A stretch of DNA of 64,000 nucleotides from Hyphomonadaceae bacterium (lineage in GTDB: Bacteria > Pseudomonadota > Alphaproteobacteria > Caulobacterales > Aquidulcibacteraceae). Positions within the stretch are counted from its first letter, which is position 1. Each line of letters begins with the position of its first letter. The notes under the pieces are model-generated. The model was not told the DNA's origin, searched no databases, and saw only the letters and a program-made list of their open reading frames with translations. Below are positions 1 to 64,000 of the stretch, piece after piece. The stretch covers positions 1 through 64,000 of the forward strand of contig JAHDXR010000006.1 in assembly GCA_023384105.1 (NCBI GenBank). Reading direction: 5' to 3'. The position numbers and the translations under genes were made by a program.

Positions 1-65
1 CGAAGTAGTGGCCGCCGATGCCATCCTCCACGACCGCACATGGCGGGCAGGCAATGCGCCTTGTC

Positions 66-203
66 TCATTTCGCAGGCTCCAGCTTGCGCGGCGCCTTCA
101 AGTCCAGCGGCGCGCGCAGGTTCTTGACGATGAGGTCGAGCGACTTGCCGACGGGCCGGAGCCCTTCCATGCGCGGGCCGTCCTTGCGCTTTTCGATCAG
201 CAT
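66..203 (-). CDS. small hypothetical protein (45 aa)
   Basis: A 45-residue reading frame starts MLIEKRKDGPRME and ends PRKLEPAK. It is strongly basic and has no signal peptide or membrane segment. The case for a real gene is a near-perfect Shine-Dalgarno, GGAGG, 8 nt upstream of the ATG. The 3' end of the frame overlaps a possible further ATG in an ATGA arrangement (minus, 69-67), so it may be translationally coupled to a gene running off the window edge. I do not recognise the family. It lies in a block of small accessory-looking genes next to a tRNA, which would fit a genomic island edge, but nothing in the sequence proves that. Confidence 0.5.
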   Translation of the reverse strand: MLIEKRKDGPRMEGLRPVGKSLDLIVKNLRAPLDLKAPRKLEPAK

Positions 204-280
204 GGCTCGTTCCTCCTTTTCCGGCTCAAGCGCCGAAACGTTCTAGGCCTTCCGGCCTGAATGGCGGGGCGGTTAAGACG

Positions 281-526
281 TTAGTGTTTGGTGGCGCTCC
301 CGATCTCTTGGAGAGCGGCGCCGACGCCATAGGCGCGATAGACCGGCGTTCCGGCCGCGCTCACGTAAGCGATCTCAACCACCTTGCGCTGGCGCGCGAT
401 GCGGAACGCAGCCGAGCAGGCCGCGCGGCCATAGAGGGTGGAGAAGATCACCGGGGCGATCATGGTCTGGCCGGCGCCGGCGGCGCGTTCGATCTCAGCA
501 AGAGCGGCGGCGGTGTTGGCCTTCAT
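281..526 (-). CDS. small putative winged-helix-like protein (81 aa)
   Basis: I chose the start MKANTAAALAEIE because a GGAG Shine-Dalgarno lies 7 nt upstream; the longer in-frame extension runs back through the promoter and operators. The residues SAAFRIARQRKVVEI followed by AYVSAAGTPVYRAYG look like a recognition helix and a beta-wing, so a small DNA-binding protein is possible; this is pattern recognition, not a family match. The gene is divergent from the ribbon-helix-helix gene at 604-798. It is preceded by a near-consensus promoter covered by two ATAGG-N4-CCTAT palindromes, so its expression is probably repressed by its neighbour, itself or both. Alternatives are the partner of a toxin-antitoxin-like pair or a phage/plasmid regulator. 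Confidence 0.6.
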   Translation of the reverse strand: MKANTAAALAEIERAAGAGQTMIAPVIFSTLYGRAACSAAFRIARQRKVVEIAYVSAAGTPVYRAYGVGAALQEIGSATKH

Positions 527-550
527 CTTCGTTCTCCAATCCATGCCGGA

Positions 551-579
551 ACTATAGGTGCACCTATATGGACAGTCAA
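551..579 (-). promoter_or_regulatory. sigma-70-type promoter of the 81-aa gene
   Basis: Read on the minus strand this is TTGACT, a 17-bp spacer, then TATAGT, one of the closest matches to consensus in the window. The predicted transcription start is about 18 nt upstream of the ATG at 526. Confidence 0.65.
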
Positions 580-592
580 TAGGGCAACCTAT
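554..592. promoter_or_regulatory. twin palindromic operator
   Basis: Two 14-bp palindromes share the form ATAGG-N4-CCTAT: 554-567 (perfect, ATAGGTGCACCTAT) and 579-592 (ATAGGGCAACCTAT). Their centres are 25 bp apart. The first covers the -10 and spacer of the minus-strand promoter and the second abuts its -35, a typical repressor layout. The ribbon-helix-helix protein encoded at 604-798 is the natural candidate ligand. Confidence 0.6.
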
Positions 593-603
593 ACATTCCG
601 CAT

Positions 604-798
604 GTGGTTCGATCCCCATCTCTGGCGAGGGCGCAGGCCGCGCACGACAAAGAGCGCGCCGCCCGTCGCGTGGTGCTGCGACTCAGCGAGCAGGAAGCGA
701 GGGACGTTGATCGGCTGAAGCAGCCCGGTGAGACGCCGGCGACCTATTTCCGGCGCTTGCTGGCCGAAGCGTCAGGGCGCGCGGCAACGTTTCGGTAG
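604..798 (+). CDS. ribbon-helix-helix (CopG/Arc-like) DNA-binding protein
   Basis: A 64-aa protein. Residues about 21-57 (RRVVLRLSEQEARDVDRL, then GETPATYFRRLLAEA) fit the CopG/Arc pattern: one beta strand that inserts into the major groove, then two helices. Such proteins are dimeric repressors and frequent antitoxins. The GTG at 604 is the most upstream start, lies only 11 nt after the second operator and has no clear Shine-Dalgarno, so the N-terminus is uncertain. The gene is divergent from the 81-aa gene and shares its operator region, which suggests autoregulation. No obvious toxin gene follows; the next feature is a tRNA. Confidence 0.6.
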   Translation: MVRSPSLARAQAAHDKERAARRVVLRLSEQEARDVDRLKQPGETPATYFRRLLAEASGRAATFR

Positions 799-833
799 TA
801 ATATAGTGAGAGGGTCGCCGCTGGACCGGGGCC

Positions 834-861
834 TTGACGGGCTTCCTGCCTCATATATGAG
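834..861 (+). promoter_or_regulatory. probable promoter of tRNA-Gly
   Basis: TTGACG at 834-839, a 16-bp spacer and TATGAG at 856-861 lie about 70 bp upstream of the mature tRNA. The rest of the 799-930 gap holds a tandem pair of GCAACGGG octamers (about 873-891) and no gene. Confidence 0.4.
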
Positions 862-930
862 CGGCGCGCTGCAACGGGGTTGCAACGGGCCGCTTTGGCG
901 CGTCTAAAAACTCCAGCAAAATCAATCGGC

Positions 931-1004
931 GCGGGTATAGCTCAATGGTAGAGCCGCAGCCTTCCAAGCTGAAGACGAGGGTTCGATTCCCTCTACCCGC
1001 TCCA
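931..1004 (+). tRNA. tRNA-Gly (anticodon TCC)
   Basis: A complete cloverleaf with encoded CCA. The acceptor stem pairs GCGGGTA (931-937) with TACCCGC (994-1000), the D-arm has GCTC/GAGC, the anticodon loop CTTCCAA places TCC at 963-965, and the T-arm carries GGTTCGATTCC. The discriminator is T and CCA is at 1002-1004. It reads GGA and GGG glycine codons. Confidence 0.95.
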
Positions 1005-1113
1005 TCCCCGATCAAACGCCAGGCGCCGGGCTTCCGTATGGCCGCTTGAGATTGCGGTAGGGACGCCGATCACGAATAGTGGGGGACGGGAGTGGGCGTC
1101 GGTGGAGGCGGCG

Positions 1114-1917
1114 ATGCCGCTTGCAGCTGTGATGCGTCTCGTCGGAGCCGGCTTAGCCTTGGCGCTGCTTTTGGCCATGGCGGCCGACGCGTGGTCGCAG
1201 GGCGTGGCGGCGCGGATGCCGCGGCAGGTGCGCGCCGGGGCCATCGACATGGTGATCCAGCGCGTCGAGCCGGAGGTCCGGCGCGAGGAAGTCCTGGCCG
1301 CTGTTCAAGCCCAACTCGACCGCGAGACGATGTGCTTCCCCTGGCCGAGCGTCTGGCTTGCCGCCGAGGAGCGCCGGCGCGTGTTCATTGTCCGGTTCGA
1401 CCTGATGGAGCGCGATTGGGGGGCCGATTTCGCCGCACAAGCCCGCGCCCGGATGCAGGACTTCGTGGATATGGGCCTGCTCGCCGCGCGGGAGCGGGCC
1501 GACATCGGGGCTGGCGTCATCGAGTTCCGGCTGACCGGCGACGGCCACCGCGCCCTCCGCGGCTCGACCGCCAGCGGCCGGTTGTCCTTCTGCCTGCCGT
1601 CGGAGCGCCGGGTTGTCGAAATCACCAACATGGAGTTCGGCGCCTACGCCTGCGGCACGCTGCAGGTGCGTTTCACCCATGTGGCGGACGGCTGGCCGAG
1701 CTGGGCGCGCACGAGCGCTGCGCAGGGGCGCGTAGCCGAGACCTGGGCGGCGCCGGGCGCGCTCGCCGAAGGCGGCGTATCGATGAGCCGGCAATGGTTC
1801 GCCGGCGCACCGCCGGACGGCCGCGAGAACGGCCAGCTCCGCTCGCTCTGCTATGATGAGCGCGCGCGCGAGGTGCGCGGCGAAGACATGGAGATCTCCG
1901 CCGCGCCGCCGCAGTGA
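1114..1917 (+). CDS. secreted hypothetical protein (267 aa)
   Basis: The N-terminus MPLAAVMRLVGAGLALALLLAMA followed by ADAWSQG is a clear Sec signal peptide with cleavage near residues 27-30, so the protein is probably periplasmic. I chose the ATG at 1114 because GGAGG lies 5 nt upstream; an in-frame GTG at 1102 is less likely. The mature part contains four cysteines (MCFPWPS, SFCLPSE, YACGTL, SLCYDE) that could form disulfides. No transmembrane segment or catalytic motif is visible and I do not recognise the family. It is monocistronic: tRNA-Gly lies upstream and the btuB-like gene converges downstream across a strong hairpin. Confidence 0.75.
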   Translation: MPLAAVMRLVGAGLALALLLAMAADAWSQGVAARMPRQVRAGAIDMVIQRVEPEVRREEVLAAVQAQLDRETMCFPWPSVWLAAEERRRVFIVRFDLMERDWGADFAAQARARMQDFVDMGLLAARERADIGAGVIEFRLTGDGHRALRGSTASGRLSFCLPSERRVVEITNMEFGAYACGTLQVRFTHVADGWPSWARTSAAQGRVAETWAAPGALAEGGVSMSRQWFAGAPPDGRENGQLRSLCYDERAREVRGEDMEISAAPPQ

Positions 1918-1968
1918 GGGCGTTCAATTCACGATCTTGCCGTTGCTGCACCCAAACCGACGCCATTT

Positions 1969-1996
1969 CGGGAGCCGCCAATACTGGCGGCTCCCG
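1969..1996. terminator. hairpin between convergent genes (bidirectional terminator candidate)
   Basis: A perfect 12-bp stem (core GGGAGCCGCCA 1970-1980 with its complement 1985-1995) closes a 4-nt ATAC loop in the 85-bp gap between the convergent secreted protein and btuB. Neither side has a long T-run, so termination efficiency is uncertain. Confidence 0.5.
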
Positions 1997-2002
1997 GTTC
2001 GC

Positions 2003-3919
2003 TTATGGCCTGACGCGAATCCCGACGAGCACATTCGCCGGCGCGCCGGCGAAGCCGCCCGCGACCTCATAGGTTTCGTCGGCGAGGTTGTCGCCGGCGA
2101 TATAGACCTGAACGCTGTCGGCGAACGTCCAGGCGGCGGAGATGCGCAGCAGGTCATAGTCCGGCGTCAAGCCAATGCCGTCGAACAGCGCGTCGTCGCC
2201 GTAGAGACGGTCGTAGCGCTCGCCCACCTGGCGCCACGCCAATTGGCCGCTGAAGGGCCCGCGTTCGATGTTCAGCGAGGCGCTCCATACGTTTTCCGGC
2301 CTGCGCAGCAAGGGCGCGCCTGTAACGCCGTTTTGCGCGTCGGTATAAACGTAGCTCACCTGCGCCGAGAGCCAGTCCGTGGGTCGCATGCGAAGACGCG
2401 CTTCGCCGCTGTCGATCTCCGCTTCGTCGATGTTGATATAAGCCCATGGCGCGGTCGCGGCGTTTGCGATCATGTTGTCGACATCGAGCTGGCGATAAAT
2501 CAGGCCGAACTCGATCCCGTTGTCCTGGCCGAACGCCGGCAGCCGCAAGTCCGCGCCGAGCTCCCAAGCTTCCGCCTCTTCCGCCTCCAGGTCCGGATTG
2601 CCGTAGAAGGGCAGGAAACGCTCATACAGGGTCGGCGCGCGGAACGACGTGCCGAGGGCTGCGTACACGCGCGTCGACGTCGTGGGATTGAGCGAAGCGC
2701 CAAGACGCCACGTGGTTTGCGTGCCGAAGCCGTCGAAATCGTCGACGCGCACCGCGCCCGTCAACGTCACGGCGCTCAGATCGCCCTGAGCGGTGACAAA
2801 CGCGCCGGTGCGGTCCAGGTCGGCGGCGACGCTGGAAAAGAGCGACGCGATATCGACCTCTTCCTGCTCGGTTTCGACGCCCGCGATCAGGCCGACATTG
2901 GAAAACGCGCCCAACTCGCCGGCGCGCCAGTCCAGCGAAAGGTCGCCGAATCGGCGCTCGCCGGCGAACGTTCCGGTGACCGCGCCGTTATCGCTTTCGG
3001 CGCGATCTTGCTCCAGCGCGCCGCCGCTGGCGCGCAGCGAAAGCGCCTCGCTCAAGCGCCATGTCGCGCCGAGGCGCGCGACGGTCAGATCGTTCCGGCT
3101 GATCTCCAGATCGGGATCGTCGTCCCGGTATTCCTCGAAGAGCATCGTATAATTGAATGCGTCGAAATCGGCGCGCGCTTCACGGTGGCGCACGAGCAGA
3201 TCGAGCGCGAAGCTGTCGGTGACGTCGAAATCGAAGACGCCGGTCAGCGTGGTTGATTCCGCGCCGTCCTCGTCGCCGGTGTGCGTCGTCATGCGTTCCG
3301 GCACGATGTCGTAGCCGTCGGTGGCGAACCCTTCGGCCGTGACCGCATAGCGGAACGCGCCGAGCGTGCCGTCGACGGCGGCCGTGGCGGAGAGCGTCTC
3401 GAACGAGCCCGCCGCGACCTCAAGCTGCGGGTTGATCGCGCCCGGGCCGCCGCGCCGCGGCAGCAGGTTGATCACGCCGCCGATGGCGTCGGAGCCGAAC
3501 ACGGCGCTCATCGGGCCTTGCACGGCTTCAATGCGCGTGAGCCCGCCGAGCGTGTCTTGGCCGGCGTCGAAGGAAGAATTGGGCGTCGAGGGATCGTTCA
3601 GGCGGATGCCGTCGAAGAGAACGAGTGTGTGGTTCGAATTGGCGCCGCCCGAAAACAAGCTGGTCTGCTGGCCGAACGGGCCGCCGCGGACAACGCCAAG
3701 GCCTGGAACCTCGCTCAGGGCGTCGGCGACGTTGGAAACGCCGCGCGATTTGGCGTCGTCGATGTCGATAACGTCGACATCCGCCGGCAGCCGTTCGATT
3801 GAACTCGGCAGGCGCGTGCCGGTGACGACGAGGATGTCGTCGTTTTCCTGCGCGTAAGCTGGCAGCGCGATCAGAGATGTGGCCGCCAACAGAGCGGCGT
3901 GGGTGAAGTCAAGGCGCAT
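2003..3919 (-). CDS. btuB: TonB-dependent vitamin B12 receptor (BtuB-like)
   Basis: A 638-aa outer-membrane receptor for energy-dependent uptake of cobalamins or related corrinoids. A signal peptide (cleavage near AYA-Q, residue 23) is followed by a TonB-box-like DILVVTGTR at about residues 28-36. Next comes the plug domain (VADALSEVPGLGVVRGG, GSDAIGGVINLLPRR), then a barrel ending DNLADETYEVAGGF and GIRVRP. I chose the ATG at 3919 because GGGGGA lies just upstream and because it gives the signal peptide. The substrate call rests on receptor similarity plus the cobalamin riboswitch in its leader. No btuCDF or other B12 genes are nearby. Confidence 0.88.
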   Translation of the reverse strand: MRLDFTHAALLAATSLIALPAYAQENDDILVVTGTRLPSSIERLPADVDVIDIDDAKSRGVSNVADALSEVPGLGVVRGGPFGQQTSLFSGGANSNHTLVLFDGIRLNDPSTPNSSFDAGQDTLGGLTRIEAVQGPMSAVFGSDAIGGVINLLPRRGGPGAINPQLEVAAGSFETLSATAAVDGTLGAFRYAVTAEGFATDGYDIVPERMTTHTGDEDGAESTTLTGVFDFDVTDSFALDLLVRHREARADFDAFNYTMLFEEYRDDDPDLEISRNDLTVARLGATWRLSEALSLRASGGALEQDRAESDNGAVTGTFAGERRFGDLSLDWRAGELGAFSNVGLIAGVETEQEEVDIASLFSSVAADLDRTGAFVTAQGDLSAVTLTGAVRVDDFDGFGTQTTWRLGASLNPTTSTRVYAALGTSFRAPTLYERFLPFYGNPDLEAEEAEAWELGADLRLPAFGQDNGIEFGLIYRQLDVDNMIANAATAPWAYINIDEAEIDSGEARLRMRPTDWLSAQVSYVYTDAQNGVTGAPLLRRPENVWSASLNIERGPFSGQLAWRQVGERYDRLYGDDALFDGIGLTPDYDLLRISAAWTFADSVQVYIAGDNLADETYEVAGGFAGAPANVLVGIRVRP

Positions 3920-3938
3920 GGGAGCGTCCCCCTTTTCA

Positions 3939-3965
3939 GACGCGCCTCGTCCCCCATGGCGCGTC
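3939..3965 (-). promoter_or_regulatory. hairpin next to the btuB ribosome-binding site
   Basis: Perfect 8-bp arms (3939-3946 and 3958-3965, GACGCGCC with its complement) enclose an 11-nt loop holding GGGGGAC, a copy of the core of the btuB Shine-Dalgarno just downstream. It may be part of the riboswitch expression platform controlling translation. Confidence 0.4.
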
Positions 3966-4063
3966 AAACAGCGACAAGCGGGGCGCCGGTAAAAGCGCGG
4001 GGCCGCCCGCGTCGCTGCTGCGGAGATCTCCGGTTCGTTCGGCTGGTCCCGGCCGGCGAACGA

Positions 4064-4249
4064 GCGACGTGCGGCGGCAGGTCTCCTGGCTTCGCGGGTC
4101 CCTGCGCGTCCGCCGCCTTCCCACCCCCTTCGGGGGCAGTGGCGTGTTGGCGGAAGCGCTCGCCGCTTACAGTTGCGGGCACAGCCGCGGATTTGGGGGC
4201 CTGCCCCGCACCGCGTTCCCATTTTGCGTCCTTATCGGACGACCGTCGC
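4064..4249 (-). promoter_or_regulatory. cobalamin riboswitch
   Basis: On the minus strand the leader of btuB contains the diagnostic B12 box, AGCCAGGAGACCTGCC (plus-strand 4076-4091), preceded by GCAACTGTAAGCGG and GGGAACGCGGTGCGGGGC blocks in the canonical order. The arms GCGACG (4244-4249) and CGTCGC (read on the minus strand, 4064-4069) can close P1. Binding of adenosylcobalamin should repress btuB. About 140 nt of leader separates the aptamer from the ATG, room for an expression platform. Confidence 0.9.
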
Positions 4250-4256
4250 AGCTGCG

Positions 4257-4285
4257 CTTTTAGCCGCGACTGAAGCGCCAGCCAA
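4257..4285 (-). promoter_or_regulatory. probable btuB promoter
   Basis: On the minus strand: TTGGCT, a 17-bp spacer, TAAAAG. The expected start site at about 4250 lies immediately before the P1 stem of the riboswitch, which supports the assignment. Confidence 0.45.
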
Positions 4286-4297
4286 GCGGCATGGGGC

Positions 4298-4330
4298 TTG
4301 ACGTAGCCGATGCGGCGGCTAAAGAGCCGC
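4298..4330 (+). promoter_or_regulatory. candidate tuf promoter with embedded hairpin
   Basis: TTGACG (4298-4303), 16 bp, TAAAGA (4320-4325) is the best promoter-like match upstream of tuf. A perfect GCGGCT-AAAG-AGCCGC hairpin (4315-4330) overlaps its -10, so the assignment is weak; the sequence could instead be a leader structure of a transcript starting further upstream. Confidence 0.3.
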
Positions 4331-4404
4331 ACCTTACGCGCGCTTTGGCTTGGCCCTAGCGCCGACCAGCATTTCTTAGGACGCCGGAGAGACAGGACCT
4401 CAAA

Positions 4405-5595
<1,191 letters not shown>

Positions 5596-5619
5596 TCTTC
5601 GGCGCCAGTCGAAGCTGAA

Positions 5620-5645
5620 GGGCCGCCCTCCGGGGCGGCCCTTTT
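5620..5645 (+). terminator. intrinsic terminator after tuf
   Basis: A 9-bp stem GGGCCGCCC/GGGCGGCCC with loop TCCG is followed by TTTT, 24 nt after the tuf stop codon. Confidence 0.88.
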
Positions 5646-5729
5646 GCGTTTGGCGCCATGCATCCGGAGCGGGCGGGGGTTGCATCTCTGCCGGGAAGGG
5701 CGCCTTCTGCCGGCGCGAGGGAGTGGTTG

Positions 5730-6728
5730 ATGGAGCGCTTCGTTTTCTTCGCCGCGATCGTGTTCGCGGTCATTTTCGGCCTCGGGGCGGTGTTCAGCAG
5801 CGGCGTCCTGTTCGGCGGCGACTTCCACTTCGAGTTCGACGAGGATGGCCGCGGCACGGCCGCCATCGTCGATACGGACGCCGCGCGGCTGGAGCCCACC
5901 ACCCTCGAAGGCGCGGAACTCCGGCTCAAACACCTGGCCGCAGTGGTGATGATCACGCCCGAGGACCGGAGCGACTTCGTCATCGAGATCGATAACCCGG
6001 GCGGTACGCCAATGCCGACAGTTTCGGCTGAGGCGGGCCGTGTGACCGTCGACGGCCAACTGCGCGGCCGCATCCGGGGTTGCCGTGACGATGGCGGCGC
6101 CAATTTGCGCGGGTACGAGAATGTCAGCCTCGAACAGCTCCCCCGCGTCACCATCAGGGCCCCGCTGACGGTCACGGTCGATCGCGGCGGCGCCGGCTCG
6201 ACGGAGATTGCGGCGGCGGACTCGGTGGATATGGATTTCAGCGGCTGCGGCACGGCCGCCATTGCGGACGTGGCCGGCGAGCTGGAGCTTGAGGTTGCCG
6301 GCTCCGGGCGCATCACCGCCGGCGCCGCCCGGCGGCTGAACGCCGACGTGGCCGGCAGCGGCGAAGTCAGCGTCGGCGCGATTGCCGAGCATGCGGATGT
6401 CGATCTGGCGGGCTCCGGCACGGTGACCATCGCCTCGCTCAACGGCTCGCTCTCGGCCGACGCCGCCGGTTCCGGCAACATCGTCGTCCAGGGCGGCGCC
6501 ATCACCACGGCGGACATCGATCTGGCCGGCTCCGGCGATGTCGACATCGCCGCTCCCATCCAGGCGCTGAGCGTCTCGATCGTCGGTTCCGGCGACGTGG
6601 ACGTGACCGCCGCGGTGGGCGACGTCGACGCCGATATCGCCGGTTCCGGCGGGGTTAACGTGCAATCCGTGACGGGCGCGGTCCGCAAGCAGGTGTGGGG
6701 GTCCGGCGACGTGCGCGTCGGGCCCTGA
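5730..6728 (+). CDS. DUF2807-like (GIN, adhesin-head) repeat protein
   Basis: A 332-aa protein. The ATG at 5730 follows a GGGAG site and gives one N-terminal membrane segment (FVFFAAIVFAVIFGLGAVF, residues 4-22), a signal anchor or uncleaved signal. The middle carries a conserved Cys pair (RGCRDD, FSGCGTAAI). The C-terminal half is a run of eight roughly 20-residue repeats, each centred on [AVW]GSG-x-[VI]-x-[VIA] (for example AGSGEVSV, AGSGTVTI, VGSGDVDV). That is the putative beta-helix of DUF2807/GIN adhesin-head domains, typically extracytoplasmic. The function is unknown. It sits alone between tuf and rpsJ, an unusual position. Confidence 0.78.
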   Translation: MERFVFFAAIVFAVIFGLGAVFSSGVLFGGDFHFEFDEDGRGTAAIVDTDAARLEPTTLEGAELRLKHLAAVVMITPEDRSDFVIEIDNPGGTPMPTVSAEAGRVTVDGQLRGRIRGCRDDGGANLRGYENVSLEQLPRVTIRAPLTVTVDRGGAGSTEIAAADSVDMDFSGCGTAAIADVAGELELEVAGSGRITAGAARRLNADVAGSGEVSVGAIAEHADVDLAGSGTVTIASLNGSLSADAAGSGNIVVQGGAITTADIDLAGSGDVDIAAPIQALSVSIVGSGDVDVTAAVGDVDADIAGSGGVNVQSVTGAVRKQVWGSGDVRVGP

Positions 6729-6770
6729 GCCCCGCATCTGCGACAAGCGCGCGGGCGCGCAAAACGCGCC

Positions 6771-6799
6771 TTGACGCTTTGGTTTAGCATCTGTAGGAC
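6771..6799 (+). promoter_or_regulatory. S10 operon promoter
   Basis: A perfect alphaproteobacterial -35, TTGACG (6771-6776), is followed by a 17-bp spacer and TAGGAC (6794-6799). It lies in the only sizeable gap upstream of rpsJ. Confidence 0.6.
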
Positions 6800-6805
6800 A
6801 CCCGC

Positions 6806-7077
6806 CTTCGAGCCGGCCGTAAGCTTAAGCTTAGACGCGGTTCGCACCTGACGCGGGCAGCATCCCCCCAATATGTCTAGTGGGACAAGCGGGGTTGAGC
6901 GCGCGGGGCCGATGGCCCCGTAAGCCGGCGTTTTTTGCGAAACCCCCGTCCTTGAGCCAAGCCGGTTCGAAAAACCGGCGCAGATTTCGTCGGCGCGGCC
7001 AGAGGCTGCGTCGTCGTGTTTTGCGTCTCAGCGCAGGGTTCTGCGCTTTCGGGAATTTGAGTTCGGGAAGCTTGGCG
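6806..7077 (+). promoter_or_regulatory. long structured 5' leader of the S10 operon
   Basis: About 270 nt of untranslated leader separate the predicted start site from rpsJ. Visible structures are CGGGGCC-GAT-GGCCCCG (6904-6920) with a six-T run at 6931-6936, and GCCGGTT-CGAAA-AACCGGC (6961-6979). In gammaproteobacteria ribosomal protein L4 regulates the S10 leader; whether these hairpins do the same here is inference. Confidence 0.45.
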
Positions 7078-7392
7078 ATGATGCAGCAAAATATCCGGAT
7101 CAGGCTGAAGGCCTTCGATCACCGCACGCTCGACATGTCGGCCAAGGAGATCGTGTCGACGGCCAAGCGGACGGGCGCGACCGTGATCGGTCCGGTGCCG
7201 CTGCCGACCCGCATCGAGAAGTTCACCGTCAACCGCTCGCCGCACGTCGACAAGAAGAGCCGCGAGCAGTTTGAGATCCGCACGTTCAAGCGCGTGCTGG
7301 ATATCGTCCAACCGACGCCGCAAACGGTCGATGCGCTGATGAAGCTCGACCTGTCGGCCGGCGTCGACGTTCAGATCCAAGTGCTGGGTTGA
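7078..7392 (+). CDS. rpsJ: 30S ribosomal protein S10
   Basis: A 104-aa S10 (uS10), beginning [16 protein letters not shown]. The typical [10 protein letters not shown] block is present, as are the extended loop [25 protein letters not shown] and the C-terminal [19 protein letters not shown]. Either of two adjacent ATG codons (7078, 7081) may start it. It is a 30S head component and binds NusB in antitermination. It is the first gene of the S10-spc cluster, which then runs co-directionally to adk with mostly 0-10 bp gaps. Confidence 0.97.
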
Positions 7393-7397
7393 AAGCG

Positions 7398-8207
7398 ATG
7401 GCTAAAGAAGCTTCCCGTCGCACCGGCGTCATCGCGCGCAAGGTCGGCATGATGCGCGTCTTCGGCGAAGACGGCGCGCATACGCCGGTCACCGTGCTCG
7501 ATCTCGCCGGCTGCCAAGTCGTCGGCCGCCGCACCGTGAACGCCGAGGAGTTCAAGAACTCCGCCGGCGAGGCGGTGGCGCTGGAGCCGAAGAAGTCGCG
7601 CAAGAACGAAGGCAAGCCGGCGCCGGCGCGCGAAGCCAAGGGCGACGGCTACACCGCCGTCGTCGTCGGCGCGGGCGCCGCCAAGGCGAAGCGCCGCAGC
7701 CAGGCCGAGCGCGGCCAGTTCGCGCGCGCCAAGGTCGAGCCGAAAGCCGTCGTGCGCGAGTTCCGCGTCAGCGAGGACAATCTCCTGCCGGTCGGCGCCG
7801 AGCTCAGCGCCGACCATTTCGTCGCCGGCCAGAAGGTCGACGTCTCTGGCATCACCATCGGCAAGGGCTTCGCCGGCGCCATGAAGCGCTGGAACTTCGG
7901 CGGCCTGCGCGCCACGCACGGCGTCTCGGTCTCGCACCGCTCGCACGGCTCCACCGGCCAGCGCCAGGACCCGGGCAAGGTCTTCAGAGGCAAGAAGATG
8001 GCCGGCCATCTCGGCGACGAGCGCGTCACGACGCAAAATCTGCAGATCGTCCGCGTCGACGCCGAGCGCGGACTTTTGTTTGTCCGCGGTTCTGTGCCCG
8101 GCGCCGAAGGCGGCTGGGTGGAAGTGCGCGACGCGGCCAAGGCCGCGCTTCCCAAGGAAGCGCCGAAGCCGGCCGGTCTGCGTCAAGCGCAAGCCGCGGC
8201 TGAGTGA
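7398..8207 (+). CDS. rplC: 50S ribosomal protein L3
   Basis: A 269-aa L3 (uL3), which binds 23S rRNA near the peptidyl transferase centre and initiates 50S assembly. [15 protein letters not shown] opens the fold, and [13 protein letters not shown] plus [18 protein letters not shown] form the conserved central loop. It is longer than the E. coli protein (209 aa): a Lys/Ala-rich insertion at roughly 55-90 ([18 protein letters not shown]) and an Ala-rich C-tail account for the difference, as in other alphaproteobacteria. I chose the ATG at 7398; an in-frame TTG lies 9 nt upstream. Confidence 0.96.
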
Positions 8208-8215
8208 GGGCGGAC

Positions 8216-8908
8216 ATGAAACTCGACGTTCAAACTCTCGATGGCAAGAAGGGCGGCTCGGTCGATCTCGACGACGCCATCTTCGGCATCAAGGAAGTCC
8301 GCGCCGACATCCTGCAGCGCATGGTGAAGTACCAGCTCGCCAAGCGCCGCGCCGGCACCCACAAGACCCTCTCGCGCGGCGAAGTCGCCCGCTCGCACTC
8401 CAAGCTCTACAAGCAGAAGGGTACGGGCCAGGCGCGTCACGGCGCGGCCAATGCGCCGCTCTTCCGCGGCGGCGCGCATGCGCATAACCGCCTGCCGCGC
8501 GACTATTCGCACGACCTGACCAAGAAGTTCCGCGCTCTGGCGCTGCGTCACGCCCTTTCGGCCAAGGCCAACGCCGGCGACCTAGTCGTCATCGATGCGC
8601 TGACGCTGAACGAGCCCAAGACCTCGGCGCTGAAGCAGTCGCTCGCCAAGCTGAAGCTGGAGAAGGCGCTGTTCATCGCCGGCGCCGAAGTCGACGCCAA
8701 CATCGCCCGCGCCGCGCGCAACATTCCGCACATCGACGTGCTGCCGAACGCGGGCCTCAACGTTTACGACATCCTGCGCGCCGAAAAGCTCGTGCTCACG
8801 CAGGACGCGGTCAACGCGATCCACGAGCGCTTCAACGGCAAGGCCGGCGAAGCGAAGGCCGCGCCGAAGAAGCGCGCCGCCAAGACTGAAGAAGGGGCCG
8901 CGGCATGA
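8216..8908 (+). CDS. rplD: 50S ribosomal protein L4
   Basis: A 230-aa L4 (uL4) that lines the peptide exit tunnel and can act as an S10-operon repressor. The [21 protein letters not shown] segment is the tunnel loop, and [24 protein letters not shown]-type residues follow it (with N for H at the first position). The ATG at 8216 has GAGGG 5 nt upstream and is preferred over an in-frame GTG at 8204. A Lys/Ala-rich tail ([17 protein letters not shown]) extends the C-terminus. The stop overlaps the rplW start (ATGA). Confidence 0.96.
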
Positions 8909-9201
8909 GCGCGCTCAAGCACTACGACACCATCATCGCGCCGGTGATCACGGAAAAGGCCACGCTGCTCTCCGAGCAGAACAAGGTCGTCTTCCGCGTG
9001 CCGCTCGACGCGACGAAGAAGGACATCAAGGAAGCCGTTGAGGCGCTCTTCAAGGTCAAGGTCGGCGCGGTGAACACCGTCGTCCGCAAGGGCAAGACGA
9101 AGAACTTCCGCGGCATCCCGGGCAAGCGCAGCGACTACAAGAATGCGGTCGTCACCCTGCTCGACGGCTACTCCATCGACGTGACGACGGGGCTCTCGTA
9201 A
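8905..9201 (+). CDS. rplW: 50S ribosomal protein L23
   Basis: A 98-aa L23 (uL23), at the exit of the nascent-chain tunnel, where it docks trigger factor and SRP. The diagnostic run is [16 protein letters not shown], then [22 protein letters not shown] and a basic loop [18 protein letters not shown]. Length is normal. It overlaps rplD by 4 bp and its last base is the first base of the rplB start codon (TAATG), so the three genes are translationally coupled. Confidence 0.97.
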
Positions 9202-10037
9202 TGGCGCTCAAGCAATTCCGCCCGACCTCGCCGGGTCGCCGCCAGCTCGTGATCGTCGATCGCTCAGAGCTGCACAAAGGCAAGCCGGTGAAGGCGCTGA
9301 CCGAAGGTCTGACCAAGTCGGGCGGCCGCAACAACGCCGGCCGCGTGACCTCGTTCCGCCATGGCGGCGGCCACAAGCGCACCTACCGCAAGATCGACTT
9401 CAAGCGCCGCAAGTGGGGCGTTGAAGCGACAGTCGAGCGGCTGGAGTACGATCCGAACCGCACCGCCTTCATCGCCCTGATCAAGTACGCCGATGGCGAA
9501 CTCGCCTACATCATCGCGCCGCAGCGCCTGAAGGCGGGCGACACGGTGATCGCCGGCGAAAAGGTCGACGTGAAGCCCGGCAACGCGATGCCGCTGAAGG
9601 CGATTCCGGTCGGCACGATCGTCCACAACATCGAGCTGAAGCCGTTGAAGGGCGCGCAGATGGCGCGTTCGGCCGGAACGTACGCGCAGGTCGTCGGCCG
9701 CGACGCCGGCTACGCGCAGCTGCGCATGGCCTCGGGCGAGGTCCGCATGGTCCCGGATGTCTGCATGGCGACCGTCGGCGCGGTGTCGAACCCCGACAAC
9801 ATGAACGAAGTCTGGGGCAAGGCCGGCCGCTCCATCCACCTCGGCCGCAAGCCGAGCGTGCGCGGCGTCGCCATGAACCCGGTCGACCACCCGCACGGCG
9901 GCGGCGAAGGCAAGACCTCCGGCGGCCGTCACCCGGTCACGCCGTGGGGCAAGAAGACGCGCGGTCCGAAGACCCGCAAAACCAAGCCGTCGGATCGTCT
10001 GATCATCCGCCGTCGTCACTCGAAGAAAGTGAGCTAA
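9201..10037 (+). CDS. rplB: 50S ribosomal protein L2
   Basis: A 278-aa L2 (uL2), needed for 50S assembly and subunit association and located next to the peptidyl transferase centre. [23 protein letters not shown] and the C-terminal [14 protein letters not shown] block, with the universally conserved histidine, are intact. Length matches the family (about 275). The basic C-terminus ends RRRHSKKVS. rpsS begins 6 bp downstream. Confidence 0.98.
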
Positions 10038-10042
10038 TCGAG

Positions 10043-10321
<279 letters not shown>

Positions 10322-10322
10322 G

Positions 10323-10721
10323 ATGAGCAAACCGAAGGCTCCTCCGAAGCAGGCCTCCAACGAAGCGCGCGCCGTGCTGCGCACGCTCCGCATCAGCCCG
10401 CAAAAGCTCAATCTGGTCGCTCAGTCGATCCGCGGCCTCTCCGCCGAGAAGGCGGTGAACGAGTTGCGCTTCAGCCAGAAGCGCATCGCCAAGGACGTGC
10501 TGAAGTGCCTGAAATCGGCGATCGACAACGCCGAGAACAACCACGGCCTCGATGTCGACGGCCTCGTGGTGGCTCAGGCGCATGTCGGCAAGAACATCAC
10601 CATGAAGCGCATGCACACCCGCGCCCGCGGCCGTGGCGTCCGCATCGAGAAGATGTTCTCCCAAATCACCATCGTGCTTCGTGACACGACGAAGCAGCCC
10701 GAAACCGCTGAGGCCGCGTAA
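10323..10721 (+). CDS. rplV: 50S ribosomal protein L22
   Basis: A 132-aa L22 (uL22), whose long hairpin lines the exit tunnel and is a site of macrolide resistance changes. [20 protein letters not shown] opens the domain, and the tunnel hairpin [17 protein letters not shown] is intact. It ends with a short non-conserved tail ([13 protein letters not shown]). Its stop shares a base with the rpsC start (TAATG). Confidence 0.97.
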
Positions 10722-11530
10722 TGGGTCAAAAAGTCAATCCGATCGGTCTGCGCCTCGGCGTCAACCGCACCTGGGACTCGCGCTGGTACGCCAACACGCG
10801 CGACTTCTCGCGGCTGCTGCACGAGGACATCAAGATCCGTAAGTTCGTGCGCGAAAAGCTGAAGGCCGCCGGCGTCTCGAAGATCATCATCGAGCGTCCG
10901 CTGAAGAAGTGCCGCGTCACCATCTTTACGGCCAAGCCCGGCGTCGTCATCGGCAAGAAGGGCACCGACATCGAGAAGCTCCGCAAGGACCTCGCCAAGA
11001 TGGCCCCGGGCGCCGAGGTGCACCTGAACCTTGTCGAAGTCCGCAAGCCGGAAACGGACGCGAACCTGGTCGCGGAAGGCGTGGCCCAGCAGCTGGAGCG
11101 CCGCGTTGCGTTCCGCCGCGCCATGAAGCGGGCGATGCAGTCGGCCATGCGCCTTGGCGCGCAAGGCATCCGCATCAACGTGTCGGGCCGCCTGGGCGGC
11201 GCCGAAATCGCGCGCATGGAATGGTACCGCGAAGGCCGCGTGCCGCTGCACACGCTGCGCGCCGACGTCGATTACGGCTTCGCCGAAGCCGACACCGCCT
11301 ACGGCAAGATCGGCGTGAAGGTGTGGATATTCAAAGGCGAGATCCTCGAACACGACCCGATGGCGCAAGACAAGCGCTCGCTGGAGACCGGCGAGAGCCG
11401 CGAGCGGCGCGACCGCGACGACCGCGGCCCGCCGCGCGCGCGCGACGACCGCCCGCCGTCCGGCGACCGTCCGCGCCGCGGCCGCCGTCCGCCGCGCGGC
11501 GGCGAAGAAGCTTCGGATTCGGAAGGCTAA
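10721..11530 (+). CDS. rpsC: 30S ribosomal protein S3 with long Arg/Gly-rich tail
   Basis: A 269-aa S3 (uS3), an mRNA-entry-channel protein with helicase activity. The N-terminal KH type II domain carries the GxxG-type loop ([14 protein letters not shown]), and the C-terminal domain includes [31 protein letters not shown]. From about residue 219 the protein continues for roughly 50 residues of low-complexity Arg/Asp/Pro/Gly (for example [19 protein letters not shown], then [10 protein letters not shown]). This tail is absent from E. coli S3 (233 aa) and is probably disordered. Confidence 0.97.
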
Positions 11531-11536
11531 CCCGCC

Positions 11537-11953
11537 ATGATGCAGCCTAAGAAAACCAAGTTCCGGCGCGCCCATAAGGGCCGGATCAAGGGCGCCACCA
11601 AAGGCGGCAGCGCGCTCAATTTCGGCCAGTTCGGGCTGAAGGCGCTGGAGCCGAACCGCGTCAACGCGCGCGAGATCGAGGCGGCCCGCCGTGCGATCAC
11701 CCGCGAGATGAAGCGTCAGGGCCGGGTGTGGATCCGCATCTTCCCGGACGTGCCGGTGTCGAAGAAGCCGGTTGAAGTCCGCATGGGTTCCGGCAAGGGC
11801 GCGCCCGAATTCTGGGCCGCGCGCGTGGCGCCGGGCCGCATCATGTTCGAAGTCGACGGCGTGCCGGAAGCGGTGGCGCGTGAGTCGCTGCGCCTGGGCG
11901 CCGCGAAGCTCTCGGTCCGCACCAAGATCGTCGCCCGGATGGAGGGCCTGTGA
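11537..11953 (+). CDS. rplP: 50S ribosomal protein L16
   Basis: A 138-aa L16 (uL16), which binds 5S/23S rRNA and positions A-site tRNA. It begins [16 protein letters not shown]. Conserved [37 protein letters not shown] and the Arg-containing PGRIMFEV segments are present. The ATG at 11537 or 11540 may be used. rpmC begins 2 bp after its stop. Confidence 0.97.
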
Positions 11954-11955
11954 TC

Positions 11956-12165
11956 ATGGCCGATGCTGACATCAAGACCGTCCGCGACATGGACGAAGCC
12001 CGCCTCAAGGAAGAGCTCGGCAAGCTGAAGAAGGAGCAGTTCAACCTGCGCTTCCAGCAAGCCACCGGTCAGCTCGAGAAATCCTCGCGCATCCGCGAAG
12101 TCCGCCGCGCCATCGCGCGCGTGCAGACGGTGCTGCGCGAAAAGTCACCGAAAGTGAAAGTGTAA
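11956..12165 (+). CDS. rpmC: 50S ribosomal protein L29
   Basis: A 69-aa L29 (uL29), a helical hairpin next to L23 at the tunnel exit. [28 protein letters not shown] and [16 protein letters not shown] are the two helices and the signature. I chose the ATG at 11956 over an in-frame GTG at 11950 that overlaps rplP. rpsQ follows after 4 bp. Confidence 0.96.
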
Positions 12166-12169
12166 GCCC

Positions 12170-12409
12170 ATGCCGCGCCGTGTGATGCAGGGAACGATCG
12201 TGAGCGACAAAGGCGACAAGACCGTCGTCGTGCAGGTGGAGCGCACCTATCTGCACCCGCTCCTCAAGAAGACGGTTCGTCGGTCGGCGAAGTTCCACGC
12301 CCATGACGAAGCCAACGCCTACAAGGCTGGCGAAGTCGTCACCATTCAAGAATGTCCGCCCAAGTCCAAGCTGAAGCGCTGGGAAGTGGTCGGCCGCGTC
12401 GGAGCATAG
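12170..12409 (+). CDS. rpsQ: 30S ribosomal protein S17
   Basis: A 79-aa S17 (uS17), an early 16S rRNA 5'-domain binder with an OB fold. [25 protein letters not shown] is the first strand pair, the basic loop [19 protein letters not shown] follows, and the closing [16 protein letters not shown] is the family signature. Length is normal and rplN starts 4 bp downstream. Confidence 0.97.
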
Positions 12410-12413
12410 TCCT

Positions 12414-12782
12414 ATGATCCAGATGCAGACCAATCTCGACGTCGCCGACAATAGCGGCGCCAAGCGCGTGATGTGCATCAAGGTGCTGGGCGGCTCCAAG
12501 CGCCGCTACGCCACCGTGGGCGACATCATCGTCGTCTCCGTGAAGGAAGCGATGCCGCGCGGCCGCGTGAAGAAGGGCGATGTCCGCAAGGCGATCGTCG
12601 TGCGCGTGTCGAAGGACATCAAGCGCAAGGACGGCTCGACCATCCGCTTCGACTCGAACGCGGCGGTGCTGATCAACAACCAGGGCGAGCCGATCGGCAC
12701 GCGCATCTTCGGACCGGTGCCGCGCGAGCTGCGCGCGAAGAACCAGATGAAGATCATCTCGCTCGCGCCGGAGGTGCTCTAA
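12414..12782 (+). CDS. rplN: 50S ribosomal protein L14
   Basis: A 122-aa L14 (uL14), an interface protein and the binding site of silencing factor RsfS. It begins [19 protein letters not shown]. The signature [19 protein letters not shown] and the C-terminal [13 protein letters not shown] are intact, and length equals the family standard. Its stop codon overlaps the rplX start (TAATG). Confidence 0.98.
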
Positions 12783-13102
12783 TGGCCGCCCGCATTCGCA
12801 AGGACGACACCGTCATCGTCATCGCCGGCAAGGACAAGGGCCGCTCGGGCCGGGTCCTCAAGGTGCTGCCGCAGGAAGAGCGCGTGGTCGTCGAAGGCGT
12901 AAACCTGGCCAAGCGGCACACCAAGCCGGACGTGGCCAATCCCCAGGGCGGCATTATCGCCAAGGAAGCGCCGCTGCACATTTCGAACGTCGCCCTGCGC
13001 GACCCGAAAACCGGCAAGCCGACCCGCGTCGGCTTCAAGGTCAACGACAAGGGCCGCAAGGTCCGCGTCGCGAAAGGCTCTGGAGTTGAGATCGATGTCT
13101 GA
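12782..13102 (+). CDS. rplX: 50S ribosomal protein L24
   Basis: A 106-aa L24 (uL24), an assembly initiator. The KOW motif lies at about residues 7-33 ([21 protein letters not shown], slightly split), then [19 protein letters not shown] and the conserved [17 protein letters not shown]. The start at 12782 shares bases with the rplN stop. The gene ends 8 bp inside rplE. Confidence 0.96.
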
Positions 13103-13742
13103 CGCGACCCAAGCTCAGAAGGGCGCCAAGGCGAAAGGCGAGAAGGCCGCGAAGGCGGCCGCCGCGCCATCGAAGCCGCGCGCGCCGAAGCCGGCCGACT
13201 ACACGCCGCGCATGAAGCAGCGCTACCAGAACGAAATCCGCGCCAAGCTCAAGGACGAGTTCAAGTACACCAACGAGATGCAGATTCCGCGTCTCGAGAA
13301 GATCGTGATCAATATGGGCGTCGGCGAGGCCACGCAGGACTCGAAGAAGCTGACCTCGGCGATCGAGGCCCTGGCGGCGATCGCCGGCCAGAAGCCGGTG
13401 GCGACCAAGGCGCGCAAGTCGATCGCGGCGTTCAAGCTGCGCGAAGGCATGAGTGTCGGCGCCAAGGTCACGCTGCGCAAAGACCAGATGTACGAGTTCC
13501 TCGACCGCCTGGTCACGATCGCGCTGCCGCGGGTGAAGGATTTCCGCGGCCTGAACGGCAAGAGCTTCGATGGCCGCGGCAACTACGCCATGGGCATCAA
13601 GGAACACATCGTGTTCCCCGAGATCAATTACGACCAGATCGATCAGATCTGGGGCATGGACATCGTCGTCTGCACCACCGCGCGCACCGACGCCGAAGCC
13701 AAGGCCCTGCTGAAAGAGTTCGATTTCCCGTTCCGGAACTGA
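13095..13742 (+). CDS. rplE: 50S ribosomal protein L5 with N-terminal extension
   Basis: A 215-aa L5 (uL5), which binds 5S rRNA and bridges to the 30S head. The canonical domain starts near residue 38 ([21 protein letters not shown]) and includes [36 protein letters not shown] and [11 protein letters not shown]. It is preceded by about 37 Lys/Ala-rich residues ([18 protein letters not shown]) not found in E. coli L5. The ATG at 13095 has GGAG 9 nt upstream and overlaps rplX by 8 bp. Confidence 0.96.
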
Positions 13743-13745
13743 CGC

Positions 13746-13783
13746 TTCGACAAGCTCAGCGCAGCGTTGCGCTGAGCCCGTTG
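13746..13783. repeat. REP-like palindrome between rplE and rpsN
   Basis: The 80-bp gap between rplE and rpsN holds a perfect 10-bp stem (GCTCAGCGCA, 13754-13763, pairing with 13768-13777) closed by GCGT. It is flanked by TTCGACAA on the left and CCCGTTGAG on the right. CTTCGACAAGCTCAGC is a motif I recall from dispersed REP elements of Caulobacterales and Sphingomonadales. No T-run follows, so it does not look like a terminator. Confidence 0.65.
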
Positions 13784-13822
13784 AGGGGTCCACCCCAGAA
13801 CGCACCGGGAGAGAGTGAGAGT

Positions 13823-14128
13823 ATGGCAAAGACTAGTGCAGTCGAGCGCAACAAGAAGCGCGAACGCCTGGCGAAGCAGTACGCTGCCCGCCGTGCAAAG
13901 CTGCGCGCGCAAGCGCTCAACGAAGATCTTCCGCTGGAAGAGCGTTTCGCCGCGCGCCTGAAGCTGGCGCAGCTGCCGCGCAATTCGGCGCCCACGCGGA
14001 TCCGCAACCGCTGCGAGCTGACCGGACGTCCGCGCGCATTCTACCGCAAGCTGAAGCTCTCGCGTATCGCGCTCCGCGACCTGGCCTCGAAGGGCCAGGT
14101 CCCGGGCATGGTCAAGTCGAGCTGGTAA
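13823..14128 (+). CDS. rpsN: 30S ribosomal protein S14 (zinc-free form)
   Basis: A 101-aa S14 (uS14) of the long, zinc-independent type: no CxxC pairs, one Cys in [16 protein letters not shown]. It begins [16 protein letters not shown] and ends [11 protein letters not shown], the standard C-terminus. The ATG at 13823 follows GAGAG and gives exact family length; a longer frame would extend into the REP-like repeat. Confidence 0.97.
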
Positions 14129-14143
14129 GGGAGCGTCGGCAAG

Positions 14144-14539
14144 ATGAACATCAACGATCCCGTCGGCGATCTGATCACCCGCATCCGCAACGCGCAGACG
14201 CGCGGGCGCGGCAAGCTCACGTCGCCCGCTTCGACGCTGCGCTTGCGCGTGCTGCAGGTGCTGAAGGATGAAGGCTACATCCGCGACTTCCGCGCGATCG
14301 AAAACGGTCAGCACAAGGAAATCGAGATCGAGCTGAAGTATCACGAAGGCGCGCCGGCGATCCACGAGATCCAGCGCGTCTCCAAGCCGGGCCGGCGCGT
14401 CTATTCCTCGATCAAGGACCTGCGCCTGGTGCGCAACGGCCTCGGCATCTCGATCATCTCGACGCCGAAGGGCGTGATGAGCGACGCCGCCGCGCGCGAC
14501 GCGAACGTCGGCGGCGAAATCCTCTGCGAGGTCTACTAA
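14144..14539 (+). CDS. rpsH: 30S ribosomal protein S8
   Basis: A 131-aa S8 (uS8), a central-domain 16S rRNA binder and, in E. coli, the translational repressor of the spc operon. It begins [18 protein letters not shown]. The C-terminal [20 protein letters not shown]-type segment with its Ser-rich RNA-binding loop is present. Length is normal. rplF begins 1 bp after its stop. Confidence 0.97.
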
Positions 14540-14540
14540 G

Positions 14541-15074
14541 ATGTCCCGCCTCGGCAAGAAACCGATCCCGGCTCCGAACGGCGTCACGGTCACCGTGAAG
14601 GGCCAGGACGTGAGCGTGAAGGGCCCGAAGGGCGCGCTGAACTTCCGCGCCCATGACGACGTGGAAGTCTCGTTCGGCGACGGCGCGATCTCGGTCAAGC
14701 CGCGTCACGAGACGCCGCGCGCCCGCGCGCTGTGGGGCACCACGCGCGCCGTGCTGGCCAACAACGTCAAGGGCGTCAGCGAAGGCTTCGAGAAGAACCT
14801 CGAAATGACCGGCGTCGGCTATCGTGCGGCGATGCAGGGCAAGAACCTGCAGATGCAGCTCGGCTACAGCCACGAGATCGTCTACCAGCCGCCGGAAGGC
14901 GTCACGCTGGCGACGCCGAAGCCGACCGAAATCAAGGTCAGCGGCATCGACCCGCAGGTCGTCGGCCAGGCCGCCGCGGAAATCCGCTCGTTCCGTCCGC
15001 CGGAGCCTTATAAGGGCAAGGGCGTGCGCTACGCGGGCGAACGCATCCGCCGCAAGGAAGGCAAGAAGAAGTAA
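14541..15074 (+). CDS. rplF: 50S ribosomal protein L6
   Basis: A 177-aa L6 (uL6) near the factor-binding site. It begins [17 protein letters not shown]. It has the duplicated fold, with [19 protein letters not shown] in the first half and [25 protein letters not shown] at the C-terminus, the family signature. Length equals E. coli L6. rplR follows after 3 bp. Confidence 0.98.
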
Positions 15075-15077
15075 GCC

Positions 15078-15443
15078 ATGGTTCGCAAGCTTAACCCCAC
15101 TGAGCGCCGCGCTCAGCGCACCCGCACCCGGCTGAAGAAGCTCGCCGGCGACGGTCGCCTGCGCCTGTCCGTGTTCCGCTCGTCGAAGCACATTTCCGCG
15201 CAGCTGATCGACGACGCGAAGGGCGTCACCGTCGCTTCGGCTTCGACGCTCGACGCCGTCTTCAAGGAAACCGGCAAGAAGGCTTCGGACAAGGAAGGCG
15301 CCGCGACGATCGGCAAGCTGATCGCCGAGCGCGCGCTGGCCAAGGGTCAGAAGAAAGTCGTGTTCGACCGCGGCCGCTACGTGTTCCATGGCCGGGTGAA
15401 AGCCCTGGCCGACGCCGCCCGCGAGGGCGGTCTCGAATTCTGA
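15078..15443 (+). CDS. rplR: 50S ribosomal protein L18
   Basis: A 121-aa L18 (uL18), the 5S rRNA chaperone of the central protuberance. The basic N-terminus [21 protein letters not shown] is followed by [17 protein letters not shown] and by [26 protein letters not shown], the conserved C-terminus. Length is normal. Ten bp separate it from rpsE. Confidence 0.97.
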
Positions 15444-15453
15444 GGAAGTAGAG

Positions 15454-16146
15454 ATGACGGACGAAACCGCAGGCGGCGGCGCAGCCGAGGGCACTGAAAC
15501 TCCGCGTGGCCGTGGTCCGCGCGGCGCGCGCCGCGGCGCAGCCGGCGCCGGGCGCGGCCCGGGCGGCGAGCGCGGTCCGCGCCGCGGTCAGCGCGACGCC
15601 CAGCCCGAAGAGCGCGCCGAGGGCGAACTGGTCGACAAGCTGGTCGCCATCAACCGCGTCGCCAAGGTCGTGAAGGGCGGTAAGAACTTCGCGTTCGCCG
15701 CGCTGGTCGTGGTGGGCGACAAGAAGGGCCGCGTCGGCTTCGGTCACGGCAAGGCCCGCGAAGTGCCGGAAGCCATCCGCAAAGCCACCGACGAAGCCAA
15801 GAAGTCGCTGATCCGCGTGCCGCTTCGCGAAGGCCGCACGCTGCACCATGACGGCCAGGGCCGCTGGGGCGCGGGCAAGGTCATGCTGCGCGCGGCGCCC
15901 GCCGGCACCGGCCTCATCGCCGGCGGCCCGATGCGCGCCGTGCTCGAAGTGCTCGGCGTTTCCGACGTCGTCGCCAAGTCGAAGGGTTCGTCGAACCCGT
16001 ACAACATGGTGCGCGCCACGTTCGACGCGCTGAAGGAACAAAGCTCGCCGCGTCAGGTGGCCAACCGCCGCGGCCTCAAGGTTGCTGAGCTGGTGGCCCG
16101 CCGCAAGGACGGCGCGAGCCTCGGCGAAGCGCCGGCGGAGGGATGA
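15454..16146 (+). CDS. rpsE: 30S ribosomal protein S5 with Gly/Arg-rich N-terminal extension
   Basis: A 230-aa S5 (uS5), which shapes the mRNA entry and decoding region. The canonical double-stranded-RNA-binding-like domain starts near residue 58 ([21 protein letters not shown]) and includes [14 protein letters not shown] and [20 protein letters not shown]. It is preceded by about 55 residues of low-complexity Gly/Arg/Ala/Glu (for example [19 protein letters not shown]), making it about 60 residues longer than E. coli S5. Confidence 0.97.
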
Positions 16147-16149
16147 TAG

Positions 16150-16335
16150 ATGGCTGCGAAGAAAACCATCAAGGTGCGCCGCGTAGGCAGCCCGATCCGC
16201 CGTGAAGGCGACCAACGCGCGACGCTTCTCGGCCTCGGCCTGAAGCGCGCCAACCAGGTGGTGGAGCTTGAGGACACGCCGTCGATCCACGGCATGATCC
16301 GCAAGGTGAGCCATTTGGTGGAAGTAGTGAAATAA
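16150..16335 (+). CDS. rpmD: 50S ribosomal protein L30
   Basis: A 61-aa L30 (uL30). [19 protein letters not shown] and the signature [25 protein letters not shown] are intact, and length is normal. The gene is followed not by rplO directly, as usual, but by a 104-bp gap filled by a heptad inverted-repeat element. Confidence 0.97.
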
Positions 16336-16338
16336 GGC

Positions 16339-16422
16339 GAATAGTGAGTAGGGAGTAGCGAATAGGGGAAGTCAGCGATCACGGGGCAGCCGCTCTATTC
16401 GCTATTCGCCATTCGCTGTTCG
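16339..16422. repeat. heptad inverted-repeat element A (rpmD-rplO gap)
   Basis: The left arm is four tandem 7-mers, GAATAGT-GAGTAGG-GAGTAGC-GAATAGG (16339-16366). The right arm is four 7-mers of the complementary type, CTATTCG-CTATTCG-CCATTCG-CTGTTCG (16395-16422). A 28-bp centre separates them. The composition is AT-richer than the flanking genes. Related elements occur at 21009-21064 and 22123-22181. Confidence 0.7.
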
Positions 16423-16439
16423 CTCGGAGCGTAAGCGAC

Positions 16440-16925
16440 ATGAAACTGAACGAACTGGCCGATAATCCGGGCTCGTCCAAGAAGCTGATGCGCGTCGGCC
16501 GCGGCGTCGGCTCGGGCAAGGGCAAGACGGGCGGTCGTGGCGTGAAGGGCCAAAAGTCCCGCCGCGGCGTCTCGATCAACGGCTTCGAGGGCGGCCAGAT
16601 GCCGATCCATATGCGCATGCCGAAGCGCGGCTTCAACGCGCTGAACAGCAAGCGCACCCAGTGGATCAACCTCGCCACCCTGCAAAACGCCATCGATAAC
16701 AAGAAGATCGATGCGTCGAAGGACATCACCGAAGACACGCTGGTCGAGGCCGGCGTGCTGCGCCGGAAGAAAGACGGCGTGCGCCTCCTTGCGCGCGGCG
16801 AGCTGAAAGCCAAAGTGAACATCACCGTTTCGGGCGCTTCGGCTGCGGCGATCGCCGCGGTGGAAAAGGCCGGCGGCAAGGTGACGCTGCTGAATCCGCC
16901 CCAGAGCGACGAAGCAGCCGCCTAA
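16440..16925 (+). CDS. rplO: 50S ribosomal protein L15
   Basis: A 161-aa L15 (uL15). [22 protein letters not shown] and [20 protein letters not shown] form the conserved basic N-terminus, and [17 protein letters not shown] follows. The C-terminal half ends [13 protein letters not shown]. The start follows a GGAGCG site 17 bp after the end of repeat element A, so the repeat lies directly in its translation-initiation upstream region. Confidence 0.97.
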
Positions 16926-16989
16926 GGTTCGCTCTCCGGACGGGGAGTATTCCGGCCTCGCCGGATAAGATTCGGAGCAGCGCGCCCAA

Positions 16990-18342
16990 ATGGCCTCAGC
17001 CGCAGAACAACTTGCCGCCAACATCAACTTCGCGGCGTTCGCGAAGGCGACAGAGCTTCAGAAGCGGATCTGGTTCACGATCATCGCCCTGGTCGTTTAC
17101 CGCATCGGCACTTTCATCCCTATTCCGGGCGTGGACCCGGCCGCGTTCGCGCAGGCGTTCCAGCAGCAGGCTGGCGGCATCCTCGGCATGTTCAACACGT
17201 TCTCCGGCGGCGCCGTGGAGCGTATGGCCGTGTTCGCGCTGAACGTGATGCCCTACATCTCGGCGTCGATCATCATGCAGCTGATGTCGACGTCGGTGCC
17301 GTCGCTCGAGCGGCTGAAGAAGGAAGGCGAAGTCGGCCGCAAGCAGATCAACCAGTACACGCGCTATCTCACGCTGCTGCTCGCGGTGGTGCAGTCCTAC
17401 GGCATCGCCATGGGCCTGCAGTCGAGCGCCGGCGTCGTCACCAATCCCGGCGTCTTCTTCGTGGCCTCCACCGTCATCACGCTGACGGGCGGCACGATGT
17501 TCCTGATGTGGCTCGGCGAGCAGGTGACCGCGCGCGGCGTCGGCAACGGCATTTCGCTGATCATCTTCGCCGGCATCATCGCCGAGCTGCCGCGCGTCAT
17601 CATGCAGACGCTGGCGCTCGCCCGCACCGGCGACATCAACCCCTTCGCGGTGTTCGCGCTGGTCGGCATGATGCTCGCGGTGATCGTGTTCGTGGTCTTT
17701 ATCGAGCGGTCGCAGCGTCGTCTGGTGGTGCAGTACCCGAAGCGCCAGCAGGGCAACCGCATGTTCATGGGCGAGAGCTCCTTCCTGCCGCTCAAGCTCA
17801 ATACGTCGGGCGTCATCCCGCCGATCTTCGCATCGTCCCTGCTGATGCTGCCGCAAACCATCATCGGCTTCGGCGGCATGGGCGCCAATCCGCCGGAATG
17901 GGCGGTGATGCTGCAGACCCTGCTCGGCTACGGCCAGCCCGGCCACATCGCGCTCTATGGCGTGCTGATCGTCTTCTTCACGTTCTTCTACACCTCGATC
18001 GTGTTCAATCCGGAAGAGACGGCCGACAATCTGCGCAAGTACGGCGGCTTCCTACCGGGCATCCGCCCCGGCAAGAAAACCGCCGAGTATCTCGATTACG
18101 TGCTGACGCGCCTCACCGTGATCGGCGCGGCCTACATCACCGCCGTCTGCCTGCTGCCGGAAATCCTGATCTCGGCATACGCCGTTCCGTTCTATCTCGG
18201 CGGCACCTCGATACTGATCGTCATCTCGGTGACGCTCGACACCGTGGCGCAGATCCAATCGCATCTGGTCGCGCACCAGTACGAGGGCCTGATCAAGCGC
18301 TCGAAGCTGCGCGGCAACACCGGCGGAATCGTCAAGAAATGA
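16990..18342 (+). CDS. secY: protein translocase subunit SecY
   Basis: A 450-aa core of the SecYEG channel, with about ten transmembrane helices. The first is IWFTIIALVVYRIGTFIPIPG, which includes the family signature; the plug region FNTFSGGAVERMAVFALNVMPYISASII follows. The cytoplasmic loops include PKRQQGNRMF and the C-terminal GLIKRSKLRGNTGGIVKK. A 64-bp gap upstream holds a TCCGGC-CTC-GCCGGA hairpin (16951-16965). Its stop overlaps the adk start. Confidence 0.98.
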   Translation: MASAAEQLAANINFAAFAKATELQKRIWFTIIALVVYRIGTFIPIPGVDPAAFAQAFQQQAGGILGMFNTFSGGAVERMAVFALNVMPYISASIIMQLMSTSVPSLERLKKEGEVGRKQINQYTRYLTLLLAVVQSYGIAMGLQSSAGVVTNPGVFFVASTVITLTGGTMFLMWLGEQVTARGVGNGISLIIFAGIIAELPRVIMQTLALARTGDINPFAVFALVGMMLAVIVFVVFIERSQRRLVVQYPKRQQGNRMFMGESSFLPLKLNTSGVIPPIFASSLLMLPQTIIGFGGMGANPPEWAVMLQTLLGYGQPGHIALYGVLIVFFTFFYTSIVFNPEETADNLRKYGGFLPGIRPGKKTAEYLDYVLTRLTVIGAAYITAVCLLPEILISAYAVPFYLGGTSILIVISVTLDTVAQIQSHLVAHQYEGLIKRSKLRGNTGGIVKK

Positions 18343-18902
18343 ACCTGATCCTGTTTGGTCCGCCCGCGGCGGGGAAGGGCACCCAGGCCAAGCGGCTCAC
18401 CGCCGAACGCGGCTACGTGCAGCTCTCCACCGGCGACATGCTGCGCGCGGCGCGCAAGTCCGGGTCGGAGCTTGGCGCCAAGGTCGCCGCGATCATGGAT
18501 TCGGGCTCGCTGGTTTCGGACGAGATCGTGATCGCGCTGATCGAGGAAGCGCTTGCCGCCAACAAGGGCGCGCCGGGTTTCATCTTCGACGGCTTCCCGC
18601 GCACCGTCGCGCAGGCTGAAGCGCTCGATGCGATGCTGGCCAAGCACGGCCAGAAGATCGATTGCGTCGTGCGCCTCGAAGTCGATTCCCAGCAGCTGAT
18701 GGACCGCATCGCCAAGCGCTTCGCCGAAGAAGGCCGCGCCGACGACAACCCCGAATCCTACAAGGTGCGGCTCGACGCCTATTTCGCCCAGACCGCGCCG
18801 CTCGTGCCGTACTACGAAAGCCAAGGCAAGCTGCGCAGCGTCGACGGCATGGCCGCCATCGAAGATGTCGCGCGCAGCATCGCCGAGGCGCTCGACGACT
18901 GA
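18339..18902 (+). CDS. adk: adenylate kinase (short form)
   Basis: A 187-aa enzyme converting ATP + AMP to 2 ADP. The P-loop GPPAAGKGTQ is at residues 7-16, then the AMP-binding STGDMLRAA and the DGFPRTVAQAEAL signature. The lid is short and lacks the four-Cys zinc motif: after RIAKRFAEEGRADDN the sequence goes straight to YKVRLDAYFAQTAPLVPYY. ATGA overlap couples it to secY. In most alphaproteobacteria rpsM follows; here an inverted repeat and a redox gene pair intervene. Confidence 0.97.
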   Translation: MNLILFGPPAAGKGTQAKRLTAERGYVQLSTGDMLRAARKSGSELGAKVAAIMDSGSLVSDEIVIALIEEALAANKGAPGFIFDGFPRTVAQAEALDAMLAKHGQKIDCVVRLEVDSQQLMDRIAKRFAEEGRADDNPESYKVRLDAYFAQTAPLVPYYESQGKLRSVDGMAAIEDVARSIAEALDD

Positions 18903-18949
18903 GCACGGCGGCCGTCATTTAAGGCGGCGCGCTGAAAATCGGACGCCGT

Positions 18950-19018
18950 CCCTATGGACCGCCGGCGTCCCGTCGGCAGGGCGCGACCGTTACCGACAAG
19001 CGCCGGCGGTCCATAGGG
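18950..19018. repeat. 18-bp perfect inverted repeat downstream of adk
   Basis: The arms CCCTATGGACCGCCGGCG (18950-18967) and its exact reverse complement (19001-19018) enclose a 33-nt centre that can itself pair GTCGG with CCGAC. The element fills the gap between the convergent adk and FMN-reductase genes. There is no T-run. It could be a MITE/REP-type element, an insertion scar or a factor-assisted terminator. Confidence 0.7.
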
Positions 19019-19043
19019 CGCTTGTCCAGCTCAGCCCACGGTT

Positions 19044-19607
19044 TCAGAAGCTCAACGCCGGTTGGCGCAAGCGCGCGATCCAGTCCGCGAACTTCGCGGC
19101 GAAATCTTCGAGCAGGCCAGCGAAGCTCGCGTCGGTGATCTCGCCATCGACAATCAGGCCCTCGCGGTAGCTCAGATAGACCTCGGGCTGCGCCGTCAAC
19201 GCGACGCCGACGGCGCTCGCCACGCTGCGCAGCTGCGACTGCGCTGCGGCGGTGCCGACCGCCCCCAGCGTCGCGCCGACGATCGCGCCCGGCTTGCCGG
19301 CCCATGAGTTCTTGCCCCAGGGCCTGGAGCCCCACTCGATGGCGTTCTTCAGCGCCGCCGAGAACGAGCGGTTGAACTCGGGCGTCACAAAGAGGACGGC
19401 GTCGGCGCTTTCGATCTGCTGCTTGAACCGGACCACCGGGGCGGGGAGATCGCCCTCCAGGTCCTGATTGTAGAGCGGCAGGTCGCCGATCTCGACGATC
19501 TGCAGGTCAAGCTTCGGCCGCGCCAGCTTGGCGAGCGCCTGGGTAAAGCTCCGGTTCACCGAGTCCTTGCGCAGGCTGCCCACGATAACGGCGACTTTAG
19601 CGGTCAT
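19044..19607 (-). CDS. NAD(P)H-dependent FMN reductase / quinone reductase
   Basis: A 187-aa flavodoxin-fold oxidoreductase of the FMN_red (ChrR/YieF-like) family. These enzymes reduce quinones, chromate or azo compounds by two electrons. The FMN phosphate loop GSLRKDSVNR is at about residues 10-19, and TPEFNRSFSAALKNAIEWGSR is the second family signature (PEYN-type, here PEFN). The ribosome site GGGGA lies just upstream. It is divergent from an HxlR-family regulator gene across a shared palindrome, the arrangement of YodB-AzoR and QsrR-type quinone-response pairs. Substrate is not determinable. Confidence 0.85.
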   Translation of the reverse strand: MTAKVAVIVGSLRKDSVNRSFTQALAKLARPKLDLQIVEIGDLPLYNQDLEGDLPAPVVRFKQQIESADAVLFVTPEFNRSFSAALKNAIEWGSRPWGKNSWAGKPGAIVGATLGAVGTAAAQSQLRSVASAVGVALTAQPEVYLSYREGLIVDGEITDASFAGLLEDFAAKFADWIARLRQPALSF

Positions 19608-19615
19608 TTTTGATC

Positions 19616-19640
19616 CCCTGGTAACTGAGAGTGACCAGGG
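19616..19640. promoter_or_regulatory. palindromic operator of the FMN reductase/HxlR pair
   Basis: CCCTGGTAACT (19616-19626), centre GAG, AGTGACCAGGG (19630-19640): 11-bp arms with a single mismatch, in the gap between divergent start codons (19607 and 19655). This is the expected site for the HxlR-type dimer encoded by the right-hand gene. Confidence 0.6.
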
Positions 19641-19654
19641 CTATATGTGAGCCC

Positions 19655-20098
19655 ATGAAGAGCCCTCAAGAACGCACAGCCGCCTCACCAGGGCACATGC
19701 GTGTGTCCGACATCGAGTCCCACGACTGCCGCGCAGTCAGCGGAATCCTTTCGCGGATTGGCGACAAATGGAGCGTGCTGATCATCTCCCAGCTTGGAGA
19801 AGGACCGAGAAGGTTTAACGAAATCAAGCGGATGATCGGGGGCATCTCGCAGCGCATGCTGACGCTGACGCTCCGCAACCTAGAGCGTGACGGGCTCGTT
19901 AGTCGCACCGTCACCCCCACGGTCCCGCCGCGGGTGGATTATGAGCTGACCGCGCTCGGCCAGGACCTGCTGGGGCCGATTTCCGCGCTCAGCACCTGGG
20001 CGATCCAGCACCAGCCTTGCATTTTGGCCGCGCGCGCCCGATTTGACGCTGCCGAGGCGGCGCAAACGCCGCATCAGGAGCGCATTTCGGCTGGTTGA
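19655..20098 (+). CDS. HxlR-family transcriptional regulator
   Basis: A 147-aa winged-helix regulator. The HxlR core runs from DCRAVSGILSRIGDKWSVLII through GPRRFNEIKRMIGGISQRML, the recognition helix TLTLRNLERDGLVSRT, and the wing PPRVDYELTALGQDL. The Cys just before helix 1 is at the position of the thiol sensor in YodB/QsrR-type members, so redox or electrophile sensing is plausible. Start is uncertain: ATG 19655 is chosen because a GTG at 19631 would sit inside the operator; ATG 19697 is an alternative. Its stop codon overlaps the -35 box of the alpha-operon promoter. Confidence 0.85.
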   Translation: MKSPQERTAASPGHMRVSDIESHDCRAVSGILSRIGDKWSVLIISQLGEGPRRFNEIKRMIGGISQRMLTLTLRNLERDGLVSRTVTPTVPPRVDYELTALGQDLLGPISALSTWAIQHQPCILAARARFDAAEAAQTPHQERISAG

Positions 20099-20122
20099 CG
20101 CGGCATTTCGCCCCGCTATAAC
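20095..20122 (+). promoter_or_regulatory. alpha-operon (rpsM) promoter
   Basis: TTGACG (20095-20100), 16-bp spacer, TATAAC (20117-20122): a near-consensus sigma-70 promoter. It makes rpsM-rpsK-rpoA-rplQ independent of the secY-adk transcript. Confidence 0.75.
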
Positions 20123-20159
20123 CGCCACCTTCGCGAACACCCAACGCGCGATGCCCCAA

Positions 20160-20186
20160 CCGGCCCTCATTAAATTAAAGGGCCGG
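20160..20186 (+). promoter_or_regulatory. leader hairpin of the alpha operon
   Basis: An 8-bp perfect stem CCGGCCCT/AGGGCCGG encloses an A/T-only-like 11-nt loop (CATTAAATTAA) in the 5' untranslated region, ending 37 nt before the rpsM ATG. It is a possible ribosomal-protein or stability element. rpsD, the usual alpha-operon regulator gene, is not in this operon. Confidence 0.4.
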
Positions 20187-20223
20187 GCGGCGTCGCGTCT
20201 ATTGCGTTTTGGAGCACCGCCAC

Positions 20224-20604
20224 ATGGCTCGTATCGCCGGCGTAAACATTCCGACCCAGAAGCGCGTCGTCATCGCGCTGCAGTACATCCATGGGATCGG
20301 CCAGCACTACGCCAAGGAAATCTGCGAGAAGGTCGGCATCACGCCGGAGCGCCGCGTGAGCGAGCTCACCGACGCTGAAGTTCTCCAAATCCGCGAAGCC
20401 ATCGACCGCGACTATACGGTGGAAGGCGATCTCCGCCGCGAGACCGCGACCAACATCAAGCGTCTGATGGACCTCGGCTCCTATCGCGGCCTGCGTCATC
20501 GCCGTGGCCTGCCGGTCCGCGGCCAGCGCACGCACACCAATGCCCGCACCCGCAAGGGCCCGGCCAAGCCGATCGCCGGCAAGAAGCAAGCGACCAAGAA
20601 GTAA
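20224..20604 (+). CDS. rpsM: 30S ribosomal protein S13
   Basis: A 126-aa S13 (uS13) of the 30S head contacting P-site tRNA and L5. It begins [22 protein letters not shown], with the H2TH-type [15 protein letters not shown] and the basic signature [23 protein letters not shown] 20224 has GGAG 10 nt upstream; a longer in-frame start (MEHRH) is less likely. It is first in the alpha operon. Confidence 0.97.
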
Positions 20605-20616
20605 GGACACGCCGCG

Positions 20617-21006
20617 ATGGCCAAGGAATCTACGCGCGTTAAGAAGCGTGAGCGCAAGAACATCGTCACGGGCGTCGCGCACGTGAACGCCTCGTTCAAC
20701 AACACGATGATCACTATCGCCGACGCGCAGGGCAACACGATCTCGTGGTCGAGCGCCGGCACGATGGGCTTCAAGGGCTCGCGCAAGTCGACGCCATACG
20801 CCGCGCAGGTCGCCGCCGAGGACGCGGGCCGCAAGGCGATGGAGCACGGCATGCGCACGCTCGAAGTGAACGTGTCGGGTCCGGGCTCGGGCCGTGAAAG
20901 CGCGCTGCGCGCGCTGCAGGCGGTGGGCTTCACCGTCACCTCGATCCGCGACGTGACGCCGATCCCGCACAACGGCTGCCGTCCGCCGAAGCGCCGGAGA
21001 GTCTAA
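20617..21006 (+). CDS. rpsK: 30S ribosomal protein S11
   Basis: A 129-aa S11 (uS11) of the 30S platform. [40 protein letters not shown] and the C-terminal [22 protein letters not shown] are all conserved. Length matches the family. It is separated from rpoA by a 94-bp gap carrying heptad element B. Confidence 0.98.
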
Positions 21007-21008
21007 GT

Positions 21009-21064
21009 GAGCAGTCAGCGGTCGATAGTCAGTGCGGCTGTCGTCCTCCTGCTGACGACTGACG
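21009..21064. repeat. heptad inverted-repeat element B (rpsK-rpoA gap)
   Basis: Left 7-mers GAGCAGT-CAGCGGT-CGATAGT-CAGTGCG (21009-21036) face right-arm 7-mers GCTGACG-ACTGACG (21051-21064), the reverse-complement type. It is more degenerate than element A but has the same 7-bp period and starts 3 bp after the rpsK stop codon. Confidence 0.55.
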
Positions 21065-21100
21065 TTGAATTTTGAATTGACCTGAAGAGGCCGACCCTTG

Positions 21101-22120
21101 ATGTCGATCGAAAAGAATTGGCTTGAACTGATCCGGCCGAAGAAGCCCGTCATTGAGCACGCGTACGATGCGGCCAAGCGGGCGACTCTGATCGCCGAAC
21201 CGCTGGAGCGGGGCTTCGGCCTCACGCTCGGCAACGCGCTGCGCCGCGTGCTGCTGTCGTCGCTGCAGGGCTCGGCCATCACCTCGGTGCAGATCGACGG
21301 CGTGGTGCACGAGTTCAGCTCGATCCAAGGCGTCCGCGAGGACGTCACCGATATCGTGCTGAACCTGAAGCAGGTCGCCATCCGCATGCGCGGCGAGGGG
21401 CCCAAGCGCGTCATGCTGACGAAGACCGGTCCGGGCGAAGTGAAGGCCGGCGACATCCAGACGGTCTCCGACATGGAGATCCTCAATCCCGACCATGTGA
21501 TCTGCACGCTCGACGACGGCGCCTCGATCCGCACGGAGCTGACGATCAACAACGGCAAGGGCTACGTCCCCGCCGAGCAGAACCGTCCGGACGACGCGCC
21601 GATCGGCCTCATCGCCATCGACTCGATCTATTCGCCGGTGCGCCGCGTCGCCTATCGCGTCGAGAACACCCGCGAAGGCCAGGTGCTCGACTACGACAAG
21701 CTGATTATCGAGGTCGAAACCAACGGCGCGATCCGTCCGGAAGACGCGATCGCCTACGCCGCGCGCATTCTGCAGGACCAGCTGCAGGTGTTCATCACCT
21801 TCGAGGAGCCGAAGGCGAAGAAGGAAGGCGGCGAGAAGCCTGACCTGCCGTTCAACCCGGCGCTGCTGAAGAAGGTCGACGAACTCGAGCTTTCGGTGCG
21901 CTCGGCCAACTGCCTGAAGAACGACAACATCGTTTACATTGGCGACCTGATCCAGAAATCGGAAGGCGAGATGCTGCGCACCCCGAACTTCGGCCGCAAG
22001 TCGCTGAACGAGATCAAGGAAGTGCTGGCGTCGATGGGGCTCCACCTCGGCATGGCGGTCGAGAACTGGCCGCCGGACAACATCGAAGACCTGGCTAAGA
22101 AGTACGAAGACCAGATCTGA
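21101..22120 (+). CDS. rpoA: RNA polymerase alpha subunit
   Basis: A 339-aa alpha subunit. The N-terminal assembly domain includes [22 protein letters not shown] and [21 protein letters not shown] charged linker ([18 protein letters not shown]) precedes the C-terminal domain, in which [16 protein letters not shown] and [25 protein letters not shown] form the DNA/UP-element and activator surface. I chose the ATG at 21101; an in-frame TTG precedes it directly. Length is normal for alphaproteobacteria. Confidence 0.98.
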
Positions 22121-22122
22121 GT

Positions 22123-22181
22123 GAGTAGGGAATAGTCGGTAGTCGGCAGGGTGATCCGCTGGCTACTGACCACTGACTAGG
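22123..22181. repeat. heptad inverted-repeat element C (rpoA-rplQ gap)
   Basis: Left 7-mers GAGTAGG-GAATAGT-CGGTAGT-CGGCAGG (22123-22150), an 10-bp centre, then right 7-mers GGCTACT-GACCACT-GACTAGG (22161-22181). It begins 2 bp after the rpoA stop and ends 9 bp before the rplQ ATG. Confidence 0.6.
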
Positions 22182-22190
22182 AACTTTCCA

Positions 22191-22610
22191 ATGCGCCACG
22201 GCGTCGGACACAAGAAACTCAACCGCACGGCCAGCCACCGTCAGGCGATGTTCGCCAACATGGCGGCGGCCCTGGTGAAGCACGAGCAGATCGTGACGAC
22301 GCTGCCGAAGGCGAAGGCGTTGCGTCCCGTCGTCGAGCGTCTGATCACGCTGGCCAAGAAGGGCGACCTCGGTTCGCGCCGTCTGGTGCTCGCGCGTATG
22401 CGCGACGAGACCCAGACCAAGAAGCTCTTCGAAACCATCGCGCCGCGCTACAAGGCGCGCGCCGGCGGCTACACCCGTGTCCTCAAGGCTGGTTATCGCC
22501 ACGGCGACAACGCTCCGCTCGCGGTGATCGAACTGGTCGATCGCGACGAAAACGCCCGCGGCCAGGACAGCGGCCCTCGCCCCGAAGCGATCTACACCGA
22601 CGAAGGCTGA
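22191..22610 (+). CDS. rplQ: 50S ribosomal protein L17
   Basis: A 139-aa L17 (bL17). [24 protein letters not shown] is the signature. [23 protein letters not shown] and the C-terminal [24 protein letters not shown] follow, then about 15 extra residues. It is last in the alpha operon and is followed by a REPIN-like element and a terminator. Confidence 0.98.
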
Positions 22611-22614
22611 GGCG

Positions 22615-22687
22615 TAGGAGCACGGGTCTTCAGACCCGCATTTCTACACCCTCTGCGCCGAGGCGGGTCCGGAGACCCGCGCTCCTA
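22615..22687. repeat. REPIN-like nested palindrome after rplQ
   Basis: Two 25-bp arms (22615-22639 and 22663-22687) are inverted copies with 3 mismatches. Each arm is itself a hairpin: CGGGTCT-TC-AGACCCG on the left, GCGGGTC-CGGA-GACCCGC on the right. Both carry an outer TAGGAGC head. A 23-bp spacer lies between. Two inverted REP units in this layout are the definition of a REPIN; the mobilising RAYT transposase would be encoded elsewhere. Confidence 0.65.
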
Positions 22688-22691
22688 TTGG

Positions 22692-22726
22692 AATGGGCTG
22701 TCTCTGCGGGCGGCCCATTTTCATTT
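22692..22726 (+). terminator. intrinsic terminator of the alpha operon
   Basis: AATGGGCTG (22692-22700) pairs with CGGCCCATT (22711-22719) around a 10-nt loop, one G-U pair included. The run TTTTCATTT follows. Confidence 0.7.
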
Positions 22727-22753
22727 GACTCGATATTTACTGTAAAATAGAAA
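22725..22753 (+). promoter_or_regulatory. promoter of the VOC-ArsR-SRPBCC operon with ArsR-type operator
   Basis: TTGACT (22725-22730), 17-bp spacer, TAGAAA (22748-22753). The spacer contains the palindrome TTTAC-T-GTAAA (22736-22746). A second inverted repeat, TTGCAT-ATG-ATGCAA (22757-22771), overlaps the start region and ribosome site. Either could be the binding site of the ArsR-type repressor encoded in the operon. Confidence 0.5.
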
Positions 22754-22783
22754 TATTTGCATATGATGCAAGGAGATGACGGC

Positions 22784-23260
22784 ATGTCCGATTTCTATCG
22801 GCCGAAAGGCCTGTCCAGCGCCGTTTGCTACGTCGATCCGAAGGCGGCGTTCCGCTTCCTCGAAGATGCGTTCGGCTTCGAGCCGCTGATGGTGATTCTC
22901 GACGAGAACGACAACATCGCCCATTCCGAGATGAAATACGGCGACAGCGTCGTCATGGTCGGCAGCGAATGGAGCGCCGATCACAAGAGCCCGAAATCGT
23001 TGGGCGGCAAAAACACGCAAACCGTGCACGTCCAGCTCGCACGCGGCGAGGATGTCGATGCGCACTGCGACCGCGCTCGCAAGGCTGGCGCTGAGATCAT
23101 GCAGGCGCCGGATACGCAATTTTACGGCGACCGCACTTATCGCGCGCGCGACCCCGAGGGCCATATCTGGACGTTTGGCGTCACCGTCAAAGAAATGACT
23201 CCCGCCGAGTGGGACAAGGCCGCTGGCGGCGGTGGGATGAAAACGCGGTCACGCCTATGA
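22784..23260 (+). CDS. VOC (glyoxalase/bleomycin-resistance-fold) protein
   Basis: A 158-aa protein of the vicinal-oxygen-chelate superfamily. SSAVCYVDPKAAFRFLEDAFGF is the first beta-alpha-beta module, and DRTYRARDPEGHIWTFG is the second metal-edge strand with a conserved Glu/His context. A strong AGGAG lies 8 nt before ATG 22784. Members of this PhnB/YciI-associated branch are usually encoded with ArsR and AHSA1 genes, as here (stop overlaps the arsR-type start as ATGA). Substrate unknown. Confidence 0.82.
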   Translation: MSDFYRPKGLSSAVCYVDPKAAFRFLEDAFGFEPLMVILDENDNIAHSEMKYGDSVVMVGSEWSADHKSPKSLGGKNTQTVHVQLARGEDVDAHCDRARKAGAEIMQAPDTQFYGDRTYRARDPEGHIWTFGVTVKEMTPAEWDKAAGGGGMKTRSRL

Positions 23261-23592
23261 GCGCGTCACGCACGATCGATCGGACCTTGGCGGCGCTCGC
23301 GGATCCGCACCGGCGCAAGGCGGTGGAGCTGCTTGGGCGCGGGCCGCTTCGGGCGGGCGAGCTCGCGGAAGCTCTGAAGCTGCCTGCGCCGGCCATGAGC
23401 CGCCATTTACGCGCGTTGAAGCAGAGCGGCTTGGTGGAGGAAACCCATCCCGCGTTCGACGCGCGCGTGCGCATCTACACGCTCCGCGCCGGCGCTATGG
23501 CGGACCTCAAGCAGTGGTTGGCGGACACCGAGCGCATGTGGAGCGATCAACTCGCATCCTTCAAAACGCATGTCGAGAAGGCGTGTAAATGA
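23257..23592 (+). CDS. ArsR-family winged-helix repressor
   Basis: A 111-aa regulator. RTLAALADPHRRKAVELLGRG, LRAGELAEALKLPAPAMSRHLRALKQSGLVEE and the wing DARVRIYTLRAG define the ArsR/SmtB fold. No CVC metal-binding motif is visible, so it belongs to the non-metal group commonly linked to SRPBCC partners. It overlaps both neighbours by 4 bp (ATGA). It probably represses its own operon through the TTTACTGTAAA palindrome. Confidence 0.85.
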   Translation: MSASRTIDRTLAALADPHRRKAVELLGRGPLRAGELAEALKLPAPAMSRHLRALKQSGLVEETHPAFDARVRIYTLRAGAMADLKQWLADTERMWSDQLASFKTHVEKACK

Positions 23593-24053
23593 GCGCCGTG
23601 ATCGTGTCGATTCGGGTCCGCGTATCTCCGCAGGACGCGTTCGACATCTTCACGCAAGAGATCGCGGCGTGGTGGCGTCCCAGCGGTTTGTTCGAGATCA
23701 CGCCTCGCGGCGACGGCGTGTTGCAGTTCGAGAACGGGACCCGGCTCGTGACGAAGTTCGCTGACGGCAAAGAGTTCGAGATCGGCCGGGTGACGGCCTG
23801 GACGCCAGGTGAGCGGCTGGCCTTTACCTGGCGCCAAGCGACGTTCGCACCTGATCAGGCCACCCACGTCGAGGTGCGTTTCGAGCCAGCGGGGGACGAA
23901 ACCCGCGTGAGCGTTGAGCATCGCGGTTGGGACGCCATCCCGCAGAAACATGCCGCTCGTCATGGGTTTCCGCTCGCTGCGACCCAGATGCGGCTGGCTG
24001 AGCAGTGGCGCAATGCGCTCGCCGCCTACCAGCGCCTCGGCGGCTGGTGCTGA
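23589..24053 (+). CDS. SRPBCC (AHSA1-like) domain protein
   Basis: A 154-aa protein of the START/Bet v1-like AHSA1 group. It starts VIVSIRVRVSPQDAFDIFTQEIAAWWRP and includes GRVTAWTPGERLAFTWR and HVEVRFEPAGDETRVSVEHRGW, the typical strand pattern of a hydrophobic ligand cavity. It is the last gene of the VOC-ArsR-SRPBCC operon (ATGA overlap). The ligand is unknown; the operon type is often annotated as a stress or small-molecule modification unit. Confidence 0.82.
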   Translation: MSAVIVSIRVRVSPQDAFDIFTQEIAAWWRPSGLFEITPRGDGVLQFENGTRLVTKFADGKEFEIGRVTAWTPGERLAFTWRQATFAPDQATHVEVRFEPAGDETRVSVEHRGWDAIPQKHAARHGFPLAATQMRLAEQWRNALAAYQRLGGWC

Positions 24054-24128
24054 TTGGGGCGGGCGCCATGTTTCTGCCCCGTCGAGGCGCATGATCCCGG
24101 CCGCAGGTCTTGGCGTGAGGGTAATGCA

Positions 24129-25508
24129 GTGACGCTCCAGAGAGGTTCGTTCCGCCGCGCCGCGGCGGCCGCGATGTGCGTAGGTCTCGCCATCGGGACG
24201 GCCCCCGCCATCGCGCAGACGCGCACGCCGCCCGGCAGCCACGCCGACATGCAGCTCTCGTTTGCGCCGGTAGCGGCGCGTGCGGCGCCGGCGGTGGTGA
24301 ACGTCTACGCCCAGCGCGTCGTGCGCGGCATGGCGCGCGACCCGTTCTTCGGCCGCTTCAGCGCCCCGCGGATCGAGCAGTCGCTGGGCTCGGGCGTGAT
24401 CGTGCGCGACGACGGCATTATCGTCACCAACAACCATGTCATCGAAGGCGCGCAGTCGCTGAAAGTCGTGCTCAACGACCGCCGCGAGTACGACGCCGAA
24501 CTCGTGCTGGCCGATCCGCGCGTCGATCTCGCCGTGCTGCGCATCAACACGCGCGGCGAGCGCATGCCGACGCTGGCCTACGCCAACACCGCCGACGCCC
24601 AGGTCGGCGATCTCGTGCTCGCCATCGGCAATCCGTTCGGCCTGCAGCAAACGGTGACGAGCGGCATCATCTCCGCCCTGGCGCGCACCGAAGTCGGCAT
24701 CAGCGACTACGCCTTCTTCATCCAGACCGACGCCGCCATCAATCGCGGCAATTCCGGCGGCGCGCTTGTCGACATGCAGGGCAGGCTGATCGGCATCAAC
24801 AGCGCCATCGCCTCGGAGACGGGCGGCTCCAACGGCGTCGGCTTCGCCATTCCGGCGGAGATGGTCCGCCGCGTGGTCGAATCGGCTGTGGCGGGCGGCG
24901 GAACGGTCGTGCGCCCCTGGCTCGGCGCGCGCATGCAGACGGTGAGCGCCGACATTGCGCGCTCGCTCAATCTGTCGCGTCCCGAGGGCGTGCTGGTCAG
25001 CGAACTCTATCCGCGCGCCGCCGGCGAGCGCGCGGGGCTGCGCGTGAACGACATCATCCTTTCGGTGGGCGGGGTCGAGGTGCGCGACGAAGGCGCCGTG
25101 CGCTTCCAGTTCGCCACCCAGCGGCCCGGCTCGCGTGTGCCGCTCACGGTCCTGCGCGACGGCCGCCAGATCACGCTCACCGCCGCCGCCGAGCCCCCGC
25201 CTGGCGGCGCGCCTGAAGCGCGCGAACTGACCGGGCGCCATCCGCTCTCCGGCGCGCGTGTGGTCACGCTGACGCCGGCGACGGCCGAGGCCTCAGGCGT
25301 CGACCCGTTCGCGGACGGCGTCTTCATCCAGGCGCTGGATCGGCGCGGCATCGCCGCCCGGATCGGCTTCCGCCCCGGCGACATCATCGACGAGGTCAAC
25401 GGCCAGCCCGTGCGCGACGCCGCCCAGCTCGACCGGTTGATGGCGCAGGCGACGCGCTGGGTGATCGGCGTCGAGCGCAACGGCCAGCGCGCAGAGCTGC
25501 GGTTCTAA
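24129..25508 (+). CDS. HtrA/Deg-family periplasmic serine protease
   Basis: A 459-aa trypsin-like protease for envelope protein quality control. GTG 24129 with GAGGG upstream gives a signal peptide (RRAAAAAMCVGLAIGTAPAIAQ). The catalytic triad is visible: His103 in TNNHVIEG, Asp133 in PRVDLAVLR, Ser209 in GNSGGAL. Two PDZ domains follow (about 265-345, with GVLVSELYPRAAGERAGLRVNDIIL, and about 365-455, with GVFIQALDRRGIAARIGFRPGDII). Paralogue identity (DegP, DegQ or DegS type) cannot be fixed from the sequence alone; two PDZ domains favour a DegP/Q-like enzyme. Confidence 0.92.
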   Translation: MTLQRGSFRRAAAAAMCVGLAIGTAPAIAQTRTPPGSHADMQLSFAPVAARAAPAVVNVYAQRVVRGMARDPFFGRFSAPRIEQSLGSGVIVRDDGIIVTNNHVIEGAQSLKVVLNDRREYDAELVLADPRVDLAVLRINTRGERMPTLAYANTADAQVGDLVLAIGNPFGLQQTVTSGIISALARTEVGISDYAFFIQTDAAINRGNSGGALVDMQGRLIGINSAIASETGGSNGVGFAIPAEMVRRVVESAVAGGGTVVRPWLGARMQTVSADIARSLNLSRPEGVLVSELYPRAAGERAGLRVNDIILSVGGVEVRDEGAVRFQFATQRPGSRVPLTVLRDGRQITLTAAAEPPPGGAPEARELTGRHPLSGARVVTLTPATAEASGVDPFADGVFIQALDRRGIAARIGFRPGDIIDEVNGQPVRDAAQLDRLMAQATRWVIGVERNGQRAELRF

Positions 25509-25518
25509 TGGCCTCTAG

Positions 25519-25818
25519 TCAGTTGCCACCAAGCATTGCGTCGCCGCTGGACGTGCGTGTGTTCTGAATGTTGCGCAGCGTGTCGCTTGCTTGTTGCTGG
25601 CGGTTGGAATCGGTCGGCGTGCAGACACGGCGCGCAAGGCGCTGACCTGTCGGCGCGCGACGTTCGCAACGATAGCGTTGGGTTTCGCCAGCTGGCGCCG
25701 TCGCTGTTTGCCCCGCCGCATTTTCGGTCGCAGCCGCCGGTGCAGGCTCACTCGGTGCGGCCGGGGTCGCCGGCTCGGCCATAATAGCTTGCATCAAAAA
25801 GACGGCAAGAAAATGCAT
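25519..25818 (-). CDS. small secreted hypothetical protein (99 aa)
   Basis: A 99-aa frame with an N-terminal hydrophobic stretch (MHFLAVFLMQAIMA) resembling a short signal sequence. An Ala/Pro/Glu-rich linker follows, then a conserved-looking module RYRCERRAPTGQRLARRVC with two cysteines (a likely disulfide) and a Gln/Arg-rich helix RQQQASDTLRNIQNT. GGAGCG lies 8 nt before the ATG. I recognise the RCE-x-tGqRl-x-RRVC pattern from small alphaproteobacterial periplasmic proteins of unknown function. It converges with the Deg protease gene (10-bp gap). The region 25819-25949 holds no further gene. Confidence 0.6.
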   Translation of the reverse strand: MHFLAVFLMQAIMAEPATPAAPSEPAPAAATENAAGQTATAPAGETQRYRCERRAPTGQRLARRVCTPTDSNRQQQASDTLRNIQNTRTSSGDAMLGGN

Positions 25819-25949
25819 TTATCGCGCTCCAGCATGACTTCAGTAGGACATTAGCTGGCGCTTTGTGGCTCGCCAAGTGGTTGTGATTGGGCTGCACCGG
25901 ATGGCAGATCCAACGGGGCGCTCCGAAAATTTGATGCTATCTAAATAGA

Positions 25950-27254
25950 ATGAGCGATTTGTTTGAAGCAGCCGGCTTGGACCAGGGGACGCCTACGCCC
26001 TTGGCCGAGCGGCTGCGGCCGAAGAAACTCGACGAGGTCGTCGGCCAGGATCACCTGCTGAAACCGGAAGGCCCGATCGGGCGCATGGTGGCGCAGAAGC
26101 GGCTGGCCTCGATGATCCTGTGGGGTCCGCCGGGCGTCGGCAAGACAACCATCGCGCGCCTGCTGGCCGAGGAAACGGGGCTCGAGTTCCAGCAAATCAG
26201 CGCCGTCTTCTCCGGTGTCGCCGACCTGAAGAAGGCGTTCGAGACTGCGCGCGGCCGGCGCGCCTCGGGCAAGGCCACGCTGCTGTTCGTGGACGAGATC
26301 CATCGCTTCAACCGCGCCCAGCAGGACGGCTTCCTGCCCTATGTCGAGCAGGGGATCGTGACGCTGGTCGGCGCCACCACCGAGAACCCGAGCTTCGAGA
26401 TCAACGCGGCGCTGCTCTCTCGCGCGCAGGTGTTTGTGCTGAAGCGTCTCGACGAGCAGGCGCTCGAACACTTGCTCCAGCGCGCGGAGGCGCTGCTCGG
26501 GCGCAAGCTGCCGCTGACCGACGACGCGCGCATCGCGCTCACCAATCTCGCCGACGGCGACGGGCGCTATCTGCTTACGCTCAGCGAGGAGCTGTTCGCG
26601 CTGCAGCCCAAGGCGCCGCTCGACGCCAAGGCGCTTGGCGAACTGCTGCAGAAGCGCGCGCCCGCCTACGACAAGGACCGCGAGGAGCACTATAACCTCA
26701 TCTCGGCGCTGCATAAGAGCATTCGCGGCTCCGATCCCGACGCCGCGCTCTATTGGCTCGCGCGCATGATCGACGGCGGCGAGGACCTGCTGTTCATCGC
26801 CCGCCGCCTTATCCGCGCCGCCGCGGAGGATGTCGGCCTCGCCGATCCCACCGCGCTGCTCGTCTGCAACGCCGCCAAGGACGCGGTGCACTTCATCGGC
26901 CCGCCCGAGGCGGAGCTGCATCTCGCGCAAGCGGTGATCCATCTCGCCACCGCGCCCAAGTCGAACGCGGCCTACATCGCCTGGAACGCCGCGCGTAAGG
27001 CCGCGCGCGAGACCGGCGCGCTCGGGCCGCCCATGCACATCCGCAACGCGCCGACCAGGCTGATGAAGGATCTCGGCTACGGCGCCGGCTACACGTACGA
27101 CCATGACGCCGAAGGCGACTTCTCGGGGCAGAATTACTTTCCCGACGAGATGCTGCGCCGCCAGTTCTACGCGCCCGAAGGCCGCGGCCGCGAAGGTGTG
27201 ATCAGGGAGCGCCTCGAGCATTGGGCGAAGTTGCGCGAGCAGAAGAATGACTAG
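25950..27254 (+). CDS. rarA: replication-associated recombination protein RarA (MgsA/WRNIP1 family)
   Basis: A 434-aa AAA+ ATPase acting at stalled replication forks. Walker A GPPGVGKTT is near residue 60, Walker B LFVDEIHRFNRAQQD near 110, and sensor ATTENPSFEIN follows. The C-terminal MgsA tetramerisation region includes DPDAALYWLARMIDGGEDLLFIARR and AKSNAAYIAWNAA. Full length. It starts a packed run of genes to atp12; its stop overlaps the next start by 8 bp. No convincing promoter was found upstream. Confidence 0.95.
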   Translation: MSDLFEAAGLDQGTPTPLAERLRPKKLDEVVGQDHLLKPEGPIGRMVAQKRLASMILWGPPGVGKTTIARLLAEETGLEFQQISAVFSGVADLKKAFETARGRRASGKATLLFVDEIHRFNRAQQDGFLPYVEQGIVTLVGATTENPSFEINAALLSRAQVFVLKRLDEQALEHLLQRAEALLGRKLPLTDDARIALTNLADGDGRYLLTLSEELFALQPKAPLDAKALGELLQKRAPAYDKDREEHYNLISALHKSIRGSDPDAALYWLARMIDGGEDLLFIARRLIRAAAEDVGLADPTALLVCNAAKDAVHFIGPPEAELHLAQAVIHLATAPKSNAAYIAWNAARKAARETGALGPPMHIRNAPTRLMKDLGYGAGYTYDHDAEGDFSGQNYFPDEMLRRQFYAPEGRGREGVIRERLEHWAKLREQKND

Positions 27255-28083
27255 CCGCAACGCACCCCCTCCCCGTGAGGGGAGGGGGCAGGGGGCGGGG
27301 AGAAGCCCGCCGTCCGAGGTTTCGCGCGCCAATACAAAGTCCGAACGCCCAAGCTATCGCGAGCAAGACGACTACGCGCGTTCGCTGCTGCTCCACGAGG
27401 ACGCGCAGCTGCTCGTCTTCAGCAAGCCCGCGGGCCTTGCCGTGCAGGGCGGTTCCGGCGTGCAGCGCAGCCTTGAGGACCTGCTTGCCGCCTTCGCCAA
27501 GTCCAATGGCAAACGTCCGCGTCTCGTGCATCGGCTCGACCGCGACACGTCCGGCGTCATCGTCGCCGCGCGCACCAAGCCGGCCGCCGCCTTCCTCTCC
27601 GCGGCGTTCGCCGGGCGCGACGTGCGCAAGAGCTATCTCGCCATCGTCTGCGGCGGCGCGCCGGAACCGGCGCAAGGCGTGATCGATCTGCCGCTGAAGA
27701 AGGCTGCGCGCAAAGGTCTCGACGTGATGGAGATCGCGCGCCCCGGCGAGACCGGCGCGCAAGCGGCGCTCACCCGCTTCCGCACCCTCTCCGCGACCAA
27801 CGCTGCGGCTCTGGTCGAGCTTGAGCCCGAGACCGGCCGCATGCACCAATTGCGCGCCCACTTGGCCGCAATCGGCCGCCCGATCGCCGGCGACGCCAAG
27901 TATGGCGGCCTGTTCAGCATCGCCGGCGCCGCCGTCGGCCGGCTGATGCTCCACGCCGCCGCGCTCGATCTGCCGCTGCCGCAAGGCGGGCGTCGTCGCT
28001 TCGAGGCGCCGCCGCCGGACGATTTTGCGGACCTGCTCAGCCTGCTCGGGCTTGAGGCGGCGAAAAGCAGAGATAGCTGCTAG
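27247..28083 (+). CDS. RluA-family 23S rRNA pseudouridine synthase, no S4 domain
   Basis: A 278-aa pseudouridine synthase. The catalytic motif HRLDRDTSGVIV (Asp is the nucleophile) is near residue 98, and ETGRMHQLRAHLAAIG and GDAKYGG are family motifs; the core begins near DYARSLLLHEDAQLLVF (about 41). The only ATG gives an N-terminus (residues about 5-20) encoded by a G/C palindrome at 27265-27288. The ATG overlaps the rarA stop, supporting its use. It lacks the N-terminal S4 domain present in the second paralogue at 28979. The target uridine is unknown. Confidence 0.88.
   Translation: MTSRNAPPPREGRGQGAGRSPPSEVSRANTKSERPSYREQDDYARSLLLHEDAQLLVFSKPAGLAVQGGSGVQRSLEDLLAAFAKSNGKRPRLVHRLDRDTSGVIVAARTKPAAAFLSAAFAGRDVRKSYLAIVCGGAPEPAQGVIDLPLKKAARKGLDVMEIARPGETGAQAALTRFRTLSATNAAALVELEPETGRMHQLRAHLAAIGRPIAGDAKYGGLFSIAGAAVGRLMLHAAALDLPLPQGGRRRFEAPPPDDFADLLSLLGLEAAKSRDSC
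27265..27288. repeat. G/C palindrome inside the rluA-type coding region
   Basis: CCCCCTCCCC-GTGA-GGGGAGGGGG: a perfect 10-bp stem with a 4-nt loop. GCAGGGGGCGGGGAG follows it, giving the look of a truncated intergenic palindromic repeat read in frame as Pro/Arg/Gly codons. Confidence 0.65.
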
Positions 28084-28119
28084 TGTAGCCGCCGAGGGAT
28101 TCCCACGAGGTCACGCCCC

Positions 28120-28626
28120 ATGCTTCGTCACCTGATTGTCATCGCCGCCGCTGCGCTCGCAGCCTGCGCTTCGATGCCGCCGCCCTATGCGCCGGCGGCT
28201 AGCCAGTCCGCCGCCGGCTATTCCGAGACGCAGATCGAATCGAACCGCTTTTTCGTCACTTTCCGCGCCCCGGGCGGCGCCGATCCGGCGCTGCTGCAGG
28301 ACTACGCGCTGCTGCGCGCCGCCGATCTCGCGCTGCTGAACGGCCGCGACTGGTTCTGGGTCGACCGGCGCTCCGTCGACGAACAGGCCGTGCGCTCGTC
28401 CGGCCCCAGCGTCGGCGTGGGCGTAGGCGCCGGCACCTGGGGCCGCCGCAGCGGAAGCAGCGTCGGCGTCGGCGTCAACCTGCCGCTCGGCGGCCAGCGT
28501 CAAACCGCCCGCGCCGCGACGCTCGAGGTCCGCTTCGGCGAAGGGCCCAAGCCCGACGATGCGAACGCCTATGACGCGCGCGCAATCGCCGCCAATCTGC
28601 GCGCGCGGATCAATTCGCGCGGATGA
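28120..28626 (+). CDS. lipoprotein of unknown function (168 aa)
   Basis: The N-terminus MLRHLIVIAAAALAAC is a lipobox (LAAC, lipidated Cys16), so the protein is probably anchored in the outer membrane. The mature part begins ASMPPPYAPA and contains FFVTFRAPGGADPALLQDYALLRAADLAL, a Gly/Ser-rich segment GVGVGAGTWGRRSGSSVGVG, and a terminal VRFGEGPKPD. It resembles the CC0125/CC1285-type lipoproteins of Caulobacter (from memory, not verified). It lies between an rluA gene and crcB in the same run; its stop overlaps the crcB start. Confidence 0.72.
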   Translation: MLRHLIVIAAAALAACASMPPPYAPAASQSAAGYSETQIESNRFFVTFRAPGGADPALLQDYALLRAADLALLNGRDWFWVDRRSVDEQAVRSSGPSVGVGVGAGTWGRRSGSSVGVGVNLPLGGQRQTARAATLEVRFGEGPKPDDANAYDARAIAANLRARINSRG

Positions 28627-28982
28627 TGCAGGTGCTGCTTGTGGCGCTGGGGGGCGCGGTTGGGAGTGTCGCGCGCTACGGCGTGGGCGTCGCCGCCGCG
28701 CGCGTGCTCGGCCTCGGATTTCCGTGGGGCACGCTGATCGTCAACGTGGCCGGCGGCCTCGCCATGGGCGTGCTGGCCGCGCGGGTGGGGCCTGAACACG
28801 AAAGTCTCCGTTTGGCGCTCGGCGTCGGCCTCCTCGGCGGCTTCACCACCTTTTCGGCATTTTCGCTGGAGACGGTGCGGCTGGTGCAGCATCAGCCCGG
28901 CTTGGGCATGCTATACGTCGCCGTCTCCGTCGTTTTCAGCATCGGGGCGTGCTGGGCGGGGCTGCTATTGGGGCGCGCATGA
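28623..28982 (+). CDS. crcB: fluoride channel CrcB/FluC
   Basis: A 119-aa protein with four transmembrane helices that exports fluoride as a dual-topology dimer. LGGAVGSVARYGVG is the first signature, FPWGTLIVNVAGGLAMG holds the conserved Asn, and GLLGGFTTFSAFSLET is the phenylalanine/threonine-track motif (GFCGGFTTFSTF type). It overlaps both neighbours (ATGA). No fluoride riboswitch is possible immediately upstream because the gene is embedded in coding sequence. Confidence 0.93.
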   Translation: MMQVLLVALGGAVGSVARYGVGVAAARVLGLGFPWGTLIVNVAGGLAMGVLAARVGPEHESLRLALGVGLLGGFTTFSAFSLETVRLVQHQPGLGMLYVAVSVVFSIGACWAGLLLGRA

Positions 28983-29974
28983 GGTCGGTCGAGACCGTCG
29001 AGGTCAGTGCGGACGACGGCGTGGCGCGGATCGACCGCTGGCTGCGCCGGCGCTATCCGCAGCTGACGCAGGGCCAGGTCGAAAAGCTTATCCGCACCGG
29101 GCAGGTGCGCGTCGACGGCGCCCGCGTGAAGGCGTCGGACCGCGTCGCGCCCGGCCAGAGCGTGCGCGTGCCGCCGTTGCCCGATGCGCCGCCGCGCCTG
29201 CCGCCGGGCGCGCTGCCGAAGAAGGACGAGGACTTCATCCGGTCGCTGGTGATCCATCGCGACGACGACGTCATCGTGCTCAACAAGCCGCACGGTCTCG
29301 CCGTGCAAGGCGGCGCCAAGACTACGCGCCATATCGACGGCCTGCTCGACGGGCTGAAGTTCGGCGCCGAGAACAGGCCCAAGCTCGTGCATCGGCTCGA
29401 TCGCGACACCTCGGGCTGCCTCGTGCTGGCGCGGCATCCGCGCGCGGCGGCGTTCCTGGCCGAAGCGTTCCGCGACCGCGACACCGACAAGATCTATTGG
29501 GCCGTCGTGCTCGGCGCGCCGCGTCCGAAAGTCGGCGAGCTGCGCAGCTGGATGCGCAAGGCGCCCGGCGCGCGCGACGCCGACCGCGAGATGATGATCC
29601 GCGCCGTGCAGACCGACGAAGGCGCCGTCCATGCCGTCACCCAGTACGCCGTGATTTCCGAAGCCGCCCAGCGCGCGTCCTGGGTGGCGCTGCGCCCCGT
29701 GACCGGCCGCACCCATCAGCTGCGCTTCCACATGGCCGAGATGGGTCACGCCATAGCCGGCGATCCCAAGTACAAGTGTGATCGGTCGACGCCGAACGAT
29801 CTGGCCGGCGCGCTGCTCCTGCATGCGCGCGCCCTGCGTCTGCCGCATCCCTCAGGCGGCGAGTTGAAGGCGGTTGCGCCGTCGCCGCCGCACATGAAAC
29901 GCGCGTTCGATCTGCTGGGCTTCGACGAACGCGAGGCGCGCGATCCGTTCGAGCCGTTCGCGGGGACGCGGTGA
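28979..29974 (+). CDS. RluC/RluA-family pseudouridine synthase with S4 domain
   Basis: A 331-aa enzyme. An S4 RNA-binding domain occupies about residues 12-65 (ARIDRWLRRRYPQLTQGQVEKLIRTG), and the catalytic domain carries HRLDRDTSGCLVLAR near 140 and TGRTHQLRFHMAEMGHAI. Domain order fits RluC (23S 955/2504/2580 type), but assignment to C or D is not safe. The start at 28979 overlaps the crcB stop. It is the second RluA-superfamily gene within 2 kb. Confidence 0.9.
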   Translation: MRSVETVEVSADDGVARIDRWLRRRYPQLTQGQVEKLIRTGQVRVDGARVKASDRVAPGQSVRVPPLPDAPPRLPPGALPKKDEDFIRSLVIHRDDDVIVLNKPHGLAVQGGAKTTRHIDGLLDGLKFGAENRPKLVHRLDRDTSGCLVLARHPRAAAFLAEAFRDRDTDKIYWAVVLGAPRPKVGELRSWMRKAPGARDADREMMIRAVQTDEGAVHAVTQYAVISEAAQRASWVALRPVTGRTHQLRFHMAEMGHAIAGDPKYKCDRSTPNDLAGALLLHARALRLPHPSGGELKAVAPSPPHMKRAFDLLGFDEREARDPFEPFAGTR

Positions 29975-31779
29975 CTCCAGCCGAGGCCGCCGCCATCGCC
30001 ACCGCCAGCCGCGAATTGCTGAGCCAGGGCGACGCGGAAGGCGCCGAACGCGTTTTGGCGCCGGTGCTCGATCACCTGCGCGCCGACGCGCCCGCTCTCC
30101 ACCTGATGGGGTTGATCAAGAAGGCGCAGAACCAGCTCGGCGAAGCGGAGCGCTATCTGCGCAAAGCCGTGGCGCATGCGCTGGATCAGGGCGGTTACTA
30201 CAACGACCTCGGCGTCGTGCTGCAGGCGCGCGGGGAATACGCCGAGGCGCTGCGCGTCTTCCGGGCCGCCATGGCGCTCACCGCCAACACTGCGGCTGTC
30301 CGCACCAACATCGTGCGCTGCCTCGCAGCCGCCGGCGATCTCGCGCAGGCCGAACGCGAAGCGCGCGCTTATGTGTCGGCGGAGCCGGGCGCGGAATCGT
30401 GGTCCTTGCTCGGGCAGGTGCAGCGCCTGCTCGGGCGCGACGCGGAAGCGCTGACTTCGGCCGAAGCTGCGCTCAGGTGCGCCCCGCAGCTGCGCGGCTT
30501 GCGCTACAATTACGCGGTCGCTCTCGACCGCGTCGGCCGCGGCGGCGAGGCGCTCGAAATTTACGAAAGCCTGGCCAAGAGCGACCTCGACACGCCGGAC
30601 CTCGCGCTCAACTTCATCCGCGCGCTTTATGCAGCGGGCCGCAGGAAGGACGCCGAAACGCTTGCCGAAGAAGCGGCGCAGACGTGGCCGGACGTCACCG
30701 TGCTCCACACTACGCTCGCCCGCATCCGCTGGCTGCGCGGCGAGGGCGAGAAATGCACGGAACTCATCGAAGCCGAGCTGCTGTGGCGCCGGCCCAGCGA
30801 TATGGCGCTACGGCTCGCCTGCGCCGACGCGCTGCATCGCGGCGGGCACTTCCAGAAAGCGGCGCAGGTGCTGGAAGAGGCGCGCCGCTTCGCGCCGGAC
30901 TCGCCCGCCATCCTCAGCGCGCTTGGCGTCATGCTCGACGAACTTGATCGCCCGAGGGACGGCCTTGCATACATGCGCACGGCGGCCGCGGCCGCGCCGG
31001 ACTCGGTCTCCGCCAAGCGCAACCTGCTGTCGGTGCTGATGCGCGCGGGCCAGGCGCAGGAGGCGCTGGAGCTGGCGCGCAAGTTGCGCGCCGACGATCC
31101 CGACGAGCAATATCTGATCGCCTGCGAAGCGCTGGCGCTGCGCATGCTCGGCGACGACGGCTACCGCAAGCTCTGCGACTATGAACGCCTCGTGCGCGCC
31201 TACGATACGCCCCCGCCGCAGGGCCACTTCACCATCGAAAGCTTCAACGCGGCGCTGGCGGACCTTCTGCGCCAGCAGCATCGCGTCAACGCCCATCCGC
31301 TCGACCAGCCGCGCCCGAACTTCAGCCAGACCGGGCGCAGCCTGCTCGCGCTCGCCGATCCGCTGATCAAGACCTTGCTCACCGCGTTCGATCCGCACGT
31401 GCGCGACTATCTCTCCCGCCTCACGGAGGAGGCGCCCGAGCCGCTCGCGCGCCGGCGCGGCAAGAGCTACCGCTACGCCAATCTTTGGTCCGTCCGTCTC
31501 ACCGAAGGCGGCGCCGTTCCCAATCTGGTCCACGACCGGGGTTGGATCAGCGGCGTCTACACCGTGTCGCTGCTGCCCGCCGAACGGCCGCAGAGCCCGC
31601 ACGCCGGCTGGCTGCAGTTCGGTCAGCCCAATCGGCCGCCGCTCAAGTGCGGGCCGGAGCGCTTGATCGAGCCGCGGCCCGGCCAACTCGTGCTGTTTCC
31701 CTCCTACGTCTGGCATGGCGTGCTGTCGGTGGAGGGGGCGGAGGCGCTGATGCTCGCCTTCACGCTGACCCCGAGCTAG
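29971..31779 (+). CDS. TPR protein with C-terminal 2OG-Fe(II) oxygenase-like domain
   Basis: A 602-aa protein. Residues about 1-390 are tetratricopeptide-like repeats (for example AERYLRKAVAHALDQGGYYNDLGVVLQARGEYAEAL). The C-terminal 170 residues resemble the 2OG-FeII_Oxy_5 family, with VHDRGWISGVYTVSLLP (His521) and RPGQLVLFPSYVWHGV (His582) at the expected metal-ligand strands. The usual RxSxAFN motif that binds 2-oxoglutarate is replaced by EALMLAFTL, so activity is doubtful. Start is GTG, overlapping the previous stop. A TPR-coupled hydroxylase acting on protein or small molecules is an inference. Confidence 0.8.
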   Translation: MTPAEAAAIATASRELLSQGDAEGAERVLAPVLDHLRADAPALHLMGLIKKAQNQLGEAERYLRKAVAHALDQGGYYNDLGVVLQARGEYAEALRVFRAAMALTANTAAVRTNIVRCLAAAGDLAQAEREARAYVSAEPGAESWSLLGQVQRLLGRDAEALTSAEAALRCAPQLRGLRYNYAVALDRVGRGGEALEIYESLAKSDLDTPDLALNFIRALYAAGRRKDAETLAEEAAQTWPDVTVLHTTLARIRWLRGEGEKCTELIEAELLWRRPSDMALRLACADALHRGGHFQKAAQVLEEARRFAPDSPAILSALGVMLDELDRPRDGLAYMRTAAAAAPDSVSAKRNLLSVLMRAGQAQEALELARKLRADDPDEQYLIACEALALRMLGDDGYRKLCDYERLVRAYDTPPPQGHFTIESFNAALADLLRQQHRVNAHPLDQPRPNFSQTGRSLLALADPLIKTLLTAFDPHVRDYLSRLTEEAPEPLARRRGKSYRYANLWSVRLTEGGAVPNLVHDRGWISGVYTVSLLPAERPQSPHAGWLQFGQPNRPPLKCGPERLIEPRPGQLVLFPSYVWHGVLSVEGAEALMLAFTLTPS

Positions 31780-31791
31780 GAGGGCACGGCC

Positions 31792-32505
31792 ATGGCCGCC
31801 AGCACCCAACCGATCCGCCGCTTCTACACGCAAGCCCGCGCGCACGAGAGCGAGGGCGGTTTCAGCGTCCAGCTCGATGAGCGCACGCTGCGCACGCCCG
31901 GCGCCGCGCGCTTCGCCGCGCCGACGCGCGCGCTCGCGGAGGCCATCGCCGAAGAGTGGAATGCGCAGGGCGAGCACATCCTGCCCTCGACCATGCCGCT
32001 CACGCAGTTCGCCTTCGCGGCCATCGACCACACGCCGCAGCGCCGCGGCGACCTTGTCGATTACGTCGCCAGGTTCGGCGAGACCGATCTCGTATGCCAT
32101 CGCGCCGAGACGCCGGCGGAGCTGGTCGCGCGCCAGGCCGAGGCCTGGGACAAGCTGCTCGCCTGGCTCGCCGCCGCGCATGGCGTGAGGCTGCCGGTCG
32201 TCGCCGGCGTGCTGGCGGCCGACATCCCGGCGGGCGAGCGCGCGAAGCTGCGCGCCGCCGCCGAAAGCCTGGACGATTTCCGTCTTACCGCGCTCGCGCA
32301 GGCGGCCGGCCTCGCCGGTTCGGCGGTCATCGCCCTGGCGCTGCTTCAGGGCGCGCTCACGCCGCAGGCCGCCTTCGAGGCCGCCGCCCTCGACGATCTC
32401 TGGAGCCAGGAGAAGTGGGGCGTCGACGCCGAAGCCAAGGCCCGGCTGGACAGACAGCGCGCCGAGTTCGCCTCGCTGGCGCGTTTTATCGCAGCGCTGG
32501 GCTAA
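31792..32505 (+). CDS. ATP12-family F1-ATPase assembly chaperone
   Basis: A 237-aa protein of the ATP12 family, which binds the F1 alpha subunit before assembly with beta; the family is restricted to alphaproteobacteria and mitochondria. [50 protein letters not shown], and [25 protein letters not shown] are the family blocks, and [14 protein letters not shown] the C-terminal one. A strong GGAGG lies 8 nt upstream of the ATG. No atp genes are in this window. Confidence 0.93.
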
Positions 32506-32542
32506 ACCTTGTCATCGGCCGCGACATGAGCCACAGCCGTCA

Positions 32543-32698
32543 CCTCTTCCCCGCGCGGGGGAGAGGTCGATTTGCGGAGCAAATCGGGCGAGGGGGCGGG
32601 CTGCAGAACTCGCGCTTCATCGACGTCGCGTCTCGTTCTGGGAGCCGCCCCCTCACCCGGCGCTTCGCGCCACCTTCTCCCCTTCTCGGGGAGAAGGG
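32543..32698. repeat. composite palindromic element upstream of pccB
   Basis: Four hairpins in 156 bp: CCTCTTCCCCG/CGGGGGAGAGG (32543-32566), CGATTTGC-GGA-GCAAATCG (32568-32586, perfect), GGCGC-TTC-GCGCC (32659-32671), and CCTTCTCCCC-TTCTC-GGGGAGAAGG (32673-32697, perfect). In addition GGGCGAGGGGGCGG (32586-32599) pairs with CCGCCCCCTCACCC (32645-32658), so the halves form one large inverted repeat. This matches the look of dispersed alphaproteobacterial intergenic palindromes. Confidence 0.7.
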
Positions 32699-32705
32699 AC
32701 GAGGG

Positions 32706-34244
<1,539 letters not shown>

Positions 34245-34390
34245 GGGGCCGCTCCACAAGGCGCGGTAGCTGACGGCAGGCGCTGGCGTTTGTCCGATAG
34301 GGCGCGAGGCCTGCGCCCGGCGCGACGAAGCGTGGGGCTTCTGCGATGGGGCGTGTCGCGCTGCGTCCGGGGGGCAAGTACAACGCCGCC

Positions 34391-34918
34391 ATGCGCGCCC
34401 TGGTCGCCGCCTTGTCGCTTTTCGCGGTCGCCGCCTGCGGCGAGGCGCCCGCGCCCGACGCGAGCGCCAACGAGCGTGCTGTCCTCAGCGGTTATTTCAA
34501 AGCCGAGTCCAACACCGCCCGCGCCATCACCGGCGATGTCCGCATCGAGCGCGGCGGCGTGGTGTTTGGCTCCGGCGTCGTGCTGTACACGCGCACGCTG
34601 GAGCCGCGCAGCGGCGGCGACGTGATCTCACGCGACGGCGACAGTTACGCCGCGGCGGCGCTCGGGCCGGGCGATCTCTCGGTCGAGCTGCGCCGCGTCG
34701 CCGAGCAGACCGTGCCGCAAGGCGGCGTCGGCCTTTGCGGCGCGGCGCGCGTGGAGTACGTCGCGCTGGCGCACGACCAGCGCGCCCGGAAAGTGACGCT
34801 GCTCGCATTCGCCGGCGAAGAACCGCCGGGGCCGCAGGCCACGCAGAGCCGCGTGTGCGCCAGTTTCGCCTTCGCAGCGCCCGAAGGCGCGCGCACGCGC
34901 GAAGGCGTGGTGCTTTAA
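34391..34918 (+). CDS. lipoprotein of unknown function (175 aa)
   Basis: With the ATG at 34391 the protein begins MRALVAALSLFAVAAC, a lipobox with Cys16, followed by GEAPAPDASANER; this is why I prefer it over the in-frame ATG at 34346. The mature domain has alternating strand-like segments (YFKAESNTARAITGDVRIERGGVVF, GDLSVELRRVAEQTVP) and two further cysteines (GLCGAARVEY, SRVCASFAF) that may pair. I do not recognise the family. The 145-bp gap upstream holds no other gene. It converges with the cupin gene, overlapping by 4 bp. Confidence 0.65.
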   Translation: MRALVAALSLFAVAACGEAPAPDASANERAVLSGYFKAESNTARAITGDVRIERGGVVFGSGVVLYTRTLEPRSGGDVISRDGDSYAAAALGPGDLSVELRRVAEQTVPQGGVGLCGAARVEYVALAHDQRARKVTLLAFAGEEPPGPQATQSRVCASFAFAAPEGARTREGVVL

Positions 34919-35406
34919 TCCGGCGCGCGGATCGGACGCGTCGGTTCGCCGAGTTCGTAGAATTCCGGGCCTTTCTCGGTGCGCATGATCAGGTAGCGCT
35001 TGGCGTGCGCAGGGTACTCGACGACATCGATCGGCTTGTCCTCGCCGCCCATCAGATAGACGCATTCCTCATCGAACGAGTTGCGCAGCAGGTGCGGCGC
35101 CGAGGGCGTGGCGAAGCCCATGAAGTCGCCCGCTCCCACCTCGTGCGAGACGCCGTCGATCTCGGCGATTGCGCGCCCGGAGAGGATGTAGATCCATTCC
35201 TCCTCGAGCATGTGCGCGTGATAGGCGAAGCTGTCCTTGCCCGGCGGCAGCCGCACCAGGCTCACATGCGCGCGCGTCATGCCGGCCATGCGCGAGAGCG
35301 CGACCGCGCGGAACAGCGAATTCGGGTTGAGCTTCTGCGTGAACGGCCGCATCGCGGGGGCGATCTCGCCCGCGCGCCAAAGTTCTTTTCTCGACTCGGA
35401 CATCAT
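34915..35406 (-). CDS. cupin-domain protein (163 aa)
   Basis: A single cupin barrel. The metal-site motif 1 reads YHAHMLEEEWIYILSGRAIAEIDG (His, His, Glu) and motif 2 GDFMGFATPSAPHLLRN (His). Such proteins are dioxygenases, isomerases or sugar/ligand-binding proteins; the sequence does not say which. The ATG at 35406, or the next at 35403, follows GAGGTG. The gene lies downstream of bpt on the same strand with a 60-bp gap, so the two may be co-transcribed. Confidence 0.8.
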   Translation of the reverse strand: MMSESRKELWRAGEIAPAMRPFTQKLNPNSLFRAVALSRMAGMTRAHVSLVRLPPGKDSFAYHAHMLEEEWIYILSGRAIAEIDGVSHEVGAGDFMGFATPSAPHLLRNSFDEECVYLMGGEDKPIDVVEYPAHAKRYLIMRTEKGPEFYELGEPTRPIRAPD

Positions 35407-35466
35407 GCACCTCGCGCCCGCAGCTTATCCCACAGCGCGCGGACGGTGCGATACCGGTTCGGGCGT

Positions 35467-36210
35467 TCAGAACTCGACAGGCGCGTAGGGGCGCCACTCG
35501 CCCCCCAGCAGCAGCTCCAGCGGCCGGAAGCCCGCCTTGTAGTCCATCTTGTCGGAGCCCGGAATCCAGTAGCCGAGATAGACGTAGGAGAAGCCCGCGG
35601 CGCGCGCCTGCTGGATGTGATCGAGAATGGTGTAGACGCCGAGGCTGCGCTTGGGCGCATCGGGATCGAAGCAGGAATAGACCATCGACAGCCCGTCGCC
35701 GAGCGCATCCACCAGCGCGAGGGCCGCAAGCTCGCCCTTCTTCGCGCCGTCGCTGAAGCGATATTCGACGATGTGCGTATGCACCGCCGTTTCTTCCACC
35801 ATCGCCGCGTAGTCGCCGAAGGTCATGTCGGCCATGCCGCCCTCGGCGTGGCGCGAATTGAGATAGCGGCGGAGCAGCCGGTACTGTTCTTCGGTGGCGC
35901 GCGCCGGCTTCAGCGCGCGGGCGAGGTCGGCGTTCCTGATCATGACCTTGCGCCAGCGGCGCGAGAACGCGAACCGCTCTACAGGCACGCGCGCCGAGAT
36001 GCAGGCGTCGCAGCCGTCGCAGGAGGGGCGGTAGGCGATGTTCTGCGAGCGGCGGAAGCCGGCATTGGTGAGCGCATCGTGCAGGGGGCCTGCGTCGAAG
36101 CCGTCGAGCGCGGTGAACACCTTCCGCTCCCGCTTGCCCGGCAGGTACGGGCAAGGCGACGGCGCCGTGAGGTAGAACCGGAGGTTCTTGGTTGGGAACG
36201 GTTTAGTCAC
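35467..36210 (-). CDS. bpt: aspartate/glutamate leucyltransferase (Bpt)
   Basis: A 247-aa N-end-rule enzyme that transfers leucine from Leu-tRNA to N-terminal Asp or Glu, marking proteins for ClpS-ClpAP. The GTG start (VTKPFPTKNLRFYLTAP) matches the usual family N-terminus; a longer frame from 36282 adds unrelated residues. CPYLPGKRERKVF, YRPSCDGCDACISARVPV with its Cys cluster, SRRWRKVMIRN, and YLGYWIPGSDKMDYKAGFRPLE are family signatures. Confidence 0.93.
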   Translation of the reverse strand: MTKPFPTKNLRFYLTAPSPCPYLPGKRERKVFTALDGFDAGPLHDALTNAGFRRSQNIAYRPSCDGCDACISARVPVERFAFSRRWRKVMIRNADLARALKPARATEEQYRLLRRYLNSRHAEGGMADMTFGDYAAMVEETAVHTHIVEYRFSDGAKKGELAALALVDALGDGLSMVYSCFDPDAPKRSLGVYTILDHIQQARAAGFSYVYLGYWIPGSDKMDYKAGFRPLELLLGGEWRPYAPVEF

Positions 36211-36335
36211 GCGCTTCCATGGTCGACGAACCTTTCCTTCCGTCAAGACGCCGACAGCATTGCGCGCTGCTAGGCTTAACAATGGATTTCGGCGCCCGGC
36301 CCGGGCCTTAAAAACTGGCCAGAGTCGTCATTTAG

Positions 36336-36352
36336 TTCCCCAGGCTGGGGAA
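36336..36352. promoter_or_regulatory. 17-bp palindrome upstream of the 74-aa gene
   Basis: TTCCCCA-GGC-TGGGGAA is a perfect palindrome 77 bp before the start of the small protein at 36429, in the bpt/74-aa divergent gap. It is a possible operator for an unidentified regulator. The rest of the 36211-36428 gap shows no gene. Confidence 0.35.
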
Positions 36353-36428
36353 AAGTCTGTTATGGTCCTTTCGCAATACGCCGTACGGATAGGGGGAGCT
36401 GTTCGGCCCGAGACGAGGGAGAAGGCTC

Positions 36429-36653
36429 ATGGCCCAGCCCGTGACCGCCATCCTCTCGCGCCAGGGCGAATTGGCCGCCAAGGCGTGGGAGGTCACGCAG
36501 GACACCAACGAAGCCAGCCTGTTGGTCGGCAAGGTCGTGTCGCGTGGGTTCAAGGCGTTTGAAAACGGCGCGACCGAGGACGACGTGGCCCAGGCCATGC
36601 GCGGCGAACTGGAGCGGCTGATCGCACAGCTGCGCGCGCCGGCGCGCCATTGA
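36429..36653 (+). CDS. small helical hypothetical protein (74 aa)
   Basis: A 74-aa, probably all-helical cytoplasmic protein (LSRQGELAAKAWEVTQDTNEASLLVGKVVSR, TEDDVAQAMRGELERLIAQL), with no cysteines and no membrane segment. An excellent purine-rich ribosome site (GAGGGAGAAGG) ends 4 nt before the ATG. It resembles the small PhyR/NepR-associated or sigma-factor-associated proteins only in size and helicity, which is too little for a functional claim. It converges with msrB. Confidence 0.6.
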   Translation: MAQPVTAILSRQGELAAKAWEVTQDTNEASLLVGKVVSRGFKAFENGATEDDVAQAMRGELERLIAQLRAPARH

Positions 36654-36715
36654 AGCGTCGTGCCGAATATCGAGTGCGGGCGAGAAGCTGAAACGCCATG
36701 CGCTTGCGTCAAATT
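36654..36715. repeat. convergent-gap repeat, copy 1
   Basis: Immediately after the stop of the 74-aa gene, AGCGTCGTGCCGAATATCG is followed later by GCTGAAACGCC (36687-36697) and TGCGTCAAATT (36705-36715). The same blocks in the same order occur at 42751-42841, also between convergent genes. Confidence 0.4.
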
Positions 36716-36734
36716 CAACGCACGATGCTTTAAA

Positions 36735-37205
<471 letters not shown>

Positions 37206-37257
37206 AACCTAGAATCCTGGGGAGCCGGCGCGGGTTCGTCCAGGGGCGGGCTTTCGA

Positions 37258-37665
37258 TTACACCACCGTTTCGCGGTCGCCGTAGAGCTTGGCCAAATGC
37301 GCCATCAGGCTTTTGGCGCCGGCGCTGATCTGGGCGTCCGTGAACTTGGCGCGCAATTGCCGCGCCGCGTCGGCGAGCCCCCTCGGTCGGAGCGCCAGCT
37401 TGCGCCGGTGCTTCTTGGCGATGTGCTCGATCAGCAGGTCGGCCTTCTCCTGCGACGGCGCCATCAGCGGCTTCAACGTCTGCTCCAGTTCACGCACCAG
37501 CGGATCGCCCTTGCGCTTGGCGGCTTTCTTCGCCGGCGCGATGGCGGCGAGCAGGGCGCGGTCGTCGTTCTGGCGAATGGCGGCGAACAGCGCCTTCAGC
37601 TCCGCCCGCGAGCGGTTGCGGGCGAGCGCGCGCAGCGCCTTGGCTTGAGCGGGCGCCAGCTTCAT
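37258..37665 (-). CDS. small basic helical protein, partner gene of the TIR-ParA fusion
   Basis: A 135-aa protein rich in Lys, Arg and Ala, predicted all-helical. RNRSRAELKALFAAIRQNDDRALLAAI is an amphipathic stretch, a Lys-rich patch (APAKKAAKRKGDP) follows, then HIAKKHRRKLALRPRGLADAARQLRAK. I recognise no family. The start codon overlaps the stop of the upstream ParA fusion (ATGA), so the two are co-translated. ParA-type ATPases are commonly followed by a small basic partner (ParB, McdB or PpfA-like adaptor) that binds DNA or cargo and stimulates the ATPase; that is the inferred role here. Confidence 0.7.
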   Translation of the reverse strand: MKLAPAQAKALRALARNRSRAELKALFAAIRQNDDRALLAAIAPAKKAAKRKGDPLVRELEQTLKPLMAPSQEKADLLIEHIAKKHRRKLALRPRGLADAARQLRAKFTDAQISAGAKSLMAHLAKLYGDRETVV

Positions 37666-38939
37666 TGCCCGGCCCTGCGCAGGATCGCCGCGGCCGCCTG
37701 CGTCAGCGCTTCCTTGGCGGGACGCCCGCCGACCCGCATCATCGCCGTGACGTTGATCGGGTTGGCGGCGAGGCGGTCGCTGGGCGCTGATTTCAGCACC
37801 GCGGAGTACGGCACCTCGTCGGCCAGCAGCGCCGTGCTGAAAAAGGGCGCGCCGCTGATCTCGTCGCGGGTCAGCGCGTCGGCGTCGCCGGTTTCGCCGG
37901 ATCGGGTGCGGTCGTTCACGCCGTTAAGCAGCACCGAGAACTCGCTCGGCCGCAAGGCTCTTCCCCTGACTTCGCGCACCACCTGTTCGAGCATGTTCAG
38001 TCCGGTGAGCGAGTACTTTTCCGGCCGCACCGGCGCGACGATGTGGTCGGCGGTCGTGATCGCGAGCCGGGTGAGGAAAGTGGCGCAAGGATTGGAGTCG
38101 ATGACTACGGCGTCCGAACGCGCCCGCAGCGCCGTCACCAGCGCCCGGAAGCGGGTGAAGGCCTCGGCCTTGTCGCGGTCGGAGCGGGTGTCCAGCGTGA
38201 ACTCGAACAGCCGCTCGTCGCCGGCGATAAGCTCGAAGTTCGGCTGTTTGCCGTCGCCGCGCCGGGCGCGATTGAGCGGTACGGCGACGCCGGCGATGTC
38301 GCTTATCGGCACGCTCGCTTCGCCGTGCGGGTTGAGGATGCCGTAGATCGTGTGGTTACGGTCGCGGATGCGGTTCCGCTCGCCCGGCGAGAGAAAGTAC
38401 TGCGTGAGATTGTGCTGCGGATCGAGGTCGATGAAGCTGATCGAGCGCTTGTCCGCGAGGTGGGCGGCGGCGAACAGATTGGCCGCCAGCACCGTCTTGC
38501 CGACGCCGCCCTTGATGTTCAGCATGGCGATCACGCGGCCGCGCCCGTTGGCGGCGCGCGCCCGGTCCGCGATCTGGGCGAGGACTTCCGAACGCGCTCC
38601 GCCCTGGAAGTCGACGGCCGAGGCGGTGTCCAGTGTGGCGTGAATCCATGAGTCCGCCGGCAATGCGCCCGCGAGCACGACGATGACCGGCCGGCCGTTG
38701 TTCAGCGCCGCCGCCACCTCGCGCTGCAGCCATGTGCTTTGCTCGGCCGCCGGCGAGGCGATCACGATCACGACTTGCGTCCCGCCGATCGTCTGCACCA
38801 GCGCCGCGAGCTTTTCCTGCGTGCGCAGCTCCGGCGCCGAACGGGTGACGCTCCAGCCGTTGCGTTCGAGTTCTGCGCCAATGGAGAGCGCTGCTTCCTC
38901 GTCGGCTGGTTCGAAGGCGATGTACGCCGCAATCGCCAT
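37662..38939 (-). CDS. TIR-domain-ParA/MinD-type ATPase fusion protein
   Basis: A 425-aa protein of two domains. Residues about 3-112 are TIR-like: AAYIAFEPADEEAALSIGAE opens strand A, and QVVIVIASPAAEQSTWLQRE holds the WxxxE segment with Glu74 at the position of the catalytic Glu of TIR NADases, followed by NNGRPVIVVL. Residues about 133-425 are a ParA-type ATPase: deviant Walker A KGGVGKT (143-149, with the signature Lys143), switch DLDPQHNLTQYF (171 on), Walker B-like DAVVIDSNP, and PVRPEKYSLTGLNMLEQVV. The protein is followed with ATGA overlap by a small basic gene and is divergent from an MgtC-like gene. A positioning or defence/sensing role is inference. Confidence 0.8.
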   Translation of the reverse strand: MAIAAYIAFEPADEEAALSIGAELERNGWSVTRSAPELRTQEKLAALVQTIGGTQVVIVIASPAAEQSTWLQREVAAALNNGRPVIVVLAGALPADSWIHATLDTASAVDFQGGARSEVLAQIADRARAANGRGRVIAMLNIKGGVGKTVLAANLFAAAHLADKRSISFIDLDPQHNLTQYFLSPGERNRIRDRNHTIYGILNPHGEASVPISDIAGVAVPLNRARRGDGKQPNFELIAGDERLFEFTLDTRSDRDKAEAFTRFRALVTALRARSDAVVIDSNPCATFLTRLAITTADHIVAPVRPEKYSLTGLNMLEQVVREVRGRALRPSEFSVLLNGVNDRTRSGETGDADALTRDEISGAPFFSTALLADEVPYSAVLKSAPSDRLAANPINVTAMMRVGGRPAKEALTQAAAAILRRAGQ

Positions 38940-38962
38940 GAATTGTTCACCCCTTCCGGGGG

Positions 38963-38992
38963 AACCTAGTCGGGAGGGTTAACGCTTGGCAA
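38963..38992 (-). promoter_or_regulatory. candidate promoter of the TIR-ParA operon
   Basis: Minus strand TTGCCA, 18-bp spacer, TAGGTT in the 83-bp divergent gap before the fusion gene. An imperfect GTTCACCCC-TTCC-GGGGGAAC palindrome (38945-38965) lies between it and the start codon. Confidence 0.35.
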
Positions 38993-39022
38993 TGCTCGGG
39001 CCTCGCCCCAGAGGAGCGGTCC

Positions 39023-40354
39023 GTGGCCGTGTCGGCCTGGAGTTTGCAGATTGGCCGAGACATGCCTGATCCGATTCTGCTGGAGATGGTTCAGCGCCTG
39101 ACGGTGGCGCTGGGCGTCGGCTTTCTCGTCGGCGTCGAGCGCGGCTGGAAGCACCGCGACGCGCCGGAGGGATCGCGCGCCGCGGGCTTGCGCACGCACG
39201 CCGTCATCGGTCTGCTGGGCGGCGTCTGCGGCGCGATGCTGCCCTATGTCGGGCCGGTCGGCTTCGCCGCCTTGGCGCTCTCGTTCGCCGCCGCTTTCAT
39301 CACGTTCAAGGTGATGGAGAGCCTGCGCGACCAGGATCTCTCCGTCACCGGCGCCATCGCCGGCCTTTTGGTGTTCGCGCTCGGCGCCTACGCCATGTGG
39401 GGCGATCTCCGGATCGTCGCCGCCGCCGGGGTGGCGCTGGTCGCCCTGCTGGCGTTCAAGGAGGCGCTGCACGCCTGGCTCGACAAGCTCACCTGGAAGG
39501 AGCTTCGCTCGGCGCTGCTCATCCTCGCCGCCACGGCGATCGCGCTGCCGCTGCTGCCGGACCGCGCCATCGATCCGTGGGACGCGGTCAATCCGCGCGA
39601 GCTGTGGCTGCTGACCATTCTGGTCGCGGGGGCGTCCTTCGCCGGCTACGTGGCGGTGCGCGTGCTGGGCAGCGACGTCGGCATCCTGGCGGGGGCCGCG
39701 GCCGGCTCGCTGGTCTCCTCCACGGTGGTGACCGCCGAACTGGGCCGGCGCGTGCGCAAAGGGGAGTCGCACGCCATGGTCGGCGGCGCCGCGGCGGCGG
39801 TCGCGGCGGCGATCAGCGTCGGGCGGGTGATCGCGCTGCTGGCGATCACCGGGCCGCTCATCCTGCCCGAGGCCGGCCCCGCCTTGCTGGCGGCGACGCT
39901 GGCGTTCGCGGCGGCCGCGTTCGTCATGCGCTTCCTGGACCGCCACGCGGACCGCGGCGAGCCGAGCCAAGTGCGCAGCCCGCTGGACCTCGTCTCGGTG
40001 GCGCAGTTCGCGCTGTTCCTGGGCGCCGTCATCATCGTCGGCCGGATCGTGTCCGAAGAGTTCGGCCAGGCCGGTCTGCTGCCGTTCGCCGCCACCGCCG
40101 GCCTGGCCGACGTCGACGCCGTCACTCTGGCGGCCGGCAGCCTGGTGCGCGGCGGGCTGGACCCCAGCGTGGGCGCACACGCCGTGATGGTGGCGGTGGT
40201 GATGAACACGCTGGCTAAGGCGGCGATCGCCCTGGTCGCCGGCGGCTGGCGCTACGCCGGTCTTTACCTTGCGTCCGCCCTGGCGGCCATAACCATCGCC
40301 GGGCTGGTCTGGCTCTGGGCCACGCCATTTCTGGCGCCATTGTTTAGTGGATAG
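39023..40354 (+). CDS. MgtC/SapB-DUF4010 membrane protein
   Basis: A 443-aa integral membrane protein with about 12 hydrophobic segments. The N-terminal 140 residues are the MgtC/SapB domain (LTVALGVGFLVGVERGWKHRD, RTHAVIGLLGGVCGAMLPYVG); the rest is DUF4010 (ELWLLTILVAGASFAGYVAVRVLG, GLLPFAATAGLADVDAVTLA). GTG 39023 is chosen because GAGGAG lies 6 nt upstream; an ATG at 39062 is possible. Its substrate is unknown, although MgtC relatives affect magnesium stress and F-ATPase. It is divergent from the TIR-ParA operon. Confidence 0.85.
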   Translation: MAVSAWSLQIGRDMPDPILLEMVQRLTVALGVGFLVGVERGWKHRDAPEGSRAAGLRTHAVIGLLGGVCGAMLPYVGPVGFAALALSFAAAFITFKVMESLRDQDLSVTGAIAGLLVFALGAYAMWGDLRIVAAAGVALVALLAFKEALHAWLDKLTWKELRSALLILAATAIALPLLPDRAIDPWDAVNPRELWLLTILVAGASFAGYVAVRVLGSDVGILAGAAAGSLVSSTVVTAELGRRVRKGESHAMVGGAAAAVAAAISVGRVIALLAITGPLILPEAGPALLAATLAFAAAAFVMRFLDRHADRGEPSQVRSPLDLVSVAQFALFLGAVIIVGRIVSEEFGQAGLLPFAATAGLADVDAVTLAAGSLVRGGLDPSVGAHAVMVAVVMNTLAKAAIALVAGGWRYAGLYLASALAAITIAGLVWLWATPFLAPLFSG

Positions 40355-40394
40355 GTCTCGCCCACGCCGTTTTTTCCGGTAAAGTCCTTCGCAC

Positions 40395-41774
40395 ATGCGA
40401 GAGAAATGGACCCCCGCGAGCTGGCGCGCCAAACCCGCCAAGCACATCCCCACGGATTATCCCGACCCGGACGCGCTCGTGCGCGTCGAGCATCAGCTGC
40501 GCACCTATCCTCCGCTCGTGTTTGCGGGCGAGGCGCGCCACCTCAAGGCTCAGCTGGCCGACGTGGCCGCCGGCAAGGCTTTCCTGCTGCAAGGCGGCGA
40601 CTGCGCCGAGAGCTTCAAGGAATTCCACCCCGACAACATCCGCGACACCTTCCGCACGCTGATGGCGATGAGCGTCGTGCTGACGTTCGCCGCCTCGCGC
40701 CCGGTGGTGAAGATCGGCCGTCTCGCCGGCCAGTTCGGCAAGCCGCGCTCGGAGCCGATCGAAACCGTGGACGGCGTCACGCTGCCGTCCTATCGCGGCG
40801 ACAACATCAACGGCATCGAGTTCACGCCCGAGTCGCGCATTCCCGATCCGCAGCGTCTGCTCAAGGCGTACTCGCAATCGGCCTCGACGCTGAACCTGAT
40901 CCGCGCGTTCGCCAACGGCGGCTACGCCGACCTGCATAACGTGCATCGCTGGATGGTCGGCTTCGTCGCCGACAGCCCGCAAGGCAAACGCTACCGCGAG
41001 ATCGCCGACCGCATCTCCGAAGCGATCGACTTCATGCAGGCTTGCGGCATCACGCCCGACAGCGTGCCGCAGATGAAGCAGGTGGACGTCTACACCAGCC
41101 ACGAAGCGCTTCTCCTCGGCTACGAAGAGGCGATGACGCGGATCGATTCCACGACCGGCGACTGGTACGACACCAGCGCCCACTTCGTCTGGATCGGCGA
41201 CCGCACGCGCCAGCCCGACGGCGCGCATGTCGAGTTCGCCCGCGGCATCAAGAACCCGATCGGCATCAAGTGCGGCCCCTCGCTCGATCCCGACGAGCTT
41301 TTGCGCCTGATCGACATCCTCAACCCGGCCAACGAGCCGGGCCGGCTCACGCTCATCGCCCGCTTCGGCGCCGATAAGGTCGAGGCCGGTTTGCCGAAGC
41401 TTGCGCGCGCGGTCACGCGCGAAGGCCGCGCCGTGGTGTGGTCGTGCGATCCGATGCACGGCAACACGCTGAAGACCGACAGCGGCTTCAAGACCCGTCC
41501 GTTCGACCGCATCCTGGCCGAGGTGCGCGCTTTTACAGACATCCTGCCTTCCGAAGGCGCTTATCCCGGCGGCGTCCACGTCGAGATGACGGGCCAGCAG
41601 GTGACGGAGTGCCTGGGCGGCGCCGCGGCGCTGACGGAAGAGGATCTTTCCAGCCGCTATCACACCCATTGCGACCCGCGCCTCAACGGCCAGCAGGCGC
41701 TCGATCTCGCGTTCCTGATCGCCGAGCAGCTGCGCGGCGCGCGCACCAACGGGCGCAAGGCGCAAGCGGGCTGA
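40395..41774 (+). CDS. class II 3-deoxy-7-phosphoheptulonate (DAHP) synthase
   Basis: A 459-aa enzyme joining phosphoenolpyruvate and erythrose-4-phosphate, the first step of the shikimate pathway. The class II (plant/AroF_II type) signature is visible: [11 protein letters not shown] near residue 75, [55 protein letters not shown], and [11 protein letters not shown] with the metal-binding His. Metal ligands Cys, His, Glu and Asp all appear present. Length is normal. gshB follows after 34 bp. Confidence 0.96.
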
Positions 41775-41808
41775 TGCTTCGTCCGCAGATCGCCGCGCCG
41801 GGGGTTGA

Positions 41809-42750
41809 ATGAGAGCGTTGCGCGTCGCCGTCCAGATGGACCCGATCGAGACGATGGTGGTCCTGCGCGACACCTCGCTTGCGCTGATGATCGAGGCGCA
41901 GCGACGTGGGCACGAAGTGTGGTGGTTCACGCCGGGCGAGGTGTTCTACGATTCCGGCGTCGTCAAGGCGCGCACGCGCTCGGCGCGCGTCGAACTGAAC
42001 GAAGCCAAGCATTACGAGAACGGCGCCGAGACCATCCGCGCGCTCGACGATTTCGACGTCATCCTGGTGCGCCAGGACCCGCCCTTCGACATGGGCTACG
42101 TCACCAACACATATCTGCTCGAACTGACCAAGGCGCTGGTGCTCAACCCGCCGCTCGGCATCCGCAACATCTCCGAGAAGATGTCGATCCTGCGCTTTCC
42201 GGACCTCACGCCGACCACCTGGGTCGGCAGCGATCTCGACGCGCTGGAGGCGTTTGCGCGCCGCTTCGATCAAGTCGTGCTGAAAGTGCTCTACCTGATG
42301 GGCGGCGACGGCGTGATCAAGCTGAAGGCCAGCGCTGCGGACTTCCGCGCCCGCGCCGGCAAGTTCATCGAGGTCGCCGGCCGCGAGCCGATCCTGGCGC
42401 AGGAATATCTCCCCGCCGTCAGCGGCGGCGACAAGCGCGTGTTCGTGCTCGACGGCGAACCGTTCGGCGCCATTCGCCGCATGCCCCAGGGCGGCGACTT
42501 CCGCGCCAATCTGCACGCCGGCGGCGTGGCCGAGCCGGCCGAGCTGGACGACGGCGACCGCGCCATCGTCGCCGCCGTCGCGCCGCTGCTGAAACAGGAA
42601 AACATCCTCTTCGCCGGCCTCGACGTCATCGCCGGCAAGCTGATCGAGATCAACGTGACCTCGCCCACGCTCGTGCAGGAACTGAAGCGCTTCAGCGGCC
42701 TCGACTTGCCCAAAGCGTTCTGGGACCGCGTCGAGGCGATGCCGGCCTAA
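41809..42750 (+). CDS. gshB: glutathione synthetase
   Basis: A 313-aa ATP-grasp enzyme that adds glycine to gamma-glutamylcysteine. MRALRVAVQMDPIETMVVLRDTS is the family N-terminus, VRQDPPFDMGYVTNTYLLE the substrate domain, and LMGGDGVIKL plus QEYLPAVSGGDKRVFVLDGE the ATP-grasp core. DVIAGKLIEINVTSPTLVQEL holds the magnesium ligands. Grx and other thiol genes lie further downstream but not in the same operon. A repeat copy follows its stop, then folE converges. Confidence 0.96.
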   Translation: MRALRVAVQMDPIETMVVLRDTSLALMIEAQRRGHEVWWFTPGEVFYDSGVVKARTRSARVELNEAKHYENGAETIRALDDFDVILVRQDPPFDMGYVTNTYLLELTKALVLNPPLGIRNISEKMSILRFPDLTPTTWVGSDLDALEAFARRFDQVVLKVLYLMGGDGVIKLKASAADFRARAGKFIEVAGREPILAQEYLPAVSGGDKRVFVLDGEPFGAIRRMPQGGDFRANLHAGGVAEPAELDDGDRAIVAAVAPLLKQENILFAGLDVIAGKLIEINVTSPTLVQELKRFSGLDLPKAFWDRVEAMPA

Positions 42751-42841
42751 AGCGTGGCGCTGACTGTCGGATGCGGGCCGGCGATCCTGTTTCATCCTGC
42801 ATGTCGGTACGACGCTGAAACGCCCCCGCCTGCGTCGAATT
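42751..42841. repeat. convergent-gap repeat, copy 2
   Basis: AGCGTGGCGCTGACTGTCGG directly follows the gshB stop; GCTGAAACGCC (42814-42824) and TGCGTCGAATT (42831-42841) close the gap up to folE. The 5' block matches copy 1 at 21 of 28 positions by eye; this copy carries about 30 extra bp in the middle. Confidence 0.4.
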
Positions 42842-43415
42842 AATCGCCCCGCGCCAGGCGCAGAAATTCCTCGCGCGTGCGCGGATCGTCGCGCACCACG
42901 CCCATCAGCCGCGACGTCACCAGGTTCGAGCCCGGCGTGTTGACGCCGCGCATGGTCATGCACGAATGCTCTGACTCGATCATCACGCCTACGCCTTGCG
43001 GGCGCAGGATGTCCTGGATCGCCTCGGCGATCTCGGCGGTAAGCTTCTCCTGGATCTGGAGCCGGCGCGAGAACGCGTTGACGACGCGCGACAGCTTGGA
43101 GATGCCGACCACGCGGTCGTTCGGCAGATAGCCGACATGGGCGCGGCCGATGAACGGCAGCATGTGGTGTTCGCAGAAGCTGACCACGCGAATGTCGCGC
43201 AGCACCACCAGCTCATCGTAGCCGCCCACTTCCTCGAACGTGCGTTCCAAGTAGGCGCGCGGGTCCTCGTCGTAGCCGGCGAAGAGTTCGCGATAGGCGC
43301 GGGCGACGCGCGCGGGCGTCTCCAGCAAGCCTTCGCGGTCGGGATCGTCGCCGGCCCACTCGATCAGCACGCGGACGGCGGCTTCGGCTTCGGCTTGGGT
43401 GCGTTTGGTGGCCAT
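42840..43415 (-). CDS. folE: GTP cyclohydrolase I
   Basis: A 191-aa enzyme making 7,8-dihydroneopterin triphosphate from GTP, entry to folate/pterin synthesis. [23 protein letters not shown] is the family N-terminal block; the zinc site is Cys and His in [20 protein letters not shown] and the second Cys in [31 protein letters not shown] is also conserved. Length is normal. The gene is alone between convergent gshB and the DASS transporter gene, which is on the same strand. Confidence 0.96.
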
Positions 43416-43453
43416 GGCGCCAATCTAGCGCAGCCGCGCCGAGAGGCCACCCG

Positions 43454-44896
43454 TTACGTCGCCAGCGCCATGATCAGCACGACGGCGGCGATGTTCAGCC
43501 CCACGCCCACGCTGAGCATCCGCCTCAGCGTCAGCAAGCCCGACGAGTAGGCGATCGCGTTGGGCGCCGTCGCCACCGGCAGCATGAAGGCGAAGCTCGC
43601 AGCGATGGCGACCGGAAAAGCCAGCTGCTGCAGCGGCGTCTCGGTGGCGCTGGCGACGGCGGCGACCACGGGCAGCATCGAGGTCAAGGTTGCGACATTG
43701 CTGGCCAGTTCGGAAACCAGAATGGTCGTGATCACCAGCACGGCCACCAGGCCGAAGGCCGAGACGCCGTCGAGCCCGGCGATGTATTGTCCGATCCAGG
43801 CGGCGAGGCCGGTCGCTTCCATCGCCGCGGCGAGCGAAAGCCCGCCGCCGAACAGAACGGCGATGCCCCAGGGAATGCGCTCGGCGGTTTTCCAGTCGAT
43901 CAGCTTCTCGCCATTGCCGCGGCCGGACGGGATGAAGAACAGCGCCAGCGCGCCGACGATGGCGACGCCGGTGTCGGTCAGCGCCAAGAGTCCGGGCAGC
44001 TTCACCAGCATGGTTCGAGTCATCCAGGCCAGCGCGACCAGCGCGAACACAGCGCCGATCCGCATCTCCGGCGCGCTGACGGGGCCGAGTTTGGCCAGCG
44101 CCTCGCGCACCACCGCGCCGATCGCGTCGAAGCGTGCGTGCGCCTTGCGCCCGAACAGCGGCCAGCACAGCAGCAGCCACGCCACCGGCAGCATCAGCAG
44201 CATGATCGGGATCGCGCGCGTCATCCAGTCGATGAACGCCATCTCCTCGCCGGCGCGCTCGAAGAAAGCGATGGCGATGAGGTTGGTCGGCGATCCCACC
44301 GGCGTGCCGATGCCGCCGATCGTCGCCGCATGCGCGACGCCGAGCGTGAGCGCGCCGCCGAGCGCCAGATCAGGCTTGCCGTCGGCCGACAGTGCGCTCG
44401 CCGCGCCAATGGCGATCGGCGCCAGCATCAGCGTGGTCGCCGTGTTGGATATCCACATCGAGATCAGCAGCGAGGCGATCATGAATCCGGCCACGAGCGC
44501 CGCCGGCCGTCCGCCCGCCTGCGCGGCGATCGAGAGCGCGACCCGCTCGTGCAGACGCCAGCGTTCGACGCACGCCGCCAGAATGAAGCCGCCGATGAAC
44601 AGGAAGACGATCGGGTCGGCGTAGGGCGCGGCCGCCGCGCCCATACTGGTCGCGCCGATCAGCGGCAGCGCCGCCAGCGGGATCAGCGCCGTGGCCGAGA
44701 TCGGGATCGCCTCGGTGACCCAGAACGTCACCATCAGCGCCGCCAGCGACACCACGCGCCACGCCTCGGCCGAGAGCCCGTCCGGCGGCGCCAGCGCCTG
44801 CAGGCCCAGCGCCAGGGCGGGTCCCAGAATGAGGCCGGCCCAGCGTCCAATCCGGCCAAAGCCGGTTTCCTCGGCGGCCGCCGCGGTTGCAGTCAT
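43454..44896 (-). CDS. DASS (SLC13) family anion:sodium symporter
   Basis: A 480-aa membrane protein with 11-12 transmembrane segments, related to dicarboxylate/sulfate transporters (SdcS/VcINDY type). TFWVTEAIPISATALIPLAALPL is the SLC13 signature. SMWISNTATTLMLAP is the first SNT substrate/sodium motif, and ELASNVATLTSMLPV stands at the second with SNV in place of SNT. GGIGTPVGSPTNLIAI is the conserved GTxxGTxxN-like loop. The ATG at 44896 follows GGGGGA; the open frame upstream of it runs through tRNA-Leu and is not coding. Substrate unknown. Confidence 0.9.
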   Translation of the reverse strand: MTATAAAAEETGFGRIGRWAGLILGPALALGLQALAPPDGLSAEAWRVVSLAALMVTFWVTEAIPISATALIPLAALPLIGATSMGAAAAPYADPIVFLFIGGFILAACVERWRLHERVALSIAAQAGGRPAALVAGFMIASLLISMWISNTATTLMLAPIAIGAASALSADGKPDLALGGALTLGVAHAATIGGIGTPVGSPTNLIAIAFFERAGEEMAFIDWMTRAIPIMLLMLPVAWLLLCWPLFGRKAHARFDAIGAVVREALAKLGPVSAPEMRIGAVFALVALAWMTRTMLVKLPGLLALTDTGVAIVGALALFFIPSGRGNGEKLIDWKTAERIPWGIAVLFGGGLSLAAAMEATGLAAWIGQYIAGLDGVSAFGLVAVLVITTILVSELASNVATLTSMLPVVAAVASATETPLQQLAFPVAIAASFAFMLPVATAPNAIAYSSGLLTLRRMLSVGVGLNIAAVVLIMALAT

Positions 44897-44963
44897 GCGT
44901 TCCCCCGCTGCCGGATTTGACACCGGCTTCGCCGCCTCATACCTGACGGCCTCGCCTTTGGAA

Positions 44964-45050
44964 GCCCCAGTGGCGGAATCGGTAGACGCAGCAGACTCAA
45001 AATCTGCCGTGGGCAACCACGTGTCCGTTCGAGTCGGACCTGGGGCACCA
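44964..45050 (+). tRNA. tRNA-Leu (anticodon CAA)
   Basis: An 87-nt type II tRNA with a long variable arm. The acceptor stem pairs GCCCCAG (44964-44970) with CTGGGGC (45040-45046); the anticodon stem is GCAGA/TCTGC around CTCAAAA, anticodon CAA at 44998-45000. The variable arm is CGTGGGCAACCACG, the T-arm has GTTCGAGTC, and CCA is encoded (45048-45050). It decodes UUG. Confidence 0.96.
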
Positions 45051-45069
45051 ATCCGAGAAGGTCCCGCGA

Positions 45070-45732
45070 ATGCCGCCAAGCGCCGATTTCGTCCGCGACG
45101 ATCCAAGTCGCAGCTTCATCGGCGTTCTGCAGAAGATCGACGCCGCCGCCGGCGAACAGGGGCTCTCGGTCGCCGAGATCGTCGATCAGCTCGACGAGCG
45201 CGCGTTCGGGCTGCTGATCCTGCTGCTGACGCTGCCGTGTCTGGTGCCGGGGCTGCCCGGCGCCCAGATCATCGCCATTCCGATCTTCCTGCTGGCGGTG
45301 CAGGTGCTGATCGACCGGCCGGAGCCGTGGCTGCCGGGATGGTTCCTGCGCATGCGCGTCAAGAAGGGCTGGATCGCCTCTATCGCCGGCTTCGCCGACA
45401 AGCGGCTGCGCTGGACCGAGACATTCGCGCGGCCGCGGCTGCGCTTCTTCGCGTCCGGCTGGGGCGAACGCATCTCGGCGCTGATCATGGCGCTCGCGGC
45501 GATCACGGTAATGCTGCCGATCACCAACACGGTTCCTTCGGTGGCGCTGACATTGCTGTCGGTGGGGCTGATCGAGCGCGACGGCGTGTTCACGCTGCTC
45601 GGCAGCCTTGTGGCGCTGGCGTGGCTCACGCTGCTCGCGATCCTCGTCGCCGGCCTTGTTCTGGGCGCCGGCTTCGCTGTGGAGCTGATCGCCCAACATG
45701 CGCCCTGGTTGCGCGATTGGTTCGGCGGCTGA
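45070..45732 (+). CDS. ExoD-family exopolysaccharide synthesis protein
   Basis: A 220-aa membrane protein of the ExoD family. Typical blocks are VAEIVDQLDERAFGLLILLLTLPCLVP and PGAQIIAIPIFLLAVQVLIDRPEPWLP, and then a C-terminal membrane pair (ISALIMALAAITVMLPITNTVPSVALTLLSVGLIERDG). First described in Rhizobium as required for exopolysaccharide production and invasion; the biochemical role is unknown. AGAAGG lies upstream of the ATG, 19 bp after tRNA-Leu. There is no exopolysaccharide cluster nearby. Confidence 0.88.
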   Translation: MPPSADFVRDDPSRSFIGVLQKIDAAAGEQGLSVAEIVDQLDERAFGLLILLLTLPCLVPGLPGAQIIAIPIFLLAVQVLIDRPEPWLPGWFLRMRVKKGWIASIAGFADKRLRWTETFARPRLRFFASGWGERISALIMALAAITVMLPITNTVPSVALTLLSVGLIERDGVFTLLGSLVALAWLTLLAILVAGLVLGAGFAVELIAQHAPWLRDWFGG

Positions 45733-45799
45733 GGCTGCGGCGGGGCGCCGCGCCGGGTCCCATGTCGGATCAGGTCAGGCTCCTCTAGGATCGACGGCA

Positions 45800-46291
45800 A
45801 TGGATATGATCTCCCGCGTTCGTCCGATCTGGCCGCTGCTGGCCGCGCTCGCGTCGGGCGCCATGCTGGCGGTGGCGCACGCATCGCAACATTTCGCCGG
45901 GTTGCAGCCGTGCCCGCTCTGCCTCGACCAGCGCAACTGGCATTGGGGCGTCGTGGCGGTCGGCCTGATCGGCTTCGCCGCTGTGCGCATCAGCCCGCGC
46001 CTGGCGCGGCTCGCCGCGTTCGCCGTCGGTCTCGTCCTGCTGGGCAGCGCGGCGCAAGCCGCTTACCATGTCGCGGTCGAGCAGCACTGGGTCGTCGCCT
46101 ATTGCGACGCGCGCATCGACCTCGACGACATCCGCCCGCTGGACTTCGAAGGCTCGTTCACGGCGCCCGCCTGCGACGAGATCGCCTGGCAGATGTTCGG
46201 CATTTCGATGGCCGGCTACAACGCCATCGCCTCGCTGCTGCTGGCGCTCGCCAGCTTTGCGGTCGTAGTGCTTCCGGAGCGCAAGCCATGA
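45800..46291 (+). CDS. dsbB: DsbB-like disulfide bond formation protein
   Basis: A 163-aa inner-membrane quinone reductase-type protein that reoxidises DsbA. Four transmembrane helices are visible. The first periplasmic loop carries the redox pair CPLC (Cys38, Cys41) in GLQPCPLCLDQRN; the second loop carries AYCDARIDLDD and APACDEIAW, the second Cys pair. AGGA lies upstream of ATG 45800; a longer upstream frame overlaps exoD and is not used. It is coupled to coq7 by ATGA overlap; both enzymes relate to ubiquinone. Confidence 0.9.
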   Translation: MDMISRVRPIWPLLAALASGAMLAVAHASQHFAGLQPCPLCLDQRNWHWGVVAVGLIGFAAVRISPRLARLAAFAVGLVLLGSAAQAAYHVAVEQHWVVAYCDARIDLDDIRPLDFEGSFTAPACDEIAWQMFGISMAGYNAIASLLLALASFAVVVLPERKP

Positions 46292-46845
46292 GACAATCGC
46301 CGCCGATGCCGGGCGAGGGCGCGCGCGAGCGCCGCCTTGGCGAGATGATCCGCGTCGACCACGCCGGCGAGTTCGGCGCCGTGCAGATCTATCGCGGCCA
46401 GCGCGCCGTGTTCGGCCGCAGCGAAAGCAAGGCGCACGCGGCGCGGCTGATCGCCGAGATGGAGGCGGGCGAGCAGGAGCATCTGCAGACGTTCGACCGT
46501 CTGATCGCCGAGCGCGGCGTCCGCCCCACGCTGATGGCGCCGATCTGGCGCGTGGCGGGCTTCGGCCTCGGCGCAGCGACGGCGCTGATGGGCGAGAAGG
46601 CGGCCCACGCCTGCACCGAGGCGGTGGAGGACGTGATCGAGAAGCACTACGCGCGCCAAAGCGCTGCCCTCGCGGAGGTCGACCCCGAACTCAAGGACAT
46701 CGTCGACCGTTTCCGCGAAGACGAGATGGGCCATCGCGATACGGCGATCGCGCAAGGCGCCCGCGAGACGCCGGGTTACGCCGTGCTTTCGGCCGTGATC
46801 AAGTTGGGCTGCCGCGCCGCGATCCGCATCTCCGAGAAGATATGA
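46288..46845 (+). CDS. coq7: COQ7-family demethoxyubiquinone hydroxylase
   Basis: A 185-aa di-iron monooxygenase for the last hydroxylation of ubiquinone synthesis. The ferritin-like iron ligands are visible as ExxH-type motifs: VDHAGEFGAVQIYRGQ, EMEAGEQEHLQTFD (E..H), and later REDEMGHRDTAI (E..H). Length is typical for the alphaproteobacterial and mitochondrial form. Start overlaps the dsbB stop, and its stop overlaps the next gene. Confidence 0.94.
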   Translation: MRQSPPMPGEGARERRLGEMIRVDHAGEFGAVQIYRGQRAVFGRSESKAHAARLIAEMEAGEQEHLQTFDRLIAERGVRPTLMAPIWRVAGFGLGAATALMGEKAAHACTEAVEDVIEKHYARQSAALAEVDPELKDIVDRFREDEMGHRDTAIAQGARETPGYAVLSAVIKLGCRAAIRISEKI

Positions 46846-47459
46846 GCGCGCCGCCTCATGTCCGCCGCGCCGCGGAGCGCGAGCGCGCCGCCGTGTCCGG
46901 CGTGCTGCATGACGCGTTTGTGGACGAGGACGGGCTGAACTACTGGCTGCGCCAGGGCGCGGCCAAGGAGAAGGCGCGGCGGCGCTTCTTCGACGCGGCG
47001 GTGCGTGACGCCGTGCATCCCGAACGCGAACTGTGGCTGGCCGAGGACGGCGGCGCGCCGCTGGGCGCGGCGCTCTGGCTCGCGCCCGGCCGCAAGGCTT
47101 TCGATCACACGCTGCTGCAGCAAGTGCTGATGGCGCCGCTCTTGTTCTCGATCGCCGGGAGCGAGGGCCTGAAGCGCGGCCTCGATATCGCCGCGCGGCT
47201 GGCGGACCATCATCCGCAGGAGCCGCACGCGCATCTCGTTTTCCTCGGCGTCGCCGGTTCGGCGCAGGGCCGCGGCGTCGGTTCGGCGATGCTCAAGACG
47301 ATGCTGGCGCCGCTCGATGCGCAGGGCGTCACCGCGTATCTGGAAGCCTCCAAGGAGCGCAACGTCGCGCTCTACCGGCGCCACGGCTTCGAGGTGACCG
47401 GCGCGTTCGAACTCCCCGGCGTGCGCTTCTGGACCATGACGCGCCGACCGCGCGGCTAG
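46842..47459 (+). CDS. GNAT-family N-acetyltransferase
   Basis: A 205-aa acetyltransferase. The acetyl-CoA pyrophosphate loop is GSAQGRGVGSAMLKT (motif A, QxxGxG/A) at about 147-161, and ASKERNVALYRRHGFEVTG is motif B. The N-terminal part (RRAAERERAAVSGVLHDAF) resembles GNATs acting on small molecules rather than ribosomal proteins. Substrate unknown. ATGA overlap puts it in the dsbB-coq7 operon. It converges with the methyltransferase gene, overlapping by 4 bp. Confidence 0.85.
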   Translation: MSAPPHVRRAAERERAAVSGVLHDAFVDEDGLNYWLRQGAAKEKARRRFFDAAVRDAVHPERELWLAEDGGAPLGAALWLAPGRKAFDHTLLQQVLMAPLLFSIAGSEGLKRGLDIAARLADHHPQEPHAHLVFLGVAGSAQGRGVGSAMLKTMLAPLDAQGVTAYLEASKERNVALYRRHGFEVTGAFELPGVRFWTMTRRPRG

Positions 47460-48358
47460 CCCTCGCCCGGCTTTTCGCCCGCGCTCCGCTCTTTCACGCC
47501 CAGCGCGTCGGCCAATCGCATTTTCGCGCTGCCGGGCCTCAGCGGTTTTTGCTGGCTTTCGTGCGGCGCCCAGCCCGTCGCGGTGATGATCTCGAACGTG
47601 GCGCGCACGCGGCCTGCTTCGTCGCTGTAGCGGTCGCGATAAATTTCGAACGCGCGCGCGAGAATGCGCCGGCTGAGCGCGCGCGGGCTGCGCTCGCGCA
47701 ACGCCGCGGTCTCGCCCATGGCGCGCAGATCCGCGAGCAGTCGTGTCGGCTCGCCGTAACGCACAGTGACGACGTCGCGATCGGCCGCCGGCAGGGCGAA
47801 GCCCGCGCGCTGGAGCAGGCCGGCGATGTCCTGCAATTCCGCGAACGGCGCCACGCGCGGCCCCGCGCCGCCGGTCAGCTCCAGCTCCGCTTCGATCAGC
47901 GACAGACGCAGCTCCTGCAGCGTCTGTCCGCCGAACAGCGACGCCAGCATGAGGCCGTCGGGCTTCAGCGCGCGGCGAAGCTGGATCAGCGCGCCGGGCA
48001 GATCGTTCACCCAATGCAGCGCCAGCGGCGAGACGATCAGATCGAACACGCCCTCGGCGAACGGCAGCCGCTCCGGATCGAGCTGCACATCGCCGGACGC
48101 GACGTCAGCTTCGATGAAGGCGCCGATCCGTCCGGCCAATTCCGGCCGTTCGCGCAGCTCGGCGGAGAACAGTCCGCCGCCGCCCAGCGCCAGCGCGCGC
48201 TCGAACCGGCGCGGAATCGCCTCCAGCCGGTCGGCCAGATCGGCGGCCACGCGCGCGTGCAGGAACGCCGCCTCGGCAAAGCCGGCGCGCGCGCGGCGCT
48301 TGCGCTGGCGCGCCAGGCGTGGCTCGAATGGAAACACCGGCTCGGGCGGGGAGGTCAT
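47456..48358 (-). CDS. SAM-dependent methyltransferase (NDUFAF5/BioC-like)
   Basis: A 300-aa methyltransferase. The N-terminus FPFEPRLARQRKRRARAGFAEAAFLHARVAADLADRLE and the C-terminus ATFEIITATGWAPHESQQKPLRPGSAKMRLADALG are the hallmark of the NDUFAF5-like branch, whose human member modifies a complex I subunit. The Rossmann motif I is degraded (ALALGGGGLFSAELRE in place of DLGCGTG). FDLIVSPLALHWVNDLPGALIQLRRALKPDG is motif II/III. Its ATG overlaps the ATG of the divergent comF-like gene. Confidence 0.85.
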   Translation of the reverse strand: MTSPPEPVFPFEPRLARQRKRRARAGFAEAAFLHARVAADLADRLEAIPRRFERALALGGGGLFSAELRERPELAGRIGAFIEADVASGDVQLDPERLPFAEGVFDLIVSPLALHWVNDLPGALIQLRRALKPDGLMLASLFGGQTLQELRLSLIEAELELTGGAGPRVAPFAELQDIAGLLQRAGFALPAADRDVVTVRYGEPTRLLADLRAMGETAALRERSPRALSRRILARAFEIYRDRYSDEAGRVRATFEIITATGWAPHESQQKPLRPGSAKMRLADALGVKERSAGEKPGEG

Positions 48359-49118
48359 GAGGCAATCCTATCGCGCGTACCATGCGTTCCGGAAACGCGG
48401 TGTGATCTCGCAGCTGTCCGACCTGATCTGGCCACCGCGCTCGCTTCTGTCGGAGACCATTGTCGACCGGCCGGGCGTGATCGAGCCGCAGCTGTGGGGC
48501 GAACTCAGGTTCCTGAGCCAGCCGCTCTGCGCCTGCTGCGGCTTTCCGCTGCCGGATCATGCCGCCGAGGGCGACCGCTGCGCCGCCTGCGCCGCCGACG
48601 CTCCGGCCTATGATAGCGCCTGCGCCGCGCTCGCCTATGACGACCACGCCCGCAAGCTGATCCTGGACCTGAAGCGGGGCGGGCGGCGCGACGGGTTGCC
48701 TGTGTTCGCCCGCTGGATGGCGGCGGCGGGCGCGGAGCGGCTCGACCGGGCGGACTTCCTGGCGCCTGCGCCCATGCACTGGACCCGCCTGGCCGTCCGC
48801 AGTTTCAACCAAGCCGCCTGGCTCACCCAGGCGCTGGCGCGCGCCAGCGGCAAGCCGTGGAAGCCGGCGGCGCTGGTGCGGGTGAAGCGCCGGCGCAGCC
48901 AGGCCGGGCTATCCGCGTCGGAACGCCGCCGCAACGTCGGCGGCGCCATCAAGGCCTCGGGCCGCTTCAAGGGCAAAACCGTGGTCGTGGTCGACGACGT
49001 CTTCACCACCGGCGCGACCCTGGAGGCCTGCGCCCGGGCGTTGCGGAAAGCAGGCGCCGCGGAAGTGCATGCCGTGACACTCGCCCGCGTTGTCCGTCCG
49101 GCTGATATTCTTATCTGA
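48357..49118 (+). CDS. ComF-family phosphoribosyltransferase-like protein
   Basis: A 253-aa protein. A zinc-ribbon-like N-terminus (CACCGFPLPDHAAEGDRCAAC, four cysteines) is followed by a type I PRTase domain with the PRPP loop VVVVDDVFTTGATLEACARALR. APMHWTRLAVRSFNQAAWLTQALA and VKRRRSQAGLSASERRRNV are ComF/GntX signatures. The family links to DNA uptake (ComFC) or gluconate use (GntX); a direct role here is unknown. The ATG at 48357 follows GGGGAGG; a later GTG at about 48402 is possible. grxC follows after 16 bp. Confidence 0.88.
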   Translation: MRQSYRAYHAFRKRGVISQLSDLIWPPRSLLSETIVDRPGVIEPQLWGELRFLSQPLCACCGFPLPDHAAEGDRCAACAADAPAYDSACAALAYDDHARKLILDLKRGGRRDGLPVFARWMAAAGAERLDRADFLAPAPMHWTRLAVRSFNQAAWLTQALARASGKPWKPAALVRVKRRRSQAGLSASERRRNVGGAIKASGRFKGKTVVVVDDVFTTGATLEACARALRKAGAAEVHAVTLARVVRPADILI

Positions 49119-49134
49119 CGCTGGGTTGAGTCGG

Positions 49135-49389
49135 ATGAAGCCTGTTACCGTCTACACGCGCGCATTCTGTCCTTATTGCACCCGGGCGCTCGCGCTCCTG
49201 GAGCGAAAAGGCGTGCCGTTCACCGAAATTGATGCGAGTGATCCGGAGAGGCGCCAGGAAATGATCCAGCGTTCCGGCCGCTGGACCTTTCCGCAGATAT
49301 TCATCGGCGATACCCATGTCGGCGGCTGCGATGATCTGCATGCGCTCGATCAACGTGGCGCGCTCGATCCGATGCTGGCGGGGACGTGA
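49135..49389 (+). CDS. grxC: glutaredoxin 3
   Basis: An 84-aa class I glutaredoxin that reduces disulfides with glutathione. VTVYTRAFCPYCTRAL carries the CPYC active site (Cys12, Cys15); TFPQIFIGDTHVGGCDDL holds the cis-Pro and glutathione-binding GGCDD. Length is exactly that of E. coli Grx3. I chose ATG 49135 over a longer frame overlapping comF. Its stop overlaps the nitrilase start (TGATG). Confidence 0.96.
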   Translation: MKPVTVYTRAFCPYCTRALALLERKGVPFTEIDASDPERRQEMIQRSGRWTFPQIFIGDTHVGGCDDLHALDQRGALDPMLAGT

Positions 49390-50216
49390 TGCGGAAATTG
49401 CGGGTGGCGGCGGTCCAATTGCGCTCCGGCATAGAGCTGGCGGCCAATCGCGCGCAGGCGATGCCGCTGTTGCGCGAGGCGGCGACGGCGGGCGCCCGCT
49501 TCATCGCCACGCCCGAAAACACGATGCGGCTCGATCTCAACCGCGAACGCATGCTCGGCGCGGCGGGGCCCGAGGAGGGCGACGCTGAGCTCAAAGCCTG
49601 GGCGCGCGCGGCGCAGGAGCTTGGCGTCTGGCTGCTGCTGGGGTCCGGCCCGATCGCCACGGGAAGCGGCAAGGTCTTCAACCGCTCGTTCGTGTTCAAT
49701 CCGGACGGCAAGATCGTCGCACGCTACGACAAGATCAATCTGTTCGACGTAACGCTGGGCGGCGGCGAGAATTACCGTGAAAGCGACACGGTGGAAGGCG
49801 GCGCCAGGGCCGTTGTCGTGCAGGGCCCGTCCAACGCGAAGATCGGCCTCACCATCTGCTACGATCTGCGCTTTGCGCCGCTCTACAGCGCGCTGGCCAA
49901 CGCCGGCGCCGAGATCATCGCCGTGCCGGCGGCGTTCACCGTGCCCACGGGGCAGGCGCACTGGGAAGTGCTGCTGCGGGCGCGGGCGATCGAAACCGGC
50001 GCGTTCGTGATCGCGCCGGCGCAAGGCGGCCGCCACGAGGACGGCCGCGCCACCTGGGGCCATTCCATGATCGTCGATCCCTGGGGCAAGGTGCTGGCGC
50101 AGCTCGATCATGACGAACCGGGCGTGCTCGTCGCCGATCTCGACCTCGACGACGTCGCCGCCGCCCGCGCGAAGATTCCCGCCTGGCAGGGCGGCAGAGA
50201 CTTCGCCAAGCCATGA
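49389..50216 (+). CDS. carbon-nitrogen hydrolase (Nit2/omega-amidase-like)
   Basis: A 275-aa nitrilase-superfamily amidohydrolase. The Glu-Lys-Cys triad is visible: Glu in FIATPENTMRLD, Lys in ARYDKINLFDV, Cys in LTICYDLRFAPLY. The family branch (Nit1/Nit2) repairs deaminated glutathione or hydrolyses alpha-ketoglutaramate, and the position directly after grxC would fit glutathione-metabolite repair; this is inference. An in-frame GTG at 49386 is an alternative start. Confidence 0.9.
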   Translation: MRKLRVAAVQLRSGIELAANRAQAMPLLREAATAGARFIATPENTMRLDLNRERMLGAAGPEEGDAELKAWARAAQELGVWLLLGSGPIATGSGKVFNRSFVFNPDGKIVARYDKINLFDVTLGGGENYRESDTVEGGARAVVVQGPSNAKIGLTICYDLRFAPLYSALANAGAEIIAVPAAFTVPTGQAHWEVLLRARAIETGAFVIAPAQGGRHEDGRATWGHSMIVDPWGKVLAQLDHDEPGVLVADLDLDDVAAARAKIPAWQGGRDFAKP

Positions 50217-50638
50217 TCCGCTACGATCTCCGGTGCGACAATGGCGACGAGTTCGAAGCCTGGTTCGGCTCGATCGCCGATTATGACAAGCAGGCCGGGG
50301 CCGGCCTGGTCGAGTGCCCGCACTGCGGCTCCACCCAGATCGAAAAGGCGCCGATGGCGCCCGCGGTTGTCACCGGCCGCAGGAAGGACGCCCGCCAGGA
50401 GCGCGCCGTCGCCATGGCGCTGGCCTCCAAGGTCCGCGAGCACATCCGCGAGAATTTCGACTATGTGGGCGAAAAGTTCGCCGACGAGGCCCGCAAGATG
50501 CACGCCGGCGAGACCGAGGAGCGCGCCATCTGGGGCGAGGCCACGCCCGAACAGGCCGAACAGCTGGCCGAGGAGGGGATCGCGGCGGCGCCGATGCCGC
50601 CGGTCCTGGCGCCCACGCCGCCCAGGAAGCTGAACTAG
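50213..50638 (+). CDS. DUF1178 family protein
   Basis: A 141-aa protein. MIRYDLRCDNGDEFEAWFGSIADYDKQ plus VECPHCGSTQIEKAPMAPAV is the DUF1178 signature. It looks like a zinc ribbon formed by Cys8 and the CPHC pair, then a helical half (RERAVAMALASKVREHIRENFDYVGEKFADEARKMH, broken here for reading). Function unknown; widespread in proteobacteria and usually downstream of the nitrilase gene, as here (ATGA overlap). Confidence 0.9.
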   Translation: MIRYDLRCDNGDEFEAWFGSIADYDKQAGAGLVECPHCGSTQIEKAPMAPAVVTGRRKDARQERAVAMALASKVREHIRENFDYVGEKFADEARKMHAGETEERAIWGEATPEQAEQLAEEGIAAAPMPPVLAPTPPRKLN

Positions 50639-50651
50639 CCCGCCGGTTCCC

Positions 50652-50680
50652 TTGCGCCGGGCCGGGCCAGTCTCTATATC
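50652..50680 (+). promoter_or_regulatory. rpsB-tsf promoter
   Basis: TTGCGC (50652-50657), 17-bp spacer, TATATC (50675-50680). It leaves a leader of about 110 nt containing a GGTCCGGGAGCATCCCGG-type inverted repeat before the rpsB start; S2 autoregulation through such a leader is known in other bacteria but unproven here. Confidence 0.5.
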
Positions 50681-50797
50681 CCGGCCTCACTTCGCACGCG
50701 GGAGCGGCGGAGCGGTCTGAAAGCGGCCGTTTCCTCCATCCGGTCCGGGAGCATCCCGGTCTCTTCCGCGGCGGCAAACCGGAAAAGGAACGATACC

Positions 50798-51607
50798 ATG
50801 GCGCTGCCTGAATTCAGCATGCGTCAGCTCTTGGAAGCTGGCGCGCACTTTGGCCACCAGACCCACCGTTGGAACCCGAAGATGGATCGCTACATCTTCG
50901 GCGAGAAGTCCAACATCCACATCATCGACCTGTCGCAGACGGTGCCGCTCTTGCACCAGGCGCTGCTGAAGGTGCGTGAGGTCGCGGCCAATGGCGGACG
51001 CGTGCTCTTCGTCGGCACCAAGCGCCAGGCGGCGGATCACATCAAGGCCGCGGCCCAGCGCTCGGCCCAGTACTACATCAACCAGCGCTGGCTGGGCGGC
51101 ACCCTCACCAACTGGCAGACGGTCTCGAAATCGATCGCGCGCCTGCGCGAACTCGAAGCCATCCTCGCCGGCGGCGCGGTCGGCCTCACCAAGCGCGAAG
51201 CGCTCAACCTGCAGCGCGAGCGCGACAAGCTCGACCGTTCGCTGGGCGGCATCGCGGCCATGGGCGGGGTGCCCGATCTGATGTTCGTGATCGACACCAA
51301 CAAGGAAGCGATCGCGATCCAGGAAGCCAAGAAGCTGGGCATCCCGGTGGTGGCCGTCATCGACTCGAACTGCGATCCGGATGAAGTCACGTATCCGATC
51401 CCGGGCAACGACGATGCGGCGCGCGCGATCCAGCTCTATTGCGATCTGGTCGCGGATGCGGTGCTCGACGGCCTGACCGAAAGCCAGGTGCGCGGCGGCG
51501 TCGACATCGGCGCCTCGGCCCGCCCGCCGGTCGAGCCGGTGGTGGCGGAACGCGCCTCGGCCCCGGTCGAAAGCCCGATCGACGGCCCGTCCGGCGCCAA
51601 TTACTGA
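50798..51607 (+). CDS. rpsB: 30S ribosomal protein S2
   Basis: A 269-aa S2 (uS2) bound between head and body of the 30S with S1. [64 protein letters not shown], and the closing [23 protein letters not shown] are conserved. It has a short C-terminal extension. AAAAGGAA lies before the ATG. tsf follows after 27 bp, the standard pair. Confidence 0.98.
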
Positions 51608-51634
51608 CGCTTAGAATTACGTAGGAGTACGCAC

Positions 51635-52573
51635 ATGGCGGAAATCACCGCTGCGCTGGTCAAGGACCTGCGCGAAAAGACCGGCGTCGGCATGATGGAC
51701 TGCAAGAAGGCGCTGGCTGAAACCAACGGCGACCTTGAAGCGGCGATCGACTGGCTGCGCGCCAAAGGCCTGTCGAAGGCTGCGAAGAAGGCCGACCGCG
51801 CCGCCGCCGAAGGCATCGTCGCGATCGCCATCGCCGCCGACCACGGCACGGTCGTCGAACTGAACTCGGAAACCGACTTCGTCGCCCGCAACGCCGATTT
51901 CCAGAAGGCGGCGTCGGACTTCGCCAAGCTTGCGCTCAAGGCGGAGAACCACGACTCGCTGCTGGATGCGGTGCACGAGGGCCAGAAGGTCTCCGAAGCC
52001 ATCACGCAGCTGATCGCCACCATCGGCGAGAACATCACGCTGCGCCGCTCGGCCAAGCTCAAGGTCGAGAACGGCGTGATCGCGGCCTACGTGCACTCGA
52101 AGGTCGACGGCGCCGATCACCTCGGCCGCATCGCCGTGCTGGTGGCGCTGGAATCGACCGGCGACAAGGCGGAACTCGAAAGCTTTGGCAAGAAGCTCGC
52201 CATGCATATCGCTTCGGCCAGCCCGCTGGCGCTCAGCGAAGCCGAAGTTCCGGTCGACCGCGTCGAGCGCGAGCGGGCGGTTCTGCTTGAGCAGCTGAAG
52301 GAAGATCCGAAGGCGCAAGGCAAGCCGCAGCAGGTGCTCGACAAGATGATCGAGGGCCGGATGCGGAAGTTCTTCGAGGAATCGGTGCTCACCAAGCAGG
52401 CGTTCGTGCTGAACCCGGACCAGAGCGTGGAAGCCGCGATCGCCGAAGCCGCCAAGGCGGCGGGAGCGCCGATCAAGGTGACGGGCTTCGTCCGCTTCGC
52501 CGTCGGCGAGGGTGTGGAGAAGAAGGCCGATGATTTCGCCGCCGAAGTGGCGGCGATGCAAAAGCCGAACTGA
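51635..52573 (+). CDS. tsf: translation elongation factor Ts
   Basis: A 312-aa nucleotide-exchange factor of EF-Tu. The N-terminal domain [48 protein letters not shown] is the UBA-like signature (quoted in parts in the family), the core contains [12 protein letters not shown], and the C-terminal subdomain includes [18 protein letters not shown] and [10 protein letters not shown]. Length is normal. An intrinsic terminator follows. Confidence 0.98.
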
Positions 52574-52595
52574 TCCGCCTCGAGAACGAGCTTGA

Positions 52596-52626
52596 GGGCG
52601 CCGGGGGTCATCCCCCGCGCCCTTTT
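52596..52626 (+). terminator. intrinsic terminator after tsf
   Basis: GGGCGC-C-GGGGG pairs with CCCCC-GCGCCC around TCAT with one bulged C; TTTT follows, 23 nt after the tsf stop. Confidence 0.85.
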
Positions 52627-52671
52627 GCCATTTAAGGCCGAGGTCGGCTGACTTGCCGGCCGGTGCTGGTC

Positions 52672-52677
52672 TATAGA
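52672..52677 (+). promoter_or_regulatory. -10 element close to the pyrH start
   Basis: TATAGA ends 9 nt before the pyrH ATG, with CTGACT 18 bp upstream as a weak -35. If used, the mRNA would be nearly leaderless. This is the only promoter-like sequence after the tsf terminator. Confidence 0.4.
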
Positions 52678-52686
52678 GTCTTCTTC

Positions 52687-53427
52687 ATGAGCCTTGCCGA
52701 GCGATCCGAACCCGCCCCGCGCGCCTACAAGCGCGTCCTGCTGAAGATTTCAGGCGAAGCGCTGATGGGCGACGCCCAATACGGCATCGACACCGCCGTC
52801 TGCGACCGCATCGCCCAGGAGGTGCTGGAAGCGGCCAAGAACGGCGCGGAGATTTGTCTGGTCATCGGCGGCGGCAACATCTTCCGCGGCGTGCAGGGCG
52901 CGACGAAAGGCATGGAGCGCGCCAGCGCCGACTATATGGGCATGCTGGCGACGGTGATGAACGCGCTCGCCATGCAGAACGCAATCGAAGGCCTCGGCGG
53001 CCAGGCGCGGGTGCTCTCGGCGATTCCGATGGTCACCGTGTGCGAGCCCTACATCCGCCGCCGCGCGCTGCGGCATATGGAGAAGGGGCGCATCGTCATC
53101 TTCGCCGCCGGCACCGGCAATCCGTTCTTCACCACCGACACTGCCGCCGCGCTGCGCGCTGCCGAAATGGGCTGCGACGCGCTGCTGAAGGGCACCCAGG
53201 TCGACGGCGTCTACACCGCCGATCCGAAGAAGGACCCCAGCGCCACGCGCTACGACACGCTGAGCTATCACGAAGTGCTGGCGCGCGACCTCAAGGTGAT
53301 GGACGCCTCCGCCATCTCGCTGATGCGCGACAACGGCATCCCCATCGTCGTGTTCTCGATTCACAAACGCGGCGGCCTGGCCGATGTGCTGGCCGGCCGC
53401 GGCGTCTGCACCACCATCACCGATTAG
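52687..53427 (+). CDS. pyrH: uridylate kinase
   Basis: A 246-aa UMP kinase of the amino-acid-kinase fold. [27 protein letters not shown], and [19 protein letters not shown] are the signature blocks, and [17 protein letters not shown] the nucleotide-binding part. Length is normal. I chose ATG 52687 (MSLAERSEP), because the upstream in-frame ATG would place the -10 element inside the gene. It heads the pyrH-frr-uppS-cdsA-dxr order. Confidence 0.96.
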
Positions 53428-53438
53428 GGACGAACACC

Positions 53439-54005
53439 ATGGCCGCACCGCAGCCCTTCAAGATCGACGACTACAAGAAGCGCATGGACGGCGCGCTCAC
53501 CGCGCTGCAGCACGAGTTCGGCGGCCTGCGCACCGGCCGCGCCTCGCCGCAGCTGCTCGATCCGATCACGGTTGAAGCCTACGGCGCGGTTTCGCCGCTT
53601 ACGTCGGTGGCGAGCGTCACCGTGCCCGAGCCGCGCATGATTTCCGTCAACGTGTGGGACAAGGCGGTGGTCTCCGCCGTCGACAAGGCGATCCGCGCCG
53701 CCAATCTCGGCCTTAATCCGATTGTCGACGGCCAGACGCTGCGCATCCCGATCCCGCCGCTCACCGGCGAGCGCCGCGCCGAACTTGCCAAGATCGCCGG
53801 CAAGTACGCCGAACAGCAGCGCGTCGCCGTCCGCAATATCCGCCGCGACGCGATGGATCACCTGAAGAAGCTCGAGAAGGACCACGCCATCAGCGAGGAC
53901 GAGCACAAGAAGCTCGGCGCCGAGGTGCAGAAAGCCACGGACGATCACATCAAGAAGATCGACGACCTGCTGAAGCACAAGGAAGAGGAGATCATGCAGG
54001 TCTGA
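53439..54005 (+). CDS. frr: ribosome recycling factor
   Basis: A 188-aa RRF, splitting post-termination ribosomes with [34 protein letters not shown], the [19 protein letters not shown] beta domain and the long helix [24 protein letters not shown] are conserved. I chose ATG 53439, 11 bp after the pyrH stop, with a GGGA site. Length matches the family (185). Confidence 0.97.
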
Positions 54006-54020
54006 GCCTGCGGTCCGCTC

Positions 54021-54767
54021 ATGATGGCGCAGCCCGCCCCATCCTCCGCGCCGGCGCCGGTCCCGCGCCACATCGCCATCATCATGGACGGCAACGGCCG
54101 CTGGGCGAAGCAGCGATCGCGTCCGCGCACGTTCGGCCACAGCGAAGGGGTGGAGGCGCTGCGCCGCACGGTGGAGGCCGCCGGCGAACTTGGCGTGCGC
54201 TATCTCACCGTGTTCGGCTTCTCGACCGAGAACTGGCGCCGCCCGATCGAGGAGGTGAACGCGCTGTTCGATCTGCTGCGCCTCTATGTGGCGCGCGATC
54301 TCGACCGGCTGGTGAAAGAGGGCGTGCGCGTTCATGTCATCGGGTCGCGCGAGGGGCTGCAGCCCGACCTCGCCCGCATCATCGCCGACGCCGAAGCCAA
54401 GACGCGCCACAACGACAAGCAGCATCTCGTCATCGCCTTCAACTATGGCGGCCAGGACGAGATCGCGCGGGCGGCGCGGCGCATCGCCGAGGACGTCGCC
54501 GCCGGCAAGCTGGCGCCGGGCGAAGTTACCATCGAACGGTTCGAGACCTATCTCGACACGGCCGGCCTGCCGCCGCCGGACCTGCTGATCCGCACTTCCG
54601 GCGAGTTGCGCCTGTCGAACTTCATGCTCTGGCAGGCCGCCTACACCGAACTGGTTTTCTCCGACATTCTCTGGCCGGACTTCGACAAGGCCGCGCTGCA
54701 GGCCGCCATCGACGCTTATCAGCGCCGCGAGCGGCGTTTCGGTGGAGCCGAACCTGAACGCCCCTGA
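54021..54767 (+). CDS. uppS: isoprenyl transferase (undecaprenyl diphosphate synthase)
   Basis: A 248-aa cis-prenyltransferase making the lipid carrier of cell-wall synthesis. HIAIIMDGNGRWA (Asp23 binds magnesium-diphosphate), FGFSTENWRRP, and the C-terminal DLLIRTSGELRLSNFMLWQAAYTELVF are hallmarks. Two adjacent ATG codons (54021, 54024) can start it. Its 3' end overlaps the cdsA GTG by 26 bp. Confidence 0.96.
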   Translation: MMAQPAPSSAPAPVPRHIAIIMDGNGRWAKQRSRPRTFGHSEGVEALRRTVEAAGELGVRYLTVFGFSTENWRRPIEEVNALFDLLRLYVARDLDRLVKEGVRVHVIGSREGLQPDLARIIADAEAKTRHNDKQHLVIAFNYGGQDEIARAARRIAEDVAAGKLAPGEVTIERFETYLDTAGLPPPDLLIRTSGELRLSNFMLWQAAYTELVFSDILWPDFDKAALQAAIDAYQRRERRFGGAEPERP

Positions 54768-55614
54768 TCAAGCCCAAGCGCTTCGCGAGCGGGGCGACTG
54801 GTCCGATCTGGGCGCGCGCATCCTGTCAGGGCTCGTGCTGGCGAGCGCGGGGCTTGTCGCCGCGTATTTCGGCGGTCCGTGGCTTGCGGCCGCCTGCGGC
54901 GCGGCGGTTGTGGCGATGAGCTACGAGTGGGCGCGCATGAGCGAACCGGGCGCGGCGACGCCGGCGTTTGCGTTCCTGCTCGCCGGTTCGCTCGGCGCGG
55001 TGATGTTCGCGAGCTGGCAGCATCTCGCCTACGCCTTCGGCTGGCTCGTGCTGTGCGCGTTCGCGTCCGCAGCGCGCCGGCGCACGCTGACGGGCGTCGT
55101 CGAAACCGCGGGCGGCGCGATCTATATCGGCTTTCCCGCCGCGCTGTTCCTGTGGCTGCGCGACCGCGCGCCCGAAGGGCTCGAAACCATCCTCGCCTTG
55201 TTCGCGATCATCTGGGCGTCGGATATCTTCGCCTATTTCGGCGGCAAGATTCTGGGCGGCCCCAAGATCGCCGTGGGGCTGTCTCCCAACAAGACCTGGT
55301 CGGGCATCATCACCGGCACAACCGCCGGCGCGCTGGCCGGCTATGGCTGCGGCGTTCTGTTCCAGGTCGGTTCCGACTTGCGTGCATCATGGTTGATCAT
55401 CGGCGCGATTGTCGCCTTCACCGGCCTGATGGGCGACTTGTTCGAGTCGTTCCTCAAGCGGCACTTCGGCGTGAAGGACGCAAGCCGGCTCATTCCCGGT
55501 CATGGCGGCGTGCTCGACCGCATTGACAGCCTGATGGCCGCAACGCTCCTGGTCGGCGCCGCGCTGGCGTTCGGGCCGCGCGCGAGCGCCTTGTTGTTTG
55601 GAGCCGGATTGTGA
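54742..55614 (+). CDS. cdsA: phosphatidate cytidylyltransferase
   Basis: A 290-aa membrane enzyme making CDP-diacylglycerol for all phospholipids. About seven transmembrane helices; the signature S-x(8)-K-R-x(4)-K-D-x(5)-P-G-H-G-G-x(2)-D-R-x-D is present as LFESFLKRHFGVKDASRLIP followed by GHGGVLDRIDSL, together with LSPNKTWSGIITG. GTG start, overlapping uppS by 26 bp; no better start preserves the N-terminal helix context, but an internal start is possible. Confidence 0.94.
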   Translation: MEPNLNAPDQAQALRERGDWSDLGARILSGLVLASAGLVAAYFGGPWLAAACGAAVVAMSYEWARMSEPGAATPAFAFLLAGSLGAVMFASWQHLAYAFGWLVLCAFASAARRRTLTGVVETAGGAIYIGFPAALFLWLRDRAPEGLETILALFAIIWASDIFAYFGGKILGGPKIAVGLSPNKTWSGIITGTTAGALAGYGCGVLFQVGSDLRASWLIIGAIVAFTGLMGDLFESFLKRHFGVKDASRLIPGHGGVLDRIDSLMAATLLVGAALAFGPRASALLFGAGL

Positions 55615-56801
55615 CCGCGCGCAGCGTTTCGATTCTCGGGGTTACCGGCTCGGTCGGCCAATCGACGCTGCAGGTGATCGAGGAACTGCGCGCGCAGGGG
55701 GCCGAGATCGAGGTGGAGGCCGTCACCGCCGGCGCCAACCTCAAGGCGCTCGCCGAAAGCTGCCGCCGCCTCCGGCCCAAATTCGCAGCCATAGCCGATC
55801 CGGCCCAGCTGGACGCCGCCCGCGAAGCGCTCGCCGGCCTGGAGGTCGAGGTGGGCGCCGGCGCGGCGGCGCTGGCCGAGGCTGGGGCGCGGCCCGCCGG
55901 CTGGGTGATGTCCGCCATCGTCGGCGCCACCGGCCTGGCCCCGACCATGGCCGCCGTCCGCCGCGGGGCCGCGGTGGCGCTGGCCAACAAGGAGTGCCTG
56001 GTCTGCGCCGGCCCGCTTTTCATCGAGGCGGCGCGGGCGCACGGCGCGCGGCTGCTGCCGGTCGATTCCGAGCACAACGCCATCTTCCAGGTGCTGACCC
56101 ACCCCGAGCGGGTCGAGAAGCTGACGCTCACCGCCTCCGGCGGGCCGTTCCGCGTCGCCAGCCGCGAAGCCATGGCCGCGGCCACGCCCGATCAGGCCTG
56201 CGCCCATCCGCGCTGGAGCATGGGGCGCAAGATCTCCGTCGACAGCGCCACCCTGATGAACAAGGGGCTCGAACTTATAGAGGCGTCCTATCTCTTTGGT
56301 TTCAAATCGGAATTGATCGACGTGATCGTGCATCCCGAAAGCGTGGTGCACAGTTTCGTCCATTATGTCGACGGCTCGGTCCTGGCTCAGCTGGGCTCGC
56401 CGGACATGCGCATCCCGATCGCCTACGCCCTGACCTGGCCGGACCGGGCCCAGGTCTCCACCCAGAGGCTGGACCTCGCCCAGCTCGGCGCGCTCACCTT
56501 CGAGGCGCCGGATGGGGACAAGTTTCCGGCCCTCGATCTCGCCCGGCAGGCGCTCGACGCCGGCGCGGCGGCGACCACGGCGCTGTCTGCGGCCAACGAA
56601 ATCGCCGTCGAGGCGTTCCTGGCGGGGCGGATCGGGTTCCTGGATATCTGCCGGATCGTCGAGCAGGCGATGGCGGTGCTCGCGGGAGACGGAACGGTTT
56701 CCATCGCAAAATCGCCCACTTCGTTCGATGAGGTGGCCGCGGTGGATCAGGCCGCGCGCCGGGAGGCGCAGCGGATTGCGGGAAGTCTGGCGGCAGCCTA
56801 A
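55611..56801 (+). CDS. dxr: 1-deoxy-D-xylulose 5-phosphate reductoisomerase
   Basis: A 396-aa NADPH enzyme, committed step of the non-mevalonate isoprenoid pathway that feeds uppS. NADPH loop SILGVTGSVGQSTLQ at residues 7-21; ALANKECLVCAG; metal/substrate residues in PVDSEHNAIFQ, TASGGPF, HPRWSMGRKISVDSATLMNKGLE. GTG start overlaps the cdsA stop. Full length. Confidence 0.97.
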   Translation: MTARSVSILGVTGSVGQSTLQVIEELRAQGAEIEVEAVTAGANLKALAESCRRLRPKFAAIADPAQLDAAREALAGLEVEVGAGAAALAEAGARPAGWVMSAIVGATGLAPTMAAVRRGAAVALANKECLVCAGPLFIEAARAHGARLLPVDSEHNAIFQVLTHPERVEKLTLTASGGPFRVASREAMAAATPDQACAHPRWSMGRKISVDSATLMNKGLELIEASYLFGFKSELIDVIVHPESVVHSFVHYVDGSVLAQLGSPDMRIPIAYALTWPDRAQVSTQRLDLAQLGALTFEAPDGDKFPALDLARQALDAGAAATTALSAANEIAVEAFLAGRIGFLDICRIVEQAMAVLAGDGTVSIAKSPTSFDEVAAVDQAARREAQRIAGSLAAA

Positions 56802-56849
56802 GGCTGGCGGGCGCTCCACACCAGGAAGGCGCGGGAAGGAAGCGGTCGA

Positions 56850-58022
56850 ATGCCGGACGTGCTGCAGGGCCTACAGGGATTGCTGGTTTACGCCGGCTCC
56901 TTCGTTATCGTTTTGAGCGTCGTCGTCTTCGTCCACGAGTTTGGCCACTTCCAGGTGGCGCGCTGGCGCGGCGTCGCCATCGACACCTTCTCCATCGGTT
57001 TCGGCAAGACCCTGTTCGGCTGGCGCGACAAGCAGGGCGTGCAATGGAAGGTCGGCGCTCTGCCGCTCGGCGGCTACGTGAAGTTCGCCGACGACGCCGA
57101 CGCGATGTCGACCGCCCCGCGCGAGAAGATCGAGGACCCGGCGGCCCTCGTCGAGGCGCGCGCGAAAGGTCTGTTTCACGCCCAGCCGCTGTCGACGCGA
57201 TCGATGGTGGTCGCGGCCGGCCCGCTCACCAATTTCGTTTTCTCGATCCTGGCGTTCGCGCTGCTCGCCTTCATCGTCGGCCGCGATACGCCGACGCGTA
57301 TCGACCACGTGGCGCCGGGCTCGGCGGCCGAAGCCGCCGGCATGCTGCCGGGCGACGTCATCCTTGCTATCGCCGGCCGCGAGGTCGCCGGTTTCGACCA
57401 GATTCAACCGATTGTCGCTTCGTCGCTGGGCCGTGAACTCGATGTGGTCGTGCGCCGCGACGACTCCAGCGTCGCGCTGCAAGTGACGCCGACCGCCAGC
57501 CCCGCCGATCCGAGCGTCGGCGTGATGGGCGTCGCCCACCAGGCGTCGTTCGAGACGCGCGAGAGCATCGATCCGCTGACCGCGCTGGGCGACGGCGCGC
57601 GCAGCACCTGGGGCATCATCGCCCAGACCGGCGCTTACATCGGCGGCATTTTCGTCGGCCGCGAGTCGGGCGATCAGATCGCCGGTCCGCTCGGCATCAT
57701 CAACGTTTCCGGCCAGGTCGCCTCGTCGGCGCTTCAGGCGCCTGACGCGTCGCTGACGCAGAAGCTGATGATGCTGGTTCTGTCGCTGCTCAACCTCGCC
57801 GCCGTATTGTCGGTGGCGGTGGGCATCGTCAACTTGCTGCCGATTCCGATCCTCGACGGGGGACACCTGCTGTTTTACGGCATCGAGGCGATGCGCGGGG
57901 GGCGGCCTTTGCCGCCGTCGGCGCAGGAATGGGCGTACCGGGCCGGATTCGCCGTCATGGCGAGTCTATTCCTATTCGCGACCTGGAACGACATCACGAG
58001 ACTCTTTCCAGGTGCGCAGTAA
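56850..58022 (+). CDS. rseP: RIP metalloprotease RseP (site-2 protease)
   Basis: A 390-aa intramembrane zinc protease that cleaves anti-sigma factors and remnant signal peptides. HEFGH is at residues 29-33 in the first membrane helix; the GxxxN/PxG region follows (ALPLGGYVKFA). One PDZ domain spans about 150-220 (RIDHVAPGSAAEAAGMLPGDVILAI). GPLGIINVSGQV and the third zinc ligand in NLLPIPILDGGHLLFYGIEAMRG are conserved. AAGGAAG precedes the ATG. Upstream of bamA as in most proteobacteria. Confidence 0.96.
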   Translation: MPDVLQGLQGLLVYAGSFVIVLSVVVFVHEFGHFQVARWRGVAIDTFSIGFGKTLFGWRDKQGVQWKVGALPLGGYVKFADDADAMSTAPREKIEDPAALVEARAKGLFHAQPLSTRSMVVAAGPLTNFVFSILAFALLAFIVGRDTPTRIDHVAPGSAAEAAGMLPGDVILAIAGREVAGFDQIQPIVASSLGRELDVVVRRDDSSVALQVTPTASPADPSVGVMGVAHQASFETRESIDPLTALGDGARSTWGIIAQTGAYIGGIFVGRESGDQIAGPLGIINVSGQVASSALQAPDASLTQKLMMLVLSLLNLAAVLSVAVGIVNLLPIPILDGGHLLFYGIEAMRGGRPLPPSAQEWAYRAGFAVMASLFLFATWNDITRLFPGAQ

Positions 58023-58103
58023 CGGCGCCTCGTCCTTGTCTTTCGATACGGGATGGGGTCTTAGAAACACGGCGCTGGGGAGCGCCGGAGCGTCGAGGGC
58101 TTA

Positions 58104-60569
58104 ATGAAGCTGGTTCTGCGGGATGTCGTGCTCGGCGCGGTCTATGGCGCCGCCACGGTGGGGGGCGGCGCGGGGGTGCTGCTTGCGGCGTCCACGGACG
58201 CATACGCGCAAGAGGCGCGAACGCCGGCGCAGGCGCCGGCTGAGCAATCGGGCGTCGCCATCCGCCGCATCCTGGTTGAAGGCAACCAGCGGATCGAGCC
58301 GGCGACGATCACCTCCTATCTGCTGGTGCGCCCCGGCGACACGTTCGATCCCGAGCGCATCGACATGTCGCTCAAGACGCTGTTCGCGACCGGTCTGTTC
58401 GCCGACGTGCAGATTGAGCAGCGCGGCTCCGATCTCATCGTCGCGGTGATCGAAAACCCGGTCATCAACCGCGTCATCTTCGAAGGTCTCAACACGCTCG
58501 ACGAGGACGATCTCGAGGAAGAAGTCCAGGCGCGCCCACGCTCGGTGTTCACGCCGGCGCGCGCGCAGGCCGACGTTCAGCGCATCATCGAAGTCTACCG
58601 CCGCTCTGGCCGCTTCGCCGCGCAGGTCACGCCGCAGGTGCGCGAACTCGATCAGAACCGCGTCGATCTGATCTTCGAGGTCGACGAGGGGCCGGTCACC
58701 GGCGTCCGCGACATCAATTTCATCGGCAACGAGGTGTTCTCCGACCGGCGCCTGCGCGACGCCATCGTGACGACCAAGTCGAGCTGGTGGAACCTGTTCC
58801 AGTCGAACGACAATTACGATCCCGACCGGCTCGAATACGACCGCGAGCAGCTGCGTCAGTTCTACAACAACCGCGGCTACGCCGACTTCCGCGTCGTCTC
58901 GGCCGTCGCCGAACTCACGCCCGACCAGCGCGACTTCTTCATCACTTTCACGGTGGACGAAGGCATCCGTTACGAGTTCGGCGCGGTCGATGTCCGCACC
59001 GAGCTGAACCGGCTGCCGCCGGAGCTGCTGCGCGCGGCGATTCCGATCCGCAGCGGCGAAGTGTTCCGGGGCGAATTGATCGAAGACACGATCGACGCGA
59101 TGACCTACATGGCCGGCACGGTCGGCTACGCCAACGTGAACATCACGCCGCTGGTCGAGCGCGACCGCGAGAACCGGGTCGTCAACATCACCTTCGAGGT
59201 GAACGAAGGCCCGCGCGTTTTCATCGAGCGCATCGATATCGTCGGCAACACCCGCACGATCGACCCCGTCATCCGGCGTGAGATGCGGGTGAACGAAGGC
59301 GACGCATTCAACCGTGTCCTGCTGGACCGCTCCCGCCAGCGCATCCGCGCGCTCGGCTTTTTCCGGAACGTCACCGTCGAGGACACAGACGGCTCGCAGC
59401 CGGACCGCAACGTCGTGACCGTCACGGTCGAGGAGGAATCGACCGGCGAACTCGCTTTCGCAGCGGGCTATTCCTCGCAGGAGAGCTTCCTGTTCGACGT
59501 CTCCATCACCGAGCGCAACCTGCGCGGGCGCGGCCAGTTCCTGCGTCTGCGCGCTTCGTCGAGTTCGCAGCGCCAGCAGGTCGATCTGCGCTTTACCGAG
59601 CCGCGCTTCCTCGGCCGCGAACTCGCCGCCGGCTTCGACATCTATTCTCTGCGCACCGACTTCCTCGATCAGTCCTCGTTCGAGAACCAGTCGACCGGCA
59701 TCGGCGCGCGCCTGAGTTTCCCGACATCGGAGCGCACCAGCGTCGGGCTGACCTACAATCTGGTTCAGGACGACACCGAGATCGCGGACATCTACGTCGA
59801 CCACGACGGTAATGCGGCGACGCCGGCCATCAACCAGTGCGATCCGAACTACCTGCAGCGCTCGTTCCTGTGCGATCAGGAGGGCTCGTTCCTCACCTCG
59901 ATGGTGGGCGTCACCTTCAACTGGGACCGGCGCAACGAGCCGATCCGGGCCACGCGCGGCTTCGACCTGCAGCTCAGCCAGGACGTCGCTGGCGTGGGCG
60001 GCGAGGTGAACTATCTCCGCACCGAGGTGCAAGGCGGCCTCTATTACGGTCTGCCGTACGGCTTCCGCGCCTTGTTCCGCGGCAGCGCGGGCTACATCGC
60101 CGGCTGGGCCGGAGACGACGTCCGCATCAATGACCGCTTCTTCAAGGGCGGCTCCTCGTTCCGCGGCTTCGACGTCGCCGGCATCGGCCCGCGTCAGCTG
60201 ATCGTGAACCCGACGAACGGCGATATTCTTACGGTGGGCGACGCCGTCGGCGGCAATCTTTACGCCATCGGCACGCTGCAGCTCGACGTGCCGCTGCCGC
60301 TGCCGGAATCGTTCTCGCTCGGCAGCGCGCTGTTCGTCGACTTCGGCACGCTGGGCGTGGTCGACGCCGCGAGCCGCCAAGAGGTGCCGATCGACGCAAG
60401 CTCGCGGCTTATCGTCGAAGACGAAACAAGCCTGCGTGTGGCGGCTGGGGTGTCTGTGTTCTGGGATTCGCCGTTCGGCCCAGTGCAATTCGATTTCGCA
60501 CAACCTCTGCAATATGAGGATTACGATCGGCGCGAAGAGTTCCGGTTCTCAACCCGGACCAATTTCTAA
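58104..60569 (+). CDS. bamA: outer membrane protein assembly factor BamA
   Basis: An 821-aa essential component that inserts beta-barrels into the outer membrane. Signal peptide to about residue 36 (TDAYAQEA). Five POTRA domains follow: VAIRRILVEGNQRIEPATI opens the first, and VFFRGELIEDTIDAMTY-like segments appear in later ones. The 16-strand barrel includes the VRGF-type motif as GSSFRGFDVAGIGP. The C-terminus ends STRTNF with the terminal Phe typical of BAM clients. A GGCGCT-GGGG-AGCGCC hairpin (58071-58086) lies just upstream of the GAGGG ribosome site. Confidence 0.97.
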   Translation: MKLVLRDVVLGAVYGAATVGGGAGVLLAASTDAYAQEARTPAQAPAEQSGVAIRRILVEGNQRIEPATITSYLLVRPGDTFDPERIDMSLKTLFATGLFADVQIEQRGSDLIVAVIENPVINRVIFEGLNTLDEDDLEEEVQARPRSVFTPARAQADVQRIIEVYRRSGRFAAQVTPQVRELDQNRVDLIFEVDEGPVTGVRDINFIGNEVFSDRRLRDAIVTTKSSWWNLFQSNDNYDPDRLEYDREQLRQFYNNRGYADFRVVSAVAELTPDQRDFFITFTVDEGIRYEFGAVDVRTELNRLPPELLRAAIPIRSGEVFRGELIEDTIDAMTYMAGTVGYANVNITPLVERDRENRVVNITFEVNEGPRVFIERIDIVGNTRTIDPVIRREMRVNEGDAFNRVLLDRSRQRIRALGFFRNVTVEDTDGSQPDRNVVTVTVEEESTGELAFAAGYSSQESFLFDVSITERNLRGRGQFLRLRASSSSQRQQVDLRFTEPRFLGRELAAGFDIYSLRTDFLDQSSFENQSTGIGARLSFPTSERTSVGLTYNLVQDDTEIADIYVDHDGNAATPAINQCDPNYLQRSFLCDQEGSFLTSMVGVTFNWDRRNEPIRATRGFDLQLSQDVAGVGGEVNYLRTEVQGGLYYGLPYGFRALFRGSAGYIAGWAGDDVRINDRFFKGGSSFRGFDVAGIGPRQLIVNPTNGDILTVGDAVGGNLYAIGTLQLDVPLPLPESFSLGSALFVDFGTLGVVDAASRQEVPIDASSRLIVEDETSLRVAAGVSVFWDSPFGPVQFDFAQPLQYEDYDRREEFRFSTRTNF

Positions 60570-60583
60570 GGAGAAGGCGCACT

Positions 60584-61201
60584 ATGCGTTTGCTTAGCAT
60601 TGCTGCTGCGGCTGCCATCGCGGTTGCAGCGTTCGGAGTCACGACTGACGCGTTTGCGCAGCGTGGCCGTAATCAGTCCACCACCGCGGTGGTGATCAAC
60701 TACGATCGCGTGCTCACCGAGTCCGCCATCGGCCGCGACCTGGCGACCAAGCTCCAGCAGGTGCGCACTCAGATCAACGCCGAGGCCCAGGCCCTCGCGC
60801 CGGAGCAGCAGAGCATCGAACAGGAAGCCCAACGTCTGCAGAACACGTTGCGCAACCGCTCGGCCGAGCAGATCCGCAACGACCCGCAGGCCCAGGCCCT
60901 GGCGCAGCGTCAGCAGCAGCTGCAGACCCGCGCCGCCTCGCTGCAAGGGGATATGGAGTGCACCCGGCTGATCTCGCTCCGCGACGTCGAGCTGCAGATC
61001 GATCCGATTGTCCGCAGCGTGATGCAATCGCGCGGCGCGGGCATCGTCGTCGATGCGCGCACGGTCAACCAGTTCGCGCCTGAGTTCGACATCACCGCCG
61101 CGGTGATCCAGCAGCTCGACGGCAACCAGGCCACCCGTACGGCGAACGTCACGCGCCGCCCGGTGGCCGAGTGCTCGGGCCAGCAGCAGCCCGCCGGCTG
61201 A
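60584..61201 (+). CDS. skp: OmpH/Skp-family periplasmic chaperone
   Basis: A 205-aa periplasmic holdase for unfolded outer-membrane proteins. Signal peptide MRLLSIAAAAAIAVAAFGV, cleavage near AFAQ. VVINYDRVLTESAIGRDLATKLQQVR is the conserved beta strand/helix start, and the long Gln/Ala-rich coiled coil (about 60-125) forms the tentacle; the mature C-terminus has RGAGIVVDARTVNQFAPEFDITAAVIQQLD. Lys content is low and Gln/Arg high relative to E. coli Skp. 14 bp after bamA. Confidence 0.92.
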   Translation: MRLLSIAAAAAIAVAAFGVTTDAFAQRGRNQSTTAVVINYDRVLTESAIGRDLATKLQQVRTQINAEAQALAPEQQSIEQEAQRLQNTLRNRSAEQIRNDPQAQALAQRQQQLQTRAASLQGDMECTRLISLRDVELQIDPIVRSVMQSRGAGIVVDARTVNQFAPEFDITAAVIQQLDGNQATRTANVTRRPVAECSGQQQPAG

Positions 61202-61251
61202 TAAGCCGTCCGGCGTGACTTTGGGCTTCGGCGGCGCCAAATAATCGGCGC

Positions 61252-62250
61252 ATGATCGATCCCCGCTTCTACGAGGCGCTCGGACCGGCGACGGTCCGGG
61301 CGCTTGCGCCGTCTGGCGACATCGGCGGCGACGCCGAGCGCCTGGTCACCGGCGTCGCCAGCGCCGAACAGGCCGGCCCAGGCGACCTCTGCTATTTCGA
61401 GCCGAAGGGCAAGGACGCGGCGCTGGCGTCCGCGCCGGCGGCCTGCGTCATCTCGCCCGCCCATGCCCACCTGGCGCCGAACGCGGGCGCCTTAATCCTG
61501 TCGGAGCGGCCGCGGGCGCTGTTTGCGCGGCTGGCGCCGCTGCTGGTGCGCCCGCGCACGTTCGCCGGCCACGGGCATGTCGATCCGAGCGCCAGACTGG
61601 AGGAGGGCGTGCTGCTCGGTCCCGGCGCGGTGATCGGCCCCGGCGCGCAGATCGGCGCCGGCGCAGAGATCGGGCCGAACGCCGTGATCGGGCCGGGCGT
61701 CGCCATCGGCCGCCGCAGCCGCATCGGCGCGCGCGTCTCGATCGGCTTTGCGCTGATCGGCGACGATGTGAACATTCTCGCCGGCGCCGTGATCGGCGAG
61801 CAGGGCTTCGGCGTCGCCGGCGACGCGGGCGGGCCCGTGGACGTGCCCCATCTCGGCCGCGTCATCGTCCAGGACCGCGTCACCATCGGCGCCAACAGCA
61901 CCATCGACCGCGGCGTGTTCGACGACACCGTGATCGGCGAGGACGTGAAGATCGATAATCTCTGCCACGTCGCCCACAATTGCCTGATCGGCCGGGGATC
62001 GCTGATCGCCGCCTTCGCCGGCATCTCCGGCTCGACGGTGGTGGGCGATGGCGTCACCATGGGCGGGCGCGTCGGCGTGGCCGATCACCGCAACATCGGC
62101 AAGGGCGCCACGCTTGCGGGCGGAGCGGCGGTGTTCCAAGACGTGCCGCCAGGCGAAGTCTGGAGCGGCTACCCGGCGAAACCGCTACGCAAATGGCTGC
62201 GTGAAGCGGCATGGCTGAGCCGCAAAGCGGCGGGGACACGCGATGAATGA
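61252..62250 (+). CDS. lpxD: UDP-3-O-(3-hydroxyacyl)glucosamine N-acyltransferase
   Basis: A 332-aa enzyme of lipid A synthesis. The N-terminal uridine-binding domain ([20 protein letters not shown]) precedes a left-handed beta helix of hexapeptide repeats ([18 protein letters not shown] and on). The catalytic His is in [55 protein letters not shown] closes the helix (quoted in parts elsewhere). Overlaps fabZ by 8 bp. Confidence 0.96.
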
Positions 62251-62719
62251 TCTGACCGAACAGAAAAACGCGGCAAGCAACGTGATCGAGATTCACGAAG
62301 TCCTGCAGCGCCTGCCGCACCGCTATCCGTTCCTGCTGGTGGACCGGGCGGTCGAGTACGTTCCCAACAAGTCGATCCGCGGCATCAAGAACGTCACCAT
62401 CAACGAGCCGTTCTTTCCGGGGCATTTCCCGGGCGCGCCCGTCATGCCGGGCGTTCTGCAGATCGAGGCCTTGGCGCAGACCGGCGCGCTGCTCATGTCC
62501 AAGACGCTGGAAGCCGACATCACCAAGCACCTGATCCTGTTCATGTCGGTCGAGAACGCCCGGTTCAAGCGGCCGGTGATGCCGGGCGACGTGATGGAGA
62601 TGCCGGTGGAAGTGCTGTTCCAGCGCCGCAACATCTTCAAGTTCCGCGGCCGCGTCGAAGTGAACGGCGAACTCGCCACCGATTGCGAGTTCGCGGCGAT
62701 GAAGGCTGACCGTCCGTGA
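62243..62719 (+). CDS. fabZ: 3-hydroxyacyl-ACP dehydratase FabZ
   Basis: A 158-aa hotdog-fold dehydratase of fatty acid synthesis. Catalytic His61 in [11 protein letters not shown] and Glu75 in [31 protein letters not shown] and [20 protein letters not shown] complete the signature. Length is normal. Encoded between lpxD and lpxA, where FabZ balances hydroxyacyl-ACP flow between phospholipids and lipid A. ATGA-type overlap with lpxA (GTGA). Confidence 0.97.
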
Positions 62720-63507
62720 GCGCAAAGATCCATCCGACCGCCGTCGTCGATGACAGCATCGAACTCGGCGCAGGCGTTGAAATCGGGCCGGGCTGCGTCA
62801 TCGGTCCGCATGTGAAGCTCGGCGACGGCACCAGGCTGATCGCTCACGTCTTCATCGAGAGCCATACCGAACTGGGCAGCAACAACACCGTATTCCCGTT
62901 CGTGGGCCTCGGCGGCGCGCCGCAAGACCTCTCCTACAAGGGCGAGCCCACCAGGCTCGTCATCGGCGACAACAACGTCATCCGCGAGCACGCCACACTG
63001 CACCGTGGCACCGTGCGCGGCCGTTCCGTCACCACCATCGGCGACGACTGCCTGATCATGGGCAATTGCCACGTCGCGCACGACTGCAAGGTCGGCAACA
63101 ACGTCATCATGGCCCAGACCGCCACCATCGGCGGCCACGTCCAGGTCGGCGACTACGCCTTTCTCGGCGGCTTGAGCGGGGTCCACCAGCACGGCCGCGT
63201 CGGCCGCTACGCCTTCGTCGGCGCGAGCGCGCTGATGACGACGGACCTCATCCCGTTCGGCTCGGCCATCGGCAACCACGCCCATCTCGGCGGCCTCAAC
63301 GTCGTGGGCCTCAAGCGGCGCGGCTTCACCCGCGAACAAATCCACGATCTCCGCGCCGCCTATCGTCTGCTGTTTGCGGAAGAGGGCACGTTCCAGGAGC
63401 GCATCGAGGATTGCGTCGAAGCCTATGCCGGCAATCCGCACGTGATGGAGATCGTCGACTTCATCCGCGCCGACGCCGCGCGCCCGCTTTGCATGCCGCG
63501 GGATTGA
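62716..63507 (+). CDS. lpxA: UDP-N-acetylglucosamine O-acyltransferase
   Basis: A 263-aa first enzyme of lipid A synthesis. Left-handed beta helix from IHPTAVVDDSIELGAGVEIGPG; AGEPTRLVIGD-like KGEPTRLVIGDNNVIREHATLHRGT; the catalytic His122 lies in CHVAHDCKVGNN. NVVGLKRRGFTREQIHDLRAAYRLLF is the C-terminal helical domain signature. GTG start, overlapping fabZ by 4 bp. Confidence 0.97.
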   Translation: MSAKIHPTAVVDDSIELGAGVEIGPGCVIGPHVKLGDGTRLIAHVFIESHTELGSNNTVFPFVGLGGAPQDLSYKGEPTRLVIGDNNVIREHATLHRGTVRGRSVTTIGDDCLIMGNCHVAHDCKVGNNVIMAQTATIGGHVQVGDYAFLGGLSGVHQHGRVGRYAFVGASALMTTDLIPFGSAIGNHAHLGGLNVVGLKRRGFTREQIHDLRAAYRLLFAEEGTFQERIEDCVEAYAGNPHVMEIVDFIRADAARPLCMPRD

Positions 63508-63510
63508 GCG

Positions 63511-64000
63511 ATGGCGGCGTGGCGCAAGCTGGGCGTCATCGCCGGCGGCGGCGAGCTGCCGGTCGTGCTGGCCGAACATCTGGCGGCGACGCAGCGGCCC
63601 TATTTCATCGCCCGCATCGCGCCGATGGCCGACCCCGCATTGGACCGGCATCCCGGCGCCAGCCATGGTCTCGGCGCCATGGGCGCGCGCATGGATGCGA
63701 TGCGTCAGGCCGGTTGCGACACCGTCGTGCTGCTGGGCCAGGTCGCGCGGCCGGACCTCAAGACGCTCGAACTCGACGACGTCGCCCGCGGCATGCTGCC
63801 GGCGATCATCGCCGCCATGCCGAAGGGCGACGACGCGTTGCTGCGCGCGGTGCTGAACGAACATGAGCGCGCGGGCTTCAGCGTCGTCGGCGCCGACGAC
63901 GTGATGGCCGATCTGCTCGCGCCCGCCGGCGCCTGGGGCGCCCTCGCGCCCAACCCGGCGCAGCTCAAGGACATCGCCAAGGCGGCGAAGGTCGCGGCGA
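63511..64000 (+). CDS. lpxI: UDP-2,3-diacylglucosamine pyrophosphatase LpxI (partial)
   Basis: The first 163 codons of LpxI (formerly DUF1009), the LpxH substitute in alphaproteobacteria that makes lipid X. WRKLGVIAGGGELPVVLAEHL is the family N-terminus; FIARIAPMADPAL, GAMGARMDAMRQAGCDTVVLLGQVARPDL, and the helix LLRAVLNEHERAGFSVVGADDV follow. The gene runs off the right edge of the window without a stop; the C-terminal catalytic half is not visible. 3 bp after lpxA. Confidence 0.93.
   Translation, partial: MAAWRKLGVIAGGGELPVVLAEHLAATQRPYFIARIAPMADPALDRHPGASHGLGAMGARMDAMRQAGCDTVVLLGQVARPDLKTLELDDVARGMLPAIIAAMPKGDDALLRAVLNEHERAGFSVVGADDVMADLLAPAGAWGALAPNPAQLKDIAKAAKVAA

Follow-up and report, generated by a model that had tools for sequence, protein, structure and literature searches.

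A TIR domain fused to a complete ParA-type ATPase and coupled to a small basic partner at an old chromosomal locus of Caulobacterales

Bacterial TIR domains are usually read as immune NADases, and in TadZ/CpaE, a ParA/MinD-like ATPase carries an additional domain at its N-terminus. The two-domain chain of 3fkq is built likewise. The ParA/MinD positioning systems ParAB, McdAB, and PomXYZ combine a deviant Walker A ATPase of the Soj/ParA fold with a small basic partner encoded alongside it; in PMC10241942, charged N-termini are reported for ParA/MinD partners, which act through them. The gene pair described in this article resembles these systems, yet it adds an N-terminal TIR domain, and its partner is of no known family. 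Compared with TadZ/CpaE, the N-terminal domain is a TIR domain by sequence and not a receiver. With Thoeris ThsB and other TIR effectors, the pair has the TIR domain in common, including the position of a glutamate that is kept in the genus of the window. However, this glutamate is not kept in the wider fusion family, PADLOC is negative for the window pair, and a Pfam scan of six window proteins (the pair and its surroundings) returned no ThsA-like neighbor.

The PADLOC defence candidate PDC-M28B (438 positions) likewise has a ParA-like ATPase behind an N-terminal stretch and is of similar length. It differs by a KGGVGR motif and by an N-terminal part without TIR motifs visible by eye, on which grounds membership in the same family was rejected; it has no match in the window genome at 1e-30. 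Next to PDC-M28B itself, four of the six loci L186-L191 have another long frame on the same strand, in which a GxxGxGKS-like motif can be made out by eye. MinD/ParA-like domains inside conflict systems are reported as predicted inactive in the available part of PMC7159879, whereas the motifs of the window ATPase are complete. The portion of PMC11271474 at hand mentions a TIR gene and, separately, ParA-like genes. The available portions of PMC7075850, PMC13174449, PMC6963756, PMC6690266, PMC7159879, and PMC11271474 do not describe a TIR-ParA fusion, and open-licence full texts contain, among the matches listed, no described TIR fusion with ParA, AAA_31, or MinD. This agrees with the initial annotation, which knew of no described system that combines the two in one chain next to a small basic partner.

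The window is the whole stretch of DNA that was analyzed—64,000 nucleotides of a Hyphomonadaceae bacterium (contig JAHDXR010000006.1, positions 1 to 64,000). Herein, the fusion is encoded by a single open frame that runs from an ATG start at 38939 down to 37662. Its parts are as follows.

37662..38939, minus strand: TIR-ParA fusion gene, 425 aa, stop included in the coordinates (open reading frame, Pfam, relatives, AlphaFold2 model)
38595..38939, minus strand: TIR domain, residues 1-115 (TIR_2 and SARM1 matches)
38718..38720, minus strand: codon of Glu74 (HMM alignment to the Glu of SARM1 WVHKE; variation among relatives)
37665..38543, minus strand: ParA/MinD-type ATPase domain, residues 133-425 (AAA_31; Foldseek to Soj/ParA)
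38493..38513, minus strand: deviant Walker A motif KGGVGKT, residues 143-149, with signature Lys143 (conservation)
38097..38099, minus strand: codon of Asp281 in the Walker B-like strand VVIDSNP (the same in 25/25 sequences)

The fusion is confirmed to consist of an N-terminal TIR domain and a complete ParA-type ATPase in one chain, and the motifs that had been named beforehand—YIAF, VVIVIASP, and WLQREV with Glu74 in the TIR part and KGGVGKT with Lys143 in the ATPase—are all present. In Pfam, TIR_2 matches residues 6-114 with an E value of 1.8e-10 and 41.8 bits (cut-off 28), ThsB_TIR matches with 27.9 bits (cut-off 21.2), and AAA_31 matches residues 135-327 with 1e-22 and 81.4 bits. A profile of fusion residues 1-115, built from 16 sequences, finds TIR structures of SARM1 at 2.4e-8. 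In the HMM alignment, WVHKE of SARM1 lies on WLQRE of the fusion, and hence Glu74 takes the position of the aligned SARM1 glutamate, which we take to be the catalytic residue of SARM1. Box 1 of the TIR part is atypical in the window genus, reading AYLAF and not FISY. Both TIR_2 and AAA_31 match all 25 members of the first-family alignment A2 at E 0.01 or better; the first family is that of the window genus. Alignments A2 and A3 comprise 24 of 28 loci and the window, with L042, L054, L062, and L066 left out.

The AlphaFold2 model of the fusion has a mean pLDDT of 85.9, with 86-96 by blocks over residues 1-140, and its TIR part shows the beta-alpha alternation of a flavodoxin-like fold. The structural check that had been proposed for residues 1-115 thus gives a confident model with alternating strands and helices. 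With the whole chain as query, Soj and ParA chains rank first in Foldseek (best E 4.9e-12, TMt 0.80), and all but one of the 50 matches listed are named ParA/MinD-type or other ATPases. Since no structural TIR match is found among them, the assignment of the TIR fold rests on the sequence profiles together with the strand-helix order of the model. The one exception is 3fkq, titled NtrC-like, which ranks 12th over 406 columns. This match, the flavodoxin-like fold that receiver and TIR domains share, and a CpaE_hom_Actino match that covers residues 72-175 but is weak (28 bits versus a cut-off of 154) would fit a degenerate receiver in a polar localizer of the TadZ/CpaE kind. We consider this the least probable of all readings, given that TIR_2 matches 25/25 first-family and 64/64 second-family members (E 0.01 or better), that neither a receiver nor a TadZ family appears among the families listed, and that SARM1 is matched at 2.4e-8.

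For the ATPase, the motifs are complete: the deviant Walker A motif with its signature lysine, an aspartate after the second strand, and the Walker B-like aspartate. Its best matches in sequence are Soj/ParA, and phrog_164, a ParA-like partition protein, matches the fusion at 1e-32. The residues Lys143, Lys148, Asp171, Asp173, and Asp281 are identical in 25/25 first-family sequences, and the equivalent residues are invariant in 64/64 sequences of the second family of the order in which the fusion occurs. The earlier claim of an intact ParA ATPase is thereby borne out.

The fusion is followed by a small gene and preceded by a conserved element.

37258..37665, minus strand: partner gene, 135 aa, basic, modeled all-helical; its start overlaps the fusion stop (ATGA, 37662-37665)
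38963..38993, minus strand: conserved promoter-like element (ATTGCCAAG...GACTAGGTT), 23 nt before the start codon (congeneric alignment)

The small basic neighbor of the initial annotation is thus found as described, with a pI of 11.0. Over the first 70 residues of the partner, the net charge is at least +8 in 20 of 25 sequences. Its model is all-helical (pLDDT 81.4, pTM 0.51) and matches no solved fold (Foldseek best E 2.8), and no family cut-off is reached in Pfam, NCBIfam, PADLOC, or PHROGs. Frames were obtained for 29 of 30 first-family loci, one of which ends at a contig edge, and a small gene lies behind the fusion in all 28 whose contig continues. Herein, the small gene starts within a 4-nt overlap in 25 loci, within a longer overlap in one, and 4 nt behind the stop in two. 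The partner profile matches 29/60 first-family genomes, that is, the 30 with the fusion minus one cut by a contig end, and 0/105 genomes of the second family. The partner therefore appears dispensable in some lineages. Upstream of the fusion, 18 of the 31 bases of the promoter-like element are invariant columns in an alignment of 11 congeneric upstream stretches. This conservation suggests, at the level of sequence, that the fusion and partner genes form an operon with its own promoter; a scan for the sigma-70 consensus upstream of the fusion found no site.

A ParA gene with a small, basic, coupled neighbor, together with the Soj/ParA and phrog_164 matches, is also what would be expected of a partition system from a plasmid or integrative element, in which the TIR domain replaces the usual ParA N-terminal domain and the partner is a ParB-like centromere binder. 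We regard this as quite unlikely. The partner matches no DNA-binding family and does not qualify as a ParB-type partner, no repeat array of note is seen in the two short stretches 38880-39080 and 37150-37300, and the locus is old and chromosomal. For this locus, a plasmid gene was rejected, with 0 of 793 matching plasmid records covering 80% of the fusion query, and likewise a phage gene, with 0 of 13 matching phage records doing so. With two accessory relatives as queries, 0/594 and 0/1836 plasmid records reached 80% cover. One viral contig matches the fusion over ATPase residues 135-314 only.

Among the 60 first-family genomes, the fusion is found in 23 of 30 congeners (one copy in pieces and one cut by a contig end) and in seven genomes of other genera, one at only 32% identity. 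The intact congeneric copies are 71-86% identical. Named records are metagenome-assembled genomes labeled Hyphomonadaceae, Caulobacteraceae, Caulobacterales, Terricaulis sp., or only Alphaproteobacteria or Proteobacteria. In the second family, the fusion profile matches 66 of 105 genomes, and the N-terminal domain is matched by TIR_2 in 64/64 sequences (E 0.01 or better); for the sole member displayed in full, the score is 22.1 bits and thus under the cut-off of 28. A survey across genomes, as had been proposed, thus finds the same fusion in congeners, other genera, and a second family. An assembly chimera or a frameshift, the concern raised beforehand, is ruled out, as the copies in congeners agree with the fusion in length and architecture. 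In a sample of 385 genomes of the class, with at most four candidates scored per genome, the full-length matches are one member each of the two known families; eight other genomes past 1e-22 show matches to the ATPase only, to the TIR domain only, or to the two on separate contigs. In L062 (genome G054), the fusion and several adjoining genes are in pieces, which looks like sequencing error and not like decay of the fusion. The window genome itself holds 12 TIR_2 matches including the fusion, 11 of them over the cut-off, and some are clustered on contigs 6, 11, and 17.

On the other side of the fusion, two genes are encoded on the opposite strand.

39023..40354, plus strand: MgtC/DUF4010 gene, divergent neighbor, not thought to be part of the module (Pfam, neighbor clustering)
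40395..41774, plus strand: class II DAHP synthase gene, syntenic anchor in both families (Pfam, neighbor clustering)

The TIR-ParA locus is an old chromosomal locus. By neighbor clustering, the DAHP synthase gene lies near the fusion, on the opposite strand, in all 24 first-family loci L039-L062, where it either adjoins the fusion or is separated from it by the MgtC gene. It is also near in L064, with two genes between, and is not nearby in L063, L065, and L066, of which L063 is the first-family relative with 32% identity. All 16 second-family loci with long flanks (drawn from 41 second-family matches) have the DAHP synthase gene as the upstream neighbor, and the downstream neighbor belongs to one cluster, read by eye as glutathione reductase, in 12 of these 16. 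Both anchors are present in L055 of the first family and in L064, which ties the arrangements of the two families together. Separately, L055 holds a second ParA-like gene (10173-11042, 289 aa, no room for a TIR domain) two genes behind the partner on the other strand. Seven congeners lack the fusion. The DAHP synthase gene was located in six of them, and in its surroundings tblastn detected no trace of either the fusion or the partner (6/6 loci); one of the six, G048, has a distant relative (L110) elsewhere. Hence, the module is dispensable and has been gained or lost cleanly. The conserved neighborhood could point to a nucleoid-bound regulator of the adjoining DAHP synthase or MgtC genes, a reading that we hold to be very unlikely: the MgtC gene lies between the fusion and the DAHP synthase gene in most congeneric loci, the latter gene is present where the module is absent, and a common place can be mere vertical descent.

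The conservation of Glu74 differs from that of the ATPase motifs. It is a glutamate in 22/22 congeneric sequences, the window included. In the seven other first-family sequences, the position holds Ala once, His once, Asp three times, and Glu twice, so that the glutamate is lost in five of seven; the first-family count covers 29 of 30 loci, the broken copy L037 having given no frame. In the second family, the position is replaced in 62 of 64 sequences (Asp in 43, Gln in 19, Glu in two), counted over 64 of 66 matched genomes with G684 and G704 left out. The two sequences with Glu are the divergent L126 and L173, whose identity to the first row of the alignment is 39% and 24%. L064, which has Glu, is placed with the second family (SH-aLRT 99), and the unrooted ATPase tree (45 rows) requires at least three changes between Glu and not-Glu. 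Over 16 congeneric sequences, the TIR domain has a median dN/dS of 0.21, the ATPase one of 0.095, and the partner one of 0.23 (Nei-Gojobori; 100, 119, and 107 of 120 pairs used, respectively, the pairs not being independent). All three parts are under constraint, and the ATPase is the most constrained.

More divergent TIR-ParA genes occur in L065 and L109-L112; a small gene (130-147 aa) lies behind every one of them, and the glutamate is kept in 5/5. L109 lies near a predicted pPIWI-associating nuclease, L112 adjoins a TIR gene as well as an integrase, and L110 and L111 are located between a gene read by eye as dxs and genes read as flagellar. PADLOC TIR-effector models match the TIR parts of L109, L110, and L112 with best E values of 2.4e-9, 3.8e-8, and 1.5e-9. 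Two TIR-like proteins are encoded near such genes, one at L110:1093-2175, which is under the TIR_2 cut-off with 23.0 bits, and one at L112:3792-4712, which also matches the topoisomerase C-terminal repeat. These accessory relatives look like the stock from which the chromosomal copy could have been captured. The unrooted ATPase tree, which has long branches, does not resolve the genes of the two families as sister groups apart from the accessory relatives, and it neither shows nor refutes such a capture.

The relatives bear on the question whether the protein is an anti-phage or stress effector, in which ATPase and partner would sense a trigger and cluster the TIR domains, leading to NAD cleavage or cyclic ADP-ribose signaling. 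Glu74 is kept throughout the window genus, the TIR domain is SARM1-like with ThsB_TIR over its cut-off, and the accessory relatives keep the glutamate, two of them in defence-like or integrase contexts and with PADLOC matches down to the value given for L112. The patchy presence of the fusion in the genus and the dozen TIR_2 matches in the window genome are in line with this as well. Nonetheless, we judge an effector to be unlikely, though less so than the partition, regulator, and receiver readings: the locus is fixed, syntenic, and chromosomal in two families, the glutamate is replaced in most second-family and most noncongeneric first-family sequences, Box 1 is atypical, and the best PADLOC match of the window protein has only E 0.011, with no match for the partner and no model for the pair.

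The reading that we tentatively prefer is a chromosomal two-gene positioning system of the ParA type, in which the TIR domain serves mainly as a self-association or adaptor module and the locus is probably a domesticated accessory module. By analogy with ParA/MinD systems, the ATPase would most likely bind nucleoid DNA as an ATP-sandwich dimer. The small basic partner would stimulate hydrolysis, trigger release, and link the ATPase to a cargo or site. The TIR domain would most likely cluster the ATPase or contact the cargo by self-association or as an adaptor, and NAD cleavage would not be its main conserved job. This role of the TIR domain is favored because the locus is old and syntenic, the glutamate is often replaced, and the ATPase motifs remain unchanged. 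Of the two options left by the initial annotation, the TIR domain as an association module thus stands as the favored one, and coupling of positioning to NAD cleavage is less favored in view of the many replacements. A purely structural TIR domain in the window genus is, however, hard to reconcile with the invariance of Glu74 there, and the sequences make a coupling to NAD cleavage possible in this genus and in the accessory relatives, where the glutamate is kept. The second family weakens the analogy to ParA/MinD systems, as the partner profile has no match in it; the task of the partner would there have to fall to a different protein or to the ATPase by itself.

As to its origin, the TIR-ParA-partner accessory module was probably captured beside the DAHP synthase gene and then domesticated. 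The fuller version, namely that an immune-type module captured at one chromosomal site of the Caulobacterales became a system of spatial organization with the TIR domain as its clustering or cargo domain, is held more doubtfully than the positioning role itself. If true, a TIR domain would have been put to work in intracellular positioning—an immune domain domesticated into a positioning machine. The Glu, Asp, Gln, Ala, and His forms provide a natural series to tell TIR catalysis from TIR scaffolding, and an undescribed ATPase-partner pair is added to the orphan ParA systems.
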